DNA of 64,000 nt, taken from contig DWXC01000027.1 in NCBI GenBank assembly GCA_019119395.1, positions 62,001-126,000 of the forward strand. The letters run 5' to 3'. The translations under genes were made by a program, and so were the position numbers. The notes beneath the pieces are model-generated. The model worked only from the letters and a program-made list of their open reading frames with translations, was not told the origin of the DNA and did no database searches. Below, in pieces: positions 1-64,000 of this stretch (position 1 is its first letter; every line of letters starts with the position of its first letter). Source of the DNA: Candidatus Borkfalkia stercoripullorum (GTDB lineage: Bacteria; Bacillota; Clostridia; Christensenellales; Borkfalkiaceae).

Positions 1-839
1 ACGGCGCACAGGTCATCCCTTCGCCTTCCGACACGACGGAAGCGGGCAGGAAGATATTGAAAGAATTCCCCGGTACGGGCGGCTCTCTCGGCTGCGCGAT
101 CAGCGAGGCGGTGGAGCGCGCCGTCACTTCCGATTCCTGCCGCTATGTTTTGGGCAGCGTGCTCGATCACGTCCTGCTGCATCAGTCCGTCATCGGCCTG
201 GAAAGCAAAGCCGCGCTCGAAAAGTATGACGTTCAGCCCGACACGATCATCGGCTGCGCGGGCGGCGGATCCAACTTCGGCGGACTCATCGCGCCTTTCA
301 TGGGTGACAAGATCGCGGGGAAAAACAACATTGAATTTATCGGCGTCGAACCTGCGAGCTGCCCTTCGCTCACGCGCGGAAAATTCGTTTACGACTTCTG
401 CGACAGCGCGAAGATCACGCCGCTTGCCAAGATGTATACGCTCGGCTGCGGTTTTATGCCCGCGCCCAACCATGCGGGCGGGCTTCGTTACCACGGCATG
501 AGCCCGATCGTTTCCGAACTTTATCATCAGGGGCTTATGCGCGCGGTGGCGGTCGAACAGTCCAAAGTGTTCGAAGCGGCGGAATATTTCGCGCGCACGG
601 AAGGTATCCTCCCTGCGCCCGAATCCAGCCACGCGATCCGCGTCGCGATCGACGAGGCTCTCAAATGCAAGGAATCGGGCGAAAAGAAGCGTATTCTTTT
701 CGGGCTCACGGGGACGGGCTACTTCGACATGGCGGCGTACAAACAGTACAACGACGGCACGATGACCGACTATATCCCGACGGACGAAGACCTGGAAAAA
801 GGTTTTGCGAGTATTCCCGATATTCCGCAGAATAAATAA
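1..839 (+). CDS. trpB: TrpB-like PLP-dependent tryptophan synthase beta chain, 5'-truncated
   Basis: The reading frame is open from base 3 of the window, so the start lies to the left. The visible part is the C-terminal ~279 residues. It begins with a GAQVIPSPSDTTEAGRKIL segment and continues into a GSLGCAISEAVE motif and a glycine-rich phosphate-binding GCAGGGSNFGG loop. These are hallmarks of the TrpB2-type (TrpB-related) branch of tryptophan synthase beta chains, which use PLP to condense indole with serine. No trpA or other trp gene is visible downstream, which is common for TrpB2, an enzyme thought to salvage indole. A hairpin with a T-rich tail follows the stop. Family assignment is firm; physiological role is inferred. 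Confidence 0.9.
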   Translation, partial: GAQVIPSPSDTTEAGRKILKEFPGTGGSLGCAISEAVERAVTSDSCRYVLGSVLDHVLLHQSVIGLESKAALEKYDVQPDTIIGCAGGGSNFGGLIAPFMGDKIAGKNNIEFIGVEPASCPSLTRGKFVYDFCDSAKITPLAKMYTLGCGFMPAPNHAGGLRYHGMSPIVSELYHQGLMRAVAVEQSKVFEAAEYFARTEGILPAPESSHAIRVAIDEALKCKESGEKKRILFGLTGTGYFDMAAYKQYNDGTMTDYIPTDEDLEKGFASIPDIPQNK

Positions 840-848
840 AAAAATCCG

Positions 849-877
849 TTTACAATCGGAGGAAATCATGTTATAAT
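849..877 (+). promoter_or_regulatory. SigA-type promoter for galK operon
   Basis: TTTACA (849-854), a 17-bp spacer and TATAAT (872-877) form a near-consensus vegetative promoter about 65 bp upstream of galK. Its predicted start point falls inside the hairpin that follows trpB. Confidence 0.7.
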
Positions 878-880
878 AAA

Positions 881-921
881 CGGGAGAACAGTTATCGTTC
901 TCCCGTTTAATTTATTATTTT
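881..921 (+). terminator. Rho-independent terminator after trpB
   Basis: A perfect 9-bp stem CGGGAGAAC / GTTCTCCCG (881-889 and 897-905) is followed by a T-rich tail to 921. It lies just 3' of the -10 box of the galK promoter, so galK transcripts would start within the hairpin. Confidence 0.7.
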
Positions 922-940
922 AGGAAAGGCAAAAACGATC

Positions 941-2173
941 ATGAAACTCAAAGATCTGTACGGCGCATCTGCCGGCAAAGCGGCTTTTTCCCGCCGCATC
1001 GAACAACTTTCTGCACAGTACGAAAAACTTACGGGTAAAAAACCCGAATGTTTTTATTCCTCTTCCGGCAGGGCGGAAATTTGCGGGAACCATACCGACC
1101 ACAACCACGGCAAGGTTTTGGTCGCGGCGATCTCCTGCGACGTCCTTGCCGCCGTCGGAAAGACGGACGACGGAACGATCACCGTCCATTCTCTCGGATT
1201 TCCTCCTTTCTCGCTCAACATTGCAGACCTTGCCGTGAACAAAGAGGAATACGGCAAGAGCGTGGCGCTCGCGCGCGGCGTGGTAAAGGGGTTCAAAGAC
1301 CGCGGCTATGCCGTCGGCGGATTTACGGCGGTCACGGAGAGCACGATTTTCCGCGGGGCGGGGGTTTCTTCTTCGGCGGCGTTCGAACTTCTCATGTCCG
1401 AGATCCTCAACGACCTTTATTGCGGCGGCAGGGTCGGGAAAGTGGAAAAGGCGATCGTTTCGCAGTACGCCGAAAACGAATATTTCGGCAAACCCTGCGG
1501 GCTTTTGGATCAGTCGGGCATTTCTTTGGGCGGTATCAACGAGATCGACTTCAAAGACCCCGAATCCCCCGAGATCAGGTCTTTGGCCGCGCCCGAAGGG
1601 TATACGCTGGTCATAACCAACACGGGCGGTTCGCACGCGGCGCTCACCGAGCATTACGCGGCGATCAAAACGGAGATGCACGACGTCGCGAACTGTTTCA
1701 AAAAGCAGTATCTGCGCGAAGTCGCGCCCGATGAATTTTATGCGGCGATCCCCGCGCTTCGCAAAAAGGTGAGCGAAAGGGCGATCCTGCGCGCATGCCA
1801 CTTCTATGAAGAAAACGAACGCGTCGAACGCGCGGCGGCCGCTTTGAAAAGCGGTAACACGGCGGAGTTCCTTTCCGCGGTGGAAGAATCGGGGAAAAGC
1901 AGCCTGAACTGTCTGCAAAACTGTTTTGTTCCCGGGAGCTGCGAACAGCCCGTGACGCTCGCGATACATATCTCCGACCGTATCATTAAGGACGGGGCGG
2001 TGCGCGTGCACGGCGGCGGGTTCGCGGGGACGATCCTCGCTTATCTCGCTGACGCGGAAGTGGAAAATTATGTCGGGCAGATGAGCGGCATTTTCGGGAA
2101 AGAAAATGTTTTCACCGCAAATGTCAGAAAGCCCGGTGCAGTCCGTATCGACCCGGACGAACTTTTGAAATAA
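941..2173 (+). CDS. galK: Galactokinase
   Basis: This 410-residue GHMP kinase phosphorylates galactose to galactose 1-phosphate, the entry step of the Leloir pathway, in the cytoplasm. The galactokinase signature GRAEICGNHTDHNHG is near residues 48-62. A GHMP ATP-binding loop GAGVSSSAAFELL is near residue 140, and the C-terminal GGGFAGT glycine motif is present. In the signature HTDHN replaces the common HTDYN. Galactose mutarotase follows 31 bp downstream, so the pair forms a galactose utilisation operon; galT and galE are not in the window. Its start is supported by an AGGAAAGG-like ribosome site and the strong promoter upstream. Confidence 0.95.
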   Translation: MKLKDLYGASAGKAAFSRRIEQLSAQYEKLTGKKPECFYSSSGRAEICGNHTDHNHGKVLVAAISCDVLAAVGKTDDGTITVHSLGFPPFSLNIADLAVNKEEYGKSVALARGVVKGFKDRGYAVGGFTAVTESTIFRGAGVSSSAAFELLMSEILNDLYCGGRVGKVEKAIVSQYAENEYFGKPCGLLDQSGISLGGINEIDFKDPESPEIRSLAAPEGYTLVITNTGGSHAALTEHYAAIKTEMHDVANCFKKQYLREVAPDEFYAAIPALRKKVSERAILRACHFYEENERVERAAAALKSGNTAEFLSAVEESGKSSLNCLQNCFVPGSCEQPVTLAIHISDRIIKDGAVRVHGGGFAGTILAYLADAEVENYVGQMSGIFGKENVFTANVRKPGAVRIDPDELLK

Positions 2174-2204
2174 AAAGGCGAATGCAATACAGGAGGAAAA
2201 CAGT

Positions 2205-3251
2205 ATGATCCATGCAAGATTTTTCGGGAAAACGTCGGAAGGGAAGGACGTATACGCCCTCACGTTGAAAGACGGCAAAAACGAAGCGGTCATCCTCAAT
2301 CTCGGCGGCATCATCCAGTCGCTCAAGATCGCCGATAAAAACGGAAACCTCGTCGACGTCGTCCTCGGTTACAACGATGTCGCCGGGTACGAAAACAACG
2401 GCGGTTATCTCGGCGCGCTGATCGGCCGTTTCGGCAACCGCATCGAAAAGGGCAGGCTCGTCATCGACGGGGAAACGTACCAGCTTTTCTGCAACGACCG
2501 CGGCAACCATCTGCACGGCGGGCAGAAAGGGTTCGACAAAAAAATTTGGGATTACGTGTTCGAAGGTTCTGACGGAAACACGCTCTCTTTGAGCACGACC
2601 GCCGCGGACGGAGAGGAAAATTATCCCGGCGCGATGCGCGTTCAGGTCAAATATACTTTTGTCAACGGCGAACTGAAAATCGATTACGCCGCCGTTTCCG
2701 ACAAAAAGACGGCGATCAATATGACAAACCACGCCTATTTCAATCTCGACGGCGAAGGTTCGGGCAACGTGCTCGATACCTTCCTGACGATCAATGCGGA
2801 CAGGGTGACGCCTACGGACGAAACGCTGATCCCGCACGGCGAATTCAAGGACGTGACGGGTACGCCATTCGATTTCAGGAAGCCCCGCCGCATCGGCGAG
2901 CGCATCAACGACGACGACCCCGACCTCAATTACGGCGGCGGGTACGACATCAACTTCGTTCTCAATAAGCCGTGCGGCACATACGGGAAGATCGCCGAAG
3001 CGGAGAGCGAGCGCAGCGGCATCGTCATGGAAGTGTATACCGATAAGCCCGCCGTGCAGTTGTACACGGGCAACGGGTTGAGCCAGAACGGGAAGTCGGG
3101 CTATTATAATAAAAATTACGGGTTCTGCCTCGAAACGCAGTTTATTCCCAACGGCGTGAACTGCCCCGCGTACGACGCGCTCGGCAGTGCGATCTACGAG
3201 AAAAATCAGATCTACCACTTCACGACGGCCTATAAATTTATCGTAAAATAA
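2205..3251 (+). CDS. galM: Aldose 1-epimerase (galactose mutarotase)
   Basis: A 348-residue mutarotase that interconverts the alpha and beta anomers of galactose and glucose, supplying galactokinase with its substrate. Family motifs are present: GRFGNRIEKG near residue 75, the catalytic-histidine segment NMTNHAYFNLDG near residue 178, and the C-terminal LETQFIPNGVNCP carrying the catalytic glutamate. The start has an excellent AGGAGGAAAA ribosome site. It lies between galK and a small phosphodiesterase in one transcriptional direction with short gaps. Confidence 0.95.
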   Translation: MIHARFFGKTSEGKDVYALTLKDGKNEAVILNLGGIIQSLKIADKNGNLVDVVLGYNDVAGYENNGGYLGALIGRFGNRIEKGRLVIDGETYQLFCNDRGNHLHGGQKGFDKKIWDYVFEGSDGNTLSLSTTAADGEENYPGAMRVQVKYTFVNGELKIDYAAVSDKKTAINMTNHAYFNLDGEGSGNVLDTFLTINADRVTPTDETLIPHGEFKDVTGTPFDFRKPRRIGERINDDDPDLNYGGGYDINFVLNKPCGTYGKIAEAESERSGIVMEVYTDKPAVQLYTGNGLSQNGKSGYYNKNYGFCLETQFIPNGVNCPAYDALGSAIYEKNQIYHFTTAYKFIVK

Positions 3252-3255
3252 AGTT

Positions 3256-3795
3256 ATGAAATTTTTGATCGCATCCGATATACACGGGTCCCGCCTTTAT
3301 GCGCAGCGGGTGGCGCAGAAATTTGAAGAGGAAAAGGCGGACAAACTCATCCTGCTCGGCGACATTTATAACCACGGGCCGCGCAATCCGCTCCCCGAAT
3401 GTTATGACCCGCTGGGCGTCGCAAAGGTTCTCAACGCCATGACGGACAAACTGCTCGTCGTCAAGGGCAACTGCGACAGCGACGTCGATACCATGATCTC
3501 CGATTTCGAATTTGTTTCCGAAGCGGTGGTCGTTGACGGCGGGAAGCAGATATTCTTGCAGCACGGCGACAGGTACAGTATCGATCATTTGCCCAAAAAC
3601 TGCGGCGATGCGTTCGTTTATGGGCATTACCATACGGGTTTTATACAGAGAAAGGGCAACGTCCTCGTCGCAAACTGCGGTTCGGTGTCCCTTCCGAAAA
3701 ACGATACCGCGCACAGCTATATCGTTTTGGAGAACGGAGAACTCATTCTCAAAGACGTCGTGAGCGGCGAAGAGATCTCGCGCGAAAAAATCTGA
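3256..3795 (+). CDS. yfcE: YfcE-type metallophosphoesterase
   Basis: A 179-residue calcineurin-like phosphodiesterase of the YfcE/MJ0936 group. The metal ligands are all visible: DIHG near residue 8, GDIYNHGP near 36, GNCD near 73 and GHYH near 122. The start lies 4 bp after the galM stop with no obvious ribosome site, so translation is probably coupled to galM. Members hydrolyse phosphodiester bonds in vitro; the physiological substrate is generally unknown, and the galactose context does not settle it. Confidence 0.88.
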   Translation: MKFLIASDIHGSRLYAQRVAQKFEEEKADKLILLGDIYNHGPRNPLPECYDPLGVAKVLNAMTDKLLVVKGNCDSDVDTMISDFEFVSEAVVVDGGKQIFLQHGDRYSIDHLPKNCGDAFVYGHYHTGFIQRKGNVLVANCGSVSLPKNDTAHSYIVLENGELILKDVVSGEEISREKI

Positions 3796-3802
3796 ATGCG
3801 GA

Positions 3803-3836
3803 AAAGTCGGGCGCTTTTGAGCGCTTGACTTTTTTC
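3803..3836 (+). terminator. Terminator after phosphodiesterase gene
   Basis: An imperfect hairpin pairs AAAGTC...GGCGC with GCGC..GACTTT around a short TTTTGA loop and ends in a run of T. It closes the gal operon and overlaps the -35 box of the following promoter. Confidence 0.55.
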
Positions 3837-3853
3837 GTTCAGCGCGGTAAACT
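3825..3853 (+). promoter_or_regulatory. Promoter for ddh
   Basis: TTGACT (3825-3830), 17 bp, TAAACT (3848-3853). The start codon of ddh lies 35 bp further on behind a CGGAGTG ribosome site. Confidence 0.5.
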
Positions 3854-3888
3854 GAATAGGATAAAATTTTTATACGGAGTGAAAAATT

Positions 3889-4869
3889 ATGCAAAAGATC
3901 AGATTGGGCATCGTCGGGTACGGCAACCTCGGCAGGGGCGTACAGTATGCCGCAAAACAGAACCCCGATACGGAAGTCGTCGCGGTGTTTACGCGGCGCG
4001 ATCCCGCAAGCGTGAAAACCGTTCTTCCCGTCAAAGTGGAAAAGTACGAAGATATGAAAAATTACGTCGGCAAGATCGACGTGATGATCCTTTGCGGCGG
4101 CAGCGCGACAGACCTTCCCAAACAGTCGGCGGAAGTCGCTTCCATGTTCAATATTGTTGATAGTTTTGATACGCACGCAAAAGTTCCCGAGCATTTCGCT
4201 TCCCTCGAAGAAGCGGCGGAAAAGGCGGGAACGCTCGGCGCGATGAGTGTCGGCTGGGATCCGGGGTTGTTTTCGCTCGCGCGCATCATTTTCGGCTCGG
4301 CCCTTCCCGAAGGCGGTACCTATACGTTCTGGGGCAGGGGCGTGAGCCAGGGGCACAGCGACGCGATCCGCCGCATCGAAGGCGTCAGGGACGCGCGCCA
4401 GTATACCGTGCCCGTCGAAAGCGCGCTGGAAAGGGTCAGGAGCGGCGAAAACCCCGTGCTTTCCACCCGCGAAAAACATACCCGCGAATGCTATGTCGTG
4501 GCGGAAGAGGGGGCTGACAAAGCGCGCATCGAAAAAGAGATCAAGACGATGCCCAACTATTTTGCCGATTACGACACGACGGTGCATTTCATTTCCGAAG
4601 AGGAACTGCTCAAAAATCACGGCGGCATTCCGCACGGCGGGTTGGTGCTCCGCTCGGGTAAATCTGCCGCGGACAACAAGTTCCTCATGGAATTTTCTTT
4701 GAAGCTGGACAGCAACCCCGAATTCACTTCGAGCGTGCTCGTCGCCTATGCGCGCGCGGTGTACCGCATGCACAAGGAGGGGCAAACGGGCGCGGTTACG
4801 GTGTTCGACGTCGCACCGAAATATCTTTGCCCGCTTACCGAAGATGAGCAGAGAAAGGAATTGCTTTGA
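3889..4869 (+). CDS. ddh: meso-diaminopimelate D-dehydrogenase
   Basis: A 326-residue NADPH enzyme that converts tetrahydrodipicolinate, ammonia and NADPH directly to meso-diaminopimelate, the one-step branch of lysine and mDAP synthesis. The N-terminal Rossmann motif GIVGYGNLGRG, the substrate-binding GWDPGLFS segment near residue 122, and the GVSQGHSDA segment near 147 match the Ddh family, and the length is typical. mDAP feeds the cell wall, which fits the MurE of the dcw cluster in this window carrying the mDAP-type DNPR motif. Monocistronic: own promoter before it and a strong terminator after it. Confidence 0.95.
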   Translation: MQKIRLGIVGYGNLGRGVQYAAKQNPDTEVVAVFTRRDPASVKTVLPVKVEKYEDMKNYVGKIDVMILCGGSATDLPKQSAEVASMFNIVDSFDTHAKVPEHFASLEEAAEKAGTLGAMSVGWDPGLFSLARIIFGSALPEGGTYTFWGRGVSQGHSDAIRRIEGVRDARQYTVPVESALERVRSGENPVLSTREKHTRECYVVAEEGADKARIEKEIKTMPNYFADYDTTVHFISEEELLKNHGGIPHGGLVLRSGKSAADNKFLMEFSLKLDSNPEFTSSVLVAYARAVYRMHKEGQTGAVTVFDVAPKYLCPLTEDEQRKELL

Positions 4870-4887
4870 TTTGAATAACCGACGGAA

Positions 4888-4918
4888 ACAGCCGCCCGAA
4901 AGGGCGGCTGTATTTCAT
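4888..4918 (+). terminator. Terminator after ddh
   Basis: A 10-bp perfect stem ACAGCCGCCC / GGGCGGCTGT (4888-4897, 4902-4911) with a GAAA tetraloop and a T-rich tail running into the convergent gene. Confidence 0.85.
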
Positions 4919-7083
4919 TTTTTCTTATTCCGCTTGTTTTTGTGTTTAAACAGTCTGCTTTTTAAAAAGAGCAGACAGGCTACCGCTACTCCGGCGATGC
5001 CCAAAAAGATATGGTTCCCGGGGTCTTCCGCAAAACCGAAAATGGATATTACGGTCAGTATGGCGCCGACCGCGGTCAATATGGACGATTCCACTTTGTC
5101 GACGTAATCGCTCTTCGTTTGGTAAACTTCTTTGAGGGCCGACTGGTTCCGCGCGTATATTTCGAGCTGTTTGTCTATGCGGAAGGCTTTTCTGATTTCC
5201 TCGGTGGATTTTTGGGAAGAAGTGTAGTTCATTTGAATATCCCAAAAATCGATCGTTTTGGCGTATTCGCTCAGAATATTCCCGTAACTTTTCAAAGTCT
5301 GCGAAGAAGATTTGCCGTCGATCTCGGATAGATACTTGACGATGTATTTATTTGCGAAACAGATGGCGGATTCCTCGAATACTGCAAGTTCGGCGAGGTA
5401 CATCGTAACGGATTCGGTGACGATGCGGTTTTCTACGGATGAACAGAGGGTTTTGGAAAGCTGCACGATCAGGTTGTTGTACGAATATGCCGCCGCATAG
5501 CCGTATTGAGAAAAACCGTTCGGGCTTTTCAGCTTTTCGCGGATCTCGGGATCGGCCACGCGCCCGAGCGATTCGCCCTCATCGTAAAGGGTTTCGCTGA
5601 ACATGACGGAAGCGAGCAGGTCGTCGCTCACGTCTTTTCTGTCGCGGAATATCGTTATGATGTTCTTCGCGCTCCCGTTCTTTTCCAAGCCGTAATTGTT
5701 CAGGATATATTCGAAAAGGTTGACCGTCTTGCCGGCATCGAATATGTTGATCTGATTGCGCGAAACGCAGTCGAGATATTGCGTAAGCAACAGCCCGCAG
5801 GACATGCATACGATATGGAACACGCCGATGGAAGACCGGGTGTCTACCGAAACGAAAATGTTTGCCTTGTACGCTTCGCCGCAGGGCACATCCTTTTCGA
5901 TGCCTTGGAAACACAAACTCTGTTCGCAGAGCAATTGAATGTCGAACGAACCGAGGTAAAACCTGCGTATCCTGTTTTTGAACCCCTCGCGCGACTTTGC
6001 GAAGGGTACGCCCGATTCGTATTCGGTTCTGAATTCCAGGGCCTGCAGTATATGCAGGGCGGAGCGGTTATACTTTTCGAAGTGCGCTTTTTGCAGTACG
6101 GAGATGTCGGAATATTGTATGGGTATGCATGTGATAACGTCGGGGATGACCGACCATTCGGTGCATTTTGCGCGGTAAATTTCTCCGTCGAAAGTATGTA
6201 TATTCTTTTTTATTTCCTCGGCGTCGTACAAATTATAATCGGAAACGAGGTAGCAAACCGCGGGAGCATTTTCTATGTAAACCGTCTTTTCGATGCAGTT
6301 TGTAAGCCCTGCTTCTCTTTGAAACTGTAAGAGTTTATCGAAATCGAGCTCGTATAGCCGTGCTTCCGTCTCCGTTTCGGTTTGAGGAACAAAAAACGGC
6401 AGTTCACGGACGGGGCGCAGCCTGCTGCAGCGCACAAGGCGATAGGGCGTTTCCTGCAGGCAAGGGGCATCGTAATCTGCGGGGATAACGAGCCGCGGCG
6501 ATCTGCCGTAATCGTAAGGTTTATCGCCTTTCTTTTTTACGATCGTGCATCCGTCGGCTTTTCCCGAAAATTCAAATCCTTCGCGCCTGTAAATGCCCAA
6601 AGAGAGCGGATTGGAAACGTCCGCGATGATGCCGAAGTGATTGTAAGTAAGCACAAGTTCGTGAATGAGCGAAGAGGCGATGTGCTTGCGCCGCATTGCG
6701 GGGGAAACGGCGACGGCGAGCAGGTAAATGTAATCTTTGCTCCCGTCCATGCAGCTTTCGAGAAACTTTCTTTCCTTTTCGAGAGATCTGCTCTTTGCCG
6801 CATTTCCGTCGAGCGTAAAAAAGTGCCCGAACTCTTGTCGGTGGCAGATCTTCATTTTATAGTAGTTGAAAGCCAGTAAAAAAGCGACGATCTTTCCGTT
6901 GTGTTCGATTTTTTTCGCGATGCCGAAACGGATGCAGATATCTATGCTTTTTTCAAAAATTCGAGTAAGTTCTGCTTCGCCGCCCTGCGCCAATACGTCG
7001 GCGTAGTACGGATCGTCCTTAAAATTGGCGCATCCGAACGCTGCGGCTTCCCGTATTTCGCCCGGGGAAATATCTGCTATCAT
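4915..7083 (-). CDS. Unrecognised protein: N-terminal GNAT-like domain, C-terminal two-helix membrane anchor
   Basis: 722 residues. Residues ~1-170 resemble a GNAT acetyltransferase: a beta strand LLAVAVSP is followed by the acetyl-CoA loop position RRKHIA, in which the usual glycines are replaced, and then an FGIIADVSNPLSLGIYRREGF segment typical of GNAT motif B. The middle (~210-660) matches nothing I recognise and is probably a mixed domain followed by helices. The C-terminus has two hydrophobic helices (about 665-685 and 692-710) and ends in a very basic tail. This layout faintly recalls CorA-like C-termini, but no GMN motif is seen. The start has a perfect ribosome site (GGAGGA) and a near-consensus promoter. 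It is an isolated gene between convergent and divergent neighbours and looks slightly more AT-rich than they do. Function unknown. Confidence 0.75.
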   Translation of the reverse strand: MIADISPGEIREAAAFGCANFKDDPYYADVLAQGGEAELTRIFEKSIDICIRFGIAKKIEHNGKIVAFLLAFNYYKMKICHRQEFGHFFTLDGNAAKSRSLEKERKFLESCMDGSKDYIYLLAVAVSPAMRRKHIASSLIHELVLTYNHFGIIADVSNPLSLGIYRREGFEFSGKADGCTIVKKKGDKPYDYGRSPRLVIPADYDAPCLQETPYRLVRCSRLRPVRELPFFVPQTETETEARLYELDFDKLLQFQREAGLTNCIEKTVYIENAPAVCYLVSDYNLYDAEEIKKNIHTFDGEIYRAKCTEWSVIPDVITCIPIQYSDISVLQKAHFEKYNRSALHILQALEFRTEYESGVPFAKSREGFKNRIRRFYLGSFDIQLLCEQSLCFQGIEKDVPCGEAYKANIFVSVDTRSSIGVFHIVCMSCGLLLTQYLDCVSRNQINIFDAGKTVNLFEYILNNYGLEKNGSAKNIITIFRDRKDVSDDLLASVMFSETLYDEGESLGRVADPEIREKLKSPNGFSQYGYAAAYSYNNLIVQLSKTLCSSVENRIVTESVTMYLAELAVFEESAICFANKYIVKYLSEIDGKSSSQTLKSYGNILSEYAKTIDFWDIQMNYTSSQKSTEEIRKAFRIDKQLEIYARNQSALKEVYQTKSDYVDKVESSILTAVGAILTVISIFGFAEDPGNHIFLGIAGVAVACLLFLKSRLFKHKNKRNKKK

Positions 7084-7117
7084 CCGTGGAGTTCCTCCGA
7101 TGAAAGAATATATGAAT

Positions 7118-7146
7118 ATTGTATCACGGGTTTACGGTTCTGTCAA
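7118..7146 (-). promoter_or_regulatory. Strong promoter for the GNAT/membrane gene
   Basis: On the minus strand TTGACA (7141-7146), 17 bp, TACAAT (7118-7123), followed by a GGAGGA ribosome site before the start at 7083. Confidence 0.85.
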
Positions 7147-7220
7147 GAGCCGGTTTGGTTTGCCGGCCGTTTGCACGCAATTACCGCCAAAAATTTTCCT
7201 GAAAAAATTGTGCGATTTCG

Positions 7221-7249
7221 TTGACAAAAAGAAAGCTTTTTTATATACT
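7221..7249 (+). promoter_or_regulatory. Promoter for the ZTP riboswitch-pflB transcript
   Basis: TTGACA (7221-7226), 17 bp, TATACT (7244-7249). Transcription would begin near 7256, just before the riboswitch fold. Confidence 0.85.
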
Positions 7250-7276
7250 ATATGCAGATAAAAAACTTATGCGCCG

Positions 7277-7401
7277 ACACAAGATGTTGTGTTTGCAACC
7301 CAACTTTCTGCAACTGGTGGTATAAGCGGGCGACCGCGGGGGAGCAGAAAGGGATATCGCCGACCACCTGGGCAGTTTTGCATGACTGCGCAGGTTTTTT
7401 T
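7277..7401 (+). ncRNA. ZTP (pfl-motif) riboswitch with intrinsic terminator
   Basis: The 5' UTR of pflB folds as the pfl RNA motif, which senses ZTP/ZMP, the alarmone of 10-formyl-tetrahydrofolate shortage. Visible parts are: an optional 5' hairpin ACACAA/TTGTGT (7277-7292); P1 CTTTCTGC/GCAGAAAG (7304-7311, 7344-7351) enclosing the ACTGG element; P2 GCGG/CCGC (7326-7329, 7334-7337) followed by GGGGGAGC; and the 3' domain CCACCTGGGCA (7364-7374). The 3' domain overlaps the terminator stem CCTGGGCAGT/ACTGCGCAGG (7367-7376, 7385-7394), which is followed by seven T. Ligand binding should sequester the 3' domain, block the terminator and switch pflB on. One conserved base differs from the usual CCGCCTGGGC. 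Confidence 0.9.
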
Positions 7402-7431
7402 ATACCGAAAAAACGATCGGAGGAAGTCGAC

Positions 7432-9651
7432 ATGGCAAAGACGGAATTTAAAAGCGGCGTCTACGAAGGCGAGATCAACGTGCGCGATTTTATTCAGCGC
7501 AACTACACCCCGTACGAGGGCGGGGCGGAATTTTTGGCGGGGCCGACGGCGCGCACGTCAAAAATGATGGAAAAGATCGACGCGCTCCTGAAAGCCGAGA
7601 GCGAAAAGGGCGGCGTGCTCGACGTGGATACCGAGCGCGTTTCATCCCTTTTGACATATCCCGCCGGATATATCGACAGGGACAACGAGATCATCGTGGG
7701 GCTTCAGACGGACGCGCCTTTAAAGCGCGGCGTGAATCCTTTCGGCGGCATCCGCATGGCGCGCCAGTCGTGCGAGGCGTACGGGTATAAACTGTCCGAT
7801 AAAGTCGAAGAAGAATTCAGTTTCAAAACGACGCACAACGACGGCGTTTTCCACGTTTACACCGACGACATGAAGGCCGTGCGCCATGCGGGGCTTCTGA
7901 CGGGGCTGCCCGACGCGTACGGCAGGGGCAGGATCATCGGCGATTACAGGCGCGTCGCGCTGTACGGCGCGGATAAGCTCATCGAGGAGAAGGAAAAAGA
8001 CCGCCGTGCCTACGGCAAAAAGCTCATGGACGAGGCGAACATCCGCACGCTCGAAGAATTGTATAAACAGATCGATTTCCTGAAAAAGTTAAAGGAAATG
8101 GCGCGCCTTTACGGAAAAGACATATCCGAACCCGCGCAGAATGCGGAAGAGGCGATCCAGTGGACGTATTTCGCCTATCTTGCGGCGATCAAAGAGCAGA
8201 ACGGCGCGGCGATGAGCCTCGGCAGGGTTTCAACCTTCTTCGATATCTATATCGAGCGCGACCTTGCGGACGGAACGCTGACCGAAGAGCGCGCGCAGGA
8301 GCTGATCGACGATTTCGTCATCAAACTGCGCATCACCCGTCAACTCAGGACGCCCGAATACAACGACCTTTTCGGCGGCGACCCCACCTGGACGACGGAG
8401 AGTATCGGCGGCATGGGAGAGGACGGCAGAACGCTCGTCACGAAAACTTCGTACCGTATGCTGAATACTTTGTACAACCTCGGGGCGGCGCCCGAACCCA
8501 ACATGACGGTGCTCTGGTCTGAGAGCCTTCCCGAACCTTTTAAAAATTTCTGCGCGAAAGTCTCCATCGATACCGATTCCATCCAGTACGAGAACGACGA
8601 CCTCATGCGCCCGATCTACGGCGACGATTACGGCATCGCGTGCTGCGTGTCGGCGATGAAGATCGGCAAGCAGATGCAATTCTTCGGCGCGCGCTGCAAC
8701 CTTGCGAAACTTCTTCTGCTCACCCTGAACGGGGGGAGGGACGAAAAGAGCGGCAAACAGCTCGGCCCCGAAGGCGACAGGTTCAAAGGCAAACTCGACT
8801 ATAAAAAAGTCCGCGCCGCGTATTCGAAATATATCGCGTGGCTTTGCAACCTCTATGTGAATACGCTCAACGTCATTCATTACATGCACGATAAATACGC
8901 CTATGAAAAGATCCAGATGGCGCTGCATGACACCGAAGTCGAGCGCTTCCTCGCCTGCGGCGTGGCGGGGCTTTCCGTGGCGGTCGATTCGCTCTCCGCG
9001 ATCAAATATGCGGACGTCACGCCCGTTTACAACGACGAGGGCATTATTTACGATTTCAAGATCGAAGGCGAATTCCCCAAATACGGCAACGACGACGACA
9101 GGGTCGACAATATCGCCGTGGAACTTCTGCGCGAATTTCACGAAGAACTGAAAAAGACGCCCGCATACCGCGGGGCAAAGCACACCCTTTCGGTGCTCAC
9201 GATCACCTCCAACGTGGTGTACGGCAAAAAGACGGGGGCGACGCCCGACGGAAGGGCTGCCGGCGAACCGTTCGCGCCGGGGGCGAACCCGATGCACAAC
9301 CGCGACGTAAACGGCGCGCTCGCGTCCCTCAACTCGGTCGCGAAACTACCTTACGACTGCTGCCGCGACGGGATCTCGAATACTTTTTCGATCGTGCCTT
9401 CCGCGCTCGGCGGCGACAGGGAGGAGCGCGCGGAAAATCTGACCGATATGCTGGACGGATACTTTTCGCAGGGGGCGCATCATCTGAACGTGAACGTGTT
9501 CGACAGGGAAAAACTCGTGGCTGCGATGGAGCATCCCGAACTGTACCCCAACGTCACGATCCGCGTTTCGGGGTATGCCGTCAATTTCCACAAACTTTCC
9601 AAAGCGCATCAGTTGGAAGTGCTGAAGCGCACCTATCACGGCAGGATCTGA
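7432..9651 (+). CDS. pflB: Pyruvate formate-lyase (formate C-acetyltransferase)
   Basis: A 739-residue glycyl-radical enzyme converting pyruvate and CoA to acetyl-CoA and formate under anaerobic conditions. The catalytic cysteine pair is C404-C405 in [19 protein letters not shown], and the radical glycine is G714 in RVSGYAV near the C-terminus. The start at 7432 is chosen because it follows a GGAGGAAG ribosome site. The frame is open 60 codons further upstream, but that part is the riboswitch. The gene for its activating enzyme follows. Control by a ZTP riboswitch makes sense because formate feeds formate-tetrahydrofolate ligase and thus purine synthesis. Confidence 0.97.
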
Positions 9652-9676
9652 AAACAAATCGGGAAAATGTATATAA

Positions 9677-9715
9677 AAAACCGCCGCACGCGCGTTGAGC
9701 GCGTGCGGCGGTTTC
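9677..9715 (+). terminator. Strong hairpin between pflB and pflA
   Basis: A perfect 13-bp GC-rich stem (9681-9693 paired with 9699-9711, loop GTTGA) is flanked by AAAA and TTT. The T-tract is short, so it may act as a partial terminator or mRNA 3'-end stabiliser that lowers pflA relative to pflB. Confidence 0.65.
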
Positions 9716-9744
9716 CCGAAAGAGGGAAAACAGGAGCAAATAAT

Positions 9745-10443
9745 ATGAGCGATCGTAAACAGAATGCGCTTACGGGCTTTATCGATTCCGTCTATTGCGG
9801 CTCGGGCGTGGACGGCAGGGGGCTTCGCTGCGTCGTATTTTTTTCGGGGTGCAATTTGCGCTGTCCGTTTTGCCACAACCCCGAAACGCTTTTCAAGCGC
9901 GGGCGGGAAACGTCGGCGGAAGAACTTTTTCAAAAACTGAAACGCTATAAGCCCTATTTCAAAAAGGGCGGCGTCACTCTTTCGGGCGGCGAACCGTTCC
10001 TGCAGAAAGATTTTTTACTGGCGCTCGTCTCTCTTTTGAGGAGAGAGAATATTCACGTCGTTGCCGAGACCAACGGGCATATTCCCGATGAAGAAATTCT
10101 CCGCGCGCTGGACGGGGTCATCGTCGACGTCAAAAATCAGGAAGCGGACGAACCGTCCGTCTACGAATCTTTCTTTACGCTTTGCGACCGCATCGGCTGC
10201 CCGTATGAGGTCACAAACGTGCTCGTACCCGGCAAAAACGATACGGGGGAAAAACTGGCAGGCCTCGCGAAACTCGTAAGAGGCAGGGGGGAAAGGGTGA
10301 AATTTCTTCCTTTCCGCAAACTCTGCGAGGAGAAATATAAAGAACTCGGGCTCGCTTTCCCTTATGAGGATATGCGCGAAGCGGAGAGCGAAGACGTTGA
10401 AAATGCTGAAAATATCATGCAAAACCGCAAATTCTTAAAATAA
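9745..10443 (+). CDS. pflA: Pyruvate formate-lyase activating enzyme
   Basis: A 232-residue radical SAM enzyme that installs the glycyl radical on PflB using SAM and a [4Fe-4S] cluster. The cluster motif CNLRCPFC is visible near residues 35-42 and a GGVTLSGGEP SAM-binding motif near residue 80. The start at 9745 follows an AGGAGCAAA ribosome site; the frame extends 26 codons upstream, but that extension translates the intergenic hairpin. It depends functionally on the preceding pflB. A terminator follows about 40 bp after the stop. Confidence 0.95.
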   Translation: MSDRKQNALTGFIDSVYCGSGVDGRGLRCVVFFSGCNLRCPFCHNPETLFKRGRETSAEELFQKLKRYKPYFKKGGVTLSGGEPFLQKDFLLALVSLLRRENIHVVAETNGHIPDEEILRALDGVIVDVKNQEADEPSVYESFFTLCDRIGCPYEVTNVLVPGKNDTGEKLAGLAKLVRGRGERVKFLPFRKLCEEKYKELGLAFPYEDMREAESEDVENAENIMQNRKFLK

Positions 10444-10447
10444 TTTC

Positions 10448-10469
10448 AGTACTATGCGTGACATAAACG
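10448..10469. repeat. Copy 1 of a dispersed short palindromic element
   Basis: AGTACTATGCGTGACATAAA with the inverted core TATG-CGTGA-CATA (10453-10465). Related copies lie at 43164-43186 and 59264-59286, all intergenic. Confidence 0.4.
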
Positions 10470-10484
10470 GTTAAAATAGTGTAA

Positions 10485-10523
10485 AAAGCGGGCGCATCTC
10501 TTTTTTTGAGACGCGCCCGCTTT
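10485..10523. terminator. Bidirectional terminator between pflA and trxB-like gene
   Basis: AAAGCGGGCGC-A-TCTC (10485-10500) pairs with GAGA-C-GCGCCCGCTTT (10508-10523) around seven T. Symmetric A/T flanks allow use from both strands by the converging genes. Confidence 0.8.
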
Positions 10524-10543
10524 AGCGTACATAAAGACCGCAA

Positions 10544-11404
10544 TTATGCGTTTGATTTCAGATATTTGAGCGCCTCCGTCCCTGCGATCATGCCGTCGCA
10601 CACGGCCTTGGCGATCTGCTGCAACCCGGGGGTGCAGTCGCCCGCGGCATAGATACCCGGGATGTTCGTCTCGCGCTTTTCATTGACGGCGATCTTATTG
10701 CCCGACATTTCCAGCCCGAGTTTTTTGGAAAGTTCGAATGCGCCCGCCGACCCGCAGGCTATGAATACGCCGTCGACGGCTTTGCGCGTGCCGTCCTCAA
10801 ACACGATCTCCGAGATTTTGTCCTCGCCCTCAAAGGAGAGGATCTTCCGCCCGTCCCGGGCGATGTTTGCCGTATCGAAAGCGGGGGAGTCCCCGTTCGT
10901 GTAAACGGTCACGTCGTCTACGATGTTTTTGAGGACGCCGTACTCGCTCAAAGCGTATTTGCCGCTGCCGATGACGGCGACCCTTTTTCCTCTGAAAAAG
11001 AAGCCGTCGCAGACGGCGCAGTAACTCACGCCCTTTCCTTCAAACTTTTCGATGTTTTGTATGGGCGGCACGTTGCGGGATACGCCGCAGGCGATAACGA
11101 TTGCGCCCGCTTCGTATTCCGCCGATACAGTTTTTACCGAGTATCCGTCCGCGCCGAATTCGATCCCCGCGATCTCGTCCTTTACAATTTTGACGCCGAG
11201 GCTCTGCGCCTGTTTCACGCCGCGCTCGGTGAGTTCCTTTGCGGAGATCCCGTTTTCGAATCCGTAATAATTTTGTATCAGTTCCGCTTTTTCGAGCGCG
11301 CCGCCGTCTTTGGCGATGACGGTCACGTCCGCACCGCCGCGCACGGCGTACAATGCCGCCGAGATGCCGGCAGGGCCTTGCCCGATGATGACCAGTTTTT
11401 TCAT
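10544..11404 (-). CDS. Thioredoxin-reductase-like FAD/NAD(P) flavoprotein
   Basis: 286 residues, a little shorter than classic TrxB. The FAD motif GQGPAGISAALYAV is at residues 8-21, the redox pair is in YCAVCDGF near residue 130, and the C-terminal FAD-binding GIYAAGDCTP is present. The second nucleotide-binding site reads GSGKYALSE, and the usual NADPH-phosphate HRRxxxR motif is not seen. It may therefore use another electron donor, such as ferredoxin or NADH. The start at 11404 is set by an AAGGAGGAAAC ribosome site; a 17-codon upstream extension is unlikely. It lies 47 bp after the potD stop, last in the pot operon. Functional class firm, cofactor inferred. Confidence 0.85.
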   Translation of the reverse strand: MKKLVIIGQGPAGISAALYAVRGGADVTVIAKDGGALEKAELIQNYYGFENGISAKELTERGVKQAQSLGVKIVKDEIAGIEFGADGYSVKTVSAEYEAGAIVIACGVSRNVPPIQNIEKFEGKGVSYCAVCDGFFFRGKRVAVIGSGKYALSEYGVLKNIVDDVTVYTNGDSPAFDTANIARDGRKILSFEGEDKISEIVFEDGTRKAVDGVFIACGSAGAFELSKKLGLEMSGNKIAVNEKRETNIPGIYAAGDCTPGLQQIAKAVCDGMIAGTEALKYLKSNA

Positions 11405-11451
11405 GTTTCCTCCTTGCGGCGGCAATTTGCCGCCGCATCCGGCAGCTGCGT

Positions 11452-12966
11452 TCAAGCGCCTTTTTTCAGGATCTTATACCCCTTTTTGGGTTTCGGCTCG
11501 CTGCGCTTGCCTTTATAGACGTAGGACAGCGCGGCGACCAGGATCAGCGCGGCGATGACCGCGATGACCACGTAAGCCCAGACGGGGATAGGGAGACCCT
11601 TGACTTCTTCCCACATCTCGTTGACGGCGGCGTTCGTTTCGTTGTCGAAGTGCTGCATGACGGCGCTGCGCACGATAACTTCTTCGGTCGGGTACTGCGC
11701 CGAGATCTGCCTGTTCAGGCTCTCTTCCGAAACGTAGATCACGTAATCGCCGTAATCGCCCGTGCCGCCGAAAAAGTAATTGAGATCATAGGGGACGAGC
11801 GCGTTGCCGTCCTCGTCGTAACCCGGCGTGCCTTCGGCGGATTCGTCGTACCAGTCGATCATCTCCTCATAAACTTCGTCGCCCGCGACCGCCGAGGTAT
11901 AGCCGATAAAGTTCATGTTTGCGACTGCGTTCTCGGGGCGGGAGAGAAAGTCGATGAATTTTTGCGCAAGTTCGACGTTCGCGCCCTTGGGCATGACCCA
12001 GCCGTCAAACCAGATGTTGGAACACTCTTCGGGAACGATATAGTTGAGGTAAATGCCGGGCACTTCCCGGCCGTTTTCGTCGGTATACGGCTCGGCGTCG
12101 TCCATGGAAAAGACGGCGTCTCCGCTCCATGCAAAGTTTATGGAGATCTTGCCCGTGATCATGTCCTGTTTGCCGCTGTCCACTTCAAAGCCGTAAAGGT
12201 ACTGTTTCAGGTCGAGCAGGGCGTCTTTCACCTTTTCCAATGTGTCCTCGTCCGTGCGGTTCATGATGTCGGTAACTTTTGCGTTGTATTCGGCGTATTT
12301 TTCGTCGGAAAGGGTCATGTCTTTCGCGCCGTACTCTTCGGCCAGGGCGGCAAGCTCATTCCTGTAAACGTACGCCACGCCCAAAAAGTAGGAATCGCGC
12401 ACGCTGTCTTTTATGGTGGACATATGGTCGTATTTGCCGTTCCAGATGCCCGCCCAGCTCGCGAGGTCGTTTTCGTCCACAAGCCCGGGGTTGTATACGT
12501 AGCCCATCGTGCCCCACATGTAAGCGGCGGCATAGCGCGTCCAGCCGTTTGCTTCGAACAGGTCTTTGATGTAGGGGGAGGCGTATTTCGCGTAATTGCT
12601 GTTTGCAAGAAAATCGTCCGTGAACGGCTCGACCATGTCCTCGGCGATCATCTTCATGATCATGTAATCGGAAGGGCATACGAGGTCGTATCCCGCGGCG
12701 TTGATTTTCAGCTCGTTGTACATGTTTTCGTTCGTGCCGAAAGTGGAGTATTCCACCGTGACGCCCGGATTTTCCTCTTCGAATTTGGCGATGAGATCGA
12801 CGTATTCGTCGGAATCTCCGTCGGGCCGGCTGATGTAATCTTCCCAGTTATATACGTGCAGAACCGTGCCGCCGCCCGAAGAGGCGCATCCCGCCGCGGA
12901 GAGCGCAAAAACGGAGAGTATTGCCGCGGCCGCCGCAACGGAAAAGAAACGGAAAAATCGCTTCAT
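11452..12966 (-). CDS. potD: Polyamine ABC transporter substrate-binding lipoprotein with C-terminal membrane anchor
   Basis: 504 residues. An N-terminal lipoprotein signal ends at SAAGC (about residue 27). The mature protein starts with the PotD-type VLHVYNWEDYIS strand, and the fold matches spermidine/putrescine-binding proteins. Unusually, a hydrophobic helix (about residues 463-485, WAYVVIAVIAALILVAAL) and a lysine-rich cytoplasmic-type tail follow the binding domain, which would give it a second membrane anchor. Length is ~150 residues above typical PotD. It overlaps potC by 4 bp and is the fourth gene of potABCD. Exact polyamine specificity cannot be read from sequence. Confidence 0.92.
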   Translation of the reverse strand: MKRFFRFFSVAAAAAILSVFALSAAGCASSGGGTVLHVYNWEDYISRPDGDSDEYVDLIAKFEEENPGVTVEYSTFGTNENMYNELKINAAGYDLVCPSDYMIMKMIAEDMVEPFTDDFLANSNYAKYASPYIKDLFEANGWTRYAAAYMWGTMGYVYNPGLVDENDLASWAGIWNGKYDHMSTIKDSVRDSYFLGVAYVYRNELAALAEEYGAKDMTLSDEKYAEYNAKVTDIMNRTDEDTLEKVKDALLDLKQYLYGFEVDSGKQDMITGKISINFAWSGDAVFSMDDAEPYTDENGREVPGIYLNYIVPEECSNIWFDGWVMPKGANVELAQKFIDFLSRPENAVANMNFIGYTSAVAGDEVYEEMIDWYDESAEGTPGYDEDGNALVPYDLNYFFGGTGDYGDYVIYVSEESLNRQISAQYPTEEVIVRSAVMQHFDNETNAAVNEMWEEVKGLPIPVWAYVVIAVIAALILVAALSYVYKGKRSEPKPKKGYKILKKGA

Positions 12967-13754
12967 CTGGAGCCCTCCTTTTTCTTTCCCGCGCGCAGAT
13001 TCACGATGAGCACCGCCGCGATCATGACGACGAAGATAAGCGCCGAAAGCGCGCGGAGCGCGGGCGTGGAACTGTTCGTGCCGTTCTTGACCGCGTTGTA
13101 GACGTAGGTACTGATTGTGTCGAAGGTGCGGGGCTTTGTGAAGGCCGTCACGATATAATCGTCGAGGGAAAGAGTGATGGAGAGCATAAAGCCCGAAACG
13201 ATGCCCGAAAACACCTGCGGTATGACCACCTTAAAGAGCGCTTTCGTGGGGCTTGCGCCGAGATCCAGCGCCGCTTCATAGATGTTGGGATCCATTTGTT
13301 TGAGTTTGGGCATGACGGAGAGGACGACGAACGGCGTGCATAATACCATGTGCCCGACGATCAGGGAAAAATACGTTCTGTACAGCGCGATGAACGAGAA
13401 GAGCAGCGCCAGCGAGATCGCGGTCACGATCTCCGCATTGATGATGGGGATCTGCGAAACGCCTTTGAGGGGCGCGGCGACTTTCTTTTTGCTGTAAAAG
13501 ATCCCGATCGCGCCCGCCGTGCCGAGAACGGTGGAGAGCGCCGCCGCGACGAGCGCGAGTACCACGGTGTTGAGCAGGATGCGCATGATCTCGCGGCTTT
13601 GGAAAAGTTCGGCGTAGAGTTTGAAGGAAAAACCTTCCCACCTGCCGATGACGTTCGCGTCGGTAAAACTGTATACGACCAATAAGAGTATCGGCGAATA
13701 TATGAAGATGAGAACCGCCACGCACAGGGCGACGGATAAAATTTTCTTTACCAT
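12963..13754 (-). CDS. potC: Polyamine ABC transporter permease PotC
   Basis: A 263-residue inner-membrane permease with about six hydrophobic helices, beginning LSVALCVAVLIFIYSPILLLVVYSF. The EAA-loop region EAALDLGASPTKALFKVVIP near residue 160 is the docking site for the ATPase PotA. It overlaps both potB (7 bp) and potD (4 bp), consistent with tight translational coupling. Confidence 0.95.
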   Translation of the reverse strand: MVKKILSVALCVAVLIFIYSPILLLVVYSFTDANVIGRWEGFSFKLYAELFQSREIMRILLNTVVLALVAAALSTVLGTAGAIGIFYSKKKVAAPLKGVSQIPIINAEIVTAISLALLFSFIALYRTYFSLIVGHMVLCTPFVVLSVMPKLKQMDPNIYEAALDLGASPTKALFKVVIPQVFSGIVSGFMLSITLSLDDYIVTAFTKPRTFDTISTYVYNAVKNGTNSSTPALRALSALIFVVMIAAVLIVNLRAGKKKEGSR

Positions 13755-14563
13755 AAGTTTGCTCCCCTCGCGTTGCTTTTATCCTCTTTGAACCCGCCCG
13801 TCGCGAGCAGGGTCAAAAAGATGATGACGAGCAGAATAATGGAGATCATCGAGCCCATGTGCCAGTTGTCGTACGTCGTGAAGTATTCGTCGATGAGTTT
13901 GCCGAGAATGGTGATGTTAAAGTTGGACAGCGTGTCGCTGACGACGTAGTTGGTCATGGAGGGCATAAACACCATGGTGATGCCCGAAATAACGCCGGGC
14001 ATGGACAGGGGGAAGGTGACCCGCGTAAAGACGGTGAATTTGTTCCCGCCGAGATCCGCCGCCGCTTCGAGATAACTTTTGTCCAGTTTTTCGAGCGTGG
14101 TATACAGGGGCAGGATCATGAACGGCAGAAAATCGTAGACCATGCCGATGATCGTGTTGAGGTAGTTCTGCGTCCCCAAAAGCCCGATGAGATCCAGAAG
14201 TTCGCGCAGCGCCGTGATGCGCAGGACGAAGTTGATCCACATCGGCATGATGAAGATCATGAGGAGCACGTTTTTCCTCTTGATGTTGCTCCTTGCCAAA
14301 ACGTAAGCGAGCGGGTATGCGATGACCAGGCAGATCGCCGTGGAAATAATGGCGATGGTAAAGCTCATCAGCAGGGTGGAAAGTTTCGCGCGGCTTGTGA
14401 AAAAGTCCGCGAAATTTGCGAAGGTGAACGTGAGTGTTCCGTCCGCGCCCTCTCCCGTAAAGGCGTAAAAGAGGATCATCAGCATCGGTATTACGACGAA
14501 CAGAATGAGAAAGAGCGCATAGGGGATGCAGAGCTGCTTTCTCGAAAAGCGCAGCTTCATCAT
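13748..14563 (-). CDS. potB: Polyamine ABC transporter permease PotB
   Basis: A 271-residue permease partner of PotC. Hydrophobic helices start at LCIPYALFLILFVVIPMLMIL, and the EAA loop EAAADLGGNKFTVFTRVTFP is near residue 175. The ATG at 14563 overlaps the potA stop as ATGA and follows AGGAGG. A longer upstream frame reading into potA is rejected. Confidence 0.95.
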   Translation of the reverse strand: MMKLRFSRKQLCIPYALFLILFVVIPMLMILFYAFTGEGADGTLTFTFANFADFFTSRAKLSTLLMSFTIAIISTAICLVIAYPLAYVLARSNIKRKNVLLMIFIMPMWINFVLRITALRELLDLIGLLGTQNYLNTIIGMVYDFLPFMILPLYTTLEKLDKSYLEAAADLGGNKFTVFTRVTFPLSMPGVISGITMVFMPSMTNYVVSDTLSNFNITILGKLIDEYFTTYDNWHMGSMISIILLVIIFLTLLATGGFKEDKSNARGANLW

Positions 14564-16155
14564 TTCTGTTTCGCCTCCTGCTTTAACGCGAGCCGTATCT
14601 TTTCGGGCGGGATCTTTACGCCGACGAAATCGTTCTCGTTCCAAAGGTCTTCCGTGTCGAGAACGTAATCCTCTTCGTTTTCTTCCGTCCTGACGATGAC
14701 CTGATAGTGGTCGCCCTTATAGATGATGGAAACGATGTGGCCCTGCGCGCCGCCTTCTTCCGCGTTGTCGCTGATCTCGATGTCGGTAAAGCCGACTTCG
14801 GCGGTCACGTCGGTGTCGGTCAGATCCAGCTTTTCTCCCTCCGCGGTGACGAGGTAGCCCTCTTCGTCGAGGTGAGAACCGGGGTAGAGCTGCGTCACGT
14901 CGCACTCGAATTCGCCGTCGCCGAACACGACGGTGTTTTTCTTCGTGATATAGCCGTCGTAGCGGTTGACCGTGAATTCTTTTTTCATGATGTGAATGCC
15001 GTCGGGCAGGATATCCAGCCCGATGACGTCGCCCGTGTTTCGGCTTTCCGTGCTCTGCACGACGACTTCCGTCTTGCCCGCCATGACCGTGATCTCGTAG
15101 TGCACGCCCTTGAATACGACGCTGACGACTTCGCCTTTCAGCATCCCTTTGTCCGCGTCCGTCATGCGGATGTCCTCGGGGCGGACGACGACGTCCACCT
15201 TTTCGTGCAGTTCGAAGTCGTCAAGGCATTTGAAATTGCGGTTGCAGAAGCGCACCGTCATTTTGCCGACCATCGTTCCGTTGAACAGGTTGGAATCGCC
15301 TATAAAGTTGGCGACGAACGCATTGGCAGGCTCGTTGTATATGGCGGTAGGGGTGCCGATCTGCTGGATCTGCCCGTCTTTCATGACGACGATCGTATCG
15401 CTCATCGTCAGCGCCTCTTCCTGGTCGTGCGTGACGTAGATAAAGGTGATGCCCAGTTTTTTGTGCATCGCTTTCAGTTCGATCTGCATCTCTTTGCGCA
15501 TTTTCAGATCGAGCGCGCCGAGCGGTTCGTCGAGAAGAAGGATCTCCGGCTCGTTGACGATGGCGCGCGCGATCGCGACGCGCTGCTGCTGCCCGCCCGA
15601 GAGGGTGGAAACGCTCCGCTTTTCAAACCCTTCCAGGTCGACGACTGCAAGCGCGTTTTTCACCTTTTCGTCTATTTCGCGGCGGGTGAGCTTCTGCATT
15701 TTCGTGTAGGTCTCGCCCTTGGCGTTTACGTAAGTGACCGGGATTTTTTTGAGTTTCAGCCCGAACGCGACGTTGTCGTAGATGTTGTAATGCGGAAAGA
15801 GCGCGTAGCGCTGGAACACCGTGTTGATCGGGCGCTTGTTCGGGGGGAGGTTCGTGATGTCTCTGCCGCCGAGCAGTATTTTGCCCGACGTGGGGATGTC
15901 GAACCCCGCGATCATGCGGAGCGTCGTCGTTTTGCCGCATCCGCTCGGCCCGAGGAAGGTGATGAATTCGCCTTTGCGGACATAGAGGTCGATGTTGTCC
16001 ACGGCGACCGTTTCGTCAAAGACTTTGGACGCGCCGACGATCTCGATGATCTTTTCCGCCTTGGCGGGGGCTGCTTCTTGGTCGGGCGAAGTTTTGCGTG
16101 TTTTTGCGGGCGGCGTTTTTTCCGACGCTGCCGCCGTTTTTTTGCGTTCAGACAT
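14560..16155 (-). CDS. potA: Polyamine ABC transporter ATP-binding protein, extended
   Basis: 531 residues versus ~360 usually. The first ~40 residues are a K/A/P/E-rich tail. The ABC domain follows with Walker A GPSGCGKTT, signature LSGGQQQRVAIARA and Walker B ILLLDEPLGALD. The C-terminal regulatory part contains two recognisably duplicated TOBE-like modules (about 341-390 and 472-531), each beginning G-x-V-S-x-x-x-K-G-x-H-Y, separated by an ~80-residue acidic insert. It energises uptake through PotBC. The start at 16155 is chosen because AGGG sits 8 nt upstream; ATG at 16161 is the alternative. First gene of potABCD, with its own promoter. Confidence 0.93.
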   Translation of the reverse strand: MSERKKTAAASEKTPPAKTRKTSPDQEAAPAKAEKIIEIVGASKVFDETVAVDNIDLYVRKGEFITFLGPSGCGKTTTLRMIAGFDIPTSGKILLGGRDITNLPPNKRPINTVFQRYALFPHYNIYDNVAFGLKLKKIPVTYVNAKGETYTKMQKLTRREIDEKVKNALAVVDLEGFEKRSVSTLSGGQQQRVAIARAIVNEPEILLLDEPLGALDLKMRKEMQIELKAMHKKLGITFIYVTHDQEEALTMSDTIVVMKDGQIQQIGTPTAIYNEPANAFVANFIGDSNLFNGTMVGKMTVRFCNRNFKCLDDFELHEKVDVVVRPEDIRMTDADKGMLKGEVVSVVFKGVHYEITVMAGKTEVVVQSTESRNTGDVIGLDILPDGIHIMKKEFTVNRYDGYITKKNTVVFGDGEFECDVTQLYPGSHLDEEGYLVTAEGEKLDLTDTDVTAEVGFTDIEISDNAEEGGAQGHIVSIIYKGDHYQVIVRTEENEEDYVLDTEDLWNENDFVGVKIPPEKIRLALKQEAKQK

Positions 16156-16191
16156 TTCCATATCCCTGTTCAATAAAATTTTTATACACCT

Positions 16192-16220
16192 ATTATATAG
16201 TGATTCGAAAAAAAAGCCAA
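16192..16220 (-). promoter_or_regulatory. Promoter for the potABCD operon
   Basis: Minus strand TTGGCT (16215-16220), 17 bp, TATAAT (16192-16197), about 37 bp before the potA start. Confidence 0.7.
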
Positions 16221-16306
16221 CAAAAAATGCGCCGTCTCGGCAAGATCGGCGGGAATATTTTGCCGTGCGCGTGCATATAAGAGCCAAAAAACGTTTGTTT
16301 CGCACG

Positions 16307-16336
16307 AAAAGAAGCGGCCTCTTTTGAGACCGCTTC
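16307..16336 (-). terminator. Terminator after rpsT
   Basis: GAAGCGGCCTC (16311-16321) pairs with GAGACCGCTTC (16326-16336) around TTTT, with one mismatch. On the minus strand the stem is followed by TTTTCG, matching the end of rpsT. Confidence 0.7.
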
Positions 16337-16370
16337 CGCGATTTTTACATATACATGGATAAGGAGGGGG

Positions 16371-16766
16371 TTATTCGGCGTCCTTTGCCTTTTTCGCCCT
16401 CGTCTTTTTGGGTTTTTCTGCGGGCGCTTCAACAGCGGGCGTCTCTTCGGCTGCGGGTGCGCTCTCTTGGGCGGGAGCGGCTGCCGCCTGTTCCGCCGCG
16501 GCCGCTTTTGCGGCGTTCAGATTCTTTGCGAGGGCAGACTTCTTGTTTGCCGCGTTGTTTTTATGAATGATCCCTTTGGACGCTGCGGAATCGATGACGG
16601 AAACGGTTGCGGGCAACAGTTTTTCTGCCTCCGCCACGTCGCCTGCGGCGAGGGCCGCATTATATTTTTTAATGGCGGTTTTGACGGAAGACTTGATCAT
16701 TTTGTTCTGAGAAGTTTTCTTTTCGATAACAGCCACGCGTTTTTTGGCAGATTTGATGTTAGGCAC
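16371..16766 (-). CDS. rpsT: 30S ribosomal protein S20 with C-terminal extension
   Basis: 131 residues. The first ~87 are a normal S20: PNIKSAKKRV start, a conserved NKMIKSSVKTAIKK helix and a KGIIHKNNAANKKS segment binding 16S rRNA. An extra ~45-residue tail of Ala/Pro/Glu followed by a KPKKTRAKKAK basic end is not part of the core family. The start is GTG at 16766, supported by AAAGGAGA 7 nt upstream. Monocistronic with its own promoter and terminator, as is usual for rpsT. Confidence 0.95.
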   Translation of the reverse strand: MPNIKSAKKRVAVIEKKTSQNKMIKSSVKTAIKKYNAALAAGDVAEAEKLLPATVSVIDSAASKGIIHKNNAANKKSALAKNLNAAKAAAAEQAAAAPAQESAPAAEETPAVEAPAEKPKKTRAKKAKDAE

Positions 16767-16808
16767 TTTGATTCTCCTTTCGAAATAGTTCTCGTTAATA
16801 CTTAAGCT

Positions 16809-16837
16809 ATTTTATCACAAAAAAAAAGGATTGTAAA
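16809..16837 (-). promoter_or_regulatory. Promoter for rpsT
   Basis: Minus strand TTTACA (16832-16837), 17 bp, TAAAAT (16809-16814). Confidence 0.7.
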
Positions 16838-16909
16838 CTGTTTTTCATCGAAACAAATAAAATATTCGCATGTTTTTGCAGATTTATGGGCGAAAAGGAG
16901 GGTGCGGCG

Positions 16910-17707
16910 ATGCAAGGATATATCGGTTTTTTTGACAGCGGCATCGGAGGGCTCACCCTTCTTTCAGAATGCGCGGCGCTGCTTCCCGGCGAAAAGTTCG
17001 TCTATCTCGGCGACAATGCCCGCGCGCCGTACGGCGGCAGACCCGAGGGCGAGATACGCGCGTTTGCCGCCGAGGCTTTCGGGGCGCTTTCGGCTTATCC
17101 GCTTAAAGCCGCCGTCATCGCCTGCAATACGGTCACTGCGGACGCCGCCGACCGGCTTCGCGCGGTCTACCCGTTCCCGATCGTCGGGGTAGAACCCGCG
17201 GTGCGGCCGGCGCTTTTATCGGGGGCGCGCCGCGTTCTCGTTCTGGCGACGAAAGCCACGCTTTCTTCTCCGAGGTTCGCCGCGCTGTGCGCTTCGTGCG
17301 GCGGGGAGGGCAGGGTGGCGGCGTATGCGCCCGACGGGCTTGCGGGGGATATTGAAAAAAACATTTTCCGAAAGGAAAAGGTGGATCTTTCCCGCCATCT
17401 TCCCGAAGTCCCGTGCGATGCCGTGGTGCTGGGGTGCACGCACTACATTTTTCTGAAAAGGGAGATCGGCGATTTTTACGGCTGCCGGGTTTTCGACGGC
17501 AACGCGGGAGCTGCGCGCCGCCTTGCGTCGCTCCTCGTTTCGGAGCGTGAAACGGGCGTTTTTTTGCAAAATGCAGGGACGGCTGACCACCGAACAATAA
17601 AAACGAACATATGTTCAAAAAAATGCAAAAAAAGCCCGAAAAAATCGGTTGTTTTCCTCGGAAAGGCGAAAAACAAGAATAAAAGGGTGTATTTTTCGCT
17701 TTTTTAA
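16910..17707 (+). CDS. murI: Glutamate racemase
   Basis: 265 residues; makes D-glutamate for peptidoglycan. The N-terminal FFDSGIGGLTLL motif is followed by the two catalytic cysteines, C72 in IACNT and C176 in LGCTHY. The start at 16910 has an AAGGAGGGTGCGG ribosome site; the ATG at 16886 lies before that site and is rejected. The last ~40 residues (lysine-rich, AT-rich codons) do not look like MurI and may be read-through into former intergenic DNA. The gene lies directly upstream of the dcw cluster. Confidence 0.93.
   Translation: MQGYIGFFDSGIGGLTLLSECAALLPGEKFVYLGDNARAPYGGRPEGEIRAFAAEAFGALSAYPLKAAVIACNTVTADAADRLRAVYPFPIVGVEPAVRPALLSGARRVLVLATKATLSSPRFAALCASCGGEGRVAAYAPDGLAGDIEKNIFRKEKVDLSRHLPEVPCDAVVLGCTHYIFLKREIGDFYGCRVFDGNAGAARRLASLLVSERETGVFLQNAGTADHRTIKTNICSKKCKKSPKKSVVFLGKAKNKNKRVYFSLF
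17604..17617. promoter_or_regulatory. LexA (SOS)-like box 1
   Basis: CGAACATATGTTCA differs at one of 14 positions from the Bacillota LexA consensus CGAACATATGTTCG. It lies in the 3' end of murI, ~170 bp upstream of the dcw promoter. Confidence 0.5.
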
Positions 17708-17709
17708 CA

Positions 17710-17729
17710 CAAACAAATGTTCGTATAAT
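17710..17729. promoter_or_regulatory. LexA (SOS)-like box 2 abutting a -10-like box
   Basis: CAAACAAATGTTCG (17710-17723) fits CGAACNNNNGTTCG with one mismatch and is followed at once by TATAAT (17724-17729). No good -35 is seen for this -10, so promoter activity is uncertain. Confidence 0.4.
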
Positions 17730-17775
17730 GTCAAAAATCCCAAAAAAACCTCAAAAAAAATGAAAAAATTTTGCC

Positions 17776-17811
17776 AATGTGGTTGACAGTGGTCAAAAGT
17801 GGTGATATAAT
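17776..17811 (+). promoter_or_regulatory. dcw promoter with three MraZ-type repeats
   Basis: TTGACA (17783-17788), 17 bp, TATAAT (17806-17811). Three tandem 10-bp units AATGTGGTTG, ACAGTGGTCA and AAAGTGGTGA (17776-17805) run straight into the -10 box. Each contains GTGGT at the same phase. This matches the known MraZ operator design of 10-bp GTG-containing direct repeats, so MraZ is expected to autoregulate here. Confidence 0.85.
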
Positions 17812-17841
17812 GAATACATCACAAAGGGCGGAAAGGGGTCT

Positions 17842-18285
17842 ATGTATTCTTTTAACGGCAGGTTCAACAACCGGTTGGACGACAAAAACAGAATACGTAT
17901 TCCCGCCAAATACAAGGCAGACTTGGAGGCGGGTTACAAACTCGCTTTCGGGCCGGACAAGTCCATTTACGTCCTGCCGTACGCCGAGTATAAAAAGATA
18001 CTCGACAGCTTCGGCAACGTATCCATCTTCGATACCGACACGCAGGACGCCATCGCCGAATTCACGAGCATGGTGTTCGACGTCGCGGAAGACAATCAGG
18101 GCAGGGTCGTGATCCCGCAGGAGTTGAAAGAGCACGCCGAAATCGATAAAGATATCGTCATCGTCGGCGCGGCGACTTACCTGAGGATCGAATCGGCGGA
18201 AAACTTCGCCAAGAGGAATGCGGGCAAGAACATCAACAGCGTATTTGCCAAGCTGAAGAACCTCGGGGCGGGCAAAGGGGAATGA
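17842..18285 (+). CDS. mraZ: Transcriptional regulator MraZ
   Basis: 147 residues, a typical length. Two SpoVT/AbrB-like halves are visible: FNGRFNNRLDDKNRIRIPAK near the N-terminus and FDVAEDNQGRVVIPQELKE near residue 75. MraZ forms an oligomeric ring that binds tandem repeats at the dcw promoter and usually represses the cluster. The matching repeats are seen directly upstream. The stop overlaps the rsmH start (ATGA). Confidence 0.95.
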   Translation: MYSFNGRFNNRLDDKNRIRIPAKYKADLEAGYKLAFGPDKSIYVLPYAEYKKILDSFGNVSIFDTDTQDAIAEFTSMVFDVAEDNQGRVVIPQELKEHAEIDKDIVIVGAATYLRIESAENFAKRNAGKNINSVFAKLKNLGAGKGE

Positions 18286-19229
18286 TTGCTTTTTCTCATC
18301 TGCCCGTCATGCCGGAAGAGTGTATGGAAGGGCTTGCGCTCAAGGACGGCGGCGTTTACTTTGACGGCACGGTCGGAGGGGGCGGGCACTCCTACGAAAT
18401 ACTCAAAAGGACTTCCCCGAACGGCAGGCTCATCGCGACCGACCTCGACGACAACGCGATCGCGGCGGCGGCGAAAAGGCTTGAACCCTTTGCGGGAAGG
18501 TTCGGCATCTACAAAAGCAATTACAAAGATTTTGCGGAAGTGCTTGAAAAAGCGGGGGCGGACAAGCTGGACGGGGTGATGCTCGATTTCGGGGTTTCAA
18601 GTTTTCAGCTGGACGAAACCAGCCGCGGATTCAGCTATATGAAGAATGCGCCGCTGGATATGCGCATGAACCCCGAAGCGGATCTCACCGCCGAAGCGGT
18701 CGTCAACGGATATCCGGAAGAGGCGCTCTGCAAGATCATCCGCGATTACGGCGAAGAGCCGTTCGCGAAGAACATCGCAAAAAACATCGTCGCGGAACGC
18801 AAAAAGGGGAGGATCACCGAAAGCGCGCAGCTCGTTTCGATCATAGAAAAGAGCATCCCCGCAAAATTCCGCCACGGAGCGCCCTTTTCGAGAAAGACAT
18901 TTCAGGCGATACGCATCGAAGTGAACGATGAACTCGGCGGGCTGGAAGAGGCCGTCAAAGGGCTTTGCAGGAGACTGAAAAAGGGCGGAAGGATCTGCGT
19001 CCTGACTTTCCATTCTTTGGAAGACAGGATCGTGAAAAACGTTTTCAGGGATCTGGAGACGGACTGCATATGCGACAAGAGCCTGCCTGTCTGCGTATGC
19101 GGAAAGAAAAAGGAATTGGAGATCATCACCAAAAAGCCGCTGACGGCGTCTGACGAAGAACTGCGGAGAAATCCGCGTTCCAAAAGCGCAAAATTGCGCA
19201 TAGCGGAGAGAGTGGAAGAATATAAATAA
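18282..19229 (+). CDS. rsmH: 16S rRNA (cytosine1402-N4)-methyltransferase
   Basis: 315 residues. The SAM-binding motif FDGTVGGGGHS is near residue 28 and LDFGVSSFQLDE is near residue 107. The RKTFQAIRIEVN segment and the family end KSAKLRIAERV are also present. It methylates C1402 in the ribosomal P site. Second gene of the dcw cluster in its standard position, with a 4-bp overlap with mraZ. Confidence 0.97.
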   Translation: MIAFSHLPVMPEECMEGLALKDGGVYFDGTVGGGGHSYEILKRTSPNGRLIATDLDDNAIAAAAKRLEPFAGRFGIYKSNYKDFAEVLEKAGADKLDGVMLDFGVSSFQLDETSRGFSYMKNAPLDMRMNPEADLTAEAVVNGYPEEALCKIIRDYGEEPFAKNIAKNIVAERKKGRITESAQLVSIIEKSIPAKFRHGAPFSRKTFQAIRIEVNDELGGLEEAVKGLCRRLKKGGRICVLTFHSLEDRIVKNVFRDLETDCICDKSLPVCVCGKKKELEIITKKPLTASDEELRRNPRSKSAKLRIAERVEEYK

Positions 19230-19243
19230 GGAGAAGTAGGAAA

Positions 19244-20056
19244 ATGGCGACGGCAACTCCCGTATTGGAAAGAGAAAGAAGGGAAGAGAGAGACCTCAAG
19301 GCGTACGGCAAACTCACCGGACGCGAGGATTCTGCGGTCATGACGGAGGAGCAGAAGGCGATCCGTTTCAATTCACGCATTGCGGACAACTATCAGAGGC
19401 TCATCAACCCCGAGTATCATAAAGCGGAGGAGATCGCGCCGGAACTTCGCGCGGCCGAAGAAGAAACGTTTGCGCCCGCGCGCCCGGTGTTCGACGCCGC
19501 GCCCGCGTTCGAAGCGCCCGCGTTCGAATCCGTGCGTCAGCCCGAACAGACGGCGTACGGCTACGGCGAACGCCTGACCGTGAACAGCCCCGTGTTCGGT
19601 GCGGAAGCGCGCACGGCGGAATACGCCGCCCCGCAGGAAGCGCCCGTGCAGGAGTTCGTGCAGACGCCCGACTTTGCCTCGTACGATTACGAGCAGGCGC
19701 CCGCTTATGCGGAAGAGGAAGCGGATCTGATGCCTACCTCGACGACCATTCAATATAAGAGCGGTCTTTTCGAAGAAGAAAAACCCGTGGAGGTCGAAGA
19801 GAAAAAAGGCTATGCGCTCACGGCGAAAGGCAAGTTGCTCATGGCGGTGTACGCGGTCGTGGTCGTCGTTATCCTCGCGCTCATCATCATCAACACGAGC
19901 GTACTCAAAACTCTGGATGCCGACATCGCGGATCAGCAGGAAGCGCTCAATGCGGTGATTTCGCAGAGCCAGCAGCTTCGCAACGAAGCGGACTATCTGA
20001 GCAGCGACGGATATGTGATCGAGTGGGCGGAAAACAACGGCTACGTTCACAGGTAA
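19244..20056 (+). CDS. FtsL-like divisome protein with long N-terminal extension
   Basis: 270 residues in the ftsL position. Only the C-terminal ~75 residues look like FtsL: a single transmembrane helix (about 198-220, LMAVYAVVVVVILALIIINT) followed by a short coiled-coil-like extracytoplasmic segment. The first ~195 residues form a low-complexity cytoplasmic domain rich in Ala, Pro and Glu, several times longer than usual. FtsL normally pairs with FtsB/DivIC and FtsQ/DivIB to activate septal synthesis. Identification rests on position and topology more than sequence identity. Confidence 0.7.
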   Translation: MATATPVLERERREERDLKAYGKLTGREDSAVMTEEQKAIRFNSRIADNYQRLINPEYHKAEEIAPELRAAEEETFAPARPVFDAAPAFEAPAFESVRQPEQTAYGYGERLTVNSPVFGAEARTAEYAAPQEAPVQEFVQTPDFASYDYEQAPAYAEEEADLMPTSTTIQYKSGLFEEEKPVEVEEKKGYALTAKGKLLMAVYAVVVVVILALIIINTSVLKTLDADIADQQEALNAVISQSQQLRNEADYLSSDGYVIEWAENNGYVHR

Positions 20057-20070
20057 AAAACAACTGAAAG

Positions 20071-20139
20071 ATCTTACGAAAGTTTTTCGGTCTCGCTTGT
20101 AAGGCTGGTTTGGCGGCCTGCGGGTGAGACCGATTTTTT
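20071..20139 (+). terminator. Terminator or attenuator between ftsL-like gene and pbp
   Basis: TCGGTCTC (20087-20094) pairs with GAGACCGA (20126-20133), followed by TTTTTT. The 31-nt loop contains AGGC/GCCT able to extend the hairpin. CTTAC (20073-20077) could pair instead with GTAAG (20099-20103), offering an alternative fold. It lies inside the dcw operon, so full termination would cut off downstream genes. Confidence 0.5.
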
Positions 20140-20152
20140 ATGCTTCGAATCC

Positions 20153-21931
20153 GTGCGGAGGTGCGGCAAAATCAAAAAGGATAAGACAAAAAGAGCAGAC
20201 GGCGGTTATTCCGCCGCGGTTTTACGAAAGAGGTTGACGGCGGTTCTGATCGCCGCGGCCTTTCTTTTTTTGGTCATCTTCGCGCGTTTTTTCTGGATCC
20301 AGGTCATCAGAGGGGAAGAACTCCGTTATAAAGCGATCGACCAATGGACGAGGGAGATCCCCGTCGTTGCCGAAAGGGGGCGGATACTTGACAGGAACGG
20401 CGCGCTCCTTGCGGGGAACGTGACTTCCTATACCGTGTTCGCCCGGCCGAACGCGGTCAAAGACAAACGGGAGACGGCGCGCGTCCTTGCGGAGATATTT
20501 TCATTGGACGAAGATGAACTGTATCGGGATCTTGCGTCCTCCAAAGTCTCCGAACTTACCGTCGTGCGCCGCGCGGACTCTTCTCTTATGGAAAAACTTT
20601 CGGAATGCGACCTGCCCGGCGTCTATTATTCGAGGGACAATACGCGCACGTATCCGTACGGAGACCTTCTGTGCCAGGTGCTCGGGTTCACTTCGATCGA
20701 CAGCGAAGGGTTGACGGGGCTTGAAAAATATTACGATAAATATCTTGCCGGGATAGACGGGGAAATTTTGTACGACACCGACCTCGTCGGGGTCGAGATC
20801 GAAGAGGGCGGCGCCGCGTATCTCCCCGCGACGGACGGGTTGGATCTCGTTCTTACCGTCGATAAAGATATACAGGTCATCGCTGAGGAAGCGATGGCGG
20901 ACGCGTACGCGACCTATTCGCCCGTTTCGGCGCAGTGCGTCGTGCTCGACCCTTCGGATTTCGAAGTTCTGGCGATGGTCAATTATCCCGGGTACGACCT
21001 GAACGACGTGCCGAGGGAGGACGCCGACATTCTCAATTCTCTTACGCGAAACCGCCTCGTTTCGGATATTTACGAGCCGGGGTCTACGTTCAAAATCGTC
21101 ACCGCCGCCGCGAACATCGAGGAATATCTTCAGGGGAACGCTTCCGCATTTTCGCCGGGCAGGATATTCAACAGCAGCCGCACGCGTACGGTGGACGGGA
21201 CGACCATTCGCTGTTGGAGCAACCATGCGAACGGAAAACATTCCAACCAGACGCTTGCCGAAGCGCTCAACAACAGCTGCAACCCCTGTTTTGTGGACAT
21301 CGCGCTCTCGCTCGGGAAGCAGACGTTTTACGATTACCTCGAAGCCTTCGGGTTCGGAAAGAATACGGGCATCGATTTTTCGGGGGAATCGCAGGGCATG
21401 CTCATCCCCGAAAGCGCGGTGCGCGACTGCGACCTTGCGCGCATCGGGTTCGGGCAGAGCCTTGCCGTGTCTGCGCTGCAGCTCGCCTGCGCGGGTGCTG
21501 CGGCGGTGAACGGCGGGTATTATTATCAGCCGGGCCTGGTCAAAAGCGTGCAGAGCAAGGACGGCGAGGTGAAGGAAGAATTCGGGGCGACCCTGAAAAA
21601 CAGGACGGTGAGCGAAGAAGCGTCCCGCGCCCTCGCGGCGCTTTTGGAAGGCGTTGTCGAAAGCGGGAGCGGGAACAAGGCGTATATCGAAGGGTATAAG
21701 GTCGGCGGAAAGACGGGCACGGCGCAAAAATACGAAAACGGCGTCATCGCTTCGGGCAAATACGTGTCGTCGTTTCTCGGTTTTTTCCCTGCGGACGATC
21801 CGAAATATCTCGCTTTGGTGATCGTGGACGAACCGCAGGGCGCGTATTACGGGAGCGTCGTAGCCGCGCCGTACGCGAAGCGCGTTTTTGAAGGGATCAT
21901 AGAAGTGCGCGGCATTTCGTCGTACGAATAA
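20153..21931 (+). CDS. Septal peptidoglycan transpeptidase (FtsI/SpoVD family PBP)
   Basis: 592 residues. One N-terminal transmembrane helix (about 33-50) is followed by a dimerisation domain beginning ERGRILDRNGALLAGN and a transpeptidase domain with S311-x-x-K314 (EPGSTFK), S375-x-N377 and K520-T-G. It cross-links septal peptidoglycan. No PASTA domains are present, unlike SpoVD. The GTG start at 20153 is the longest possibility and has no clear ribosome site before it, so the exact N-terminus is uncertain. Third enzyme-coding gene of the dcw cluster; whether it serves vegetative division, spore cortex or both is not decidable here. Confidence 0.93.
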   Translation: MRRCGKIKKDKTKRADGGYSAAVLRKRLTAVLIAAAFLFLVIFARFFWIQVIRGEELRYKAIDQWTREIPVVAERGRILDRNGALLAGNVTSYTVFARPNAVKDKRETARVLAEIFSLDEDELYRDLASSKVSELTVVRRADSSLMEKLSECDLPGVYYSRDNTRTYPYGDLLCQVLGFTSIDSEGLTGLEKYYDKYLAGIDGEILYDTDLVGVEIEEGGAAYLPATDGLDLVLTVDKDIQVIAEEAMADAYATYSPVSAQCVVLDPSDFEVLAMVNYPGYDLNDVPREDADILNSLTRNRLVSDIYEPGSTFKIVTAAANIEEYLQGNASAFSPGRIFNSSRTRTVDGTTIRCWSNHANGKHSNQTLAEALNNSCNPCFVDIALSLGKQTFYDYLEAFGFGKNTGIDFSGESQGMLIPESAVRDCDLARIGFGQSLAVSALQLACAGAAAVNGGYYYQPGLVKSVQSKDGEVKEEFGATLKNRTVSEEASRALAALLEGVVESGSGNKAYIEGYKVGGKTGTAQKYENGVIASGKYVSSFLGFFPADDPKYLALVIVDEPQGAYYGSVVAAPYAKRVFEGIIEVRGISSYE

Positions 21932-21948
21932 AAAAGGAGCTTATCATT

Positions 21949-23409
21949 TTGTTACTCGGACAATTATCGGAAGAGATCGGAGCAAAAGAACTGACGGGCG
22001 GCGCTGATACCGAGATCGGGGGGATCAGCGCGGACAGCAAGCACGTCATGCAGGGAGACCTGTTCGTGTGTTTTTGCGGCGAGGAGAACGACGGGCACGA
22101 GTTTGCCGCGGAAGCGGTGGCGGGCGGCGCGGTCGCGCTTGTCGCAGAGAGAAAACTCGATATCGACGTGCCGCAGATGATCGTTCCCGACGGCCGCGGC
22201 GCGATGGGAAAACTCGCGGCGGCATTTTACGGGCATCCCGAAAGGAAATTGAAGATCGTAGGCGTCACGGGCACGAACGGAAAGACGACGACGGCGCACA
22301 TGCTCGCTTCCGTGTTCAAAGCCGCGGGGCTCTCCTGCGGAAATATCGGAACGCTCGGCATTTTTTACGCGAACAAAGAGATCGCTCCCGAACTGACCAC
22401 GCCCGATCCCGTATTTTTATACAAAGTTTTTGCGGATATGGTATCATCGGGCGTTTCGTGGGTGGTCATGGAAGTCTCCGCGCACGCGCTTTACTACGGC
22501 AAGGTGGACGGCATCCGTTTCGAATACTGCATTTTCACCAACCTGACCGAAGACCATCTCGATTTTTTCGGGACGATGGAAAAGTACGGGGCGGCGAAGC
22601 GCAAGCTCTTCGAAGGGGAACGTTGCAAATGCGCCGTGCTGAATTTCGACGACGAAGAGGGCCGCGCCCTCGCCGCCGTCGCGCAAAAGAGCGTGAGTTA
22701 TGCGCTCGAAAATCCTTCCGACGTGTTTGCCGTGGACATCGCGGAAGATTTCGGCGGCTGCCGCTATATCATCAACCTGTTCGACGAGCTGTACGAGATA
22801 CGGCTGAACATGACGGGGCGGCACAACGTTTACAATTCCATGGCGGCGGCCGAGTGCGCGAAGCTCATAGGCATTCCCGTGCCCGTCATCGCGGAGGGGC
22901 TCGCTTCGCTGGAAAAGGTGAGCGGCAGGCTGGAACGCGCGGGCAAATATCGCGGTGCGGATATCTTCGTGGATTTTGCGCATACTCCCGACGGATTGGA
23001 AAAATCGCTGCGGGCGCTTCGGCCGCATTGCAGGGGGAGGCTCGTCTGCCTGTTCGGGTGCGGCGGCAACCGCGACGCGCTCAAACGCCCGCTCATGGGC
23101 GAAATTTCCGCAAAATTTGCCGATTTCACCGTGCTTACCTCCGACAATCCGCGCTACGAAGACCCTTTCGACATCGTTTTGCAGATCGAAAAGGGGGTCA
23201 AAAAGCACACGAACGAATACATCATCGTGGTGGACAGGGAGAGCGCCATCGAATACGCGGTGGATAAACTGCGCGAAGGGGACGTCCTTCTCGTTGCGGG
23301 CAAAGGGGGCGAAAATTATCAGGAGGTCATGGGCGTCAAGCATATATACAGCGATTTTTCCGCGATCCGCGGCATACTGCGTTTCAAGGCCGCGGAAAGG
23401 GGCGGGTGA
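21949..23409 (+). CDS. murE: UDP-MurNAc-L-Ala-D-Glu:meso-diaminopimelate ligase
   Basis: 486 residues. TTG start behind AAAAGGAGC. The Mur-ligase P-loop GVTGTNGKTTTAHM is near residue 104. The substrate motif DNPR (TSDNPRYEDP) near residue 400 is that of mDAP-adding enzymes, matching the diaminopimelate dehydrogenase elsewhere in the window. It adds the third stem-peptide residue in the cytoplasm. Upstream of mraY, but without the murF often found between them. Confidence 0.96.
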   Translation: MLLGQLSEEIGAKELTGGADTEIGGISADSKHVMQGDLFVCFCGEENDGHEFAAEAVAGGAVALVAERKLDIDVPQMIVPDGRGAMGKLAAAFYGHPERKLKIVGVTGTNGKTTTAHMLASVFKAAGLSCGNIGTLGIFYANKEIAPELTTPDPVFLYKVFADMVSSGVSWVVMEVSAHALYYGKVDGIRFEYCIFTNLTEDHLDFFGTMEKYGAAKRKLFEGERCKCAVLNFDDEEGRALAAVAQKSVSYALENPSDVFAVDIAEDFGGCRYIINLFDELYEIRLNMTGRHNVYNSMAAAECAKLIGIPVPVIAEGLASLEKVSGRLERAGKYRGADIFVDFAHTPDGLEKSLRALRPHCRGRLVCLFGCGGNRDALKRPLMGEISAKFADFTVLTSDNPRYEDPFDIVLQIEKGVKKHTNEYIIVVDRESAIEYAVDKLREGDVLLVAGKGGENYQEVMGVKHIYSDFSAIRGILRFKAAERGG

Positions 23410-23411
23410 AA

Positions 23412-24362
23412 ATGCGTGAAGTCATTCTGCTGTTTGCGGGGGCGTGCGTGCTGTCGGCGGTATTCTGTGCGATCCTCATACCCCTGCTCAAAAAAATGCA
23501 CGCGGGGCAGTATATCCTCGGATATGTGCAGGAGCATAAGGCGAAGAGCGGCACGCCCACGATGGGCGGGCTCGCCTTCGTTGCGGCGGCGGTCGCCGTC
23601 GCCGCGCTCGCGGGATTGTTTGCGGACAGGCTTTCGGCAGTTGCCGTCACGTTCGGGATCGCCTTTCTCGGGGTCGGGTTTCTTGACGATTTCCTCAAAT
23701 TCCGTTTTCGCAGGAATCTCGGGCTGAAGGCCTACCAAAAAATTTTGTTCCAGCTCGCTTTGTCCGTCATTGCAGGCGTGTTCTGCTATCTCAACGGACT
23801 GACCTACCTGAATATCCCGTTCAGCGACCTTTCCGTGGATATCGGGGTCTGGATCGTGCCGCTTTCCGCCGTCGTTTTTATCGCCACGGTCAACAGCGTG
23901 AATCTGACCGACGGGCTGGACGGATTGGCGGGGTCGACGGGCTTTTGGTATTTCGCGTCGTTCGCGCTGCTCGTCTTTCTTCTTGCCGGCGGTCGGACAA
24001 GCCTTTCCGACCTTTCGGTCATATTGTGCGGCGTTTTGGCGGGTTATCTCGTTTTCAATACGAACAAAGCCTCCGTTTTTATGGGCGATACGGGCTCTTT
24101 GAGCCTCGGCGGCTTTGCGGCGGCGGTCGGCGTGTTCAGCGGGAACGCGCTCTATATCGTCGTCATCGGGATCATGTTCGTGTTTTCGAGCATATCCGTC
24201 ATCATTCAGGTAATATATTATAAAAAGACGAAAAAGAGGGTATTCCTGATGGCGCCGCTGCATCATCATTTTCAGAAAAAGGGATATTCCGAGGCGAAGA
24301 TCGCCTATGTCTATTCGCTTGTCACGGCGCTGGCGGGGCTGCTGTGCATATTTTTTGTCTGA
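23412..24362 (+). CDS. mraY: Phospho-N-acetylmuramoyl-pentapeptide-transferase
   Basis: 316 residues, about ten transmembrane helices. Conserved segments: a KSGTPTMGGLAF loop near residue 42, FLDDFLKF near 93, NSVNLTDGLDGLAG near 160, and the histidine loop MAPLHHHFQKKGYSE near 280. It transfers phospho-MurNAc-pentapeptide to undecaprenyl phosphate, making lipid I. The ATG at 23412 is preferred for spacing from AAAGGGGC; the in-frame GTG at 23406, which overlaps the murE stop, is the alternative. Confidence 0.96.
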   Translation: MREVILLFAGACVLSAVFCAILIPLLKKMHAGQYILGYVQEHKAKSGTPTMGGLAFVAAAVAVAALAGLFADRLSAVAVTFGIAFLGVGFLDDFLKFRFRRNLGLKAYQKILFQLALSVIAGVFCYLNGLTYLNIPFSDLSVDIGVWIVPLSAVVFIATVNSVNLTDGLDGLAGSTGFWYFASFALLVFLLAGGRTSLSDLSVILCGVLAGYLVFNTNKASVFMGDTGSLSLGGFAAAVGVFSGNALYIVVIGIMFVFSSISVIIQVIYYKKTKKRVFLMAPLHHHFQKKGYSEAKIAYVYSLVTALAGLLCIFFV

Positions 24363-24374
24363 AAGGGAGGCATT

Positions 24375-25757
24375 ATGTTTTTCGGAAATCAGAAATTTCT
24401 CGTCGCGGGGATGTCGAAGAGCGGCGCGGCGAGCACAGATTTTTTATTGAAACGGGGAGCGGTCGTATATATGTACGACGACATCGAGGACGCCGCCGTC
24501 AGGAACACCGTGCGCGAACTGGCGGCGCGCGGGGCGAACGTGCTGCCGCGCGGCGGGGTCGCCGCGGCCGTGGACGAGTGCGACGTGCTCGTGCTCAGCC
24601 CCGGCATCCCGATCGACCACGAACTTCCCGTCGCTTTCCGCAAAAAGGGGAAACGCATCATCGGGGAGGCCGAACTCGGATGCCTGTACCTGCGCGCCGC
24701 GCTCGTCGCGGTCACGGGGACGAACGGGAAAACGACGACGGTGACCATGATCGACGAGGTTCTGCGCGCGGCGGGCTTTTCGAGCTGCGCGTGCGGGAAT
24801 ATAGGTTTGCCGATCACCGCGAAAGCGGACGAACTGGATTATAAGGACATAGCCGTCGCGGAAATTTCCAGCTTTCAGTTGGAAACGCTTTCGAGCATAC
24901 GCCCGCACGTCGCCGTCGTTACCAACATAGCGGAGGATCACCTCAACCGCCACTATAATATGGAAAATTACGTCTTTCTCAAATCCAAACTTTTGCGGAA
25001 CATGCGCGAAAGCGAGTTTGCCGTGCTCAATTACGACGACGGGCGCGTGCGCGAATTCGCGAAAAACGCGCGCTGCCCCGTGCGTTGGTTCTCCGTCCGC
25101 GAGCGGGTGAAGGGCGCATACCTCTACGAGGGAGGCCTGTATTTCGAAAACGAAAAGATCATGGACGCCGCAGACCTTTCCCTCAAGGGGGAACACAACG
25201 TGAAAAACGCGCTCGCGGCTATCTGCGCGTGCAAGCTGCTCGGTGCGGAGAGCAAAACCGTCGGCGAAGCGCTCGCGAAAATGAAGGGTGTGAAGCACCG
25301 CATCCAGACGGTCGCCGAGATCGGCGGTGTGACTTACATAGACGATTCCAAGGGTACGAACGTAGACGCGACGCTGACGGCGGTCGGCTGCATGCAGTCG
25401 GATACCGTTCTGCTCCTCGGGGGGAAAGATAAAGGTTACGATTACGACGCGCTCTTTGAAAAACTCAAGGGGAGCCGCGCCGTTCACGCGGTGCTGTACG
25501 GGGAAAACCGCTTCAAACTTTTGGGGAGCGCCGTCAAAAGCGGTTATACGCAGGTGACTCTGTGCGCGGATTTTGCTTTGGCGGTCAGGATCGCTTCGAT
25601 GACGGCGCGGAGCGGGCAATGCGTTTTGTTGAGTCCCGCAAGCAGCAGTTTCGATATGTTTTCGGGATATGAGGAGAGGGGCGAAAAATTCTGCGAGATC
25701 GTCGCGGGGTTGGGGAGCGGAGAGAATGCAGAGTACGCTCAAGAGCGCGTCGAGTGA
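24375..25757 (+). CDS. murD: UDP-N-acetylmuramoyl-L-alanine:D-glutamate ligase
   Basis: 460 residues. Mur-ligase P-loop VAVTGTNGKTTT near residue 112; the start MFFGNQKFLVAGMSKSGAAS and SPGIPIDHEL near residue 75 are typical of MurD. It adds D-glutamate, the product of MurI upstream, to UDP-MurNAc-L-Ala. The 3' end overlaps the start of ftsW by 32 bp. Confidence 0.96.
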   Translation: MFFGNQKFLVAGMSKSGAASTDFLLKRGAVVYMYDDIEDAAVRNTVRELAARGANVLPRGGVAAAVDECDVLVLSPGIPIDHELPVAFRKKGKRIIGEAELGCLYLRAALVAVTGTNGKTTTVTMIDEVLRAAGFSSCACGNIGLPITAKADELDYKDIAVAEISSFQLETLSSIRPHVAVVTNIAEDHLNRHYNMENYVFLKSKLLRNMRESEFAVLNYDDGRVREFAKNARCPVRWFSVRERVKGAYLYEGGLYFENEKIMDAADLSLKGEHNVKNALAAICACKLLGAESKTVGEALAKMKGVKHRIQTVAEIGGVTYIDDSKGTNVDATLTAVGCMQSDTVLLLGGKDKGYDYDALFEKLKGSRAVHAVLYGENRFKLLGSAVKSGYTQVTLCADFALAVRIASMTARSGQCVLLSPASSSFDMFSGYEERGEKFCEIVAGLGSGENAEYAQERVE

Positions 25758-26895
25758 GCGCACGCGCTCCGTCCGCAGGTTGTTCGGCGGGCAGGTCGCC
25801 ATTCCCGTTCTTGTAACGGCGCTGTCCGCGTTCGGCGTGCTCATGGTTTATTCGGCAAGTTTTTATGCGGCGGAAACGGCCTACGGCGACTCTTTCTTTT
25901 TCATGAAAAAACAACTCGTCGGCTTTATCCTCGGCTTGGGCGCGATGGCGGCGGCGGGTTTTTTCCCTTATCGGAATCTGAAAAAACTGAAATGGCCCGC
26001 GCTCATTGTCTCTCTCGTCCTGCTGGCGGCGGTTTTTATCCCAGGGCTCGGCCGCGAAAGTTACGGCGCGACCCGCTGGATCGCCGTCGGCCCGGTCACC
26101 GTTCAGCCGTCCGAGATCGCAAAGTACGGGTTCGTCATATTTGCGGCGGCGTATGCGAGCGAAAATCCCGAGCGGATGAAAAAGTTTGCCGGCATGCTCC
26201 CCGTCCTCGCGGCGGGCGGCGGCATCTGCGTGCTGGTCATATTAGAGCCGAACATGTCCATCACCATGTGTATCGGGCTGTTGATGGTCGCCATGCTCTT
26301 TTTGAGCGGGGTGAAGATCAGGCATTTTCTCGTCATCCTCATCCCCGTCGCTGCGGCTGTGCCCGTGCTGATCGCGATCGAGCCGTACAGGCTCAACCGC
26401 CTGTATGCCTTTCTCGACCCGTGGCAGTCGCCGCAGGGGGAAGGGTATCAGCTCATACAGTCGCTGTACGCGCTCGGAAACGGCGGTTGGTTCGGGGTGG
26501 GGCTCTTCAATTCACGGCAAAAATACCGTTTTCTTCCTTTTGCCGAATCCGATTTCATTTTGTCCGTCATCGGGGAAGAGTTCGGTTTTGTCGGAATACT
26601 CATCCTGTTCGCGGCGGCGGGCGCGCTCATATGGTTCGGCATCCGCACCGCCGCGCGCAGCCGCGATCTGTTCGGTTTTCTGCTCGCCTCGGGCATTACG
26701 CTCGTCTATGCGATACAGGTCGTCGTCAACGCGCTCGTCGTGAGCGGTTCCATCCCGCCTACGGGGCTGCCTCTTCCGCTTATCAGTTCGGGGAACACGT
26801 CTCTCATTTTTACGATGGCGGCGATGGGCGTGCTGTACAACATTTCCAAACAGCAAAAGAGGGCGCCGTCTTTGCGGCGCAGGACGAAAGAATAA
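25726..26895 (+). CDS. ftsW: Lipid II polymerase FtsW/SpoVE (SEDS family)
   Basis: 389 residues, about ten transmembrane helices. SEDS motifs are seen: GVLMVYSASFY near residue 40, GATRWIAVGPVTVQPSEIAK near 118, and the C-terminal PPTGLPLPLISSGNTS. It is the septal glycosyltransferase partner of the upstream transpeptidase. The start at 25726 follows GGGGAGCGGAGAGA; a longer frame inside murD is rejected. Confidence 0.95.
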   Translation: MQSTLKSASSERTRSVRRLFGGQVAIPVLVTALSAFGVLMVYSASFYAAETAYGDSFFFMKKQLVGFILGLGAMAAAGFFPYRNLKKLKWPALIVSLVLLAAVFIPGLGRESYGATRWIAVGPVTVQPSEIAKYGFVIFAAAYASENPERMKKFAGMLPVLAAGGGICVLVILEPNMSITMCIGLLMVAMLFLSGVKIRHFLVILIPVAAAVPVLIAIEPYRLNRLYAFLDPWQSPQGEGYQLIQSLYALGNGGWFGVGLFNSRQKYRFLPFAESDFILSVIGEEFGFVGILILFAAAGALIWFGIRTAARSRDLFGFLLASGITLVYAIQVVVNALVVSGSIPPTGLPLPLISSGNTSLIFTMAAMGVLYNISKQQKRAPSLRRRTKE

Positions 26896-27024
26896 GAAAA
26901 GGGGCGCTCCGCCGGGGGCGTCTCTTTCACTTTTGCGGGGAACGCGCCATATTATGGAATAGGGGAGGCGTATCCTTCGGGGTATGCCCTTTGCCATTTG
27001 CGTTGTTTCTGCAAGGAGTGAATT

Positions 27025-28281
27025 ATGGATAAATTTATAATAGAAGGGGGCAGGCGGCTCTGCGGAGAGGTGGAGATCCAATCCGCGAAAAACGCGGTTC
27101 TGCCGCTGCTTGCCGCATCTATTTTAACCGATGAACGAGTGATAATACACAGATGCCCCCGCATCAGGGACGTACTGAACATGATCGAGATCTTGTGCGA
27201 ACTTGGATGCAAAACTTCTTTTGAGGGCGAAACGCTCGTGATCGACAGCGCCGACGCCGCCAATCACGAGATCCCGTCCGCGCTCGCGAAGGAACTGCGT
27301 TCCTCCGTTTTTATGCTCGGTTCCGTCATTGCGCGATTCGGAAAGGCGCGCATCGCCTATCCCGGGGGCTGCGATATAGGGCTTCGGCCGGTCGACCTTC
27401 ATCTGAAAGGGCTCAAAAGCCTGAACGTTTCGATCGCGGAGGAAGGGGGATACATAAACTGCGCGTGCGACAGGCTGATCGGGACGGATATCCTGCTCGA
27501 CTGCCCGAGCGTGGGCGCGACGGAAAACATCATCCTCGCGTCCGTCAAGGGCGAAGGGGTGACGGTGATCCGCAACGCCGCCAAAGAGCCGGAAATATGC
27601 GATTTGCAAAATTTTCTCAACAGAATGGGCGCGAAGGTCTCGGGGTGCGGCACTTCCACCGTGCGCGTCGAGGGGGTAAAAAAACTGCACGGCGTGGAAT
27701 ATACGCCGATCCCCGACCGCATCGAAGCGGGTACTTTTCTCATCGCCGCCGCCATGTGCGGGGGTGAGGTCGCGCTCAAACGGGCTTCGGCGGACAATAT
27801 TGCCGCATTGATACATAAACTGCGCGAAATCAGTTGCAAAATTACTGTAAAAAATGATAAAATATACATAAAGAGCGGCAGTGCGAGAAAATCGCTCCGC
27901 ATGATCGAAACGATGCCGTACCCCGGTTTTCCCACCGACCTGCAGGCGCCCGTCACGGCGCTCGCGTGTATTTCGGAAGGGTCTACGGTCATCGTGGAAA
28001 ATCTGTTCGAGACGCGGTTCAAACACGTTCCCGAACTCATACGCATGGGGGCGGACATCACCGTCCGCGGGCGGGCGGCTTTCGTGCGCGGCGTACCCGT
28101 TCTGCACGGGGCGGACGTCGTTGCGGGTGATCTGCGCGGCGGGGCGGCGCTCACTCTTGCGGCGCTTTCCGCCGAGGGGATGAGCACGGTCACCGACCTT
28201 TCGCACATCGACAGGGGGTACTCCGAGTTCGAATACAAACTTTCGGCTTTGGGGGCAAAGATCCGCCGTATCCGCGTCTGA
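27025..28281 (+). CDS. murA: UDP-N-acetylglucosamine 1-carboxyvinyltransferase
   Basis: 418 residues. The first committed step of peptidoglycan synthesis, adding enolpyruvate from PEP to UDP-GlcNAc. The catalytic cysteine is C116 in PGGCDIGLRPVDLH, the residue targeted by fosfomycin, so the protein should be sensitive in principle. It sits in the murG/murB position between ftsW and ftsQ. A 129-bp gap with a weak G-U-rich hairpin separates it from ftsW. The ribosome site is AAGGAGTGAATT. Confidence 0.96.
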   Translation: MDKFIIEGGRRLCGEVEIQSAKNAVLPLLAASILTDERVIIHRCPRIRDVLNMIEILCELGCKTSFEGETLVIDSADAANHEIPSALAKELRSSVFMLGSVIARFGKARIAYPGGCDIGLRPVDLHLKGLKSLNVSIAEEGGYINCACDRLIGTDILLDCPSVGATENIILASVKGEGVTVIRNAAKEPEICDLQNFLNRMGAKVSGCGTSTVRVEGVKKLHGVEYTPIPDRIEAGTFLIAAAMCGGEVALKRASADNIAALIHKLREISCKITVKNDKIYIKSGSARKSLRMIETMPYPGFPTDLQAPVTALACISEGSTVIVENLFETRFKHVPELIRMGADITVRGRAAFVRGVPVLHGADVVAGDLRGGAALTLAALSAEGMSTVTDLSHIDRGYSEFEYKLSALGAKIRRIRV

Positions 28282-28308
28282 TATTTCCGATACAAAAGAG
28301 GAGTCCGG

Positions 28309-29139
28309 ATGAAAAGCAAAAAATATGTCATCGGCTATGCGATCGCCGTTTTCGTGCTCGTTTTCATCATAGCGTTCAATTCCGTGTGTTCCATCACGCA
28401 GTTCGACGTTCGGTTCGAAACGGGCAGCGCGTCTGCGGCACAGAGCGCCGAAAAAGTGCAGGAACGCCTGAACGGATATCTCAATAAGAGTTATCTCTTT
28501 TTCAAAACGGCGAATGTAGGGGATATCGTCGCCGAAATATGCGAAGAGGACGGAACTTATCTCAAAGTCGTTTCCGTGCAGAAAAAATTCCCGAACAAAG
28601 TGACGGCGGTCATCGAAGAGGAATACGAACAGTACGCGTTTTATTCCGAGGCTGACAACAAATATTACGTGACGGACGCGGACGGGAAGGTGCTTGCGGT
28701 CAAAGAAAGCGCCGATAACAACATTTCGGAAAATGCCGCAAACGTCGAGATCACGGGCTTTACCTATTCTTCCGCCGCGGAGGGCGAAACGCTCGGGGCG
28801 GATGAGTCGGTGCAGTTTTCTTTGCTCATGGATCTTTTGTCGGTTGCCGACGAAAAACTTGGCGGTGCGTTCGGCAGGTTTTCGAAGATCGAATATCTGG
28901 TAAACAAGTATGACGGCGAGTTTTTCTGTTTCACTTTTACGGAGGGCGTCAAAATCTGGCTGACGGACATCATGGCGGAAGACAGCCGCGAGGACGAGTG
29001 TTTTTCCGCCGCCCTCGACGCGTATGCGGGGCTTTCGGACGCGAAAAAAACGTACGGTTATCTGTTGGCGATCGTCAGCGAAAGCGGCGTGCACGCCGAT
29101 TACAAAACGGACGTGTACGACCCCGTCGCGAACGGTTGA
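28309..29139 (+). CDS. ftsQ: Cell division protein FtsQ/DivIB
   Basis: 276 residues. Short cytoplasmic N-terminus, one transmembrane helix (about 7-27), then a POTRA-like region near residues 32-110 containing KTANVGDIVAEI and VVSVQKKFPNKVTAVIEEE, followed by the beta domain. Position between murA and ftsA and topology match DivIB/FtsQ, which links FtsL to the divisome. A clear AGAGGAGTCC ribosome site precedes it. Confidence 0.85.
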   Translation: MKSKKYVIGYAIAVFVLVFIIAFNSVCSITQFDVRFETGSASAAQSAEKVQERLNGYLNKSYLFFKTANVGDIVAEICEEDGTYLKVVSVQKKFPNKVTAVIEEEYEQYAFYSEADNKYYVTDADGKVLAVKESADNNISENAANVEITGFTYSSAAEGETLGADESVQFSLLMDLLSVADEKLGGAFGRFSKIEYLVNKYDGEFFCFTFTEGVKIWLTDIMAEDSREDECFSAALDAYAGLSDAKKTYGYLLAIVSESGVHADYKTDVYDPVANG

Positions 29140-29166
29140 TTTTATTGGAAATATTTACCGATAATT

Positions 29167-29201
29167 TTCCCCGGGAATTTCTCTCGGGGAACGTTTTTTT
29201 A
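29167..29201 (+). terminator. Terminator after ftsQ
   Basis: TTCCCCG / CGGGGAA (29167-29173, 29185-29191) followed by CG and seven T. It separates the upstream dcw genes from ftsA-ftsZ. Confidence 0.85.
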
Positions 29202-29230
29202 TTGACACGGCAAAAATTTTATTATATAAT
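29202..29230 (+). promoter_or_regulatory. Promoter for ftsA-ftsZ
   Basis: TTGACA (29202-29207), 17 bp, TATAAT (29225-29230), a perfect consensus starting at the base after the terminator T-run. It gives the Z-ring genes independent expression. Confidence 0.9.
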
Positions 29231-29279
29231 AGTGATTGTATAAACGGTGTCGGCGGAGGGCACTTGCAAGGAGAGAAAA

Positions 29280-30437
29280 ATGAGCCGTAAAAGCGTAGCG
29301 GTGCTGTGCGTCGGATCTTCGGAGATCACCGCCCTTACGGGTGCGCGCGGCGTGAACAATACCTTTGTTTTCAAGGGCATTCATACCGAAAAATATGACG
29401 GCTATGCGGACGCGCAGTTTTTCGATCCGTCGGGGCTCAAGTCGGCCGTTTTTTCCGCGTTGGAACATATGGAGATCAGCTGCGGGGCAAAGACGAAAAA
29501 GATATACGTCGGCGTTCCCGGGGAGTTCGTTACCGTCGTCACCAAGCGGCATCTCATCAGTTTTCAGAGAAAGAGAAGGATCGTTCCCTCCGATATCGAC
29601 GTTCTTTACCGGAACGGGTTCGAAGAGAACCGCCACGGCGAATTTATCCGCCGCGGTTCGATTTATTTCGTGACGTCTGACAAGCGCCGCATCATAGACC
29701 CCGTGGGAATGGTCAGCGATTCTTTGGAAGGGTATCTGAGTTATTTTTATGCGGACCCCCGCTTTACAGAGCTTTTCCGCAACATCATGGCGGAATACGG
29801 TATCCATAAAGTGGAATTTTTGCCCGTTTCGCTGGCGGAAGCGCTGTATCTCATCCCTTCGGAAGTGCGCGACGAGTATGCGATCCTGCTCGATATCGGC
29901 TATATGTCCATGACGTTCGGCATCGTATGCGGGAACGGCGTCGTTTTTCAGCGCTCCGCTTCCGTCGGGGGCGGCCACGTCGCGGCGCATATGATCGAGG
30001 ATATCGACATCCCGTTCGAAGCGGCGGAAGCCATATTGAAAAAAGTCAACCTTTCCAGCACGGACGTGGAAGGGTCGGTGATAGAATACAGCGATAAGGA
30101 GGAAACTTATTCCGTTCCGGCGGCAAAAGTAAAAGAAAAGGTCAAAGAGGGGCTCGACATCATCTGCGAGGCTGTCAATTCCTGTCTGGAACAGTCCGGC
30201 GGCAGGTATACCGAGTACAAGCCCGTTCTGCTTACGGGGGAGGGCGTCACTTCGATAAGGGGCGCGCGCGAGCATATCAGCGGAAGGCTCAACAAAGTCG
30301 TGGAGATCCTTGCGCCGAGATTGCCTTACTACAACAAACCTGCTCAAAGTTCGCTTTTAAGCATTTTGGACATGGCGTTGAGAACAGAAGGCGAACAGAG
30401 TTTTATTCATAAATTATTTTACGGATTCGGAGGATAA
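29280..30437 (+). CDS. ftsA: FtsA-like actin-fold cell division protein, divergent
   Basis: 385 residues directly before ftsZ. It resembles FtsA in overall layout: an actin-like first motif (VLCVGSSEITAL), an SHS2-like insert region, a phosphate-2 motif and a C-terminal amphipathic end SFIHKLFYGFGG suited to membrane binding. The nucleotide-binding motifs are altered: CVGSS where DIGTS is usual and DIGYMSMTF where DIGGGTTD is usual. ATP binding may therefore be weakened or different. FtsA tethers FtsZ to the membrane. The start at 29280 follows AAGGAGAGAAAA. Confidence 0.8.
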   Translation: MSRKSVAVLCVGSSEITALTGARGVNNTFVFKGIHTEKYDGYADAQFFDPSGLKSAVFSALEHMEISCGAKTKKIYVGVPGEFVTVVTKRHLISFQRKRRIVPSDIDVLYRNGFEENRHGEFIRRGSIYFVTSDKRRIIDPVGMVSDSLEGYLSYFYADPRFTELFRNIMAEYGIHKVEFLPVSLAEALYLIPSEVRDEYAILLDIGYMSMTFGIVCGNGVVFQRSASVGGGHVAAHMIEDIDIPFEAAEAILKKVNLSSTDVEGSVIEYSDKEETYSVPAAKVKEKVKEGLDIICEAVNSCLEQSGGRYTEYKPVLLTGEGVTSIRGAREHISGRLNKVVEILAPRLPYYNKPAQSSLLSILDMALRTEGEQSFIHKLFYGFGG

Positions 30438-30443
30438 CTTTTT

Positions 30444-31997
30444 ATGTTTAACAACAATTTAGATACCAGCTTGTCGGGCGTCGCGAGGATCAAGGTCATC
30501 GGCGTCGGCGGGGCGGGGTGCAACGCTGTCAACCGCATGATAGAGGCGGGTATCAAGAGCGCAAGTTATGTGGCGGTCAATACGGACAAGCAGGTTCTGC
30601 TTCTTTCGCAGGCTGAAACCAAAATTCAGATCGGTTCTGCCCTTACGAAGGGGCTGGGCGCGGGTGCCGAGCCCGAGATCGGCAGGGCTTCCGCGGAAGA
30701 AAGCAAAGAAGTGCTGACCGAAGCGGTCAAGGACACCGACCTTCTGTTCATTACGGCGGGCATGGGCGGCGGCACGGGCACGGGCGCTGCTCCCGTCATC
30801 GCGAAGATCGCGCGCGATTTGAAAATTTTGACGATCGCGGTCGTGACCGAACCTTTCAATTTCGAAGGCAAAAAGCGTATGGACAATACGGCGAAGGGGT
30901 TGGAAAATCTCCGCAAATACGTCGATACGCTCATCATTATCCCGAACGACAAGATCACCTGCGTCGTGCCGAAAAACACGCCGATGGTGGAAGCGCTCCG
31001 CGTTGCGGACGAGATCCTCAAACAGGGTATCCGCGGCATCGCAGACCTCATCGTCAATCCCGCGCTCATCAACCTCGACTTTGCGGACGTTCGTACCATC
31101 CTGAAAGATCAGGGGCTCGCGCATATGGGCGTCGGTGTGGCGAAGGGCGAAAACAGGATCGTTGAGGCGGTGCGCCTTGCGGTCAACTGCCCGCTCCTTA
31201 CGACAACCATCGAAGGGGCGAAGGGCGTCATCCTGAACATCGTGGGCGGCAACGATCTCACGATGGACGAAGTGCAGACGGCCGCGACCCTCGTGCAGAG
31301 CGTCGTGGACTATTCCGCGAACATCATTTTCGGCGCGTGCATCGACACCAACATCAACGACGAAGTGGAAGTCACCGTCATCGCGACGGGCTTCCCCAAT
31401 ATGGAAAACATGCTCAACCCCAAAGACGAGCGCAATGTGGCGAGCCGCAATTTCTTTGTGAACAGGGGGCTTCCCGAAGGCGAAGGCCAGGCGGCCGTTC
31501 AGAACGTGCAGCCGCAGAACGCCGTGCCTTCTTATATCCGCACGCCGGTAAACAATACGATGCAGGGGCAGCAGCCTCCCGTTTACAGGCAGCCGTACCA
31601 GCAGCAGCAATACGAGCGCCGTCAGGAACAGCAGTATGCCGCGCGCGCGCAGCAGCCGCAGTACCAGCAGCCGTCGGGGCAGCCTCAGCCGCAGTACCAG
31701 CAGCCCGTTCAGCAGGCGCCCGTGCAGCCGCAATATCAACAGGCGGGGGCGCAGTATCAGCAGGCGCAGGCGGGGCAGAACGGCCAGTATCATCAGCAGC
31801 CCGCGCAGCCGCAATATCAGCAGGCGAACCAGGGTCAGCCTTATCAGCAGCAGGCGCAATACCGTCCCGCGCAGCCGCAGTATGATCAGCAGGCACAGCG
31901 CCAGCAACCGTATCAGCAGCAGGCGCATGCGCAGCAGCCTCAGGATCAGGACAAGCCCCTGCCTACTTTTGTTCAGAGATTGTTCAAAAAGAGATAA
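30444..31997 (+). CDS. ftsZ: Cell division GTPase FtsZ with long Gln/Pro/Tyr-rich linker
   Basis: 517 residues against ~380 usually. The tubulin-like GTPase (about residues 10-320) has the GTP motif GMGGGTGTGAAP, the early GVGGAGCNAVNRM loop and the T7-loop region NLDFADVRTIL. From about 335 to 503 runs a low-complexity linker dominated by QPQYQQ-type repeats. The conserved C-terminal peptide LPTFVQRLFKKR that binds FtsA and other partners closes the protein. It follows ftsA by 6 bp and ends at a strong terminator. Confidence 0.97.
   Translation: MFNNNLDTSLSGVARIKVIGVGGAGCNAVNRMIEAGIKSASYVAVNTDKQVLLLSQAETKIQIGSALTKGLGAGAEPEIGRASAEESKEVLTEAVKDTDLLFITAGMGGGTGTGAAPVIAKIARDLKILTIAVVTEPFNFEGKKRMDNTAKGLENLRKYVDTLIIIPNDKITCVVPKNTPMVEALRVADEILKQGIRGIADLIVNPALINLDFADVRTILKDQGLAHMGVGVAKGENRIVEAVRLAVNCPLLTTTIEGAKGVILNIVGGNDLTMDEVQTAATLVQSVVDYSANIIFGACIDTNINDEVEVTVIATGFPNMENMLNPKDERNVASRNFFVNRGLPEGEGQAAVQNVQPQNAVPSYIRTPVNNTMQGQQPPVYRQPYQQQQYERRQEQQYAARAQQPQYQQPSGQPQPQYQQPVQQAPVQPQYQQAGAQYQQAQAGQNGQYHQQPAQPQYQQANQGQPYQQQAQYRPAQPQYDQQAQRQQPYQQQAHAQQPQDQDKPLPTFVQRLFKKR
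31561..31962 (+). repeat. CAG-rich degenerate repeat encoding the FtsZ linker
   Basis: A stretch of imperfect repeats built on CAGCCGCAGTACCAGCAG-like units encodes variations of Q-P-Q-Y-Q-Q. Units are of unequal length and not separated by spacers. Confidence 0.8.
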
Positions 31998-32012
31998 ATC
32001 GGTAAACGAATG

Positions 32013-32045
32013 AAAAAAGAACGCCCCGCGGGGGCGTTCTTTTTT
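32013..32045. terminator. Strong bidirectional terminator after ftsZ
   Basis: Perfect 15-bp stem AAAAAAGAACGCCCC / GGGGCGTTCTTTTTT with a GCG loop (32013-32027, 32031-32045). Confidence 0.93.
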
Positions 32046-32090
32046 CGTGTTTTAGAATGGATCTTTCATGGGTTCCGCTATAAAAGGCAC

Positions 32091-32233
32091 GGAACGGAGA
32101 AGAAAGTCCTTCTCCGTTCCGCCGGTTGTGTTCCGATCTTGTTCGCTTAAAATGAACTGTACCGTATCGCGGACGCCGAACGGCCGAAAAAGCCGTTTTT
32201 TGTGCAACGCCCGGCTCTGCGGAAAAAGTCCGC
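32091..32233. other. Three hairpins in the ftsZ-spoVG intergenic region
   Basis: Between the ftsZ terminator and the spoVG stop lie: a perfect 12-bp hairpin GGAACGGAGAAG/CTTCTCCGTTCC (32091-32102, 32109-32120); an AACGGC/GCCGTT hairpin followed by TTTT (32179-32201); and a GCGGA/TCCGC hairpin (32219-32233) next to the spoVG stop. No open frame or promoter is convincing here. The hairpins may terminate spoVG or form a structured RNA. Confidence 0.5.
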
Positions 32234-32237
32234 GGGG

Positions 32238-32510
32238 CTAACCCTGTTCTTTTTCAAGCGCTTCTTCGTAAGCGGAAAGTATCGCGTTTTTCAGGGCCTC
32301 ACGTGTCTCGGTATTTAAGGGGTGTGCGATATCTTTGAATTCTCCGTCGCTCGTTTTGCGGCTGGGCATGGCGATGAAAAGCCCGTCCGTACCGTCGATG
32401 ACTTTGATGTCGTGAATGACGAAACAGTCGTCGATGGTGATGGATGCCACGGCTTTCAGCTTGCTGTCGTCCTTTTTAACGAAGCGAATCCGTACTTCAG
32501 AAATATTCAA
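32238..32510 (-). CDS. spoVG: Septation/sporulation regulator SpoVG
   Basis: 90 residues. The first half is the conserved SpoVG core: EVRIRFVKKDD, then DDCFVIHDIKVIDG and FIAMPSRKTSDGEFKDIAHPLN. SpoVG binds nucleic acid and modulates asymmetric septation and other processes in Bacillota. The C-terminal helix ends KEQG. Start behind AAAGGAGGAAC. Transcribed divergently from murC with a good promoter. Confidence 0.95.
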   Translation of the reverse strand: MNISEVRIRFVKKDDSKLKAVASITIDDCFVIHDIKVIDGTDGLFIAMPSRKTSDGEFKDIAHPLNTETREALKNAILSAYEEALEKEQG

Positions 32511-32549
32511 GATTGTTCCTCCTTTGCATATATTGCTGTTTCTGAATAC

Positions 32550-32578
32550 ATTTTACTATATAATTTTCAGTTTTTCAA
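32550..32578 (-). promoter_or_regulatory. Promoter for spoVG
   Basis: Minus strand TTGAAA (32573-32578), 17 bp, TAAAAT (32550-32555), about 40 bp before the start codon. Confidence 0.65.
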
Positions 32579-32662
32579 GTGTGAAATCAAAATTTTTTGC
32601 TGAAATTTGAAAAATTTTTGTTTTTTTGGCTTTTCCTGGCGATTCCGCTCATATATTATCAC

Positions 32663-34024
32663 ATGGAAAAAACGTTTTGGCAGGATGTGGAGCATATTTT
32701 TTTCATCGGGATCGGCGGGGTCAGCATGAGCGGGCTGGCGGCGTACCTGATCGGGAAAGGCTTTTCCGTATCGGGAAGCGATATCGCGGAAAACGGCCGC
32801 ATTGCGCGTTTGCGGGCGTCGGGGGCACGAATATTTATCGGGCATCGAAGCGAAAACATCGGGGAAGCGCAGATCGTTGTATGCAGTTCCGCGATAAAAC
32901 AGAACAATCCCGAACGTCTTGCCGCGCTCGCGAAAGGGCTCCCCGTGATCGGAAGGGCGGATCTTTTATCCGCCATAGCGTCAGATTATAAAAATGTCGT
33001 CGCCGTTGCGGGGTGCCACGGCAAAACGACCGCGACGGCAATGTGCGCGCATGCGATCGAAAACTGCGCGGGCGGAGTGACGGCGCATATAGGCGGAGAG
33101 GATACCGAGTACGGCAATATGCACGTCGGCGGGGAACGGTTTTTCGTGACGGAAGCCTGCGAATACATGGCGAATTTTCTCAAACTCAGACCGAGTGCCG
33201 CGGTCGTGCTGAATACGGATGCGGATCATCTTGACTTTTACGGAAATGCGCAGAACCTGGCGCTTGCTTACTGCGAATTCTGCGAAAAGTCCGGCGCGTC
33301 GATCGTATGCAGGGAGGATAAGATCGCGGAGCTGATACGCCCCGAACTCACGTTCGGGCTCTCTCCCAAGAGCGACGTCTGCGCGGAAGATGTCGTCGGT
33401 CTGAACGGGAAATATGCGTTTACGCTGCGCGCATACGGCGAAATGCTCGACAAAGTAAGACTGAATGTTTACGGAAAACACAACGTTTACAATGCTTTGG
33501 CTGCCGCGGCCGTCTGTCTGCATTACCGTTTTCCCCCTTATCTGATCGCGGAAGGGCTGGAAAAATTCAAAGGGATACGGCGCAGGTTCGAGCAGATCGG
33601 CAGGTATGCGGGAGCGCGCTTCATAGCCGATTATGCGCATCACCCGAGCGAGATCGCGGCGGCGCTTCAGACCGCGCACGAAATCGCGCGCGGTAAACTG
33701 ATCGTCGTCTTTCAGCCGCATACGTATTCGCGGACGAAAGCGTTTTTCGACGCATTTGTCAACGTGCTTTCGGGGGTGGAAAACCTTGTGATCTACAAAA
33801 CGTATCCCGCGCGGGAATATTTCGACGAAGCCGGATGCGCGCTTACGCTTGCCGAACATCTTGACAGCGCCATATACATCGAGACGGTCAAAGAACTCGT
33901 TCTGTACCTGCGCGGAACGGTTTCGGCGGGCGGCACCGTTCTGGTTTTGGGCGCAGGGGATATTTATTATGCCGCGAAAGAGGCGTTGGCCCGGCTGAAC
34001 GGAAACGATCAGAAAATGCGATGA
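32663..34024 (+). CDS. murC: UDP-N-acetylmuramate:L-alanine ligase
   Basis: 453 residues. N-terminal IFFIGIGGVSMSGLA nucleotide motif, Mur P-loop AGCHGKTTATAM near residue 115, and ADYAHHPSEI near residue 320 identify MurC, which adds the first stem-peptide alanine. The start at 32663 gives the normal N-terminus. No ribosome site is visible before it, while TATATTATC sits only 4-11 bp upstream, so a leaderless transcript is possible. A 22-codon extension from TTG 32597 is open but unlikely. Located apart from the main dcw cluster, divergent from spoVG. Confidence 0.95.
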   Translation: MEKTFWQDVEHIFFIGIGGVSMSGLAAYLIGKGFSVSGSDIAENGRIARLRASGARIFIGHRSENIGEAQIVVCSSAIKQNNPERLAALAKGLPVIGRADLLSAIASDYKNVVAVAGCHGKTTATAMCAHAIENCAGGVTAHIGGEDTEYGNMHVGGERFFVTEACEYMANFLKLRPSAAVVLNTDADHLDFYGNAQNLALAYCEFCEKSGASIVCREDKIAELIRPELTFGLSPKSDVCAEDVVGLNGKYAFTLRAYGEMLDKVRLNVYGKHNVYNALAAAAVCLHYRFPPYLIAEGLEKFKGIRRRFEQIGRYAGARFIADYAHHPSEIAAALQTAHEIARGKLIVVFQPHTYSRTKAFFDAFVNVLSGVENLVIYKTYPAREYFDEAGCALTLAEHLDSAIYIETVKELVLYLRGTVSAGGTVLVLGAGDIYYAAKEALARLNGNDQKMR

Positions 34025-34042
34025 AGTCTTTCAATATAAACG

Positions 34043-34083
34043 GAGAGCGCGCGGTTTGCAAAAACCGCGCGCTCTCTTTTTCA
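34043..34083 (+). terminator. Terminator after murC
   Basis: Perfect 15-bp stem GAGAGCGCGCGGTTT / AAACCGCGCGCTCTC (34043-34057, 34062-34076), GCAA loop, then TTTTTT. Confidence 0.92.
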
Positions 34084-35286
34084 TATGTCTATTTCGGAAT
34101 TTTTCATTTTGCATGCGTAAATGTAATCGACGAATTGCTTTGCGCGCCTCGGCGAGCGCCCGCCCTTGGTGAGCGCCCAGCGCTCCGCCAAAGTAAAAAG
34201 TTCCTGTTCGGCGAGGTCCAGCTTCCTGTCGTTTGCGAGCTGGCGGATGATGGACAGGTATTCCGCCTTTCCCGTCGAGGAGAACAGGACGGTGAGCCCG
34301 AAACGGTCGGACAGCGAGAGCTGTTCTGCGAGCGTGTCGGACGCGTGCACGCTGTTGTCGCGGTCGGAAAAGTTTTCTTTGAGGATGTGCCGCCTGTTCG
34401 ACGTCGCCGCGATCATGACGTTGGCGCTCTTTTCGTTCATGCTTCCTTCGAGGCCGGCTTTGAGAGAGGTGACTTTTTCGTCGTGCTCTTCCAAAGAAAG
34501 GTCGTCTATAAAAATCATAAAGCGGAAGGGGAGCGGGGCGAGGGTCTCTTTCAAAGCGTTGATCTCTTTGATCTGGTCTTTGGGGATTTCCACGGCGCGC
34601 AGCCCGCGTTCCGCATATTTGTTGAGCATGGCGTGTACGGTCGAGGATTTGCCCGTTCCTTTATCCCCGTAGAGGAGCATGTTGGAATAGGGCAGCCCTT
34701 CTATGAAATTGACGATGTTGTCCTCGACGGCGCGCTTTTCCGCTTCATAATCTTTGAGGTCTGAAAGCGAGACGTCGGACGTGTTCCTGACGGGCACGAG
34801 CGACCCTTTTTCGAAAGTGAAGGCCTTATGCCCGATAAAGATGCCGTAACCGTTTTTGCGGTAGAACTCGGTGATACGGCCGATCGTTTCGTCCGAAGTC
34901 CAGTCTTTGCCGAACAGCGGATTGTCTTTGCCCGTGCGTATGCGGGGCAGGCCGTCCGCGACGCGCTCGGCGAGGAGGGGCGGCAGGTTTTCGGTGCAGT
35001 CCGCCACGGCGCGCAGGATCTGCAGATCGTGGCGGTAAGCGGCCAGGATATCCTCGTTCAGCCCGCCCGAAAAGGCGCGGCGGGCAAAAAGATTGTCGTC
35101 GTAGAGGATCGCGTTTGCGAGATGCGCGGCGAAAGCGTTTTGCTCGCCGGACGTGAGCAGCGCGGCGTAAGCGCGGGCGTATTTTTCGGGATCGTCCTCT
35201 TCGACCGCGCCGACGAATGCCGCCGCCGCTTCTTCGAGGCATACGCCGCGAAGCAAAATAAGTTCCTTTACAGATTGTGTTTTCAT
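34081..35286 (-). CDS. DUF815 family AAA+ ATPase
   Basis: 401 residues. Walker A GDKGTGKSST is near residue 209 and Walker B FRMFIDDLS-like FMIFIDDLSLEE near 254. A sensor-1 segment IAATSNRRH follows, and the C-terminus is LTKGGRSPRRAKQFVDYI. This is the conserved DUF815 ATPase, predicted cytoplasmic and of unknown physiological role in most bacteria. The N-terminal ~150 residues are helical and variable. A good promoter lies upstream, and the gene converges on murC. Confidence 0.88.
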   Translation of the reverse strand: MKTQSVKELILLRGVCLEEAAAAFVGAVEEDDPEKYARAYAALLTSGEQNAFAAHLANAILYDDNLFARRAFSGGLNEDILAAYRHDLQILRAVADCTENLPPLLAERVADGLPRIRTGKDNPLFGKDWTSDETIGRITEFYRKNGYGIFIGHKAFTFEKGSLVPVRNTSDVSLSDLKDYEAEKRAVEDNIVNFIEGLPYSNMLLYGDKGTGKSSTVHAMLNKYAERGLRAVEIPKDQIKEINALKETLAPLPFRFMIFIDDLSLEEHDEKVTSLKAGLEGSMNEKSANVMIAATSNRRHILKENFSDRDNSVHASDTLAEQLSLSDRFGLTVLFSSTGKAEYLSIIRQLANDRKLDLAEQELFTLAERWALTKGGRSPRRAKQFVDYIYACKMKNSEIDI

Positions 35287-35325
35287 AAATATTCTCCGTC
35301 GGGAAACTGTCGTGGAATTGTTTTC

Positions 35326-35354
35326 ATTATACTTTTTTTTTCATGCAAAAGCAA
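35326..35354 (-). promoter_or_regulatory. Promoter for the DUF815 gene
   Basis: Minus strand TTGCTT (35349-35354), 17 bp including nine A, TATAAT (35326-35331). Confidence 0.65.
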
Positions 35355-35385
35355 TCGTTTGCGGGGCTTTGCGGCATGAAACGCG

Positions 35386-35404
35386 CGATTCGGTTTGCGA
35401 ATCG
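35386..35404. promoter_or_regulatory. Inverted repeat in the DUF815-ilvC divergent region
   Basis: CGATTCG-gtttg-CGAATCG, perfect, between the two divergent promoters. Could be an operator or an untranslated hairpin; no other support. Confidence 0.3.
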
Positions 35405-35446
35405 AACCGATAGCGAAAATTGATAAATAAAATTGCGTTTTTCCGC

Positions 35447-36542
<1,096 letters not shown>

Positions 36543-36566
36543 ATTTCTGCTTCGGCAAAGTTGCGG

Positions 36567-36594
36567 CCCGCGGGATTTTCCCGCGGGTTTTTTT
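36567..36594 (+). terminator. Terminator after ilvC
   Basis: CCCGCGGG-ATTTT-CCCGCGGG (36567-36587) then seven T. Confidence 0.92.
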
Positions 36595-36613
36595 ATATTT
36601 ACCGCCTTTTGAG

Positions 36614-36642
36614 TTGATAAAAAGTCAGATAAATGGTATAAT
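36614..36642 (+). promoter_or_regulatory. Promoter for ftsK and downstream genes
   Basis: TTGATA (36614-36619), 17 bp, TATAAT (36637-36642), ~60 bp before the ftsK start. Confidence 0.8.
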
Positions 36643-36702
36643 ATTACCGTTATATTCGAACAGAAAAACCGCGGGCGCAGACTTGCGGCAGGAGAGAGTG
36701 TT

Positions 36703-39700
36703 TTGAATAATCTGGGAAGAGGCAGTGAAGATAAAAAGAAGGACAAAGACCGCATTCTGACGCGCGAAACGATGGGGTTCGTGCTGGTTTTGTTTGCGGT
36801 GATCGCGTTGGTCATTCTCATATCGCGCAGAGCGATTTTCGGGAGCGTGGGATGGGCGTTCAGCAGTTTTCTGCTGGGCGTGTTCGGTTATTGCGCTTAC
36901 GCGGTTCTCGCCGCGCTCATTTATTGGGGGATCGTGCTGATTTCGGGTAAAAAGGTTTCCGCCCGGAAAAAGACGGTCGCCCTCTGTGTGCTTGCGTTTG
37001 TGTTTTTCGTCTGCCTGATCCATACGATCACCTGTCAGGCGGGCGGCATCAGCAGCAGGGGGAGTTACGGCGGGTATCTGTCCGCATGTTACGATGCGGG
37101 GGAGAACAGCTTTTTCCGCACGACGGGCGGCGGCGTTATCGTCGGGCTCATCGTATATCCGGTCATAAGGCTCACGACTTATGTGGGCGGGTATATCATT
37201 TTCTCCCTTTTGCTTGCGGCCACGATCTATTTTATCTATTCTTCGCGCGTTGCCGTCGCGGCGGAAAAAAGGCGCAGGAAGCAGGAAGAAGAAAAGATGG
37301 TGGACGCGGCCTCGGCGGATACGTCGGGCCTGTACGACCTCAATTATGCGGACGGCGCACAGGTGCAGCAGTCCCCGCAACAGCCGCCGTATGACTACGG
37401 CGCGCCTTCGGCGCAGCAGTCCGTGCAGCAGCCGCAAAGCGGACAGCCGTATCCGCAGCCTTATTATCAGCCTCAGCCCGCGGCCGACCCTTCCAAACGC
37501 CTTTTTGCGGTGGGGGACGAATTTGATCTGAAAACGAAGAGGGAACTCCGCCAGGATCGCCGCGCGGAAGCCGCGAGGAAAGCGGAGGCGCAGCAGCAGA
37601 CCCCGCCGCCCGCCCAGCCGCTTTCGCCCTATGCGAAGAGCCGCAGCATCCTGTATCCCGAAAACGCTTCGGGATATACGAACAATCTTATTTTCGATTC
37701 CAATTCTTATTTCAACAACCCGAACAGAGGCATTATTTCCGAGCAGCAGTATTCGGACAATTTCAGGGGGGCTTCGTCCCTTTTCGAAGGGCACGAGCGC
37801 GCCAACCGTTCCGAACCCGCACGTCCCGAAACAAAACCGCAGGATGCGCCGCAGGCTTCCGCCAACTATTCTTCCATGTACGCGGATGCGGCGGAAAGCA
37901 ACATCACATATACGAACAAGCCGAAAAAAATCGTTACGGACACCACCCGTGCGAGCGATGCGGCGCAGCCCGATTCGCCCGTTTCCACCTACCGTGCGGA
38001 CGGCGATTATTACAGGAAAGACGTGAACACGTCGTTCTCGGCGGGTGAGGGGCTGAATTCGCGCCGTCCCGTATCGTCGTTTACGGAATCGGCGGCAGAC
38101 GTTTCTCCGTCCGTACCGCCCGTGCGCAGTACGCCTGTACCGCCCGTGCGCAGTACGCCCGTCCGTCCCGAACCGGCGGTTTCGGCGGAGCCTGCCCGCA
38201 CCGAGCCCGAGGAGCGCGCGCCTTTGAGCGGCAGAGAGGCGGAAACGGCGCCGGAGCCCGAACAGACGGAATCGCGTACGGACAGTTTTTCGGATCGCGT
38301 GATCCGTTCGGTCCGTGAAGAGCGGCCTGCCGAAGAACCTCCCGTGCGCGAAGAACCTCCCGTGCGCGGACGCACGGAGGAGAGCGTGCGGTTTATGCCT
38401 CCGAGCGATTACGAAAAAGAGGAGGAAGAGCGCTCGTCCTTGCAGCCGATCACCGACGAATTCGATTCGGCCGTCAATATTTTCGACGAAGACGAGGATG
38501 AGCCCGACGAATCCGTCGTTCCCGAAGCTGCGGAGCGGCTTCGCCGCGAAGAAGCCGAGCCTTTGCCTCCCCGCAGGGAGACGGCGCGCGCGGCCGTTTC
38601 CGAGCCTGCGGCCGAAGAACAGCCCAGGAAGAAGCACGTATACGCGCGCTATAACGCGCCGCCGATCACTCTTTTGAGCGATTATCAGAGCATGTATGCG
38701 ACTGACGGAGCGGAGATCGAGCACAACAAAGAGACGATCATGGATACGCTGTACCAGCTCAAGATCCCTTCCGAAGTGCTTTCCGTTACCCAGGGGCCGA
38801 CGGTCACGCGGTACGACATCGACGTCCCCGGCAACATCCCCGCAAGCCGCGTTTTGAGTTACGACAAGGAACTGGCGATGCGCCTACACGCCAAGGACGG
38901 CGTCAATATCCAGCCGAACTACGAAAACGGTTCGTACAGCATCGAAGTCCCGAACAAGCAAAAGGCGACGGTCGGGCTGAAAGAAATGCTCCTGACGGAC
39001 GAGTTTCAGAACGTGAAACCAGGCTCGCTCGTGTTCGGCCTCGGCAAGGATATCGAAGGCAGGGCTACGTGCGGCGATATCAAAAAGATGAAGCACCTGC
39101 TCGTTGCCGGTTCCACCGGTTCGGGCAAGAGCGTCTGCCTGAACGCGCTCATCATCAGCCTTCTTTATAAGTACAGCCCCGAAGAGTTGCGGCTCATCCT
39201 CGTCGACCCGAAACAGGTTGAGTTTAGTATCTATGAAAAGTTACCTCATTTGATGATTAACGAGATTGTGTTTGAACCCGCAAAAGTTATCAATATACTA
39301 AATTGGGCAATTACGGAGATGGAGAGGAGGTATGGGTTATTTCATGCCAAATCGAAAGCGGGTACTCATGTAAGGGAGATCGACGAATATAATGAACATC
39401 TGAACGAGGACGAGGAAAAACTCCCGAAGATCGTCATGATCATCGACGAGCTTGCCGACCTCATGTCGGTGGCAAAGAAGGACATCGAGGACAGGATTCA
39501 GCGACTTACGGCAAAGTCGCGCGCGGCGGGCATCCACCTCGTGCTTGCGACGCAGAGGCCGTCGACGGACGTCATCACGGGCATCATCAAATCCAACCTG
39601 CCCACGCGTATCGCGTTCAAGGTCGTGCAGGAAGTGGACTCGCGCACCATTCTCGACTCCTCCGGAGCGGAAAAGCTGCTCGGTTACGGCGATATGCTCT

Positions 39701-40110
39701 ATAAAATGGACACGATGACTTTCCCGTACCGTTTGCAGGGGGCGTTTTTGAGTTCGCAGGAAGTGCAGGACGTCGTGGAATACATCAAAGAACACAACGA
39801 GGCATACTTCGACGAGAGCGTTTCCAACTTCATCAACAACAACAATTCCGGCGGAACGGAGAGCGGAAGCGATGGCGGAGACAACGTCGAACCCGTTTAC
39901 ATCGATGCGCTCAGGCATGCCGTGGCTGCGGGGCAGACGTCCATTTCCATGATACAGCGCAAGTGCGGCGTCGGATATCCGAAGGCGGGCAAGATCATCG
40001 AATGGATGGAAAACATGGGCTATATTTCCGCATTCGACGGCGCAAAAGCGCGCAAGGTACTCATGGCGCAGGAAGAATTCGACAGTAAATACGGCGACTA
40101 CGGAAACTGA
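36703..40110 (+). CDS. ftsK: DNA translocase FtsK/SpoIIIE with very long linker
   Basis: 1135 residues. TTG start behind AGGAGAGAGTG. About four transmembrane helices occupy residues 22-185. A ~480-residue low-complexity linker rich in Pro, Gln, Glu and Arg (about 195-650) includes exact tandem repeats. The motor domain follows: Walker A AGSTGSGKSVC near residue 805, Walker B KIVMIIDELADLM near 910. The C-terminal gamma winged helix SISMIQRKCGVGYPKAGKI reads KOPS/SRS sites. It pumps chromosomal DNA through the closing septum, in division and probably sporulation. The motor-coding part between ~39215 and ~39405 is strikingly AT-rich. First gene of an apparent ftsK-rimO-pgsA-cinA-recA-nadE run. 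Confidence 0.96.
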   Translation: MNNLGRGSEDKKKDKDRILTRETMGFVLVLFAVIALVILISRRAIFGSVGWAFSSFLLGVFGYCAYAVLAALIYWGIVLISGKKVSARKKTVALCVLAFVFFVCLIHTITCQAGGISSRGSYGGYLSACYDAGENSFFRTTGGGVIVGLIVYPVIRLTTYVGGYIIFSLLLAATIYFIYSSRVAVAAEKRRRKQEEEKMVDAASADTSGLYDLNYADGAQVQQSPQQPPYDYGAPSAQQSVQQPQSGQPYPQPYYQPQPAADPSKRLFAVGDEFDLKTKRELRQDRRAEAARKAEAQQQTPPPAQPLSPYAKSRSILYPENASGYTNNLIFDSNSYFNNPNRGIISEQQYSDNFRGASSLFEGHERANRSEPARPETKPQDAPQASANYSSMYADAAESNITYTNKPKKIVTDTTRASDAAQPDSPVSTYRADGDYYRKDVNTSFSAGEGLNSRRPVSSFTESAADVSPSVPPVRSTPVPPVRSTPVRPEPAVSAEPARTEPEERAPLSGREAETAPEPEQTESRTDSFSDRVIRSVREERPAEEPPVREEPPVRGRTEESVRFMPPSDYEKEEEERSSLQPITDEFDSAVNIFDEDEDEPDESVVPEAAERLRREEAEPLPPRRETARAAVSEPAAEEQPRKKHVYARYNAPPITLLSDYQSMYATDGAEIEHNKETIMDTLYQLKIPSEVLSVTQGPTVTRYDIDVPGNIPASRVLSYDKELAMRLHAKDGVNIQPNYENGSYSIEVPNKQKATVGLKEMLLTDEFQNVKPGSLVFGLGKDIEGRATCGDIKKMKHLLVAGSTGSGKSVCLNALIISLLYKYSPEELRLILVDPKQVEFSIYEKLPHLMINEIVFEPAKVINILNWAITEMERRYGLFHAKSKAGTHVREIDEYNEHLNEDEEKLPKIVMIIDELADLMSVAKKDIEDRIQRLTAKSRAAGIHLVLATQRPSTDVITGIIKSNLPTRIAFKVVQEVDSRTILDSSGAEKLLGYGDMLYKMDTMTFPYRLQGAFLSSQEVQDVVEYIKEHNEAYFDESVSNFINNNNSGGTESGSDGGDNVEPVYIDALRHAVAAGQTSISMIQRKCGVGYPKAGKIIEWMENMGYISAFDGAKARKVLMAQEEFDSKYGDYGN
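38113..38160 (+). repeat. 24-bp tandem duplication in ftsK linker
   Basis: Two adjacent copies of GTACCGCCCGTGCGCAGTAC-GCC(T/C), differing only at the last base, encode the repeated peptide VPPVRSTP. Confidence 0.9.
38331..38366 (+). repeat. 18-bp tandem duplication in ftsK linker
   Basis: Two identical adjacent copies of CGAAGAACCTCCCGTGCG encode EEPPVR twice. Confidence 0.9.
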
Positions 40111-40111
40111 T

Positions 40112-41437
40112 ATGCTGGAAAATAAAAAATTCGGAATGATCTCGCTCGGCTGCGATAAAAACAGGGTGGACGCCGAACGGCTTCTCGACGTCATCCGTTC
40201 CCGCGGCGGCGAGATCACCGACGATATTTCTGAAGCCGACATTCTCATCGTAAATACGTGCGCCTTTCTCGAAGAGTCGAGAAAAGAAGCGATCGAAACG
40301 GTGCTCGAATGCGACGCATACCGATCGGGAAATCTCGAAAAACTCGTCGTGAGCGGCTGTCTCCCCGAAAAATATATCGGGGAACTGTTCCCGTCTTTGA
40401 CGGAAGGCGACGTCTTTCTCGGCTGCAACGACGCGGAAGAACTGTTTTCCGCGCTCGAGCGCTCATACCGCGAAGGTCGCGTCAACGGCGTGGGGCAGGG
40501 ATGCGAACACACGCAGGGGCGCGTCTTGACCACGCCCGCGCATTACGCGTATCTGAAGATCGCGGACGGGTGCAACAATTTTTGTACCTATTGCCTGATC
40601 CCGAAAATCAGGGGAAAATACCGTTCCTACCCGATCGAAGAACTCGTAAAGGAAGCGGAGTCGCTCGGAGATCTTTCCGAGCTCATTCTCGTCGCGCAGG
40701 ACGTGACCAGGTACGGGATCGACCTGTACGGAGAAAAGAGCCTTGTAAAACTCATCCGCGCGCTTACGTCGCTCGAAAATATCGGCTGCGTGCGGCTTTT
40801 GTACTGCTACCCCGATGTCATAGACGACGCTCTGATCGCGGAAATGCGCGACAATCCCAAAGTGGTCAAATACATAGACATCCCGCTCCAACACAGCGAG
40901 GACAGGGTGTTGAAACTCATGAACCGTAAGGGGACGCGCGCGGAGTACCTCGCGCTCATCGCAAAACTGCGCGAAAACATTCCCGGGATCGCGATCCGCT
41001 CCACCTTTATTGCGGGGTTTCCCACCGAAACGGAAGAGGAATCGGAAGCGCTCGCGGATTTTTTGCGGGAAGCGAAGCTGACGAACTGCGGCTTTTTCGC
41101 CTATTCGAGAGAGCCGGATACGCCCGCGTATAAACTTAAAGGGCAGATAACCGAAGCGGTCAAAAAAAGGCGCGTCGGACGCTTGTACGGCGTGCAGGAG
41201 AAGATCTCCGCAGAGTTTCTCGCGGGGTTTGTCGGAAAAAACATAGAGGTGCTCTGCGACGGGATCGACTACGAAAACGGCCGTTTCGAGGGCAGGGCGT
41301 ATTTCAGCGCTCCCGAGATCGACGGAAAGGTTTACTTCAACGCGGCGAACGCGTGCCAGGGCGAAAGGTATACCGTTCGGGTCACCCGTTCGGACAGTTA
41401 CGATTTATACGGCGAAACGGAGGATTATCAAGCATGA
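40112..41437 (+). CDS. rimO: Ribosomal protein S12 methylthiotransferase RimO
   Basis: 441 residues, a radical SAM methylthiotransferase acting on the conserved S12 aspartate. The N-terminal UPF0004 domain starts FGMISLGCDKNRVDAE and includes VNTCAF. The radical SAM cluster ADGCNNFCTYCLIPKIRGK is near residue 152, followed by a C-terminal TRAM region. The length and SLGCDKN opening favour RimO over MiaB. It starts 1 bp after ftsK and overlaps pgsA (ATGA). Confidence 0.95.
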   Translation: MLENKKFGMISLGCDKNRVDAERLLDVIRSRGGEITDDISEADILIVNTCAFLEESRKEAIETVLECDAYRSGNLEKLVVSGCLPEKYIGELFPSLTEGDVFLGCNDAEELFSALERSYREGRVNGVGQGCEHTQGRVLTTPAHYAYLKIADGCNNFCTYCLIPKIRGKYRSYPIEELVKEAESLGDLSELILVAQDVTRYGIDLYGEKSLVKLIRALTSLENIGCVRLLYCYPDVIDDALIAEMRDNPKVVKYIDIPLQHSEDRVLKLMNRKGTRAEYLALIAKLRENIPGIAIRSTFIAGFPTETEEESEALADFLREAKLTNCGFFAYSREPDTPAYKLKGQITEAVKKRRVGRLYGVQEKISAEFLAGFVGKNIEVLCDGIDYENGRFEGRAYFSAPEIDGKVYFNAANACQGERYTVRVTRSDSYDLYGETEDYQA

Positions 41438-42093
41438 ATCTGCCGAACAAGATCACATTGTCGAGGATTTTTCTCATCCCCGTGTTTGTGGCGGTGTTTT
41501 TTCTTACGGTCATACCGTATAACTATTTCATCTCGTGTATCATTTTTATCGTCGCGGCATGTACCGACTTTATAGACGGGCACATCGCGAGGAAGTATAA
41601 TTTGGTCACGAATCTGGGCAAATTCCTCGATCCGATCGCGGACAAGGTGCTCGTTTCGTCCGCGCTCATCTGCATGCTCGTAAAGCCCGGAGTGCTTTCC
41701 GTGATGTGGCAGGGCGATTGGGTCATGATCGTGAGCGGGCTTTGCGTCGCGGTCATTCTCGCGCGCGAACTGATCGTGAGCGGCTTCCGCATGGTCGCCG
41801 CCAGCACGGGGCTCGTCCTTGCTGCGGACAAGGTGGGGAAAGTCAAAACGACTTTCCAGGATATTGCCATCGCCATGCTTCTGGCAGGGGCAAACTTTTT
41901 CGGGCTCGCAACCGTCGGCAAAGTGTTCAACGTTATCGGTCTCGTTTGCCTCGTCATTGCGACCGTCCTTACGATCTGGTCGGGGGCCGGTTATATCGTA
42001 AAGAACAGGAAAGTATTGAGTGCGCCCGTAGAAAAAAAGTCCGAGAAAACGCAAGAGGAGAATAAAGAGGAAAGCGGCGGCGAGTCCGTATGA
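41434..42093 (+). CDS. pgsA: CDP-diacylglycerol:glycerol-3-phosphate 3-phosphatidyltransferase
   Basis: 219 residues, a membrane enzyme with about five helices. The CDP-alcohol phosphotransferase motif is complete: DFIDGHIARKYN followed by GKFLDPIADK (D-G-x2-A-R-x8-G-x3-D-x3-D) near residues 47-70. It makes phosphatidylglycerol phosphate. The start at 41434 overlaps the rimO stop; a longer frame is rejected. A charged ~30-residue tail rich in Glu and Lys closes the protein. Confidence 0.95.
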   Translation: MNLPNKITLSRIFLIPVFVAVFFLTVIPYNYFISCIIFIVAACTDFIDGHIARKYNLVTNLGKFLDPIADKVLVSSALICMLVKPGVLSVMWQGDWVMIVSGLCVAVILARELIVSGFRMVAASTGLVLAADKVGKVKTTFQDIAIAMLLAGANFFGLATVGKVFNVIGLVCLVIATVLTIWSGAGYIVKNRKVLSAPVEKKSEKTQEENKEESGGESV

Positions 42094-43169
42094 AAAACGG
42101 TTGCATCGTAATCAGGAATATCAAAAGTTATCTGTGCGGAGAGGATTTTTCCGGCATTGCCGACGCGCTCGCGGACGGGGGATATTTTATCGATAAAATG
42201 TTCCTCCTTTCCGAAGAGGACGAAAGGGAATTTTCGCAGACCTTTGCGGAATGCAAAAATTTTTTCGAGAATGTTTTCGTTGTTGCAACGGAGGAAAAAC
42301 TCGCTTCCCTGCGTGCGGCGGCCTGCGGCGTGCTGAAATTGCAGCCTGTGGACGGAGCGCGCATAGAACAGGATAAAAAGACGTTCTTTTTCCTCAAATC
42401 GGGAGCTTCCCTCGCCCCCTTTGTAAGGGAAGAAGTCGTTCCGTATCTCGACGCGAAATACGCCGTCCGCCACGATAAAATGGTCATACGGGCGGTGGGC
42501 GTTCCCGCGGAGCGGCTGAAAAACGTTTTGAACGAGGCGAAGGCGGTAAGCGGCGACAGGCTCGCTTACAACGTTTCGGAAAAGTGGGGGGATCTTCGTC
42601 TGGAGATCCTTTACGACAGCGATTCGCCGAAAATGCTCATCGATACGGTCATGCGTACCGTCGTGGGCGGTTTCAACGACTATATTTACGCGACGGAGGA
42701 TACGCCGCTTGCAGACCGTATTTTTGAAATATTGAAGCTGCGCGGGCTGAAACTTTCGGTCGCGGAATCGTTTACGGGCGGCGGTGTCGCAAAGCGGCTG
42801 ATCGAAGTGCCCGGAATCAGCTCCGTGCTGTTCGAGAGCATCGTCGCGTACGACAACGGTTCGAAAATGAGCCGTCTGGGCGTTTCAAAATACACGCTCA
42901 TGCGCCAGGGCGCTGTGTCCGACGAGACTGCGTACGAAATGGCCGCGGGGTTGATCGCGTCGGGGAATTGCAGCGTCTCTCTCTCCACGACGGGCATCGC
43001 CGGGCCGAAGTCCGACAATACGGGCAAACCCGTGGGGCTTTGCTTTATCGCGGTCGGCTTGAAAGAGTCCGTTTACGTTTACAAATACATTTTTAAGGGC
43101 GGGCGCGAAGATATCACGCAGCGCGCGATCAATCAGGCGCTCTTCCTTTTATACAAACAAATCAAGTAA
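42090..43169 (+). CDS. cinA: CinA-family protein with degenerate N-terminal domain
   Basis: 359 residues. The C-terminal ~160 residues are a clear CinA/PncC domain with LSVAESFTGGGVAKRL near residue 225 and STTGIAGPKSDNTGKPVG near 300. That domain is a nicotinamide-mononucleotide amidase in characterised members. The N-terminal half corresponds to the COG1058/MoCF-like part but is short and lacks recognisable GD/GGLGPT motifs. Overlaps pgsA by 4 bp and precedes recA, the classical cinA-recA order. Confidence 0.85.
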   Translation: MKNGCIVIRNIKSYLCGEDFSGIADALADGGYFIDKMFLLSEEDEREFSQTFAECKNFFENVFVVATEEKLASLRAAACGVLKLQPVDGARIEQDKKTFFFLKSGASLAPFVREEVVPYLDAKYAVRHDKMVIRAVGVPAERLKNVLNEAKAVSGDRLAYNVSEKWGDLRLEILYDSDSPKMLIDTVMRTVVGGFNDYIYATEDTPLADRIFEILKLRGLKLSVAESFTGGGVAKRLIEVPGISSVLFESIVAYDNGSKMSRLGVSKYTLMRQGAVSDETAYEMAAGLIASGNCSVSLSTTGIAGPKSDNTGKPVGLCFIAVGLKESVYVYKYIFKGGREDITQRAINQALFLLYKQIK

Positions 43170-43186
43170 TATGCGTGGCATAAAGC
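43164..43186. repeat. Copy 2 of the dispersed palindromic element
   Basis: AAGTAATATGCGTGGCATAA with inverted core TATGC-GTG-GCATA (43170-43182), between cinA and recA. Confidence 0.4.
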
Positions 43187-43223
43187 GCTGAAAAACAAGT
43201 AAAAAATCGTAAGAGAGGTCAAA

Positions 43224-44264
43224 ATGGATAACGACAAGCAGAAGGCGCTCGATCAGGTGCTGGCACAGATCGAGAAGCATTACGGAAAGGGAGCGATCAT
43301 GAAGCTCGGCTCTTCGGCGGGGAACGTCGACATCGAAGTCATCCCCACGGGCTGTCTTTCGCTCGACATCGCGCTCGGCATCGGCGGGCTTCCCCGCGGC
43401 AGGATCGTGGAGATCTACGGGCCCGAATCGTCGGGCAAAACGACGGTCGCCCTGCATGCGATCGCGCAGATACAAAAGATGGGCGGCATCGCGGCGTTCG
43501 TCGACGCGGAGCACGCGCTCGACCCCGTTTACGCAAAAAAATTGGGCGTAGACCTCGACAACCTGTACGTTTCCCAGCCCGATACGGGCGAGCAGGCGCT
43601 GGATATCTGCGACGCGCTCGTAAGGAGCGGGGCGGTCGACCTCGTTGTGATCGACTCGGTTGCGGCGCTGACCCCGAAAGCGGAAATCGAAGGGGAAATG
43701 GGCGAATCGCACGTCGGCCTTCAGGCACGCCTCATGTCGCAGGCGCTCCGCAAGCTGACGGGCAACATCAATAAATCCAAATCCTGCGTCGTTTTCATCA
43801 ACCAGCTGCGCGAAAAAGTCGGCGTCATGTTCGGCAACCCCGAAACGACCCCCGGAGGCAAGGCCCTGAAATTTTATGCCAGCGTGCGCATCGACGTGCG
43901 CAAAGCGGACGCGCTCAAAGACAGCGACGGCATCATGGGCAACAAGACGCGCGCAAAGATCGTCAAAAACAAACTCGCGCCTCCTTTCAAGACTGCGGAG
44001 TTCGATATCCTTTACGGGGAAGGCATCTCGCAGGAAGGGTGCATCATCGACCTCGGCTCGAACGTCGGCGTGATCGGCAAGAGCGGTTCGTGGTTCTCCT
44101 ATGAAGGGGAAAAGGTCGCCCAGGGCCGCGAGAAAATGCGCGAATGGCTGAAATCCAATCCCGAAAAGGCAAAGGAGATCGAAGAGAAGATCCGCGCTGC
44201 GTACAAAGGCAAACCTGCGGGAGAAGAGCAGGCGGAAGCGGGCGAAGAAGCGGACGGAGAATAA
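43224..44264 (+). CDS. recA: Recombinase RecA
   Basis: 346 residues. Walker [10 protein letters not shown] (66-74), Walker [11 protein letters not shown] near 140, L2 loop [18 protein letters not shown] near 215. It forms the strand-exchange filament and activates LexA cleavage. The 54-bp gap from cinA has no LexA-like box and no strong promoter, so transcription is probably read through from upstream. Glu/Ala-rich C-terminal tail. The ribosome site is AGAGAGGTC. Confidence 0.98.
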
Positions 44265-44273
44265 TATTCTGCG

Positions 44274-46175
44274 ATGAAACACGGTTTTGTCAAAGTTGCC
44301 GCGGCGACGCCCGAATTGCGCGTCGCCGACGTGCTTTTTAATTGGAAAAAGATCGCCGAAACGATCGCGAAAGCGGACAAAGAGGGCGTGCAGCTCCTCG
44401 TCTTTCCCGAACTTTCGCTGTGCGGCTATACCTGCGGCGACCTGTTCGGCCAAAAAGTGTTGCTGGACGGCTGTATGCAGGCGCTCCGCGAGGTCGCGGG
44501 GGAGACGAAGGGCAGAAAACTGCTCGTATTCGTGGGCGTGCCCGTCCGCCTCGGCGGCGTTCTGTATAACTGTGCCGCCGCGGTTTGTGACGGAAAGGTT
44601 CTTGCTTTCGTCCCCAAAACGCATCTGCCCAATTATGCGGAATTTTACGAAAAGCGCAATTTTCAGCCGTATACGGGAGAGAATGCGCAGGTGGAGTTTT
44701 TCGGCGAAAAAATCCCGTTCGGGAATAAGATCATATTCGCCGACGAAAACGAAAAAGATTTTACCGTCGCGGCGGAACTTTGCGAAGACCTTTGGGTTCC
44801 GAACCCGCCTTCGGCCGCGCACGCGCATGCGGGGGCGAATATAATCGTAAACCTGTCCGCTTCGGACGAAACTGCGGGCAAGGCGGAATACCGCCGCCTG
44901 CTCGTTCGGGCGCAGTCCGCAAAGACGGTCAGCGGTTATGTCTACGCGGATGCGGGCGACGGCGAATCGACGACGGACATGGCTTTTTCCGGGCATAACA
45001 TCATAGCCGAAAACGGCGAGATACTCAAAGAGAGCGAGCTTTTCGAAAACGGCATGATCGTATCCGAGATCGACGCGGAAAAACTTTCTTTCGAGCGCCG
45101 CCGCATCAACACCTTTTACGACGGGAGAGATCTCGCGGGGTACTGTGTTTTGTCTTTCCGTGCGGGAAGGGGCGGCGAAAAGCTCACGCGCCCCGTGGCG
45201 CGGCTTCCCTTCGTGCCGCAGGGCGGCGCGCTGGACGAGCGCGCGGAACTCATTCTTTCCATACAGTCAGCCGGGCTGAAAAAAAGGCTCGCGCACACGG
45301 GTGCAAAGACCGCCGTACTCGGCATATCCGGCGGGTTGGACAGCGCCCTTGCGCTCCTCGTCACCGTGCGCGCCTTTAGGAAACTGGGTAAAGATCTCAA
45401 AGACGTCGTGGCGGTCACGATGCCATGTTTCGGCACGACGGACAAGACCTTCAATAATTCGCTCGCACTCATGCGCGAGCTCGGCGTGACGAGCAGGACG
45501 GTGAACATCGCCGATTCGGTGCGCGCGCATTTTAAGGATATCGGGCACGACGAGAGCGTAAAGAACGCCGCGTACGAAAACGCCCAGGCGAGGATGCGCA
45601 CCATGGTGCTCATGGATATCGCCAACGATACGGGCGGTATCGTCGTCGGGACGGGGGATTTAAGCGAACTTGCGCTCGGCTGGGCGACGTACAACGGCGA
45701 TCATATGTCCATGTACGGCGTGAACGCGTCCGTTCCGAAAACGCTCGTCAAATACCTCATCGCGTACGAGGCCGACAGGCTCGGCGGAAAGCTGAAAGAA
45801 ACGCTTTACGATATTCTGAATACCGAGATCAGCCCCGAACTTCTTCCCCCCGAGGACGGAAAGATCGCGCAAAAGACGGAAGAACTCGTCGGCCCTTACG
45901 AGCTGCACGATTTTTACCTGTATTATGCGATCCGCTGGGGCTTTTCCCCGAAGAAAGTACTGTTCCTCGCGGAAAAGGCGTTCGGCGGCGTTTACGACGG
46001 CGAAACGATCAAAAAATGGCTCGTCCGCTTTTACAGACGCTTTTTCTCCCAGCAGTTCAAGCGTTCGTGCCTGCCCGACGGCGTCAAAGTCGGTTCGGTC
46101 AGCCTTTCCCCGAGGGGAGACTGGCGCATGCCTTCGGACGCTTCCGCCGAAAGCTGGCTGAAAGAACTCGAATAA
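44274..46175 (+). CDS. nadE: Glutamine-dependent NAD+ synthetase
   Basis: 633 residues. N-terminal nitrilase-type glutaminase with catalytic Glu in FPELSLCGYTCGD, Lys in FVPKTHLPNY and Cys in ELCEDLWVPNP. The C-terminal ATP-pyrophosphatase domain has GISGGLDSALAL near residue 345 and VGTGDLSELALGW. It amidates nicotinic acid adenine dinucleotide using glutamine. Starts 9 bp after recA; a terminator follows. Confidence 0.96.
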   Translation: MKHGFVKVAAATPELRVADVLFNWKKIAETIAKADKEGVQLLVFPELSLCGYTCGDLFGQKVLLDGCMQALREVAGETKGRKLLVFVGVPVRLGGVLYNCAAAVCDGKVLAFVPKTHLPNYAEFYEKRNFQPYTGENAQVEFFGEKIPFGNKIIFADENEKDFTVAAELCEDLWVPNPPSAAHAHAGANIIVNLSASDETAGKAEYRRLLVRAQSAKTVSGYVYADAGDGESTTDMAFSGHNIIAENGEILKESELFENGMIVSEIDAEKLSFERRRINTFYDGRDLAGYCVLSFRAGRGGEKLTRPVARLPFVPQGGALDERAELILSIQSAGLKKRLAHTGAKTAVLGISGGLDSALALLVTVRAFRKLGKDLKDVVAVTMPCFGTTDKTFNNSLALMRELGVTSRTVNIADSVRAHFKDIGHDESVKNAAYENAQARMRTMVLMDIANDTGGIVVGTGDLSELALGWATYNGDHMSMYGVNASVPKTLVKYLIAYEADRLGGKLKETLYDILNTEISPELLPPEDGKIAQKTEELVGPYELHDFYLYYAIRWGFSPKKVLFLAEKAFGGVYDGETIKKWLVRFYRRFFSQQFKRSCLPDGVKVGSVSLSPRGDWRMPSDASAESWLKELE

Positions 46176-46181
46176 AATTGT

Positions 46182-46213
46182 ATTCCCCGCGCCTGTGCTC
46201 GGGGAATTTTTTT
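46182..46213 (+). terminator. Terminator after nadE
   Basis: ATTCCCCG / CGGGGAAT (46182-46189, 46200-46207) followed by six to seven T. Confidence 0.85.
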
Positions 46214-46244
46214 AGCACGCGGGAAGGATAATTCGGAAATAATA

Positions 46245-46273
46245 TTGACTTTTGTATAAATATAAGTTATAAT
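46245..46273 (+). promoter_or_regulatory. Promoter for rny
   Basis: TTGACT (46245-46250), 17 bp, TATAAT (46268-46273). It leaves a ~110-nt leader in which I see no clear structured element. Confidence 0.85.
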
Positions 46274-46389
46274 AAAAAAGGTATGAATTATAAAGGGCCT
46301 GTTCGGCATTTTTGATAAAAATTTGCCGCAGTCATGAGCTTTTTATCCGTTTATACACAATTTCATTTAACTTACAGGAGGCTAACAAA

Positions 46390-48003
46390 GTGTTTGAACA
46401 AACCGGAAGCTCCCTGTTTCTGGCAAGTATGATACCTGCGTGGATCGCGATCGTTCTTGCCGTCGCTATTGTAGTTTTCGGTGCGCTTGCATTCTTGTTC
46501 GGGCGTTTTCTTTATGTGAAAATGTTCAAAAAGAAGATCGGCGAAGCCGAGCAAACGATCAAAATAATGCGCGAGGAAGCGGAAAACGAGTGCCGCGCAT
46601 TAAAAAAAGAGGCTATTTTAGAGGCTAAGGAACAGGACTTAAAGTTAAGAAACGAATTTGAACGCGAAAGCAGAGAGAAAAAAGCGGAGCTTGCCAAAGC
46701 GGAGCAGAGGCTGATGCAAAAAGAGGACGTTCTCGACAAAAAAGAGGATTCCCTCATGAAAAAGTCCGACGCTCTCGAACAGCAGCAGAAAAATCTCGCC
46801 CGCCAGGAAGGCGAGATCAAAAAGATGCAGGAAAAGGTCAATCATCAGCACGATCTGATGATTCAGGAGCTTGAAAAGGTTGCCCAGCTCACGAGGGAAG
46901 AGGCGAAAAAGCTCTTGACCGAAAACATACTCGACGAAGCCCGCCACGACGCGGCGGTGCAGGTCAGGAATATCGAGCAGGAAGCAAAGGACGAAGCTGA
47001 CGCAGAGGCGAAAAAGATCATCGGCCTCGCCATTCAGCGCTGTGCGTCCGACCACGCGTCGGAGATCACCGTTTCCGTCGTACCGCTTCCCAACGACGAT
47101 ATGAAGGCGCGCATCATCGGCCGCGAAGGAAGAAATATCCGCGCTCTCGAAAACGCGACGGGCATCGAATTGATCATCGACGATACGCCCGAAGTCGTCA
47201 TCCTTTCGGGATTCGATCCCGTGCGCAGGGAAGTCGCGCGGCTCTCCCTCGAAAAGCTCATCGGCGACGGCAGGATCCATCCCGCCCGCATCGAAGAGAC
47301 GGTCGAAAAAGTCAGGAAGGAGCTCGACCAGCAGATCAAGGAAAACGGCGAAGCCGCGATGTTCGAAGTGGGCATCTTCGGGCTTCATCCCGAGATCATC
47401 AAACTGCTCGGCAGGCTCAAATACAGAACGAGTTACGGGCAGAACGTTTACAAGCATTCCATCGAAGTCGCGCAGCTTGCCGGCATGATGGCGGCTGAAC
47501 TGGGGCTGGACGTCAACCTTGCCAAGAGGGCGGGGCTTTTGCACGACATCGGCAAGGCTGTCGACCACGAGCAGGAAGGCACGCACATCCAGATCGGCGC
47601 GGACATCGCGAAAAAGTACAAGGAAAACGCGAACGTCGTCAACGCCATTATGGCGCACCACGGCGACGTAGAGCCGAAAACGGTCGAAGCCGTGCTCGTA
47701 CAGGCTGCAGACGCGATTTCGGGCGCACGCCCCGGCGCAAGGCGCGAAACGAGCACCAACTACGTAAAACGCCTTGAACAGCTCGAACAGATCGCCGCTT
47801 CTTTCAAAGGCGTCGAAAAGAGTTACGCCATCCAGGCGGGCAGGGAAGTCCGCGTTATCGTCAAGCCCGAGCAGATCGACGACGCGCAGACGCTGTTCCT
47901 CGCGAAGGACATTGCCAAAAAGATCGAGTCCGAACTCGAATATCCCGGGCAGATCAAAGTCAACGTCATCCGCGAGTTCAGAAGCGTGGAATACGCGAAA
48001 TAA
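46390..48003 (+). CDS. rny: Ribonuclease Y
   Basis: 537 residues. N-terminal transmembrane helix (about 14-38), a long charged coiled coil (about 45-210), a KH domain with [17 protein letters not shown] near 240, then an HD domain with [13 protein letters not shown] near 375. It is the membrane-bound endonuclease initiating mRNA decay in Bacillota. The start is GTG 46390, exactly placed behind AGGAGG; the ATG-started longer frame is rejected. The first third uses more TTA and AT-rich codons than neighbours (about 46600-46680). Confidence 0.97.
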
Positions 48004-48018
48004 TTCCCCGAAAATGCG

Positions 48019-48053
48019 GCGGGGCGGCAAGCTGCCGCCCCGCTTACATTTTA
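48019..48053 (+). terminator. Terminator-like hairpin after rny
   Basis: GCGGGGCGGC / GCCGCCCCGC (48019-48028, 48034-48043), tail TTACATTTTAATAT. The T-tract is interrupted, so read-through into the lipoprotein gene is likely. Confidence 0.6.
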
Positions 48054-48073
48054 ATATATGTCAGGAGGATAAT

Positions 48074-48544
48074 ATGAAAAAGAAACTTTTACTTGCCCTT
48101 GCATGTATAATGTTGGCGTCGGCATTTTTGTTCGGATTTTCCGCCTGTTCCGAAGGCGGCAGGACGGGTACGTCCGTGCAACTGAATGTGAAGTATATAC
48201 CCGACGGTTACGTGAACGCTGAAGAGGGTGAACGGCCGTATTATATGTTTACATCGTCCTCCCGCGGGCGTTACTTTTATTATTCAAAAACTACTGATTC
48301 AACATGGCATTATACAATCAAATTTGTTTATAAAATCGTCGGGGATTCATTGGTTTGTTTTTTCGATTCCGTCGAATATGAAGACGACCATAACGGGCCT
48401 GACGTGTCAAGTGACTGGGAAGCGGTTTTTAGCGCCGCTGACAGAGATATTTTGGTGAAAGAAAGTTTCAGTACGGTTTATTATTCCAAATCTATCTATA
48501 TCAACGAAAATTATTTGGACGAGATCCCCAACTTCGGGAAATAA
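48074..48544 (+). CDS. Small lipoprotein of unknown function
   Basis: 156 residues. Signal peptide KKKLLLALACIMLASAFLFG ends in a lipobox FSAC (Cys about residue 25), so it should be anchored to the outer face of the membrane. The mature part is rich in Tyr, Ser and Asp with no domain I recognise. Excellent AGGAGGATAAT ribosome site. Codons in the middle (48230-48410) are noticeably more AT-rich than the neighbouring genes. It sits between rny and spoIIIA, bounded by hairpins. Confidence 0.8.
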   Translation: MKKKLLLALACIMLASAFLFGFSACSEGGRTGTSVQLNVKYIPDGYVNAEEGERPYYMFTSSSRGRYFYYSKTTDSTWHYTIKFVYKIVGDSLVCFFDSVEYEDDHNGPDVSSDWEAVFSAADRDILVKESFSTVYYSKSIYINENYLDEIPNFGK

Positions 48545-48559
48545 ATAAAATGAACGGGT

Positions 48560-48593
48560 ATTCCCGCCGCAAAATTGCGGCGGGAATTTTTTT
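48560..48593 (+). terminator. Terminator before spoIIIA
   Basis: ATTCCCGCCGCAA / TTGCGGCGGGAAT (48560-48572, 48575-48587) followed by six T. Confidence 0.9.
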
Positions 48594-48600
48594 GCCTTTC

Positions 48601-48630
48601 GCATATTCGGGACAAGTCCTTTCATAGAAT
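48601..48630 (+). promoter_or_regulatory. SigE-type (mother-cell) promoter of spoIIIA
   Basis: GCATATT (48601-48607), 15 bp, CATAGAAT (48623-48630). This fits the SigE consensus KMATATT-N14/15-CATACANT with one mismatch, 25 bp before spoIIIAA. No SigA-like promoter is seen. Confidence 0.7.
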
Positions 48631-48654
48631 ATACGGAAAACGGAGGGGACAAGT

Positions 48655-49557
48655 ATGCTGGAATTTTTGACCGAGGAACTGCGCGCCGCGCTCATGCACG
48701 TGAATATCAATCTCGTCTACGAACTCCGCGTGCGTGCGGGGAAACCGGCGCTCGTCAATTACAAGGGAAATTACGCCCTTTTGGGGCGGCGCGGGATCGC
48801 GGACAAAATTTCGGACGCGATCCGCTGTTCGTATTCCGACATTGAATCGATCGTCTATAAAGTCAGCGAATATTCCGTCTATTCCGTTACCGAACAGATG
48901 AAGCAAGGATTTCTGACGGGCGCGTGCGGCGAGCGGATCGGCCTGGCGGGCTCGTTCGTATACGAAAACGGCGCTCCCGCCGCGGTAAAGGAGGTTACGT
49001 CGCTCAACATAAGAATTCCGCACGAAGTGAAGGGCTCGGCGTCTTTCATTTTCGAACAGCGTTTTTTGCAGGGTGTGGAAAGTTGTTTGATCTTATCTCC
49101 GCCGGGGCGGGGCAAAACGACCATCCTGCGCGATCTGACGCGGCTCATTGCGTCGAAATACCTCATCAACATCCTCGTCAACGACGAGCGGAACGAGATC
49201 GCCGCGGCGTATAAGGACTTTTCGCTGGACATCGGCCCGTTTTGCGATGTAATACGTTACGCATACAAGCGCGACGCGCTCGCCGCCGCCGTCCGTACGA
49301 TGCGGCCCGATCTTATCGTCATGGACGAACTTGCGGGTGCGGAAGAGGTCGGACTTTGCACGGCGTGCATACGCAGCGGCGTCAACGTCGTCGCGAGCGC
49401 GCACTTTAAGGATTTCGAGAGCATGAAGCATTCGCCCGCCTTTTCAGCCGCGCTGAAAGAGGGCGCGTTTGCGAGTTATATCGTATTGGATTCCGCGTCC
49501 GTCGGGCGGGTCTCATATATATACGACGGCGCGGGCAGGTGCGTGTTCGGGCAATGA
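48655..49557 (+). CDS. spoIIIAA: Stage III sporulation ATPase SpoIIIAA
   Basis: 300 residues. Walker A ILSPPGRGKTT near residue 147 and Walker B RPDLIVMDELAG near 220. It resembles secretion ATPases and powers the mother-cell side of the SpoIIIA-SpoIIQ channel feeding the engulfed forespore. Heads the operon behind a SigE-like promoter and a GGAGGGG ribosome site; its stop overlaps spoIIIAB. Confidence 0.95.
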   Translation: MLEFLTEELRAALMHVNINLVYELRVRAGKPALVNYKGNYALLGRRGIADKISDAIRCSYSDIESIVYKVSEYSVYSVTEQMKQGFLTGACGERIGLAGSFVYENGAPAAVKEVTSLNIRIPHEVKGSASFIFEQRFLQGVESCLILSPPGRGKTTILRDLTRLIASKYLINILVNDERNEIAAAYKDFSLDIGPFCDVIRYAYKRDALAAAVRTMRPDLIVMDELAGAEEVGLCTACIRSGVNVVASAHFKDFESMKHSPAFSAALKEGAFASYIVLDSASVGRVSYIYDGAGRCVFGQ

Positions 49558-50024
49558 TCAAATTGTTTTTGAGCGTTCTGCTCGTAGCCCTGTGCAGCGC
49601 GTTCGGCTGGCTTCTGACGCGGAAATATAAACAGCGCAAAACCTTTTTTTACGAATTAGACCTGTTCAATTCGCGGCTCATCAACGAAGTCAGTTATACG
49701 AAAATGCCGCTGTCCGCGTTTATCGATAAATATTCGTTCGGCGGGGATTTCGGCAAACTCCTCGAGGAAAAAAAGAAAAGCGGGTTCGTTTCGGACGGCT
49801 GCGGGATCGCCTATCTCACGGAAGACGAAAAAAATTTCGTGCGCGATTATTTCCTCATGGTCGGCAGAAGCGATTCCGCATCGCAGAAAGAGTATCTGCG
49901 TTCGGTACAGGGCGAAACGGAGCGGATGCGCGCGGAAAGCGGGGCAGATTATAAAAAACATTTCGACCTCTACGTAAAGTTGGGTTTTTTATTCGGGCTG
50001 ATCGTCGCGATCATACTCGCCTGA
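49554..50024 (+). CDS. spoIIIAB: Stage III sporulation protein SpoIIIAB
   Basis: 156 residues with an N-terminal helix (IKLFLSVLLVALCSAFGWLL) and a C-terminal helix (FLFGLIVAIILA). It resembles type II secretion GspF halves and is an inner-membrane part of the SpoIIIA complex. The ATG overlaps the spoIIIAA stop as ATGA. Confidence 0.9.
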   Translation: MIKLFLSVLLVALCSAFGWLLTRKYKQRKTFFYELDLFNSRLINEVSYTKMPLSAFIDKYSFGGDFGKLLEEKKKSGFVSDGCGIAYLTEDEKNFVRDYFLMVGRSDSASQKEYLRSVQGETERMRAESGADYKKHFDLYVKLGFLFGLIVAIILA

Positions 50025-50037
50025 AAGGAAGGGGCTT

Positions 50038-50235
50038 ATGCAGATCGACATCATTTTTAAGATCGCGGCGGTGGGGATCATCGTCACCATCGTCTGCCAG
50101 ATACTCAAAAAATCGGACAGGGACGACATCGCGACGATCGTCAGCCTTGCGGGGCTCATCATCGTACTGACCGTCGTGCTGGACATGATCGCCGATCTGT
50201 TCGATTCCGTGCGGAATATTTTCGACTTGTTTTAG
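50038..50235 (+). CDS. spoIIIAC: Stage III sporulation protein SpoIIIAC
   Basis: 65 residues with two hydrophobic helices around the conserved QILKKSDRDDIA turn. A short membrane component of the SpoIIIA channel, of normal length for the family, third in operon order, 3 bp before spoIIIAD. Confidence 0.93.
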   Translation: MQIDIIFKIAAVGIIVTIVCQILKKSDRDDIATIVSLAGLIIVLTVVLDMIADLFDSVRNIFDLF

Positions 50236-50238
50236 CGT

Positions 50239-50631
50239 ATGGAACTTGTCAAGATCATCGGCGTAGCGCTGGTGACTGCGTTTGCGGCGCTCTTTCTGCG
50301 CGGAACGAAGCCCGAGCTTTCCTTTGCCGTGACGATCGCGGGTGCGGTCATAATTCTGCTGTTTATCGTCGACATGCTCGCTTCGTCTTTTCAGATTTTC
50401 GGCGAAATTGCCGAAAAGACGGGGATAGACGATTCTCTCGTTAAAATCGTCGTCAAGATCGTGGCGATCGGTTACCTCGTCGAATTCAGCGCGGGTGTCA
50501 TCGAGGACTTCGGGAGTAAGAGCATCGCGGACAAGCTCATTCTTGCGGGTAAAGTGATCATTTTTGCCGTGTCGGTGCCGATCATCCGCAGTATGCTCGA
50601 ACTGATAGGGGGATTTTTGGAACTGTTATGA
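50239..50631 (+). CDS. spoIIIAD: Stage III sporulation protein SpoIIIAD
   Basis: 130 residues, about four hydrophobic helices. Membrane component related to SpoIIIAC, with the GYLVEFSAGVIEDFG segment typical of the family. Stop overlaps the spoIIIAE start (ATGA). Confidence 0.92.
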   Translation: MELVKIIGVALVTAFAALFLRGTKPELSFAVTIAGAVIILLFIVDMLASSFQIFGEIAEKTGIDDSLVKIVVKIVAIGYLVEFSAGVIEDFGSKSIADKLILAGKVIIFAVSVPIIRSMLELIGGFLELL

Positions 50632-51866
50632 CGCCGTGTTTACCGCGGGCGCGCCGCACCTGTTTTTTACGCGGCGCCGCGCTCGCTTTGATCGTTTTGT
50701 TCGCGGCGCTGTCCGCGGTGTTCTTTTTATCCCCGACGGCGCATGCCGAAGAAGCGGAGAGCGGCGTTTCGTCGGAAGAGGAGATGTGGAACAATATCCG
50801 CGATCTGTTGGAAAAGCTGGACGTGGAAGGATTGCAGGATTATCTCGACGCGCTTTCCGAAGAGCAAAAAGAGATTTTCGGTCAGGGAAACGTGAAAGAC
50901 AGGATCTTGTCCCTGATCAGCGGAGATTTCGGGGCGGATTATTCCAACGTGTTTTCTGCGATCCTGGCTTCCGTTTTCGACGGGCTGAACGGAATGATCC
51001 CCGCATTCTGCGCGATCGCTGCGGTCACGATACTGTGCGGCATATTGACGCAGTTCCGGAGTTCGTTTTCGGAAAAGAGTACGGCACGGCTCATCTTTTT
51101 TGTGGGGTATTCTGCGGTGCTCGTGCTGATTTTGTCCTCGCTCACGGATATCGTCGCTTCCTCGTTTTCGACGGTCGGTTCGTTGCAGAAACAGATGCAG
51201 GCGGCGTTTCCCGTGCTTTTGACGCTGATCGCAACGAGCGGCGGCAGCGTATCCGTCGCCGTCTATCAACCCGCGGTGCTGTTTTTGAGCGAGATCATCG
51301 TAAAGATCGTTTCGGGGGTCGTTTTTCCGCTGGCTGTGCTCATCTGCGTACTGGATATGGTAGGCAACATGAGTGACGAGATCAAACTCAAAAATTTCAG
51401 CGCGCTTGCAAAGAGTATCATCAAGTGGGTTCTCGGCATTTCTTTGACTGTATTTACTGTGTTTCTGACGGTGCAGGGGATCACTTCCGCAACGTACGAC
51501 GGATTTTCCTTCCGAGCGGCAAAATATGCGATCGGCAACACCGTGCCGATCGTCGGCGGATTTCTGAGCGGCGGGCTGGATCTGCTCATTGCGGGAAGCG
51601 TGCTCATCAAAAATTCGCTGGGTTCGTGCTGCATCCTGCTCTTTTTTTCGGTCATGGCGGTGCCGCTGATACAGCTTGCCGTCTCCAATCTCTTTTTGAA
51701 ACTTACCGCGGCGGTGACGGAGCCCGTCGGCGACAACAAGATCACCGGTTTTTTGTCATCGCTCTCTTCCACGGTCAATTATTTTACGGCAGGATTATTG
51801 TGTGTGGGGTTCATGTATTTTATGACGCTGCTCCTTCTGATTTGTTCGTCCAATTCTCTCTTCTGA
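50628..51866 (+). CDS. spoIIIAE: Stage III sporulation protein SpoIIIAE
   Basis: 412 residues. A signal-type helix near residues 13-35 is followed by an extracytoplasmic stretch and about seven further helices. Conserved QKQMQAAFPVLLTLIATSGG and AKYAIGNTVPIVGGFLSGG segments are seen. Polytopic export-apparatus-like component of the feeding channel. Confidence 0.93.
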   Translation: MTPCLPRARRTCFLRGAALALIVLFAALSAVFFLSPTAHAEEAESGVSSEEEMWNNIRDLLEKLDVEGLQDYLDALSEEQKEIFGQGNVKDRILSLISGDFGADYSNVFSAILASVFDGLNGMIPAFCAIAAVTILCGILTQFRSSFSEKSTARLIFFVGYSAVLVLILSSLTDIVASSFSTVGSLQKQMQAAFPVLLTLIATSGGSVSVAVYQPAVLFLSEIIVKIVSGVVFPLAVLICVLDMVGNMSDEIKLKNFSALAKSIIKWVLGISLTVFTVFLTVQGITSATYDGFSFRAAKYAIGNTVPIVGGFLSGGLDLLIAGSVLIKNSLGSCCILLFFSVMAVPLIQLAVSNLFLKLTAAVTEPVGDNKITGFLSSLSSTVNYFTAGLLCVGFMYFMTLLLLICSSNSLF

Positions 51867-51867
51867 T

Positions 51868-52353
51868 ATGAATGCGTATATTCTCGGCGTGTGCGGCGCG
51901 GTCATCATATCGGCGCTGGCAGCCATTCTTCTGCCCGAGGGGAAAACGGGTAAATTCATAAACGGGATACTCAAACTTTTCTGCCTGCTCGTCATGCTGA
52001 TACCGTTGTTTGCGTTCCTGCGCGACTACCGCGTGCCCGATTCGGGCGATACTGCGTCAGACATAGTACTTGACGAAGGATTTATTGATTACTTTTACGG
52101 CCAGATGGCGGAGGAAGAGGCGGCTGTACTCGATGAAAAGCTGGAAGAGGAATTCGAGGTCGCTCTCGATGTGCGGATCGAGTGGAACATCGTCGAATAT
52201 GCGTATGAAGTGTCGAAAGTGACGATTGAAATTGAAAATTTCGGAATGTACGGCGACGACGAGCATATATTAGTTATAAGTGAGATCGAAGCGCGTGCGG
52301 CCGAATGGATGAATGTTTCTTCGGAGGCGGTGGAGGTCTATGAACGACAATAA
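51868..52353 (+). CDS. spoIIIAF: Stage III sporulation protein SpoIIIAF
   Basis: 161 residues. Two N-terminal helices (LGVCGAVIISALAAILLP and INGILKLFCLLVMLIPLFAFL) are followed by a soluble ring-building domain. Sequence is weakly conserved in this family; position between AE and AG makes the assignment firm. Confidence 0.88.
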   Translation: MNAYILGVCGAVIISALAAILLPEGKTGKFINGILKLFCLLVMLIPLFAFLRDYRVPDSGDTASDIVLDEGFIDYFYGQMAEEEAAVLDEKLEEEFEVALDVRIEWNIVEYAYEVSKVTIEIENFGMYGDDEHILVISEIEARAAEWMNVSSEAVEVYERQ

Positions 52354-52825
52354 GCAGGAAAGAGGTTTCAAAAAACTAAAATCGGGCAGGCTGCTCGAGA
52401 TCATGGTCGTCGTCATCATCGTGGTCATCGTTGCGATCGTTCTGTACAACTTTCTGACGAAACGAGACGACGGCGGTGAAAACGTTTCCGCCGATTACGA
52501 GACGGCTCTCGAAGCGCAATTGGGGGCGGTGCTTTCGGATATCGAAGGCGCGGGCGAAGTGTCCGTCATGATCAGTTTTTCGGACGAGGGCGAAACGGTG
52601 ATCGCAACGGAAACAAAGGTGCTCGAGGACGGGACGGTCGTGACCGCGCCCGTATTGGTGGACGGAGAGGTCGTCGTGCTGGAAGTAAAAAAGCCGGAAA
52701 TTTCGGGCGTTCTGATCGTTGCGGAGGGTGCGGACGATTTGTCGGTTCGCTTTGATTTGCTCTCCGCGGCGGCGTCCGTTTTAGATATCAACCAAAGCCT
52801 GATCAAGGTATACGCAAGAGGATAA
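52340..52825 (+). CDS. spoIIIAG: Stage III sporulation protein SpoIIIAG
   Basis: 161 residues: one helix (EIMVVVIIVVIVAIVLYNFL) and an extracytoplasmic ring-building motif domain with LGAVLSDIEGAGEVSVMISF. SpoIIIAG forms the large ring in the intermembrane space. It is shorter than the B. subtilis protein. Start at 52340 follows GGAGGTCT and overlaps spoIIIAF by 14 bp. Confidence 0.9.
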   Translation: MNDNKQERGFKKLKSGRLLEIMVVVIIVVIVAIVLYNFLTKRDDGGENVSADYETALEAQLGAVLSDIEGAGEVSVMISFSDEGETVIATETKVLEDGTVVTAPVLVDGEVVVLEVKKPEISGVLIVAEGADDLSVRFDLLSAAASVLDINQSLIKVYARG

Positions 52826-52852
52826 ATTCGATAAATGAAAGGAGAGACGGAT

Positions 52853-53338
52853 ATGTCCAAAACCAAAAAAATCATCATCATGTCGGGGTTGGTGCTGCTG
52901 CTTGCGGTAACGGCGGTATTTAACTTTGTGCTTGCGGGGGCGGCTTCCGATCCCGGCGAGGACGTAACGACGGCGAACTATTTCACTGCTTACCGCAACG
53001 AGCGCAATACCACGCGCAACGAAGAACTTTTACAGCTCGATTCCATACTGGAAAACACCGAAGCGGGTTCCGAGGCGTATGAAGAGGCGATGGCGCTCAA
53101 ATTGCAGATAGTCGGCATGATGGAGCGCGAACTGCTTTTGGAAACGTACATCAAGTCGATCGGCTATGCGGATGCGGTCGTCAGCATCGGTTTGGATTCG
53201 GACAACGTGAACGTTTTCGTGAACGCGACGGAACTTGCGTACAACGACTTCCTCGCGATCTACAACATTCTGACGGAAGAAGCGGGCTGTGACCCCGCGA
53301 ACGTAAATATTATGCCGATAAATTCGGAAAATTCGTAA
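52853..53338 (+). CDS. spoIIIAH: Stage III sporulation protein SpoIIIAH
   Basis: 161 residues: one N-terminal helix (IIIMSGLVLLLAVTAVFNFVL) then a ring-building domain with YFTAYRNERNTTRNEELLQL and a SIGYADAVVSI segment. SpoIIIAH binds forespore SpoIIQ across the septum. Start behind AAAGGAGAGACGG. Last of the eight-gene operon. Confidence 0.93.
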   Translation: MSKTKKIIIMSGLVLLLAVTAVFNFVLAGAASDPGEDVTTANYFTAYRNERNTTRNEELLQLDSILENTEAGSEAYEEAMALKLQIVGMMERELLLETYIKSIGYADAVVSIGLDSDNVNVFVNATELAYNDFLAIYNILTEEAGCDPANVNIMPINSENS

Positions 53339-53364
53339 AAACACTACCCAACTTCGAAAAAATA

Positions 53365-53373
53365 TGGTATAAT
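53365..53373 (+). promoter_or_regulatory. Extended -10 promoter for asp23 and downstream genes
   Basis: TGGTATAAT (53365-53373) is an extended -10; the -35 region is poor. Located 32 bp before the asp23 start. Confidence 0.55.
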
Positions 53374-53404
53374 GATGCCATAGAAGTTTTGGAGATGTGT
53401 TTGT

Positions 53405-53749
53405 ATGGCGCTTTTCAAAAAAGTACCTTCCGACGGGCATAAAGGCAAAGTCTCGTACAACGCGGGCATCGTCAGCGGCATCGTCAGCCTCGCCGTGTCC
53501 GAGGTGGAGGGGGTGGAACTTCTCCCGGGGAAGAAAAAAGGTCTGAAACTGTATTTTGAAAAGGACGGGATCTATGCGGATATTTCCGTGAAAGTGGACT
53601 ACGGCTATACCGTCCCCGAGGTCGCGTTCAAAATACAGCAGACGGTCAAACACAACGTCGAGGCGATGACCAAGTATAAGGTGGCCAAGGTAGACGTGTA
53701 CGTCGTCGGCGTGGAATTTTCCGAAGAGCACGCCGCGGAACAAAACTGA
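53405..53749 (+). CDS. Asp23/Gls24 family envelope stress protein (YqhY-like)
   Basis: 114 residues. The core GKVSYNAGIVSGIVSLAVSEVEGV opening and VKVDYGYTVPEVAFKIQQTVKHNVE segment are standard for Asp23. Members often sit upstream of nusB in Bacillota, as here, and have been linked to acyl-lipid balance or envelope stress. Ribosome site TTGGAGATG. A hairpin lies between it and nusB. Confidence 0.92.
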   Translation: MALFKKVPSDGHKGKVSYNAGIVSGIVSLAVSEVEGVELLPGKKKGLKLYFEKDGIYADISVKVDYGYTVPEVAFKIQQTVKHNVEAMTKYKVAKVDVYVVGVEFSEEHAAEQN

Positions 53750-53762
53750 ACGATAAAGACCG

Positions 53763-53796
53763 TTCCCCTCGGTTTTTCGAGGGGAATATTTGGGTT
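53763..53796 (+). terminator. Hairpin between asp23 and nusB
   Basis: TTCCCCTCG / CGAGGGGAA (53763-53771, 53778-53786), tail TATTTGGGTTT. The weak T-tract suggests partial termination. Confidence 0.6.
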
Positions 53797-53810
53797 TACA
53801 GAGGACTTAT

Positions 53811-54215
53811 ATGAGAAGCAAAGCGAGAGAGTGCGCCTTTAAAGTGATTTTCGCTTCCGAATTCGGGGGCGGCGAGAGCCGCCGCGCGGTTTACAGGGCG
53901 GAAGAACTTGACGAAGAGGAAAAGGAATATGCTGACAGGCTGGTCGGGATCGTCGGGGAACATCGCAAGGAGTTTTCCGAAATCCTGGACAAGTATTCGA
54001 TCGGCTTTTCGGAAAAGCGGATGTTCCCTGCGGACAGGAGCGTCCTGTTAACGGCGCTTGCGGAGATTTATTATGTAGAGGATGTCCCTGCCGTCGTCAG
54101 TATCGACGAGGCTGTGGGGCTTGCCAAAAAATATTCGACCGAAAAGAGCGCCGGATTCGTAAACGGCATTCTCGCTTCGGTCATCTCGGGAGACGGTAAT
54201 GAGCACAATCATTGA
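53811..54215 (+). CDS. nusB: Transcription antitermination factor NusB
   Basis: 134 residues, all-helical. Begins RSKARECAFKVIFASEF and ends with the conserved VSIDEAVGLAKKYSTEKSAGFVNGIL. With NusE/S10 it binds boxA RNA in rRNA operons. Start 53811 follows CAGAGGACTT. Overlaps folD by 17 bp. Confidence 0.95.
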   Translation: MRSKARECAFKVIFASEFGGGESRRAVYRAEELDEEEKEYADRLVGIVGEHRKEFSEILDKYSIGFSEKRMFPADRSVLLTALAEIYYVEDVPAVVSIDEAVGLAKKYSTEKSAGFVNGILASVISGDGNEHNH

Positions 54216-55041
54216 CGGAAAGGCGCTCGCGGCAAAGCTGCGCGGCGAACTCAAAGAAAAAGTAGCGGCGTTTAAGAGCGAAAAGGGAGATATCGGCCTT
54301 GCGGTCGTTCTCGTGGGGGAAGACCCCGCGTCTCAGGTATACGTCCGCAATAAGATCAAGGCGTGCGAAGAGGTCGGGATACGCTCCTTTTCCTATCATT
54401 TGCCCGCGGAAAGCTCTCAGGAAGAAGTGGAGGCGCTCGTGGACGAGCTTGTCGTCTCCGAAAAGGTGCACGGCATTCTCGTGCAGTTGCCCCTTCCCAA
54501 ACATCTGGACGAAAAGAGGATCTTGAAGCGCATTCCCGCTTCGAAAGACGTGGACGGCTTCTGTGCGGAAAATGTCGGCAATCTCGCGATGAACCGCGAA
54601 ACGATCGTTGCCTGTACGCCGTTCGGCGTCATGAAGATGCTGGAGGAGTACGGCATCGACCCCAAAGGTAAGTCTGCGGTCGTGCTGGGGCGCTCCAACA
54701 TCGTGGGCAAGCCGATGGCGATGCTTCTGGTCAATGCCGACGCGACCGTCACGGTGTGCCACAGCAAGACGAAAGACCTGAAAGACGTTTGCGCCGCGGC
54801 GGATATCCTCGTCGTTGCGATCGGCAGGGCGAAATTCGTCACCGCCGATATGGTCAAGCAAGGCGCGGTCGTCATCGACGTCGGCATGGACAGGGACGAA
54901 AACGGCAAACTCTGCGGCGACGTCGATTATGAAAGCGTGAAAGAAAAGGCTTCCTTTATTACGCCCGTGCCGGGAGGCGTAGGGCCGATGACTATAACGA
55001 TGCTGCTGTACAATACCTATATCGCGGCGTCAAGGAGATAA
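54199..55041 (+). CDS. folD: Bifunctional methylenetetrahydrofolate dehydrogenase/cyclohydrolase
   Basis: 280 residues. YVRNKIKACEEVGI carries the catalytic lysine; GRSNIVGKPMA near residue 165 and PVPGGVGPMTI near 255 are family signatures. It interconverts methylene- and 10-formyl-tetrahydrofolate, the one-carbon pool whose depletion the ZTP riboswitch at 7.3 kb reports. Overlaps nusB. Confidence 0.96.
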   Translation: MSTIIDGKALAAKLRGELKEKVAAFKSEKGDIGLAVVLVGEDPASQVYVRNKIKACEEVGIRSFSYHLPAESSQEEVEALVDELVVSEKVHGILVQLPLPKHLDEKRILKRIPASKDVDGFCAENVGNLAMNRETIVACTPFGVMKMLEEYGIDPKGKSAVVLGRSNIVGKPMAMLLVNADATVTVCHSKTKDLKDVCAAADILVVAIGRAKFVTADMVKQGAVVIDVGMDRDENGKLCGDVDYESVKEKASFITPVPGGVGPMTITMLLYNTYIAASRR

Positions 55042-55044
55042 ATT

Positions 55045-55929
55045 TTGACTGATTTCAAGGAAAAATTCGATTCGTACAGAGTAGCTTTCGAGAACGCTTT
55101 GGACGAATATCTCGCTTCGGTCTCGCTTAAACCCCAAATATTGGACGAAAGTTTCCGCTATTCCCTCAAACTCGGAGGAAAGCGCGTGCGGCCCGTGCTG
55201 ATGTTTGCGTGTGCGCAGATGTTCGGCGGAAAAATTTCCGACGTCGCTTCTCTTGCGGTCGCGCTCGAAATGATCCATACCTATTCGCTCATACACGATG
55301 ACCTGCCCGCGATGGACAACGACGATTTCCGCAGAGGACAGCCTTCGTCGCACAAAAAATTCGGCGAAGGGCAGGCGATCCTTGCGGGAGACGCTTTGCT
55401 GAACCAGGCTTTTTCGGTTTGTGTGGAAGAGTGCAAAAAGGGCAGGACGTACGTCAACGCCGCCGCGCTGATCGCAAAGAATGCGGGCGCTTGCGGTATG
55501 ATCGCGGGGCAGGCGGCGGATCTTTATTTTCAGGGAAGAGACGACGCGAGCGAGGCCGATTACGAATTTATCGTGCGCAACAAGACGTCCAAGATGTTCA
55601 TGAGCGCGGTCGCCGTGCCCGCGTATGTATACGACGCCGACGAAAACATTGCCGCTTTGATGCTCGAATTCGGCAAGAATCTCGGATATCTTTTTCAGAT
55701 CACCGACGACATGCTCGACGTTTCGGGCGATTTCGAAAAGCTCGGCAAGACGGTCGGCAAAGACGCGGAAGAAGATAAACTCTCTGCGGTCAGGGTGTAC
55801 GGTTTGGAGGAATGTTCGCAAAAAGCAGACCGCCTGTGCGAACTTTGCCTGAAACTGCTGTCGCAATTGCCGTATGAATGCGGGTTTTTGGAAGAATTTA
55901 CGCGTTATGTGCGCGGCAGGGAGCAATGA
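55045..55929 (+). CDS. ispA: Farnesyl/geranylgeranyl diphosphate synthase
   Basis: 294 residues. TTG start behind AAGGAGATAAA. First Asp-rich motif DDLPAMDND near residue 86 and second DDMLD near 222. It makes the C15 precursor of undecaprenyl phosphate, needed by MraY. xseA/xseB and dxs, common neighbours, are absent here. The stop overlaps the tlyA start. Confidence 0.95.
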   Translation: MTDFKEKFDSYRVAFENALDEYLASVSLKPQILDESFRYSLKLGGKRVRPVLMFACAQMFGGKISDVASLAVALEMIHTYSLIHDDLPAMDNDDFRRGQPSSHKKFGEGQAILAGDALLNQAFSVCVEECKKGRTYVNAAALIAKNAGACGMIAGQAADLYFQGRDDASEADYEFIVRNKTSKMFMSAVAVPAYVYDADENIAALMLEFGKNLGYLFQITDDMLDVSGDFEKLGKTVGKDAEEDKLSAVRVYGLEECSQKADRLCELCLKLLSQLPYECGFLEEFTRYVRGREQ

Positions 55930-56699
55930 TGCGGTTGGACAAATATCTCGCGCTCAACGGTTTTTCTTCGCGCACGAAAGCGGCGCGGGCGATCTCCGAA
56001 GGGCGGGTGAAGGTAAACGGAAAATGCGTTTCCGCATCGGCGGAGATCCGCGAGGGCGATCTTGTCGAAGTGCAAAAAGAAGAAGTCTCCTTTGTGTCGG
56101 AAGGGGGCTTCAAACTTTATAAAGCGCTCTCCGAGTTTGGCGAAAGCGTCGAAGGCTGCGTTTTCGCGGATATAGGCGCAAGCACGGGCGGTTTTACGGA
56201 CTGCCTTCTGCAGGGCGGCGCGCAGCGCGTCTATGCCGTGGACGTTGGTGAAAGCCAACTCGAAGGAGCGTTGGCCGACGACGCGCGCGTCCGCGTCATG
56301 GACAACGTAAACGCGCGGTATCTCAAAAAGGAAGACTTCCCCGAAGAGATCGGCGGTATTACCGCGGACGTGAGTTTCATCTCGCTTACGTTGATCCTGC
56401 CGGCCGTTGCGGATATCCTTTCCGAAAAAGGGAAAGCCTTTCTGCTCGTGAAGCCGCAATTCGAATGCGGCAGGGCGGCGCTTGACAAACACGGCATCGT
56501 AAAAGACGAAAAGGAAAGATGTAAGGCGCTCCTTGCGGTGTGTTTCGCGGCGGAAGAGAACGGGCTGTATGTAAAAAAAATTACGAACGCGCCGCTGAAA
56601 GCGCGCAAAAACGTCGAATATGTCGTACTTTTCGAAAAAGACAAAAGAGGCGCTCTGACGCCGGATAAAATCGGGGAACTTGCTAGCACGCTCACGTGA
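55926..56699 (+). CDS. tlyA: TlyA family 2'-O rRNA methyltransferase
   Basis: 257 residues. N-terminal S4 RNA-binding domain (RLDKYLALNGFSSRTKAARAI...), then an FtsJ-like SAM domain with FADIGASTGGFTDCLLQGGA near residue 80 and KPQFECGR near 178. Characterised members methylate 16S/23S rRNA. The ATG at 55926 overlaps the ispA stop; a second ATG follows immediately. Confidence 0.93.
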   Translation: MMRLDKYLALNGFSSRTKAARAISEGRVKVNGKCVSASAEIREGDLVEVQKEEVSFVSEGGFKLYKALSEFGESVEGCVFADIGASTGGFTDCLLQGGAQRVYAVDVGESQLEGALADDARVRVMDNVNARYLKKEDFPEEIGGITADVSFISLTLILPAVADILSEKGKAFLLVKPQFECGRAALDKHGIVKDEKERCKALLAVCFAAEENGLYVKKITNAPLKARKNVEYVVLFEKDKRGALTPDKIGELASTLT

Positions 56700-56720
56700 G
56701 CCGCAAAAAGGGGAGAGTGT

Positions 56721-57227
56721 ATGCGCAGGATATTGGTGATCGGAAACGGCGGCGCGGGGAAAAGCACGCTTTCGCGCGCGGTCGGACAAATGTTGTCGCT
56801 GCCCGTGGTGCATTTAGATCGGTTGTGGTGGCTTCCCGGCTGGATAAACAGGACGGCGGAAGAGTTCGACGCATTGCTGTCAAAAGAACTGGCAAAGCCG
56901 GCTTGGATCATGGACGGCAACTATCACAGAACTTTTTCACGGCGGCTGCGATATGCGGATTTTTGCGCCGTGCTCGACGTGGATGATGAGACTTGTCTGT
57001 GCAACGCGAAAGAGCGGGCGGAAAAATATGCGGGCAGATCCCGCCCGGATATGGCCGACGGCTGTATCGAACGGGTTGCGGACGATTTCGTGGAATGGAT
57101 CGGGCAATACCGTGAGAAAGTTTTACCGGAAATGCTGGATATTCTAAAAGAGAGCGGCGTTCCGTACCGCGTTTTTTCCTCGTCCGCGCAGGCGGAAAAG
57201 TGGTTTGCGGAAACTTGTGAAAAATGA
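56721..57227 (+). CDS. P-loop kinase-like protein (topology-modulation/FlaR family)
   Basis: 168 residues. Walker A VIGNGGAGKSTLSR at residues 6-19, then HLDRLWWLPGW and WIMDGNYHRTF. This is the adenylate-kinase-like family annotated as DNA topology modulation protein FlaR; substrate unknown. Ribosome site AAAAGGGGAGAG. Last gene before a terminator. Confidence 0.85.
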   Translation: MRRILVIGNGGAGKSTLSRAVGQMLSLPVVHLDRLWWLPGWINRTAEEFDALLSKELAKPAWIMDGNYHRTFSRRLRYADFCAVLDVDDETCLCNAKERAEKYAGRSRPDMADGCIERVADDFVEWIGQYREKVLPEMLDILKESGVPYRVFSSSAQAEKWFAETCEK

Positions 57228-57272
57228 CCGAACGGCCGCGGTGTTTTGCACGGACATTGTAAAAAAGAAAAT

Positions 57273-57300
57273 CCCCGCCGATCGGCGGGGGTTTTTGATT
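57273..57300 (+). terminator. Terminator after the kinase gene
   Basis: CCCCGCC-GATC-GGCGGGG (57273-57290) followed by GTTTTTGATT; it abuts the 3' end of the convergent padR gene. Confidence 0.85.
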
Positions 57301-59167
57301 ATTGTCTGTTGCTGTTGTAATTGTAAAAGATCGCAAAGAGAGGAATGTTGAACGCAAAAATGACCGGCAGGATCGCATATTTGAGGATATGTACGAAATT
57401 TACGGGTGCGTTTATGCTGTCGATGATAAAGTAGGCGATCAGTACGATGACGATGATCAAATCGACGAAAATGATCAGGCTTGCCGAAAGGTAAGACCGC
57501 GATTGCGTCTTACGGCTGTTTTTTCCGTAGCCGCGCAGGTATAAAAAGAGAAATACGCCGAACATCACGAAAGTCGCGACGAAGGGAATGATCACGTAAG
57601 CTGCGTTGGAATCGATCGCGCCGCGGATGCACAGATTGATGATGCTTTCCGCGAGTGCGACGATAAACACGTACAGCGCGCTCATGAAAAGCGCTTTTCC
57701 CTTATCGAAAACGTTCCCTGCGTTTTTTGCGGCGGCCGTGCGGTTTCTTGCGCCGTTGGACGTCGTGATGCGTATGCCGTCGTTTTCCGCTTGCTCCTGT
57801 ATGTCGTAAAATTCTACGTTGCTTGCCGAAGATGCGTTGCTCGGAGGGGCTTGTTCGGGCGGCGCGGTTTGGTATTGATCCGCGGGGGGGACGGGCTCGG
57901 GCTGAGGCAATTCCTCGTATTGCGGTTGAGCGGGCGCCTGCGGTTCTTCCTCGGCATAGTAATCTTCGGGTTCGGGCTGTGCGTTGTCGTACAGGCGCGA
58001 AAGAAGATCTTTATAATTTCTCTCCGCGGGAGACCTGTTCGAATAAAGTATTTCCGAAGAAATTGCCCGGTTCTCGTCGTAAGGTTCGTCGTAATAGTTC
58101 GCTTGGGGCGGTTCTTCGTAAGCCTCCGTCTGTTCCCGGACGGTGTCCTCCGAATAAAACACGGAATCGGGTTCGGGGGAGACCGGTTCCTCGACCTGTG
58201 CCTGGCGGGCCGCTTGTTCTCTGTTGCTGCGGGCTACCTGCGCATAATAATAAGACGTGGCGTCTTCTTCGTCGCCGACGAGATTCCTGTAATTTTCGTG
58301 CTGGATACGGCGCTGTTCCTCGTCTATCCAGACATCGTGTTCGGCTTGGGCGGATGACGCCGCTTCCTGCGAGCTGCTCGTATCCTGCGCATAGCTTTCG
58401 GTATAAGCATAGCTGCTGCGCGCCGCGGCAGCCTGCTCCGCGTTTTGACGCGCTTCCGTTTCCGCTTCGGGCTCCTGATCTTCGGCCGGCTGCTCGTCTA
58501 CCGTCTGCGGGCCGATCGCTTCAGCGGCGGCGGGCTCGGCGTCGTTCGTCTCTTGCGGCGCGGCGCTTTCCTCGGGTGTATCCTCGTGCGCATGCTCCTC
58601 TTCGATCGATTCGGAGGGGGTGTCTGCGGCAGGGGAGAGGTTTTCCTCGGTTTTGTCTTCTTTTTTGTCCGCCGGGCCGCCCTCGGGGCTTTCAAAGACG
58701 GTAAGGTCGATATCGTCGTGGCCGAGGTCTCCGCCCGCCGTCGAGATCCGCGTCGTAGATTTTTTCAGGAGAGAAAAATCGACCGCGGAAGGCGGGGGAT
58801 TGTTGAAATCGTAATCTTTTTCCGAAATCAGGCTGTCGATGACCGTGCGGGAATATTCCCATTCCGCGAGGTTTTGCTCGACGATTTTTTTGCCTTTGTC
58901 GGTTATCTGAAAATACTTCCTGCGCCCGCCGTTGGAAACGCCGCCCCAGTAAGAGGTGACGTAGTCCATGCTTTCCAGTCGCTTGAGCGCGCTGTAAAGG
59001 GTAGGCTGTTTCAGGGAGTACTGTCCTTTGCTCTTTTCTTCGATTTCGTTGATGATTTCATAGCCGTATTTGTCGCCGTCGTACAGCGTACGCAATATGA
59101 TCGTGTTGATATGGCCGCGTATCAGATCGCTGCTGATCGCTGAGGAGTTTTCATTGGTAGGATCCAT
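57299..59167 (-). CDS. Membrane-tethered PadR-family transcriptional regulator
   Basis: 622 residues. The N-terminal ~105 are a complete PadR winged helix: IRGHINTIILRTLYDGDKYG, then YSLKQPTLYSALKRLESMDYVTSYWG and RRKYFQITDKGKKIV. Residues ~130-480 are a disordered, acidic E/P/A/Q-rich linker with many tyrosines. The C-terminal ~135 contain four hydrophobic helices (about 490-515, 525-550, 560-585, 590-615). PadR proteins are normally ~110-180 residues and soluble, so this one appears to be anchored in the membrane by a long tether. Own promoter overlaid with phased repeats suggests autoregulation. No obvious target operon or dedicated cytosolic partner is adjacent. Confidence 0.88.
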   Translation of the reverse strand: MDPTNENSSAISSDLIRGHINTIILRTLYDGDKYGYEIINEIEEKSKGQYSLKQPTLYSALKRLESMDYVTSYWGGVSNGGRRKYFQITDKGKKIVEQNLAEWEYSRTVIDSLISEKDYDFNNPPPSAVDFSLLKKSTTRISTAGGDLGHDDIDLTVFESPEGGPADKKEDKTEENLSPAADTPSESIEEEHAHEDTPEESAAPQETNDAEPAAAEAIGPQTVDEQPAEDQEPEAETEARQNAEQAAAARSSYAYTESYAQDTSSSQEAASSAQAEHDVWIDEEQRRIQHENYRNLVGDEEDATSYYYAQVARSNREQAARQAQVEEPVSPEPDSVFYSEDTVREQTEAYEEPPQANYYDEPYDENRAISSEILYSNRSPAERNYKDLLSRLYDNAQPEPEDYYAEEEPQAPAQPQYEELPQPEPVPPADQYQTAPPEQAPPSNASSASNVEFYDIQEQAENDGIRITTSNGARNRTAAAKNAGNVFDKGKALFMSALYVFIVALAESIINLCIRGAIDSNAAYVIIPFVATFVMFGVFLFLYLRGYGKNSRKTQSRSYLSASLIIFVDLIIVIVLIAYFIIDSINAPVNFVHILKYAILPVIFAFNIPLFAIFYNYNSNRQ

Positions 59168-59190
59168 TTGATTTTCTTCGCCTCCTTATG

Positions 59191-59224
59191 ACAATATTAT
59201 ACAATATTTGACAATATGTGTCAA
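59191..59224 (-). promoter_or_regulatory. padR promoter with phased operator repeats
   Basis: Minus strand TTGACA (59219-59224), 17 bp, TATAAT (59196-59201). On the plus strand ACAATAT occurs three times at exactly 10-bp steps (59191, 59201, 59211), and TTGACA-N5-TGTCAA (59208-59224) is a perfect inverted repeat covering the -35 box. A probable autoregulatory operator. Confidence 0.75.
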
Positions 59225-59263
59225 GAGAAATTGCAAATTCATTAAAACATTTATCCGTATGCA

Positions 59264-59286
59264 AAGTACTATGCGTAATATAATCG
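59264..59286. repeat. Copy 3 of the dispersed palindromic element
   Basis: AAGTACTATGCGTAATATAA, a more degenerate copy, in the divergent region between padR and the thioesterase gene. Confidence 0.35.
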
Positions 59287-59331
59287 AATTTGAAAGGCGG
59301 GCGGCGTTCTGCGGGAAATATTTACAAAAGG

Positions 59332-59361
59332 TTGGACTTTTTATTTTTTTTATAGTAAAAT
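59332..59361 (+). promoter_or_regulatory. Promoter for the thioesterase gene
   Basis: TTGGAC (59332-59337), 18 bp T-rich spacer, TAAAAT (59356-59361). Confidence 0.55.
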
Positions 59362-59402
59362 AAAAGACGCAAGACAGAAAACTCGAGCAAGGGGATAAAG
59401 GC

Positions 59403-60134
59403 ATGAATATTGATACGATGACGCAGGAAAGCGTTATTAAAAATTATGAATCGGATTTTCTTCAGCGGATCAAACCGTCTGCGATACTCGGGCTGTTCCA
59501 GGAGATCGCTGCGGAACATGCGGAAGCTCTCGGGTTCGGCGATTCCGTGCTGCGCGGTCAGGGAATGTTCTGGGTTTTGTCCAAAATTTATGTTGAAATT
59601 GCCGAAAGACCCGTTTATATGCAAAAAATCAAAGTCGATACATGGCCGCACGCGCCGAACAAAGCGATCTTCGAAAGAAGTTTTTCGGTTGAGGACGGGG
59701 CGGGCAAACGGCTTGTTTCCGCCTTTTCTCGGTGGTGCGTGCTGAACGCGCAGGGAAGGGTCGTGCCCGCGTCTCGCATTTCCTGTAAGATAGGCTCTTT
59801 CCGCGAAGATAAGAGCGTTTTGTTTGAGGACTGGCTCGTTCCGGCGCCCGAAAAACGCGTTCCGGCGTTTTCTCTTCGCATCGCCAATTCGGAATACGAT
59901 CTGAATTATCATGTAAACAATATTAAATATGCCGACTATATTTTTAACTGTTTTTCGGTCAAGGAGTTGGAAGCGCGCAAACTGAAAAATTTCCAGATCC
60001 ATTACGTAAAGCAGAGTCATGAAGGGGACGTGCTCGATTTTTACAGGCAGGAAATCGGAACGGGCGTGTTTGCGGTGGAGGGCGTCAAAAACGGCGGCGA
60101 GACGGTCGTGACGGCAAAAATCTGTTTTGAATGA
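59403..60134 (+). CDS. Acyl-ACP thioesterase
   Basis: 243 residues, two hotdog halves. FLQRIKPSAILGLFQEIAAEHAE opens the first. The catalytic segment SEYDLNYHVNNIKYADYIF near residue 162 (Asn, His) is diagnostic of bacterial FatA/FatB-like enzymes. It releases free fatty acids from acyl carrier protein. Ribosome site AAGGGGATAAA. Overlaps the next gene by 8 bp. Confidence 0.9.
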   Translation: MNIDTMTQESVIKNYESDFLQRIKPSAILGLFQEIAAEHAEALGFGDSVLRGQGMFWVLSKIYVEIAERPVYMQKIKVDTWPHAPNKAIFERSFSVEDGAGKRLVSAFSRWCVLNAQGRVVPASRISCKIGSFREDKSVLFEDWLVPAPEKRVPAFSLRIANSEYDLNYHVNNIKYADYIFNCFSVKELEARKLKNFQIHYVKQSHEGDVLDFYRQEIGTGVFAVEGVKNGGETVVTAKICFE

Positions 60135-60771
60135 ATTTCGGTATACGCTCGTTCGGAGCCGCCGAAGAACGGTATCTCTCATCGTTCGGGACGGAGTTTT
60201 GGAAGTGCGCGCGCCTTCGGCCATGCCTGCGGAAAAGATCGACGCCTTCGTTTCGGAACACGCGGGGTGGATACGGAAGCAGTTTACGGCTTACGAGCGG
60301 CGCGCGGAGCGTTTTTCCTCGGTTCGGGAGGGGCAAACGATCCTGCTCGACGGGAAGGAATGCCCGTTGGTCTGCGGTGTTGCGAGAAATTCGGAAAAAG
60401 GCGGCACGGTCTATTTGAAAAACATGCGGGGCGCGCAGGCGTTTTTCATAAAGACGCGCGCGTTTTTGCTGGTCGAAAAGACGGCCGCGCTTTCGCGCCG
60501 CGCCGGGCTGTATCCCGAGGACGTGTCTGTCCGCGATTTCAAGGCGCGGTGGGGCAGCTGCGACGCGCAAAAGCGGATCAAGCTGAATTGGCGTCTTCTG
60601 ATGCTTCCGCCCGAACTGCAGGAATACGTCATCGCGCACGAACTGTGCCATATAGCGCACCTCGATCATTCTCCCGCGTTTTGGGCGGAGGTCGCGAAAA
60701 TCATTCCCGATTTCGCAAAGAGAAAACGCGCGCTCAAAGAGTATTCTTTTCTGACGCTTCTTTATCGGTAA
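60127..60771 (+). CDS. YgjP-like (DUF45) M48-type metallopeptidase
   Basis: 214 residues. HELCH (zinc ligands) near residue 176 followed by HLDHSPAFWAEV gives the HExxH-x-GxxH-like pattern. The RDFKARWGSCDAQKRIKLNWRL segment is the YgjP/WLM signature. Start is TTG 60127, which overlaps the thioesterase stop; the ATG at 60131 is in another frame. Biochemical role is uncertain (a UTP pyrophosphatase annotation exists for relatives). Confidence 0.85.
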   Translation: MNEFRYTLVRSRRRTVSLIVRDGVLEVRAPSAMPAEKIDAFVSEHAGWIRKQFTAYERRAERFSSVREGQTILLDGKECPLVCGVARNSEKGGTVYLKNMRGAQAFFIKTRAFLLVEKTAALSRRAGLYPEDVSVRDFKARWGSCDAQKRIKLNWRLLMLPPELQEYVIAHELCHIAHLDHSPAFWAEVAKIIPDFAKRKRALKEYSFLTLLYR

Positions 60772-60870
60772 GGGTTGTCCCCGCGGTTTCGGGAAACGGA
60801 AAGCTGTTTGCCGACGCGAAAAACCGTCGGGCTTTTCCGCCCGTTTCCGGTATGGACGCGCGGGTGCGCC

Positions 60871-60942
60871 GCATAATTATGCAAGTTTTTTCGAATATTC
60901 ATCAAAATGCGCATTTTTATGCATAAATATAAACAATATGCA
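60871..60942. promoter_or_regulatory. Array of palindromes upstream of argG, candidate ArgR operator
   Basis: Four perfect palindromes in 57 bp: GCATAATTATGC (60871-60882), GAATATTC (60893-60900), AAAATGCGCATTTT (60904-60917) and TTTATGCATAAA (60916-60927), followed by a further TATGCA (60937-60942). They lie 50-120 bp before the argG -35. The AT-rich TGCAT/GAAT half-sites resemble arginine-repressor boxes. The rest of the 60772-61052 gap shows only GC-rich imperfect repeats near 60800-60870. Confidence 0.5.
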
Positions 60943-60991
60943 AAAATATAGGGATTTTTTTGAATATTTTAATTTTACGCCGTGCAAACGC

Positions 60992-61020
60992 TTGACTTAC
61001 GGCGAGAATCATTGTATAAT
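60992..61020 (+). promoter_or_regulatory. Promoter for argGCJ
   Basis: TTGACT (60992-60997), 17 bp, TATAAT (61015-61020), 33 bp before argG. Confidence 0.85.
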
Positions 61021-61052
61021 TTTCACAGTTTTATAAAAAGGAAAGAACGCAA

Positions 61053-62273
61053 ATGGAAAAGAAGATCAAAAAAGTCGTCCTTGCATATTCGGGCGGGCTG
61101 GATACGTCCATCATCATTCCCTGGCTCAAAGAGAATTATGACAACTGCGAAGTCATCGCCGTTTCCGCCGACGTGGGGCAGGAGAGCGAACTCGAAGGGC
61201 TGGAAGAAAAGGCGCTCAAAACGGGCGCGTCCAAACTTTACATCGAAGACCTCCGCAAGGAATTCATCGAGGATTATATCTATCCGACGATGAAGGCCGG
61301 CGCGGTGTATGAAAACAAATATCTGCTCGGCACGTCTTTTGCCCGTCCCGTCATCGCAAAGCGCATCGTCGAGATCGCCAAAAAAGAGGGCGCCGACGCG
61401 ATCTGCCACGGCTGCACGGGCAAGGGGAACGATCAGGTGCGCTTTGAACTGACGATCAAGGCGTTCGCCCCCGAAATGACCATCATCGCCCCTTGGCGCA
61501 TATGGAACATTAAAAGCCGCGACGAAGAGATCGATTACGCGGAAGCGCATAAGATCCCGCTCAAAATCACGCGCGAGACCAATTATTCGAAAGATAAAAA
61601 CCTGTGGCACCTTTCCCACGAGGGGATGGATCTGGAAGATCCCGCCAACGAGCCGATGTATGACAAAATACTCGAGCTCGGCGTGTCTCCCGAAAAGGCG
61701 CCCGACAAGCCGACTTATGTGACGCTGGCTTTCGAAAAGGGTATCCCCGTCGCCGTGGACGGCAAAAAAATGGGCTCGGTGGAGCTGATCGAAACGCTCA
61801 ACAAGATCGGCGGGGCGAACGGCGTCGGCATTGCGGATCTCGTGGAAAACCGTCTTGTAGGCATGAAGAGCCGCGGGGTATACGAAACGCCGGGCGGCAC
61901 GATCCTCTATGCCGCGCACGACATATTGGAGAGCATTTGCCTCGACAAGGAGACCCAGCATTTCAAACAGCACGTTGCGATCAAATTTGCCGATCTCGTA
62001 TATAACGGCCAGTGGTTTACGCCCCTGCGCGAAGCGCTTTCCGCATTCGTTGACAAAACGCAGGAAAACGTCAGCGGCGAGGTCAAACTCAAAGTTTATA
62101 AGGGCAACGTCATCAATGCGGGCGTAAAGAGCGAACATTCGCTGTACAGCGAGGAGATCGCGACGTTCGGCGAGGAGGACGTTTATAACCAGCACGATGC
62201 GGAAGGCTTTATCAACCTGTTCGGGCTTCCGATCAAGGTCAAGGCGCTGCTCGATCAGAAAAAACTCAAGTAA
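61053..62273 (+). CDS. argG: Argininosuccinate synthase
   Basis: 406 residues. ATP loop [15 protein letters not shown] near residue 11 and [13 protein letters not shown] near 115 identify ArgG, which joins citrulline and aspartate. First gene of an arginine operon with argC and argJ. Ribosome site AAAAGGAAAGAACG. Confidence 0.97.
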
Positions 62274-62338
62274 AAACAATAATAAGGAATTGCGGCGGCG
62301 CTCCGTTCTCGGGGCGCTTGCTGACTGTTACGATTGGG

Positions 62339-63265
62339 ATGTATAAAGTTTTTATAGACGGAAAAGAGGGGACGACGGGCCTGAAAATATTCGAACGCAT
62401 GGCAAAGCGCACGGACGTTCGGGTCGAAACGCTCCCCGAGGAATTACGCAAAGACGCCGGGGCGCGGAAAGAGTGCATCAACCGTGCGGACATCGTCTTT
62501 TTGTGCCTTCCGGATGCGGCGGCAAAAGAGTCGGTATCGCTGATCGAAAATAAAGGCGTGCGCGTCATCGATGCGTCCACCGCGCACCGTACTTCGCCGG
62601 ACTGGGCGTACGGCTTCCCCGAACTTTCCGGGGAACATCGGCGGAGGATCGCGGGGGCGGATCGCGTTGCCGTGCCCGGCTGTCATGCGAGCGGATTCAT
62701 CTCGCTCGTATATCCGCTGATCGCGGGCGGTTTTGCCGGCAGGGATTATCCGTTCGTCTGTCATTCCGTTACGGGCTACAGCGGGGGCGGAAAAAAGATG
62801 ATCGCGGAATACGAGGCGGAAGGGCGCCCTCTTGAATTTGACAGCCCGCGCCAGTACGGGCTTTCGCAGAATCATAAGCACCTGCCCGAAATGCAATATG
62901 TCTGCGGGCTGGATCACAAGCCGATCTTCAATCCGATCGTGTCCGATTTTTACAGCGGAATGTGCGTGACCGTTCCCGTTTATACGCGCCTGTTGAAGAA
63001 AAAAATCGACGTCGACGGATTGAAAAGGTATTATGCGGAGTATTATGCGTCGCATAATTTCGTTAAAGTGGCACAGGAAAGCAAGAGTTATCTGCCGGCG
63101 AACACGCTTGTCGGCACGAACAACATGGAAATTTATATCGACGGAAACGAAGAGCGCATCGTGCTCGCGTCGGTATTCGACAATTTGGGCAAGGGCGCGT
63201 CGGGCGCGGCCGTTCAGTGCATGAACGTCATGCTCGGCTTGGACGAAAGGACGTCGCTGGTCTGA
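62339..63265 (+). CDS. argC: N-acetyl-gamma-glutamyl-phosphate reductase (short type)
   Basis: 308 residues, the shorter type-2 form. DGKEGTTGLKIFERM near residue 8 binds NADP; the catalytic cysteine is in AVPGCHASGF near residue 115. It makes N-acetylglutamate semialdehyde. The start at 62339 gives the usual N-terminus; its ribosome site is weak, and the longer TTG start at 62318 is possible. Confidence 0.92.
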   Translation: MYKVFIDGKEGTTGLKIFERMAKRTDVRVETLPEELRKDAGARKECINRADIVFLCLPDAAAKESVSLIENKGVRVIDASTAHRTSPDWAYGFPELSGEHRRRIAGADRVAVPGCHASGFISLVYPLIAGGFAGRDYPFVCHSVTGYSGGGKKMIAEYEAEGRPLEFDSPRQYGLSQNHKHLPEMQYVCGLDHKPIFNPIVSDFYSGMCVTVPVYTRLLKKKIDVDGLKRYYAEYYASHNFVKVAQESKSYLPANTLVGTNNMEIYIDGNEERIVLASVFDNLGKGASGAAVQCMNVMLGLDERTSLV

Positions 63266-63293
63266 CGGGCAGCATTATACATGAGGTGATCGT

Positions 63294-64000
63294 ATGAAAA
63301 AAATTACGGGCGGCGTGTGCGCGGCGCAGGGATTCAAGGCGAACGGCGTACACTGCGGTATCAGAAAGAATAAAACCAAGCGCGACCTGTCGCTCATCGT
63401 CAGCGACGTGCGCGCGGCGGCTGCCTGCGTATATACGCAGAACCTGGTCAAGGGTGCGCCTATCCTCGTCACGAAAAAGCACGTCGCGGACGGCTATGCG
63501 CAGGCGATCGTCTGCAACAGCGGCAACGCGAACACCTGTAACGCGGACGGCGTCGAGATCGCGGAGGGGATGTGTTCGCTCGTGGAAAAATATACGGGTA
63601 TCCTCGCAAACGACGTGGTGGTCGCTTCGACCGGCGTCATCGGCCAGCCTCTCTCCCTCGAGCCGATCGCGGGCGGCATGGAGTCGCTCGTGAAGGGGCT
63701 CGGCGAAAACAGCGATTTCGCGGCGCAGGGGATCATGACGACGGACACCGTCGAAAAGCAGGTCGCGTATACTTTCGAGCTCGGCGGCAAAGAGTGCCGC
63801 ATCGGCGCGATCGGCAAGGGCGTGGGCATGATCAATCCCAACATGGCGACCATGCTCATCTTTGTTACGACGGACGCGGCGATCTCTCCCGAAATGCTGC
63901 AAAAGGCGCTTTCGGCGGACGTGAAAGATTCCTTTAATATGGTCAGCGTGGACGGCGACACTTCCACCAACGACATGGTCTGCGTGCTGGCGAACGGGCT
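63294..64000 (+). CDS. argJ: Bifunctional ornithine acetyltransferase/N-acetylglutamate synthase, 3'-truncated
   Basis: The first 235 codons are visible; the gene runs off the window. GFKANGVHCGIRKNK near residue 15, NSGNANTCNADG near 78 and the autocleavage motif NPNMATML with Thr186 identify ArgJ, which recycles acetyl groups from acetylornithine to glutamate. Ribosome site GAGGTGAT. Third gene of the arginine cluster. Confidence 0.95.
   Translation, partial: MKKITGGVCAAQGFKANGVHCGIRKNKTKRDLSLIVSDVRAAAACVYTQNLVKGAPILVTKKHVADGYAQAIVCNSGNANTCNADGVEIAEGMCSLVEKYTGILANDVVVASTGVIGQPLSLEPIAGGMESLVKGLGENSDFAAQGIMTTDTVEKQVAYTFELGGKECRIGAIGKGVGMINPNMATMLIFVTTDAAISPEMLQKALSADVKDSFNMVSVDGDTSTNDMVCVLANG

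Follow-up and report, generated by a model that had tools for sequence, protein, structure and literature searches.

A PadR-family regulator predicted to be leashed to a four-helix membrane anchor in a gut Clostridia bacterium

The window (the whole 64,000-nucleotide stretch of DNA analyzed here) includes a gene of a gut Clostridia bacterium for a PadR-family regulator that is predicted to be leashed to a four-helix membrane anchor. Sequence comparison places the PadR domain, a linker and the four-helix (4TM) domain in a single chain that is conserved across one bacterial order. With a confidence somewhat better than even, we interpret the protein as a single-chain, membrane-anchored, one-component transcription regulator of the LmrR subfamily of PadR proteins.

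Gene and Protein Architecture

The gene for the PadR-linker-4TM protein occupies positions 57299 to 59167 on the minus strand as a single uninterrupted open reading frame that starts with ATG and encodes 622 amino acids, and its orthologues in relatives are full-length. A σ70-type consensus promoter, TTGACA-N17-TATAAT, can be read for this gene at 59196..59224 (minus strand) and has equivalents in other members of the genus; a probable intrinsic terminator, apparently bidirectional and assigned to neither strand (CCCCGCCGATCGGCGGGG with T and A runs), lies at 57272..57297. The order of parts given in the preliminary description, in which a PadR domain is followed by an acidic linker and four hydrophobic helices within 622 residues, is borne out by the reading frame, the composition, the hydropathy and AlphaFold2 models.

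Residues 24-96 match the Pfam PadR family (PF03551; E = 6.1e-18; score 65 bits, cutoff 27), and the nearest solved chains, which align with most of residues 1-126, are PadR/LmrR-type regulators (9qbc, E = 4e-29; 1xma; and LmrR, 3f8b). The Pfam match, these alignments and the AlphaFold2 winged helix-turn-helix delimit a winged helix with a C-terminal dimer helix at residues 11-118 (58814..59137, minus strand). In LmrR, Trp96 stacks on drugs inside the pore of the protein. The alignment to 3f8b places Trp103 of the window protein on this residue, and Trp103 is invariant in 27 sequences; the protein has the LmrR-like subfamily feature of a C-terminal dimer helix carrying a Trp at the ligand-stacking position. 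The DNA-recognition region is intact by sequence comparison. Judged from these matches, the PadR domain is intact and of the LmrR type, in agreement with the earlier view that the winged helix is canonical. It is also the best conserved part of the protein, with 42-94% identity among relatives versus 20-47% for the linker.

The acidic linker (residues about 121-487, ~365 residues; 57707..58807, minus strand) is largely disordered by composition and by AlphaFold2 pLDDT, and its 317-residue core contains 76 Asp or Glu versus 20 Lys or Arg, together with 32 Pro and 43 Ala. The description of this region as a disordered tether holds for residues 125-278, where pLDDT is about 30-40, but has to be qualified for the remainder, which contains helical islands and a conserved motif. 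Helices are predicted by AlphaFold2 at residues 279-325, 361-396 and 453-462. The first (58193..58333, minus strand) carries a RIxHENYxxL motif and is conserved in the genus. The second includes the motif ERNYKDLLSRLYDN (residues 382-395; with its flank, residues 380-396, 57980..58030, minus strand), whose general form, [ND]Y[KR]xx(L/I/F)xx(L/I)(Y/F), recurs although the linker diverges. In a leave-family-out test, in which the motif was trained on other families and the held-out family was scored against within-protein shuffles, it was detected at p ≤ 0.05 in 43 of 57 held-out proteins. The motif lies mostly 190-260 residues from the C terminus, and we infer that it is a docking helix near the membrane.

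The C-terminal hydrophobic block begins near residue 490 by hydropathy and is modeled by AlphaFold2 as four transmembrane helices (pLDDT of the four-helix model, 87.5), all encoded on the minus strand: TM1 (residues 489-518, 57614..57703), in which Glu507 is nearly invariant in alignment A4; TM2 (522-544, 57536..57604); TM3 (556-584, 57416..57502); and TM4 (591-621, 57305..57397), in which Pro601 is invariant and Pro609 and Tyr615 are conserved. Insertion of this domain into the membrane, like DNA binding by the PadR domain, is a prediction. In 41 of 41 relatives, the basic loop between TM2 and TM3 (residues 545-555; 57503..57535, minus strand) exceeds both of the others in basic character; it is predicted to be cytoplasmic and, together with a cytoplasmic PadR domain, it indicates an N-in/C-in topology. 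The extracytoplasmic loops are about 5-12 residues in length, too short for a sensor domain, and the suggestion that the protein senses an envelope signal in the manner of CadC or ToxR is therefore unsupported for extracellular signals. Any such signal would have to be either a bilayer property or a partner in the membrane, and sensing of the membrane itself or of such a partner is favored here.

Pfam and NCBIfam gave no identity for the 4TM domain, only scattered weak matches to membrane families, and no transporter or channel family was matched. In a comparison with folds in the PDB, the best Foldseek E value was 1.8 and VIA Z scores did not exceed 6.6, which is undistinctive for a helical bundle; it should be noted that a missing PDB relative is not evidence of a new fold. 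A profile search for HAAS (PF22564) in the full protein and in 41 membrane domains was negative. Kinship of the 4TM domain to the HAAS membrane protein of the same genome was considered, and none was detected (hhalign probability of 0.5 on a scale of 0-100).

Distribution and Conservation

Among 24 genomes of the same genus, most match the long protein strongly, many over essentially its whole length in one stretch, and two (G002 and G007) match only a short PadR. The full frames in the genus are mostly 540-740 amino acids in length and have 4TM C termini. One congener (L014, in G020:C69) has an in-frame TAA after the PadR domain, which represents either a truncated form or a sequence error. 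A first profile of the 4TM domain alone matched 68 of the 248 genomes of the order; a more diverse profile (A4) matched 139 of the 248, usually with one copy each, a few of these 139 matches being weak and possibly false, and 126 of the 202 good genomes of the order. No credible copy of the 4TM domain was found outside the order among 391 genomes of the class and 398 of the phylum. The weak matches there, two in the class and one in the phylum, were judged to be false: one protein resembles a flippase, another is MatE-like, and the third stretch (G431) lacks an open reading frame. Within the order, the second match in G026, to a P-type ATPase, was likewise judged false.

A PadR domain is present at the N terminus in 61 of 64 loci of the order, in two batches with frames checked. 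The locus L108 (9316-10488, minus strand) retains the linker, including its motif, and the 4TM domain, with no PadR match in six frames; L141 and L147 also retain the linker and the 4TM domain and have N termini too diverged to score as PadR. In a sample of 60 genomes of the class, PadR frames outside the order are 90-234 amino acids in length, and in the window's family the lengths are bimodal, at 102-234 or 405-1119. The general statement that PadR proteins are small and soluble is upheld in size for this sample, with frames of up to 234 amino acids outside the order, but has to be tempered in that membrane coupling is known, in the HAAS-PadR dyad (PMC11237479).

The preliminary description had identified a frameshift or assembly error, or homologues that end after the PadR domain, as what might undo its reading; orthologues in the genus and in other families are in a single frame, and most homologues continue beyond the PadR domain. 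That two genes have been joined by an assembly error or frameshift can hardly be credited: the stop between the parts in G020 is in its favor, but the same single-frame fusion occurs across the genus and in many families of the order, in independent genomes. The conservation, the frames and the survey outside the order together indicate that the fused architecture is not an error but a lineage-restricted, vertically kept invention, and by these sequence surveys the PadR-linker-4TM build arose long ago in a single bacterial order and has been conserved there.

L108, L141 and L147, in which the 4TM domain is kept while PadR is lost or diverged, suggest that the membrane part may have another role, and to that extent they count against the preferred reading. 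The corresponding alternative makes the membrane domain the functional part, for example as a channel or small membrane protein, with PadR serving only to control its own gene and the lipid gene divergent from it; it is also favored by the conserved Glu in TM1 and the Pro residues in TM4. However, nearly all orthologues keep PadR, as their best conserved part, and matches to transporter or channel families are absent; we consider this alternative decidedly improbable.

Gene Neighborhood

The gene arrangement across families is mutS-mutL-miaA-ynbB / lexA-xer / YgjP-(acyl-ACP thioesterase) / gene / c12mem-rnhA-proC-rny-recA, with rearrangements; the names other than Acyl-ACP_TE, YgjP and PadR-HAAS-DUF4097 were read from the sequences by eye and are presumptive. 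In the window, the divergent neighbors on the plus strand are the genes for an acyl-ACP thioesterase (59403..60134; PF01643, E = 6.7e-21, and PF20791, E = 5.4e-9) and, in the same divergent pair, a protein with a YgjP-like metallopeptidase domain (60127..60771; PF01863, E = 2e-47). The YgjP gene adjoins the regulator in several families and, in some together with the thioesterase, is divergent from it in f1, f18, f19, f28 and f32. In several families a gene for a small membrane protein, c12mem (e.g. L082, L083, L088 and L094), is convergent with the regulator and adjoins rnhA. The window's genome also has a separate canonical PadR-HAAS-DUF4097 locus (L167:3-1475, in G000:C34), so that the two-gene system and the single-chain protein are both present in one genome.

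The adjoining YgjP gene, a long and exposed linker, and the natural truncation after PadR in one relative (G020) are all compatible with an ordinary PadR repressor that is kept at the membrane until it is set free, for instance when the linker is cut by regulated proteolysis, the free PadR being the active form. This has a low probability in our assessment: no conserved cleavage site was recognized in the linker, the strongest linker motif is near the membrane side and is retained even in PadR-less L108, and YgjP is without a known role of this kind.

Operator-like Element

An operator-like element, TATGCAAAGTACTATGCGTAATATA, is located in the divergent intergenic region at 59258..59282 (plus strand), as defined by a genus footprint and genome-wide counts. 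Members of the genus have TATATCnGACATAATACTTTGCAAA conserved some 100 bp before the start of the regulator; in reverse orientation this is TTTGCnnAGTACTATGnnnnnCATA, ~25 bp in length, at 59258-59282 of the window. Of 30 upstream regions from the genus, 29 match it, one of them twice. The element is ~40 bp upstream of the −35 box of the regulator and is oriented toward the divergent gene, and for these reasons it may regulate the divergent gene only. A related site is found ~30 bp upstream of the genome's only other PadR gene, in the PadR-HAAS-DUF4097 locus. The element might belong instead to a different regulator, the PadR paired with HAAS among them. It is kept in seven genomes in which the long protein is the sole PF03551 match (G088, G108, G142, G169, G182, G1043 and G1045). 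Operator-like sites also occur ~10 and 100 bp upstream of two genes that we take, by eye, to encode ZIP-like metal transporters (L166:1501 and L182:1501; G000 C32:104490 and C25:4282).

Copies of the extended element number 85 in G016, 43 in G1071, 23 in G1033, 21 in G088 and 11 in the window's own genome (G000), versus 0-1 per genome, and none in G016, for a reversed control pattern. In 400 kb of G016, of which 84-94% is coding according to a rough gene caller, 36 of 40 sampled copies are intergenic and most point at the downstream gene. In G016, G001, G1071 and G009 (loci L241-L300) the targets are promoter-proximal sites of unrelated housekeeping genes, some of them common to different species; by eye, the latter are presumably rdgB, a DUF2953-like gene, argJ and aroH. 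Two other identities of the dispersed element were considered and are unlikely: a −10 box, since the element abuts the ribosome-binding site in at least two genes, and an RNA hairpin, since on unscored inspection two variable bases change without compensation.

Genomes in which the PadR recognition region is of the HGQYxLKQPTLYSALKRLE type, or a close variant, mostly have 4-85 copies of the element, those with a GGLY-type region have 0-2 and those with an altered region have none, a relationship in which abundance and recognition region are correlated by ancestry and phylogeny is a confounding factor. Many genera have the long protein and lack the element, and in sister genera the copy number is near zero. 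The pattern agrees with the long PadR as the binder, as circumstantial evidence and not proof, and the membrane-leashed PadR may act at short DNA signals numbering up to about 85 per genome.

The dispersed copies bear on two further proposals. In the first, the membrane PadR would be a genome-wide organizer or global regulator that, on its leash of several hundred residues, acts at dozens of dispersed 25-bp operators in housekeeping promoters and couples the state of the membrane to both nucleoid position and gene expression; we regard this as unlikely. In the second, which we think improbable, the protein would be a nucleoid-membrane tether in the manner of Noc: the PadR domain would bind many dispersed sites, and the leash of 300-700 residues would hold the nucleoid, or active promoters, at the membrane, with transcription control secondary. 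The very long acidic linker of variable length, the near absence of an extracytoplasmic part, the up to 85 dispersed copies of the 25-bp element in a congener, and a single-copy, vertically inherited gene in housekeeping synteny are all in keeping with a tether. However, the copies, which are candidate targets of the long PadR, are promoter-proximal and mostly directed toward the downstream gene, which fits regulation, and their number falls to 0-2 in some genera that retain the protein.

Proposed Mechanism and Significance

In the preferred reading, that of a single-chain, membrane-anchored PadR regulator, the PadR domain would bind, in the cytoplasm, palindromic operators of the type TTTGCnnAGTACTATGnnnnnCATA. 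These would include the site in the intergenic region that separates its gene from the divergent acyl-ACP thioesterase-YgjP operon and, in some species, dozens more in the genome. The 4TM domain would read the membrane itself or a membrane partner and thereby alter how freely the leashed PadR dimer gets to DNA, and the conserved linker helix possibly passes the signal from the 4TM domain to PadR. The identity of the operator, the sensing of membrane state or partner and the transmission through the linker are all parts that we infer.

PadR regulators have been treated as small soluble repressors, and their coupling to the membrane has been described in the form of the two-gene HAAS-PadR dyad. 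One order of gut Clostridia has fixed a version that needs a single protein; its membrane domain belongs to no known family, its leash carries a conserved motif, and the gene has been retained in one copy per genome next to core genes for DNA repair and lipids. Should the dispersed element be bound by this protein, the regulator would be membrane-borne and its sites would span the genome, and how a membrane-fixed transcription factor finds DNA would become directly testable. No report of a membrane-fused PadR or a single-chain PadR-4TM protein, or of a PadR with a TAGTACT motif, was found among the openly available articles searched.

Comparison with Known Systems

CadC and ToxR have an OmpR-type winged helix, a single TM helix and an extracytoplasmic sensor domain. 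The window protein resembles them in combining a DNA-binding domain and a TM region in one protein, with no kinase, but differs in being of the PadR type, with no Trans_reg_C in its Pfam list, and in its four TM helices, its near lack of an extracytoplasmic domain and its much longer linker. The likeness to Noc is an analogy only, namely that of a DNA-binding protein joining the membrane to numerous dispersed sites; Noc, a ParB-like CTPase that has an amphipathic helix, is unrelated in sequence to the window protein. The LmrR-type repressors (3f8b, 9qbc and 1xma) share with it the winged helix and C-terminal helix, with Trp96 of LmrR at the position of Trp103, but are about 110-145 amino acids in length in the PDB and are without a linker or membrane domain.

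In the HAAS-PadR dyad (PF22564 and PadR), which has been proposed as an alternative to two-component systems, PadR is coupled to a membrane sensor encoded by a second gene (PMC11237479). The window protein is similar in having a PadR-type DNA binder, binding being predicted here, and a membrane part, but it is one chain in which PadR is not standalone, it has no HAAS match, and no relationship was detected between its 4TM domain and the membrane portion of the genome's own HAAS protein. With a predicted DNA-binding domain and at least one TM region in one protein, it corresponds to the membrane-bound transcription regulators that have been described as a widespread class (PMC10269533).
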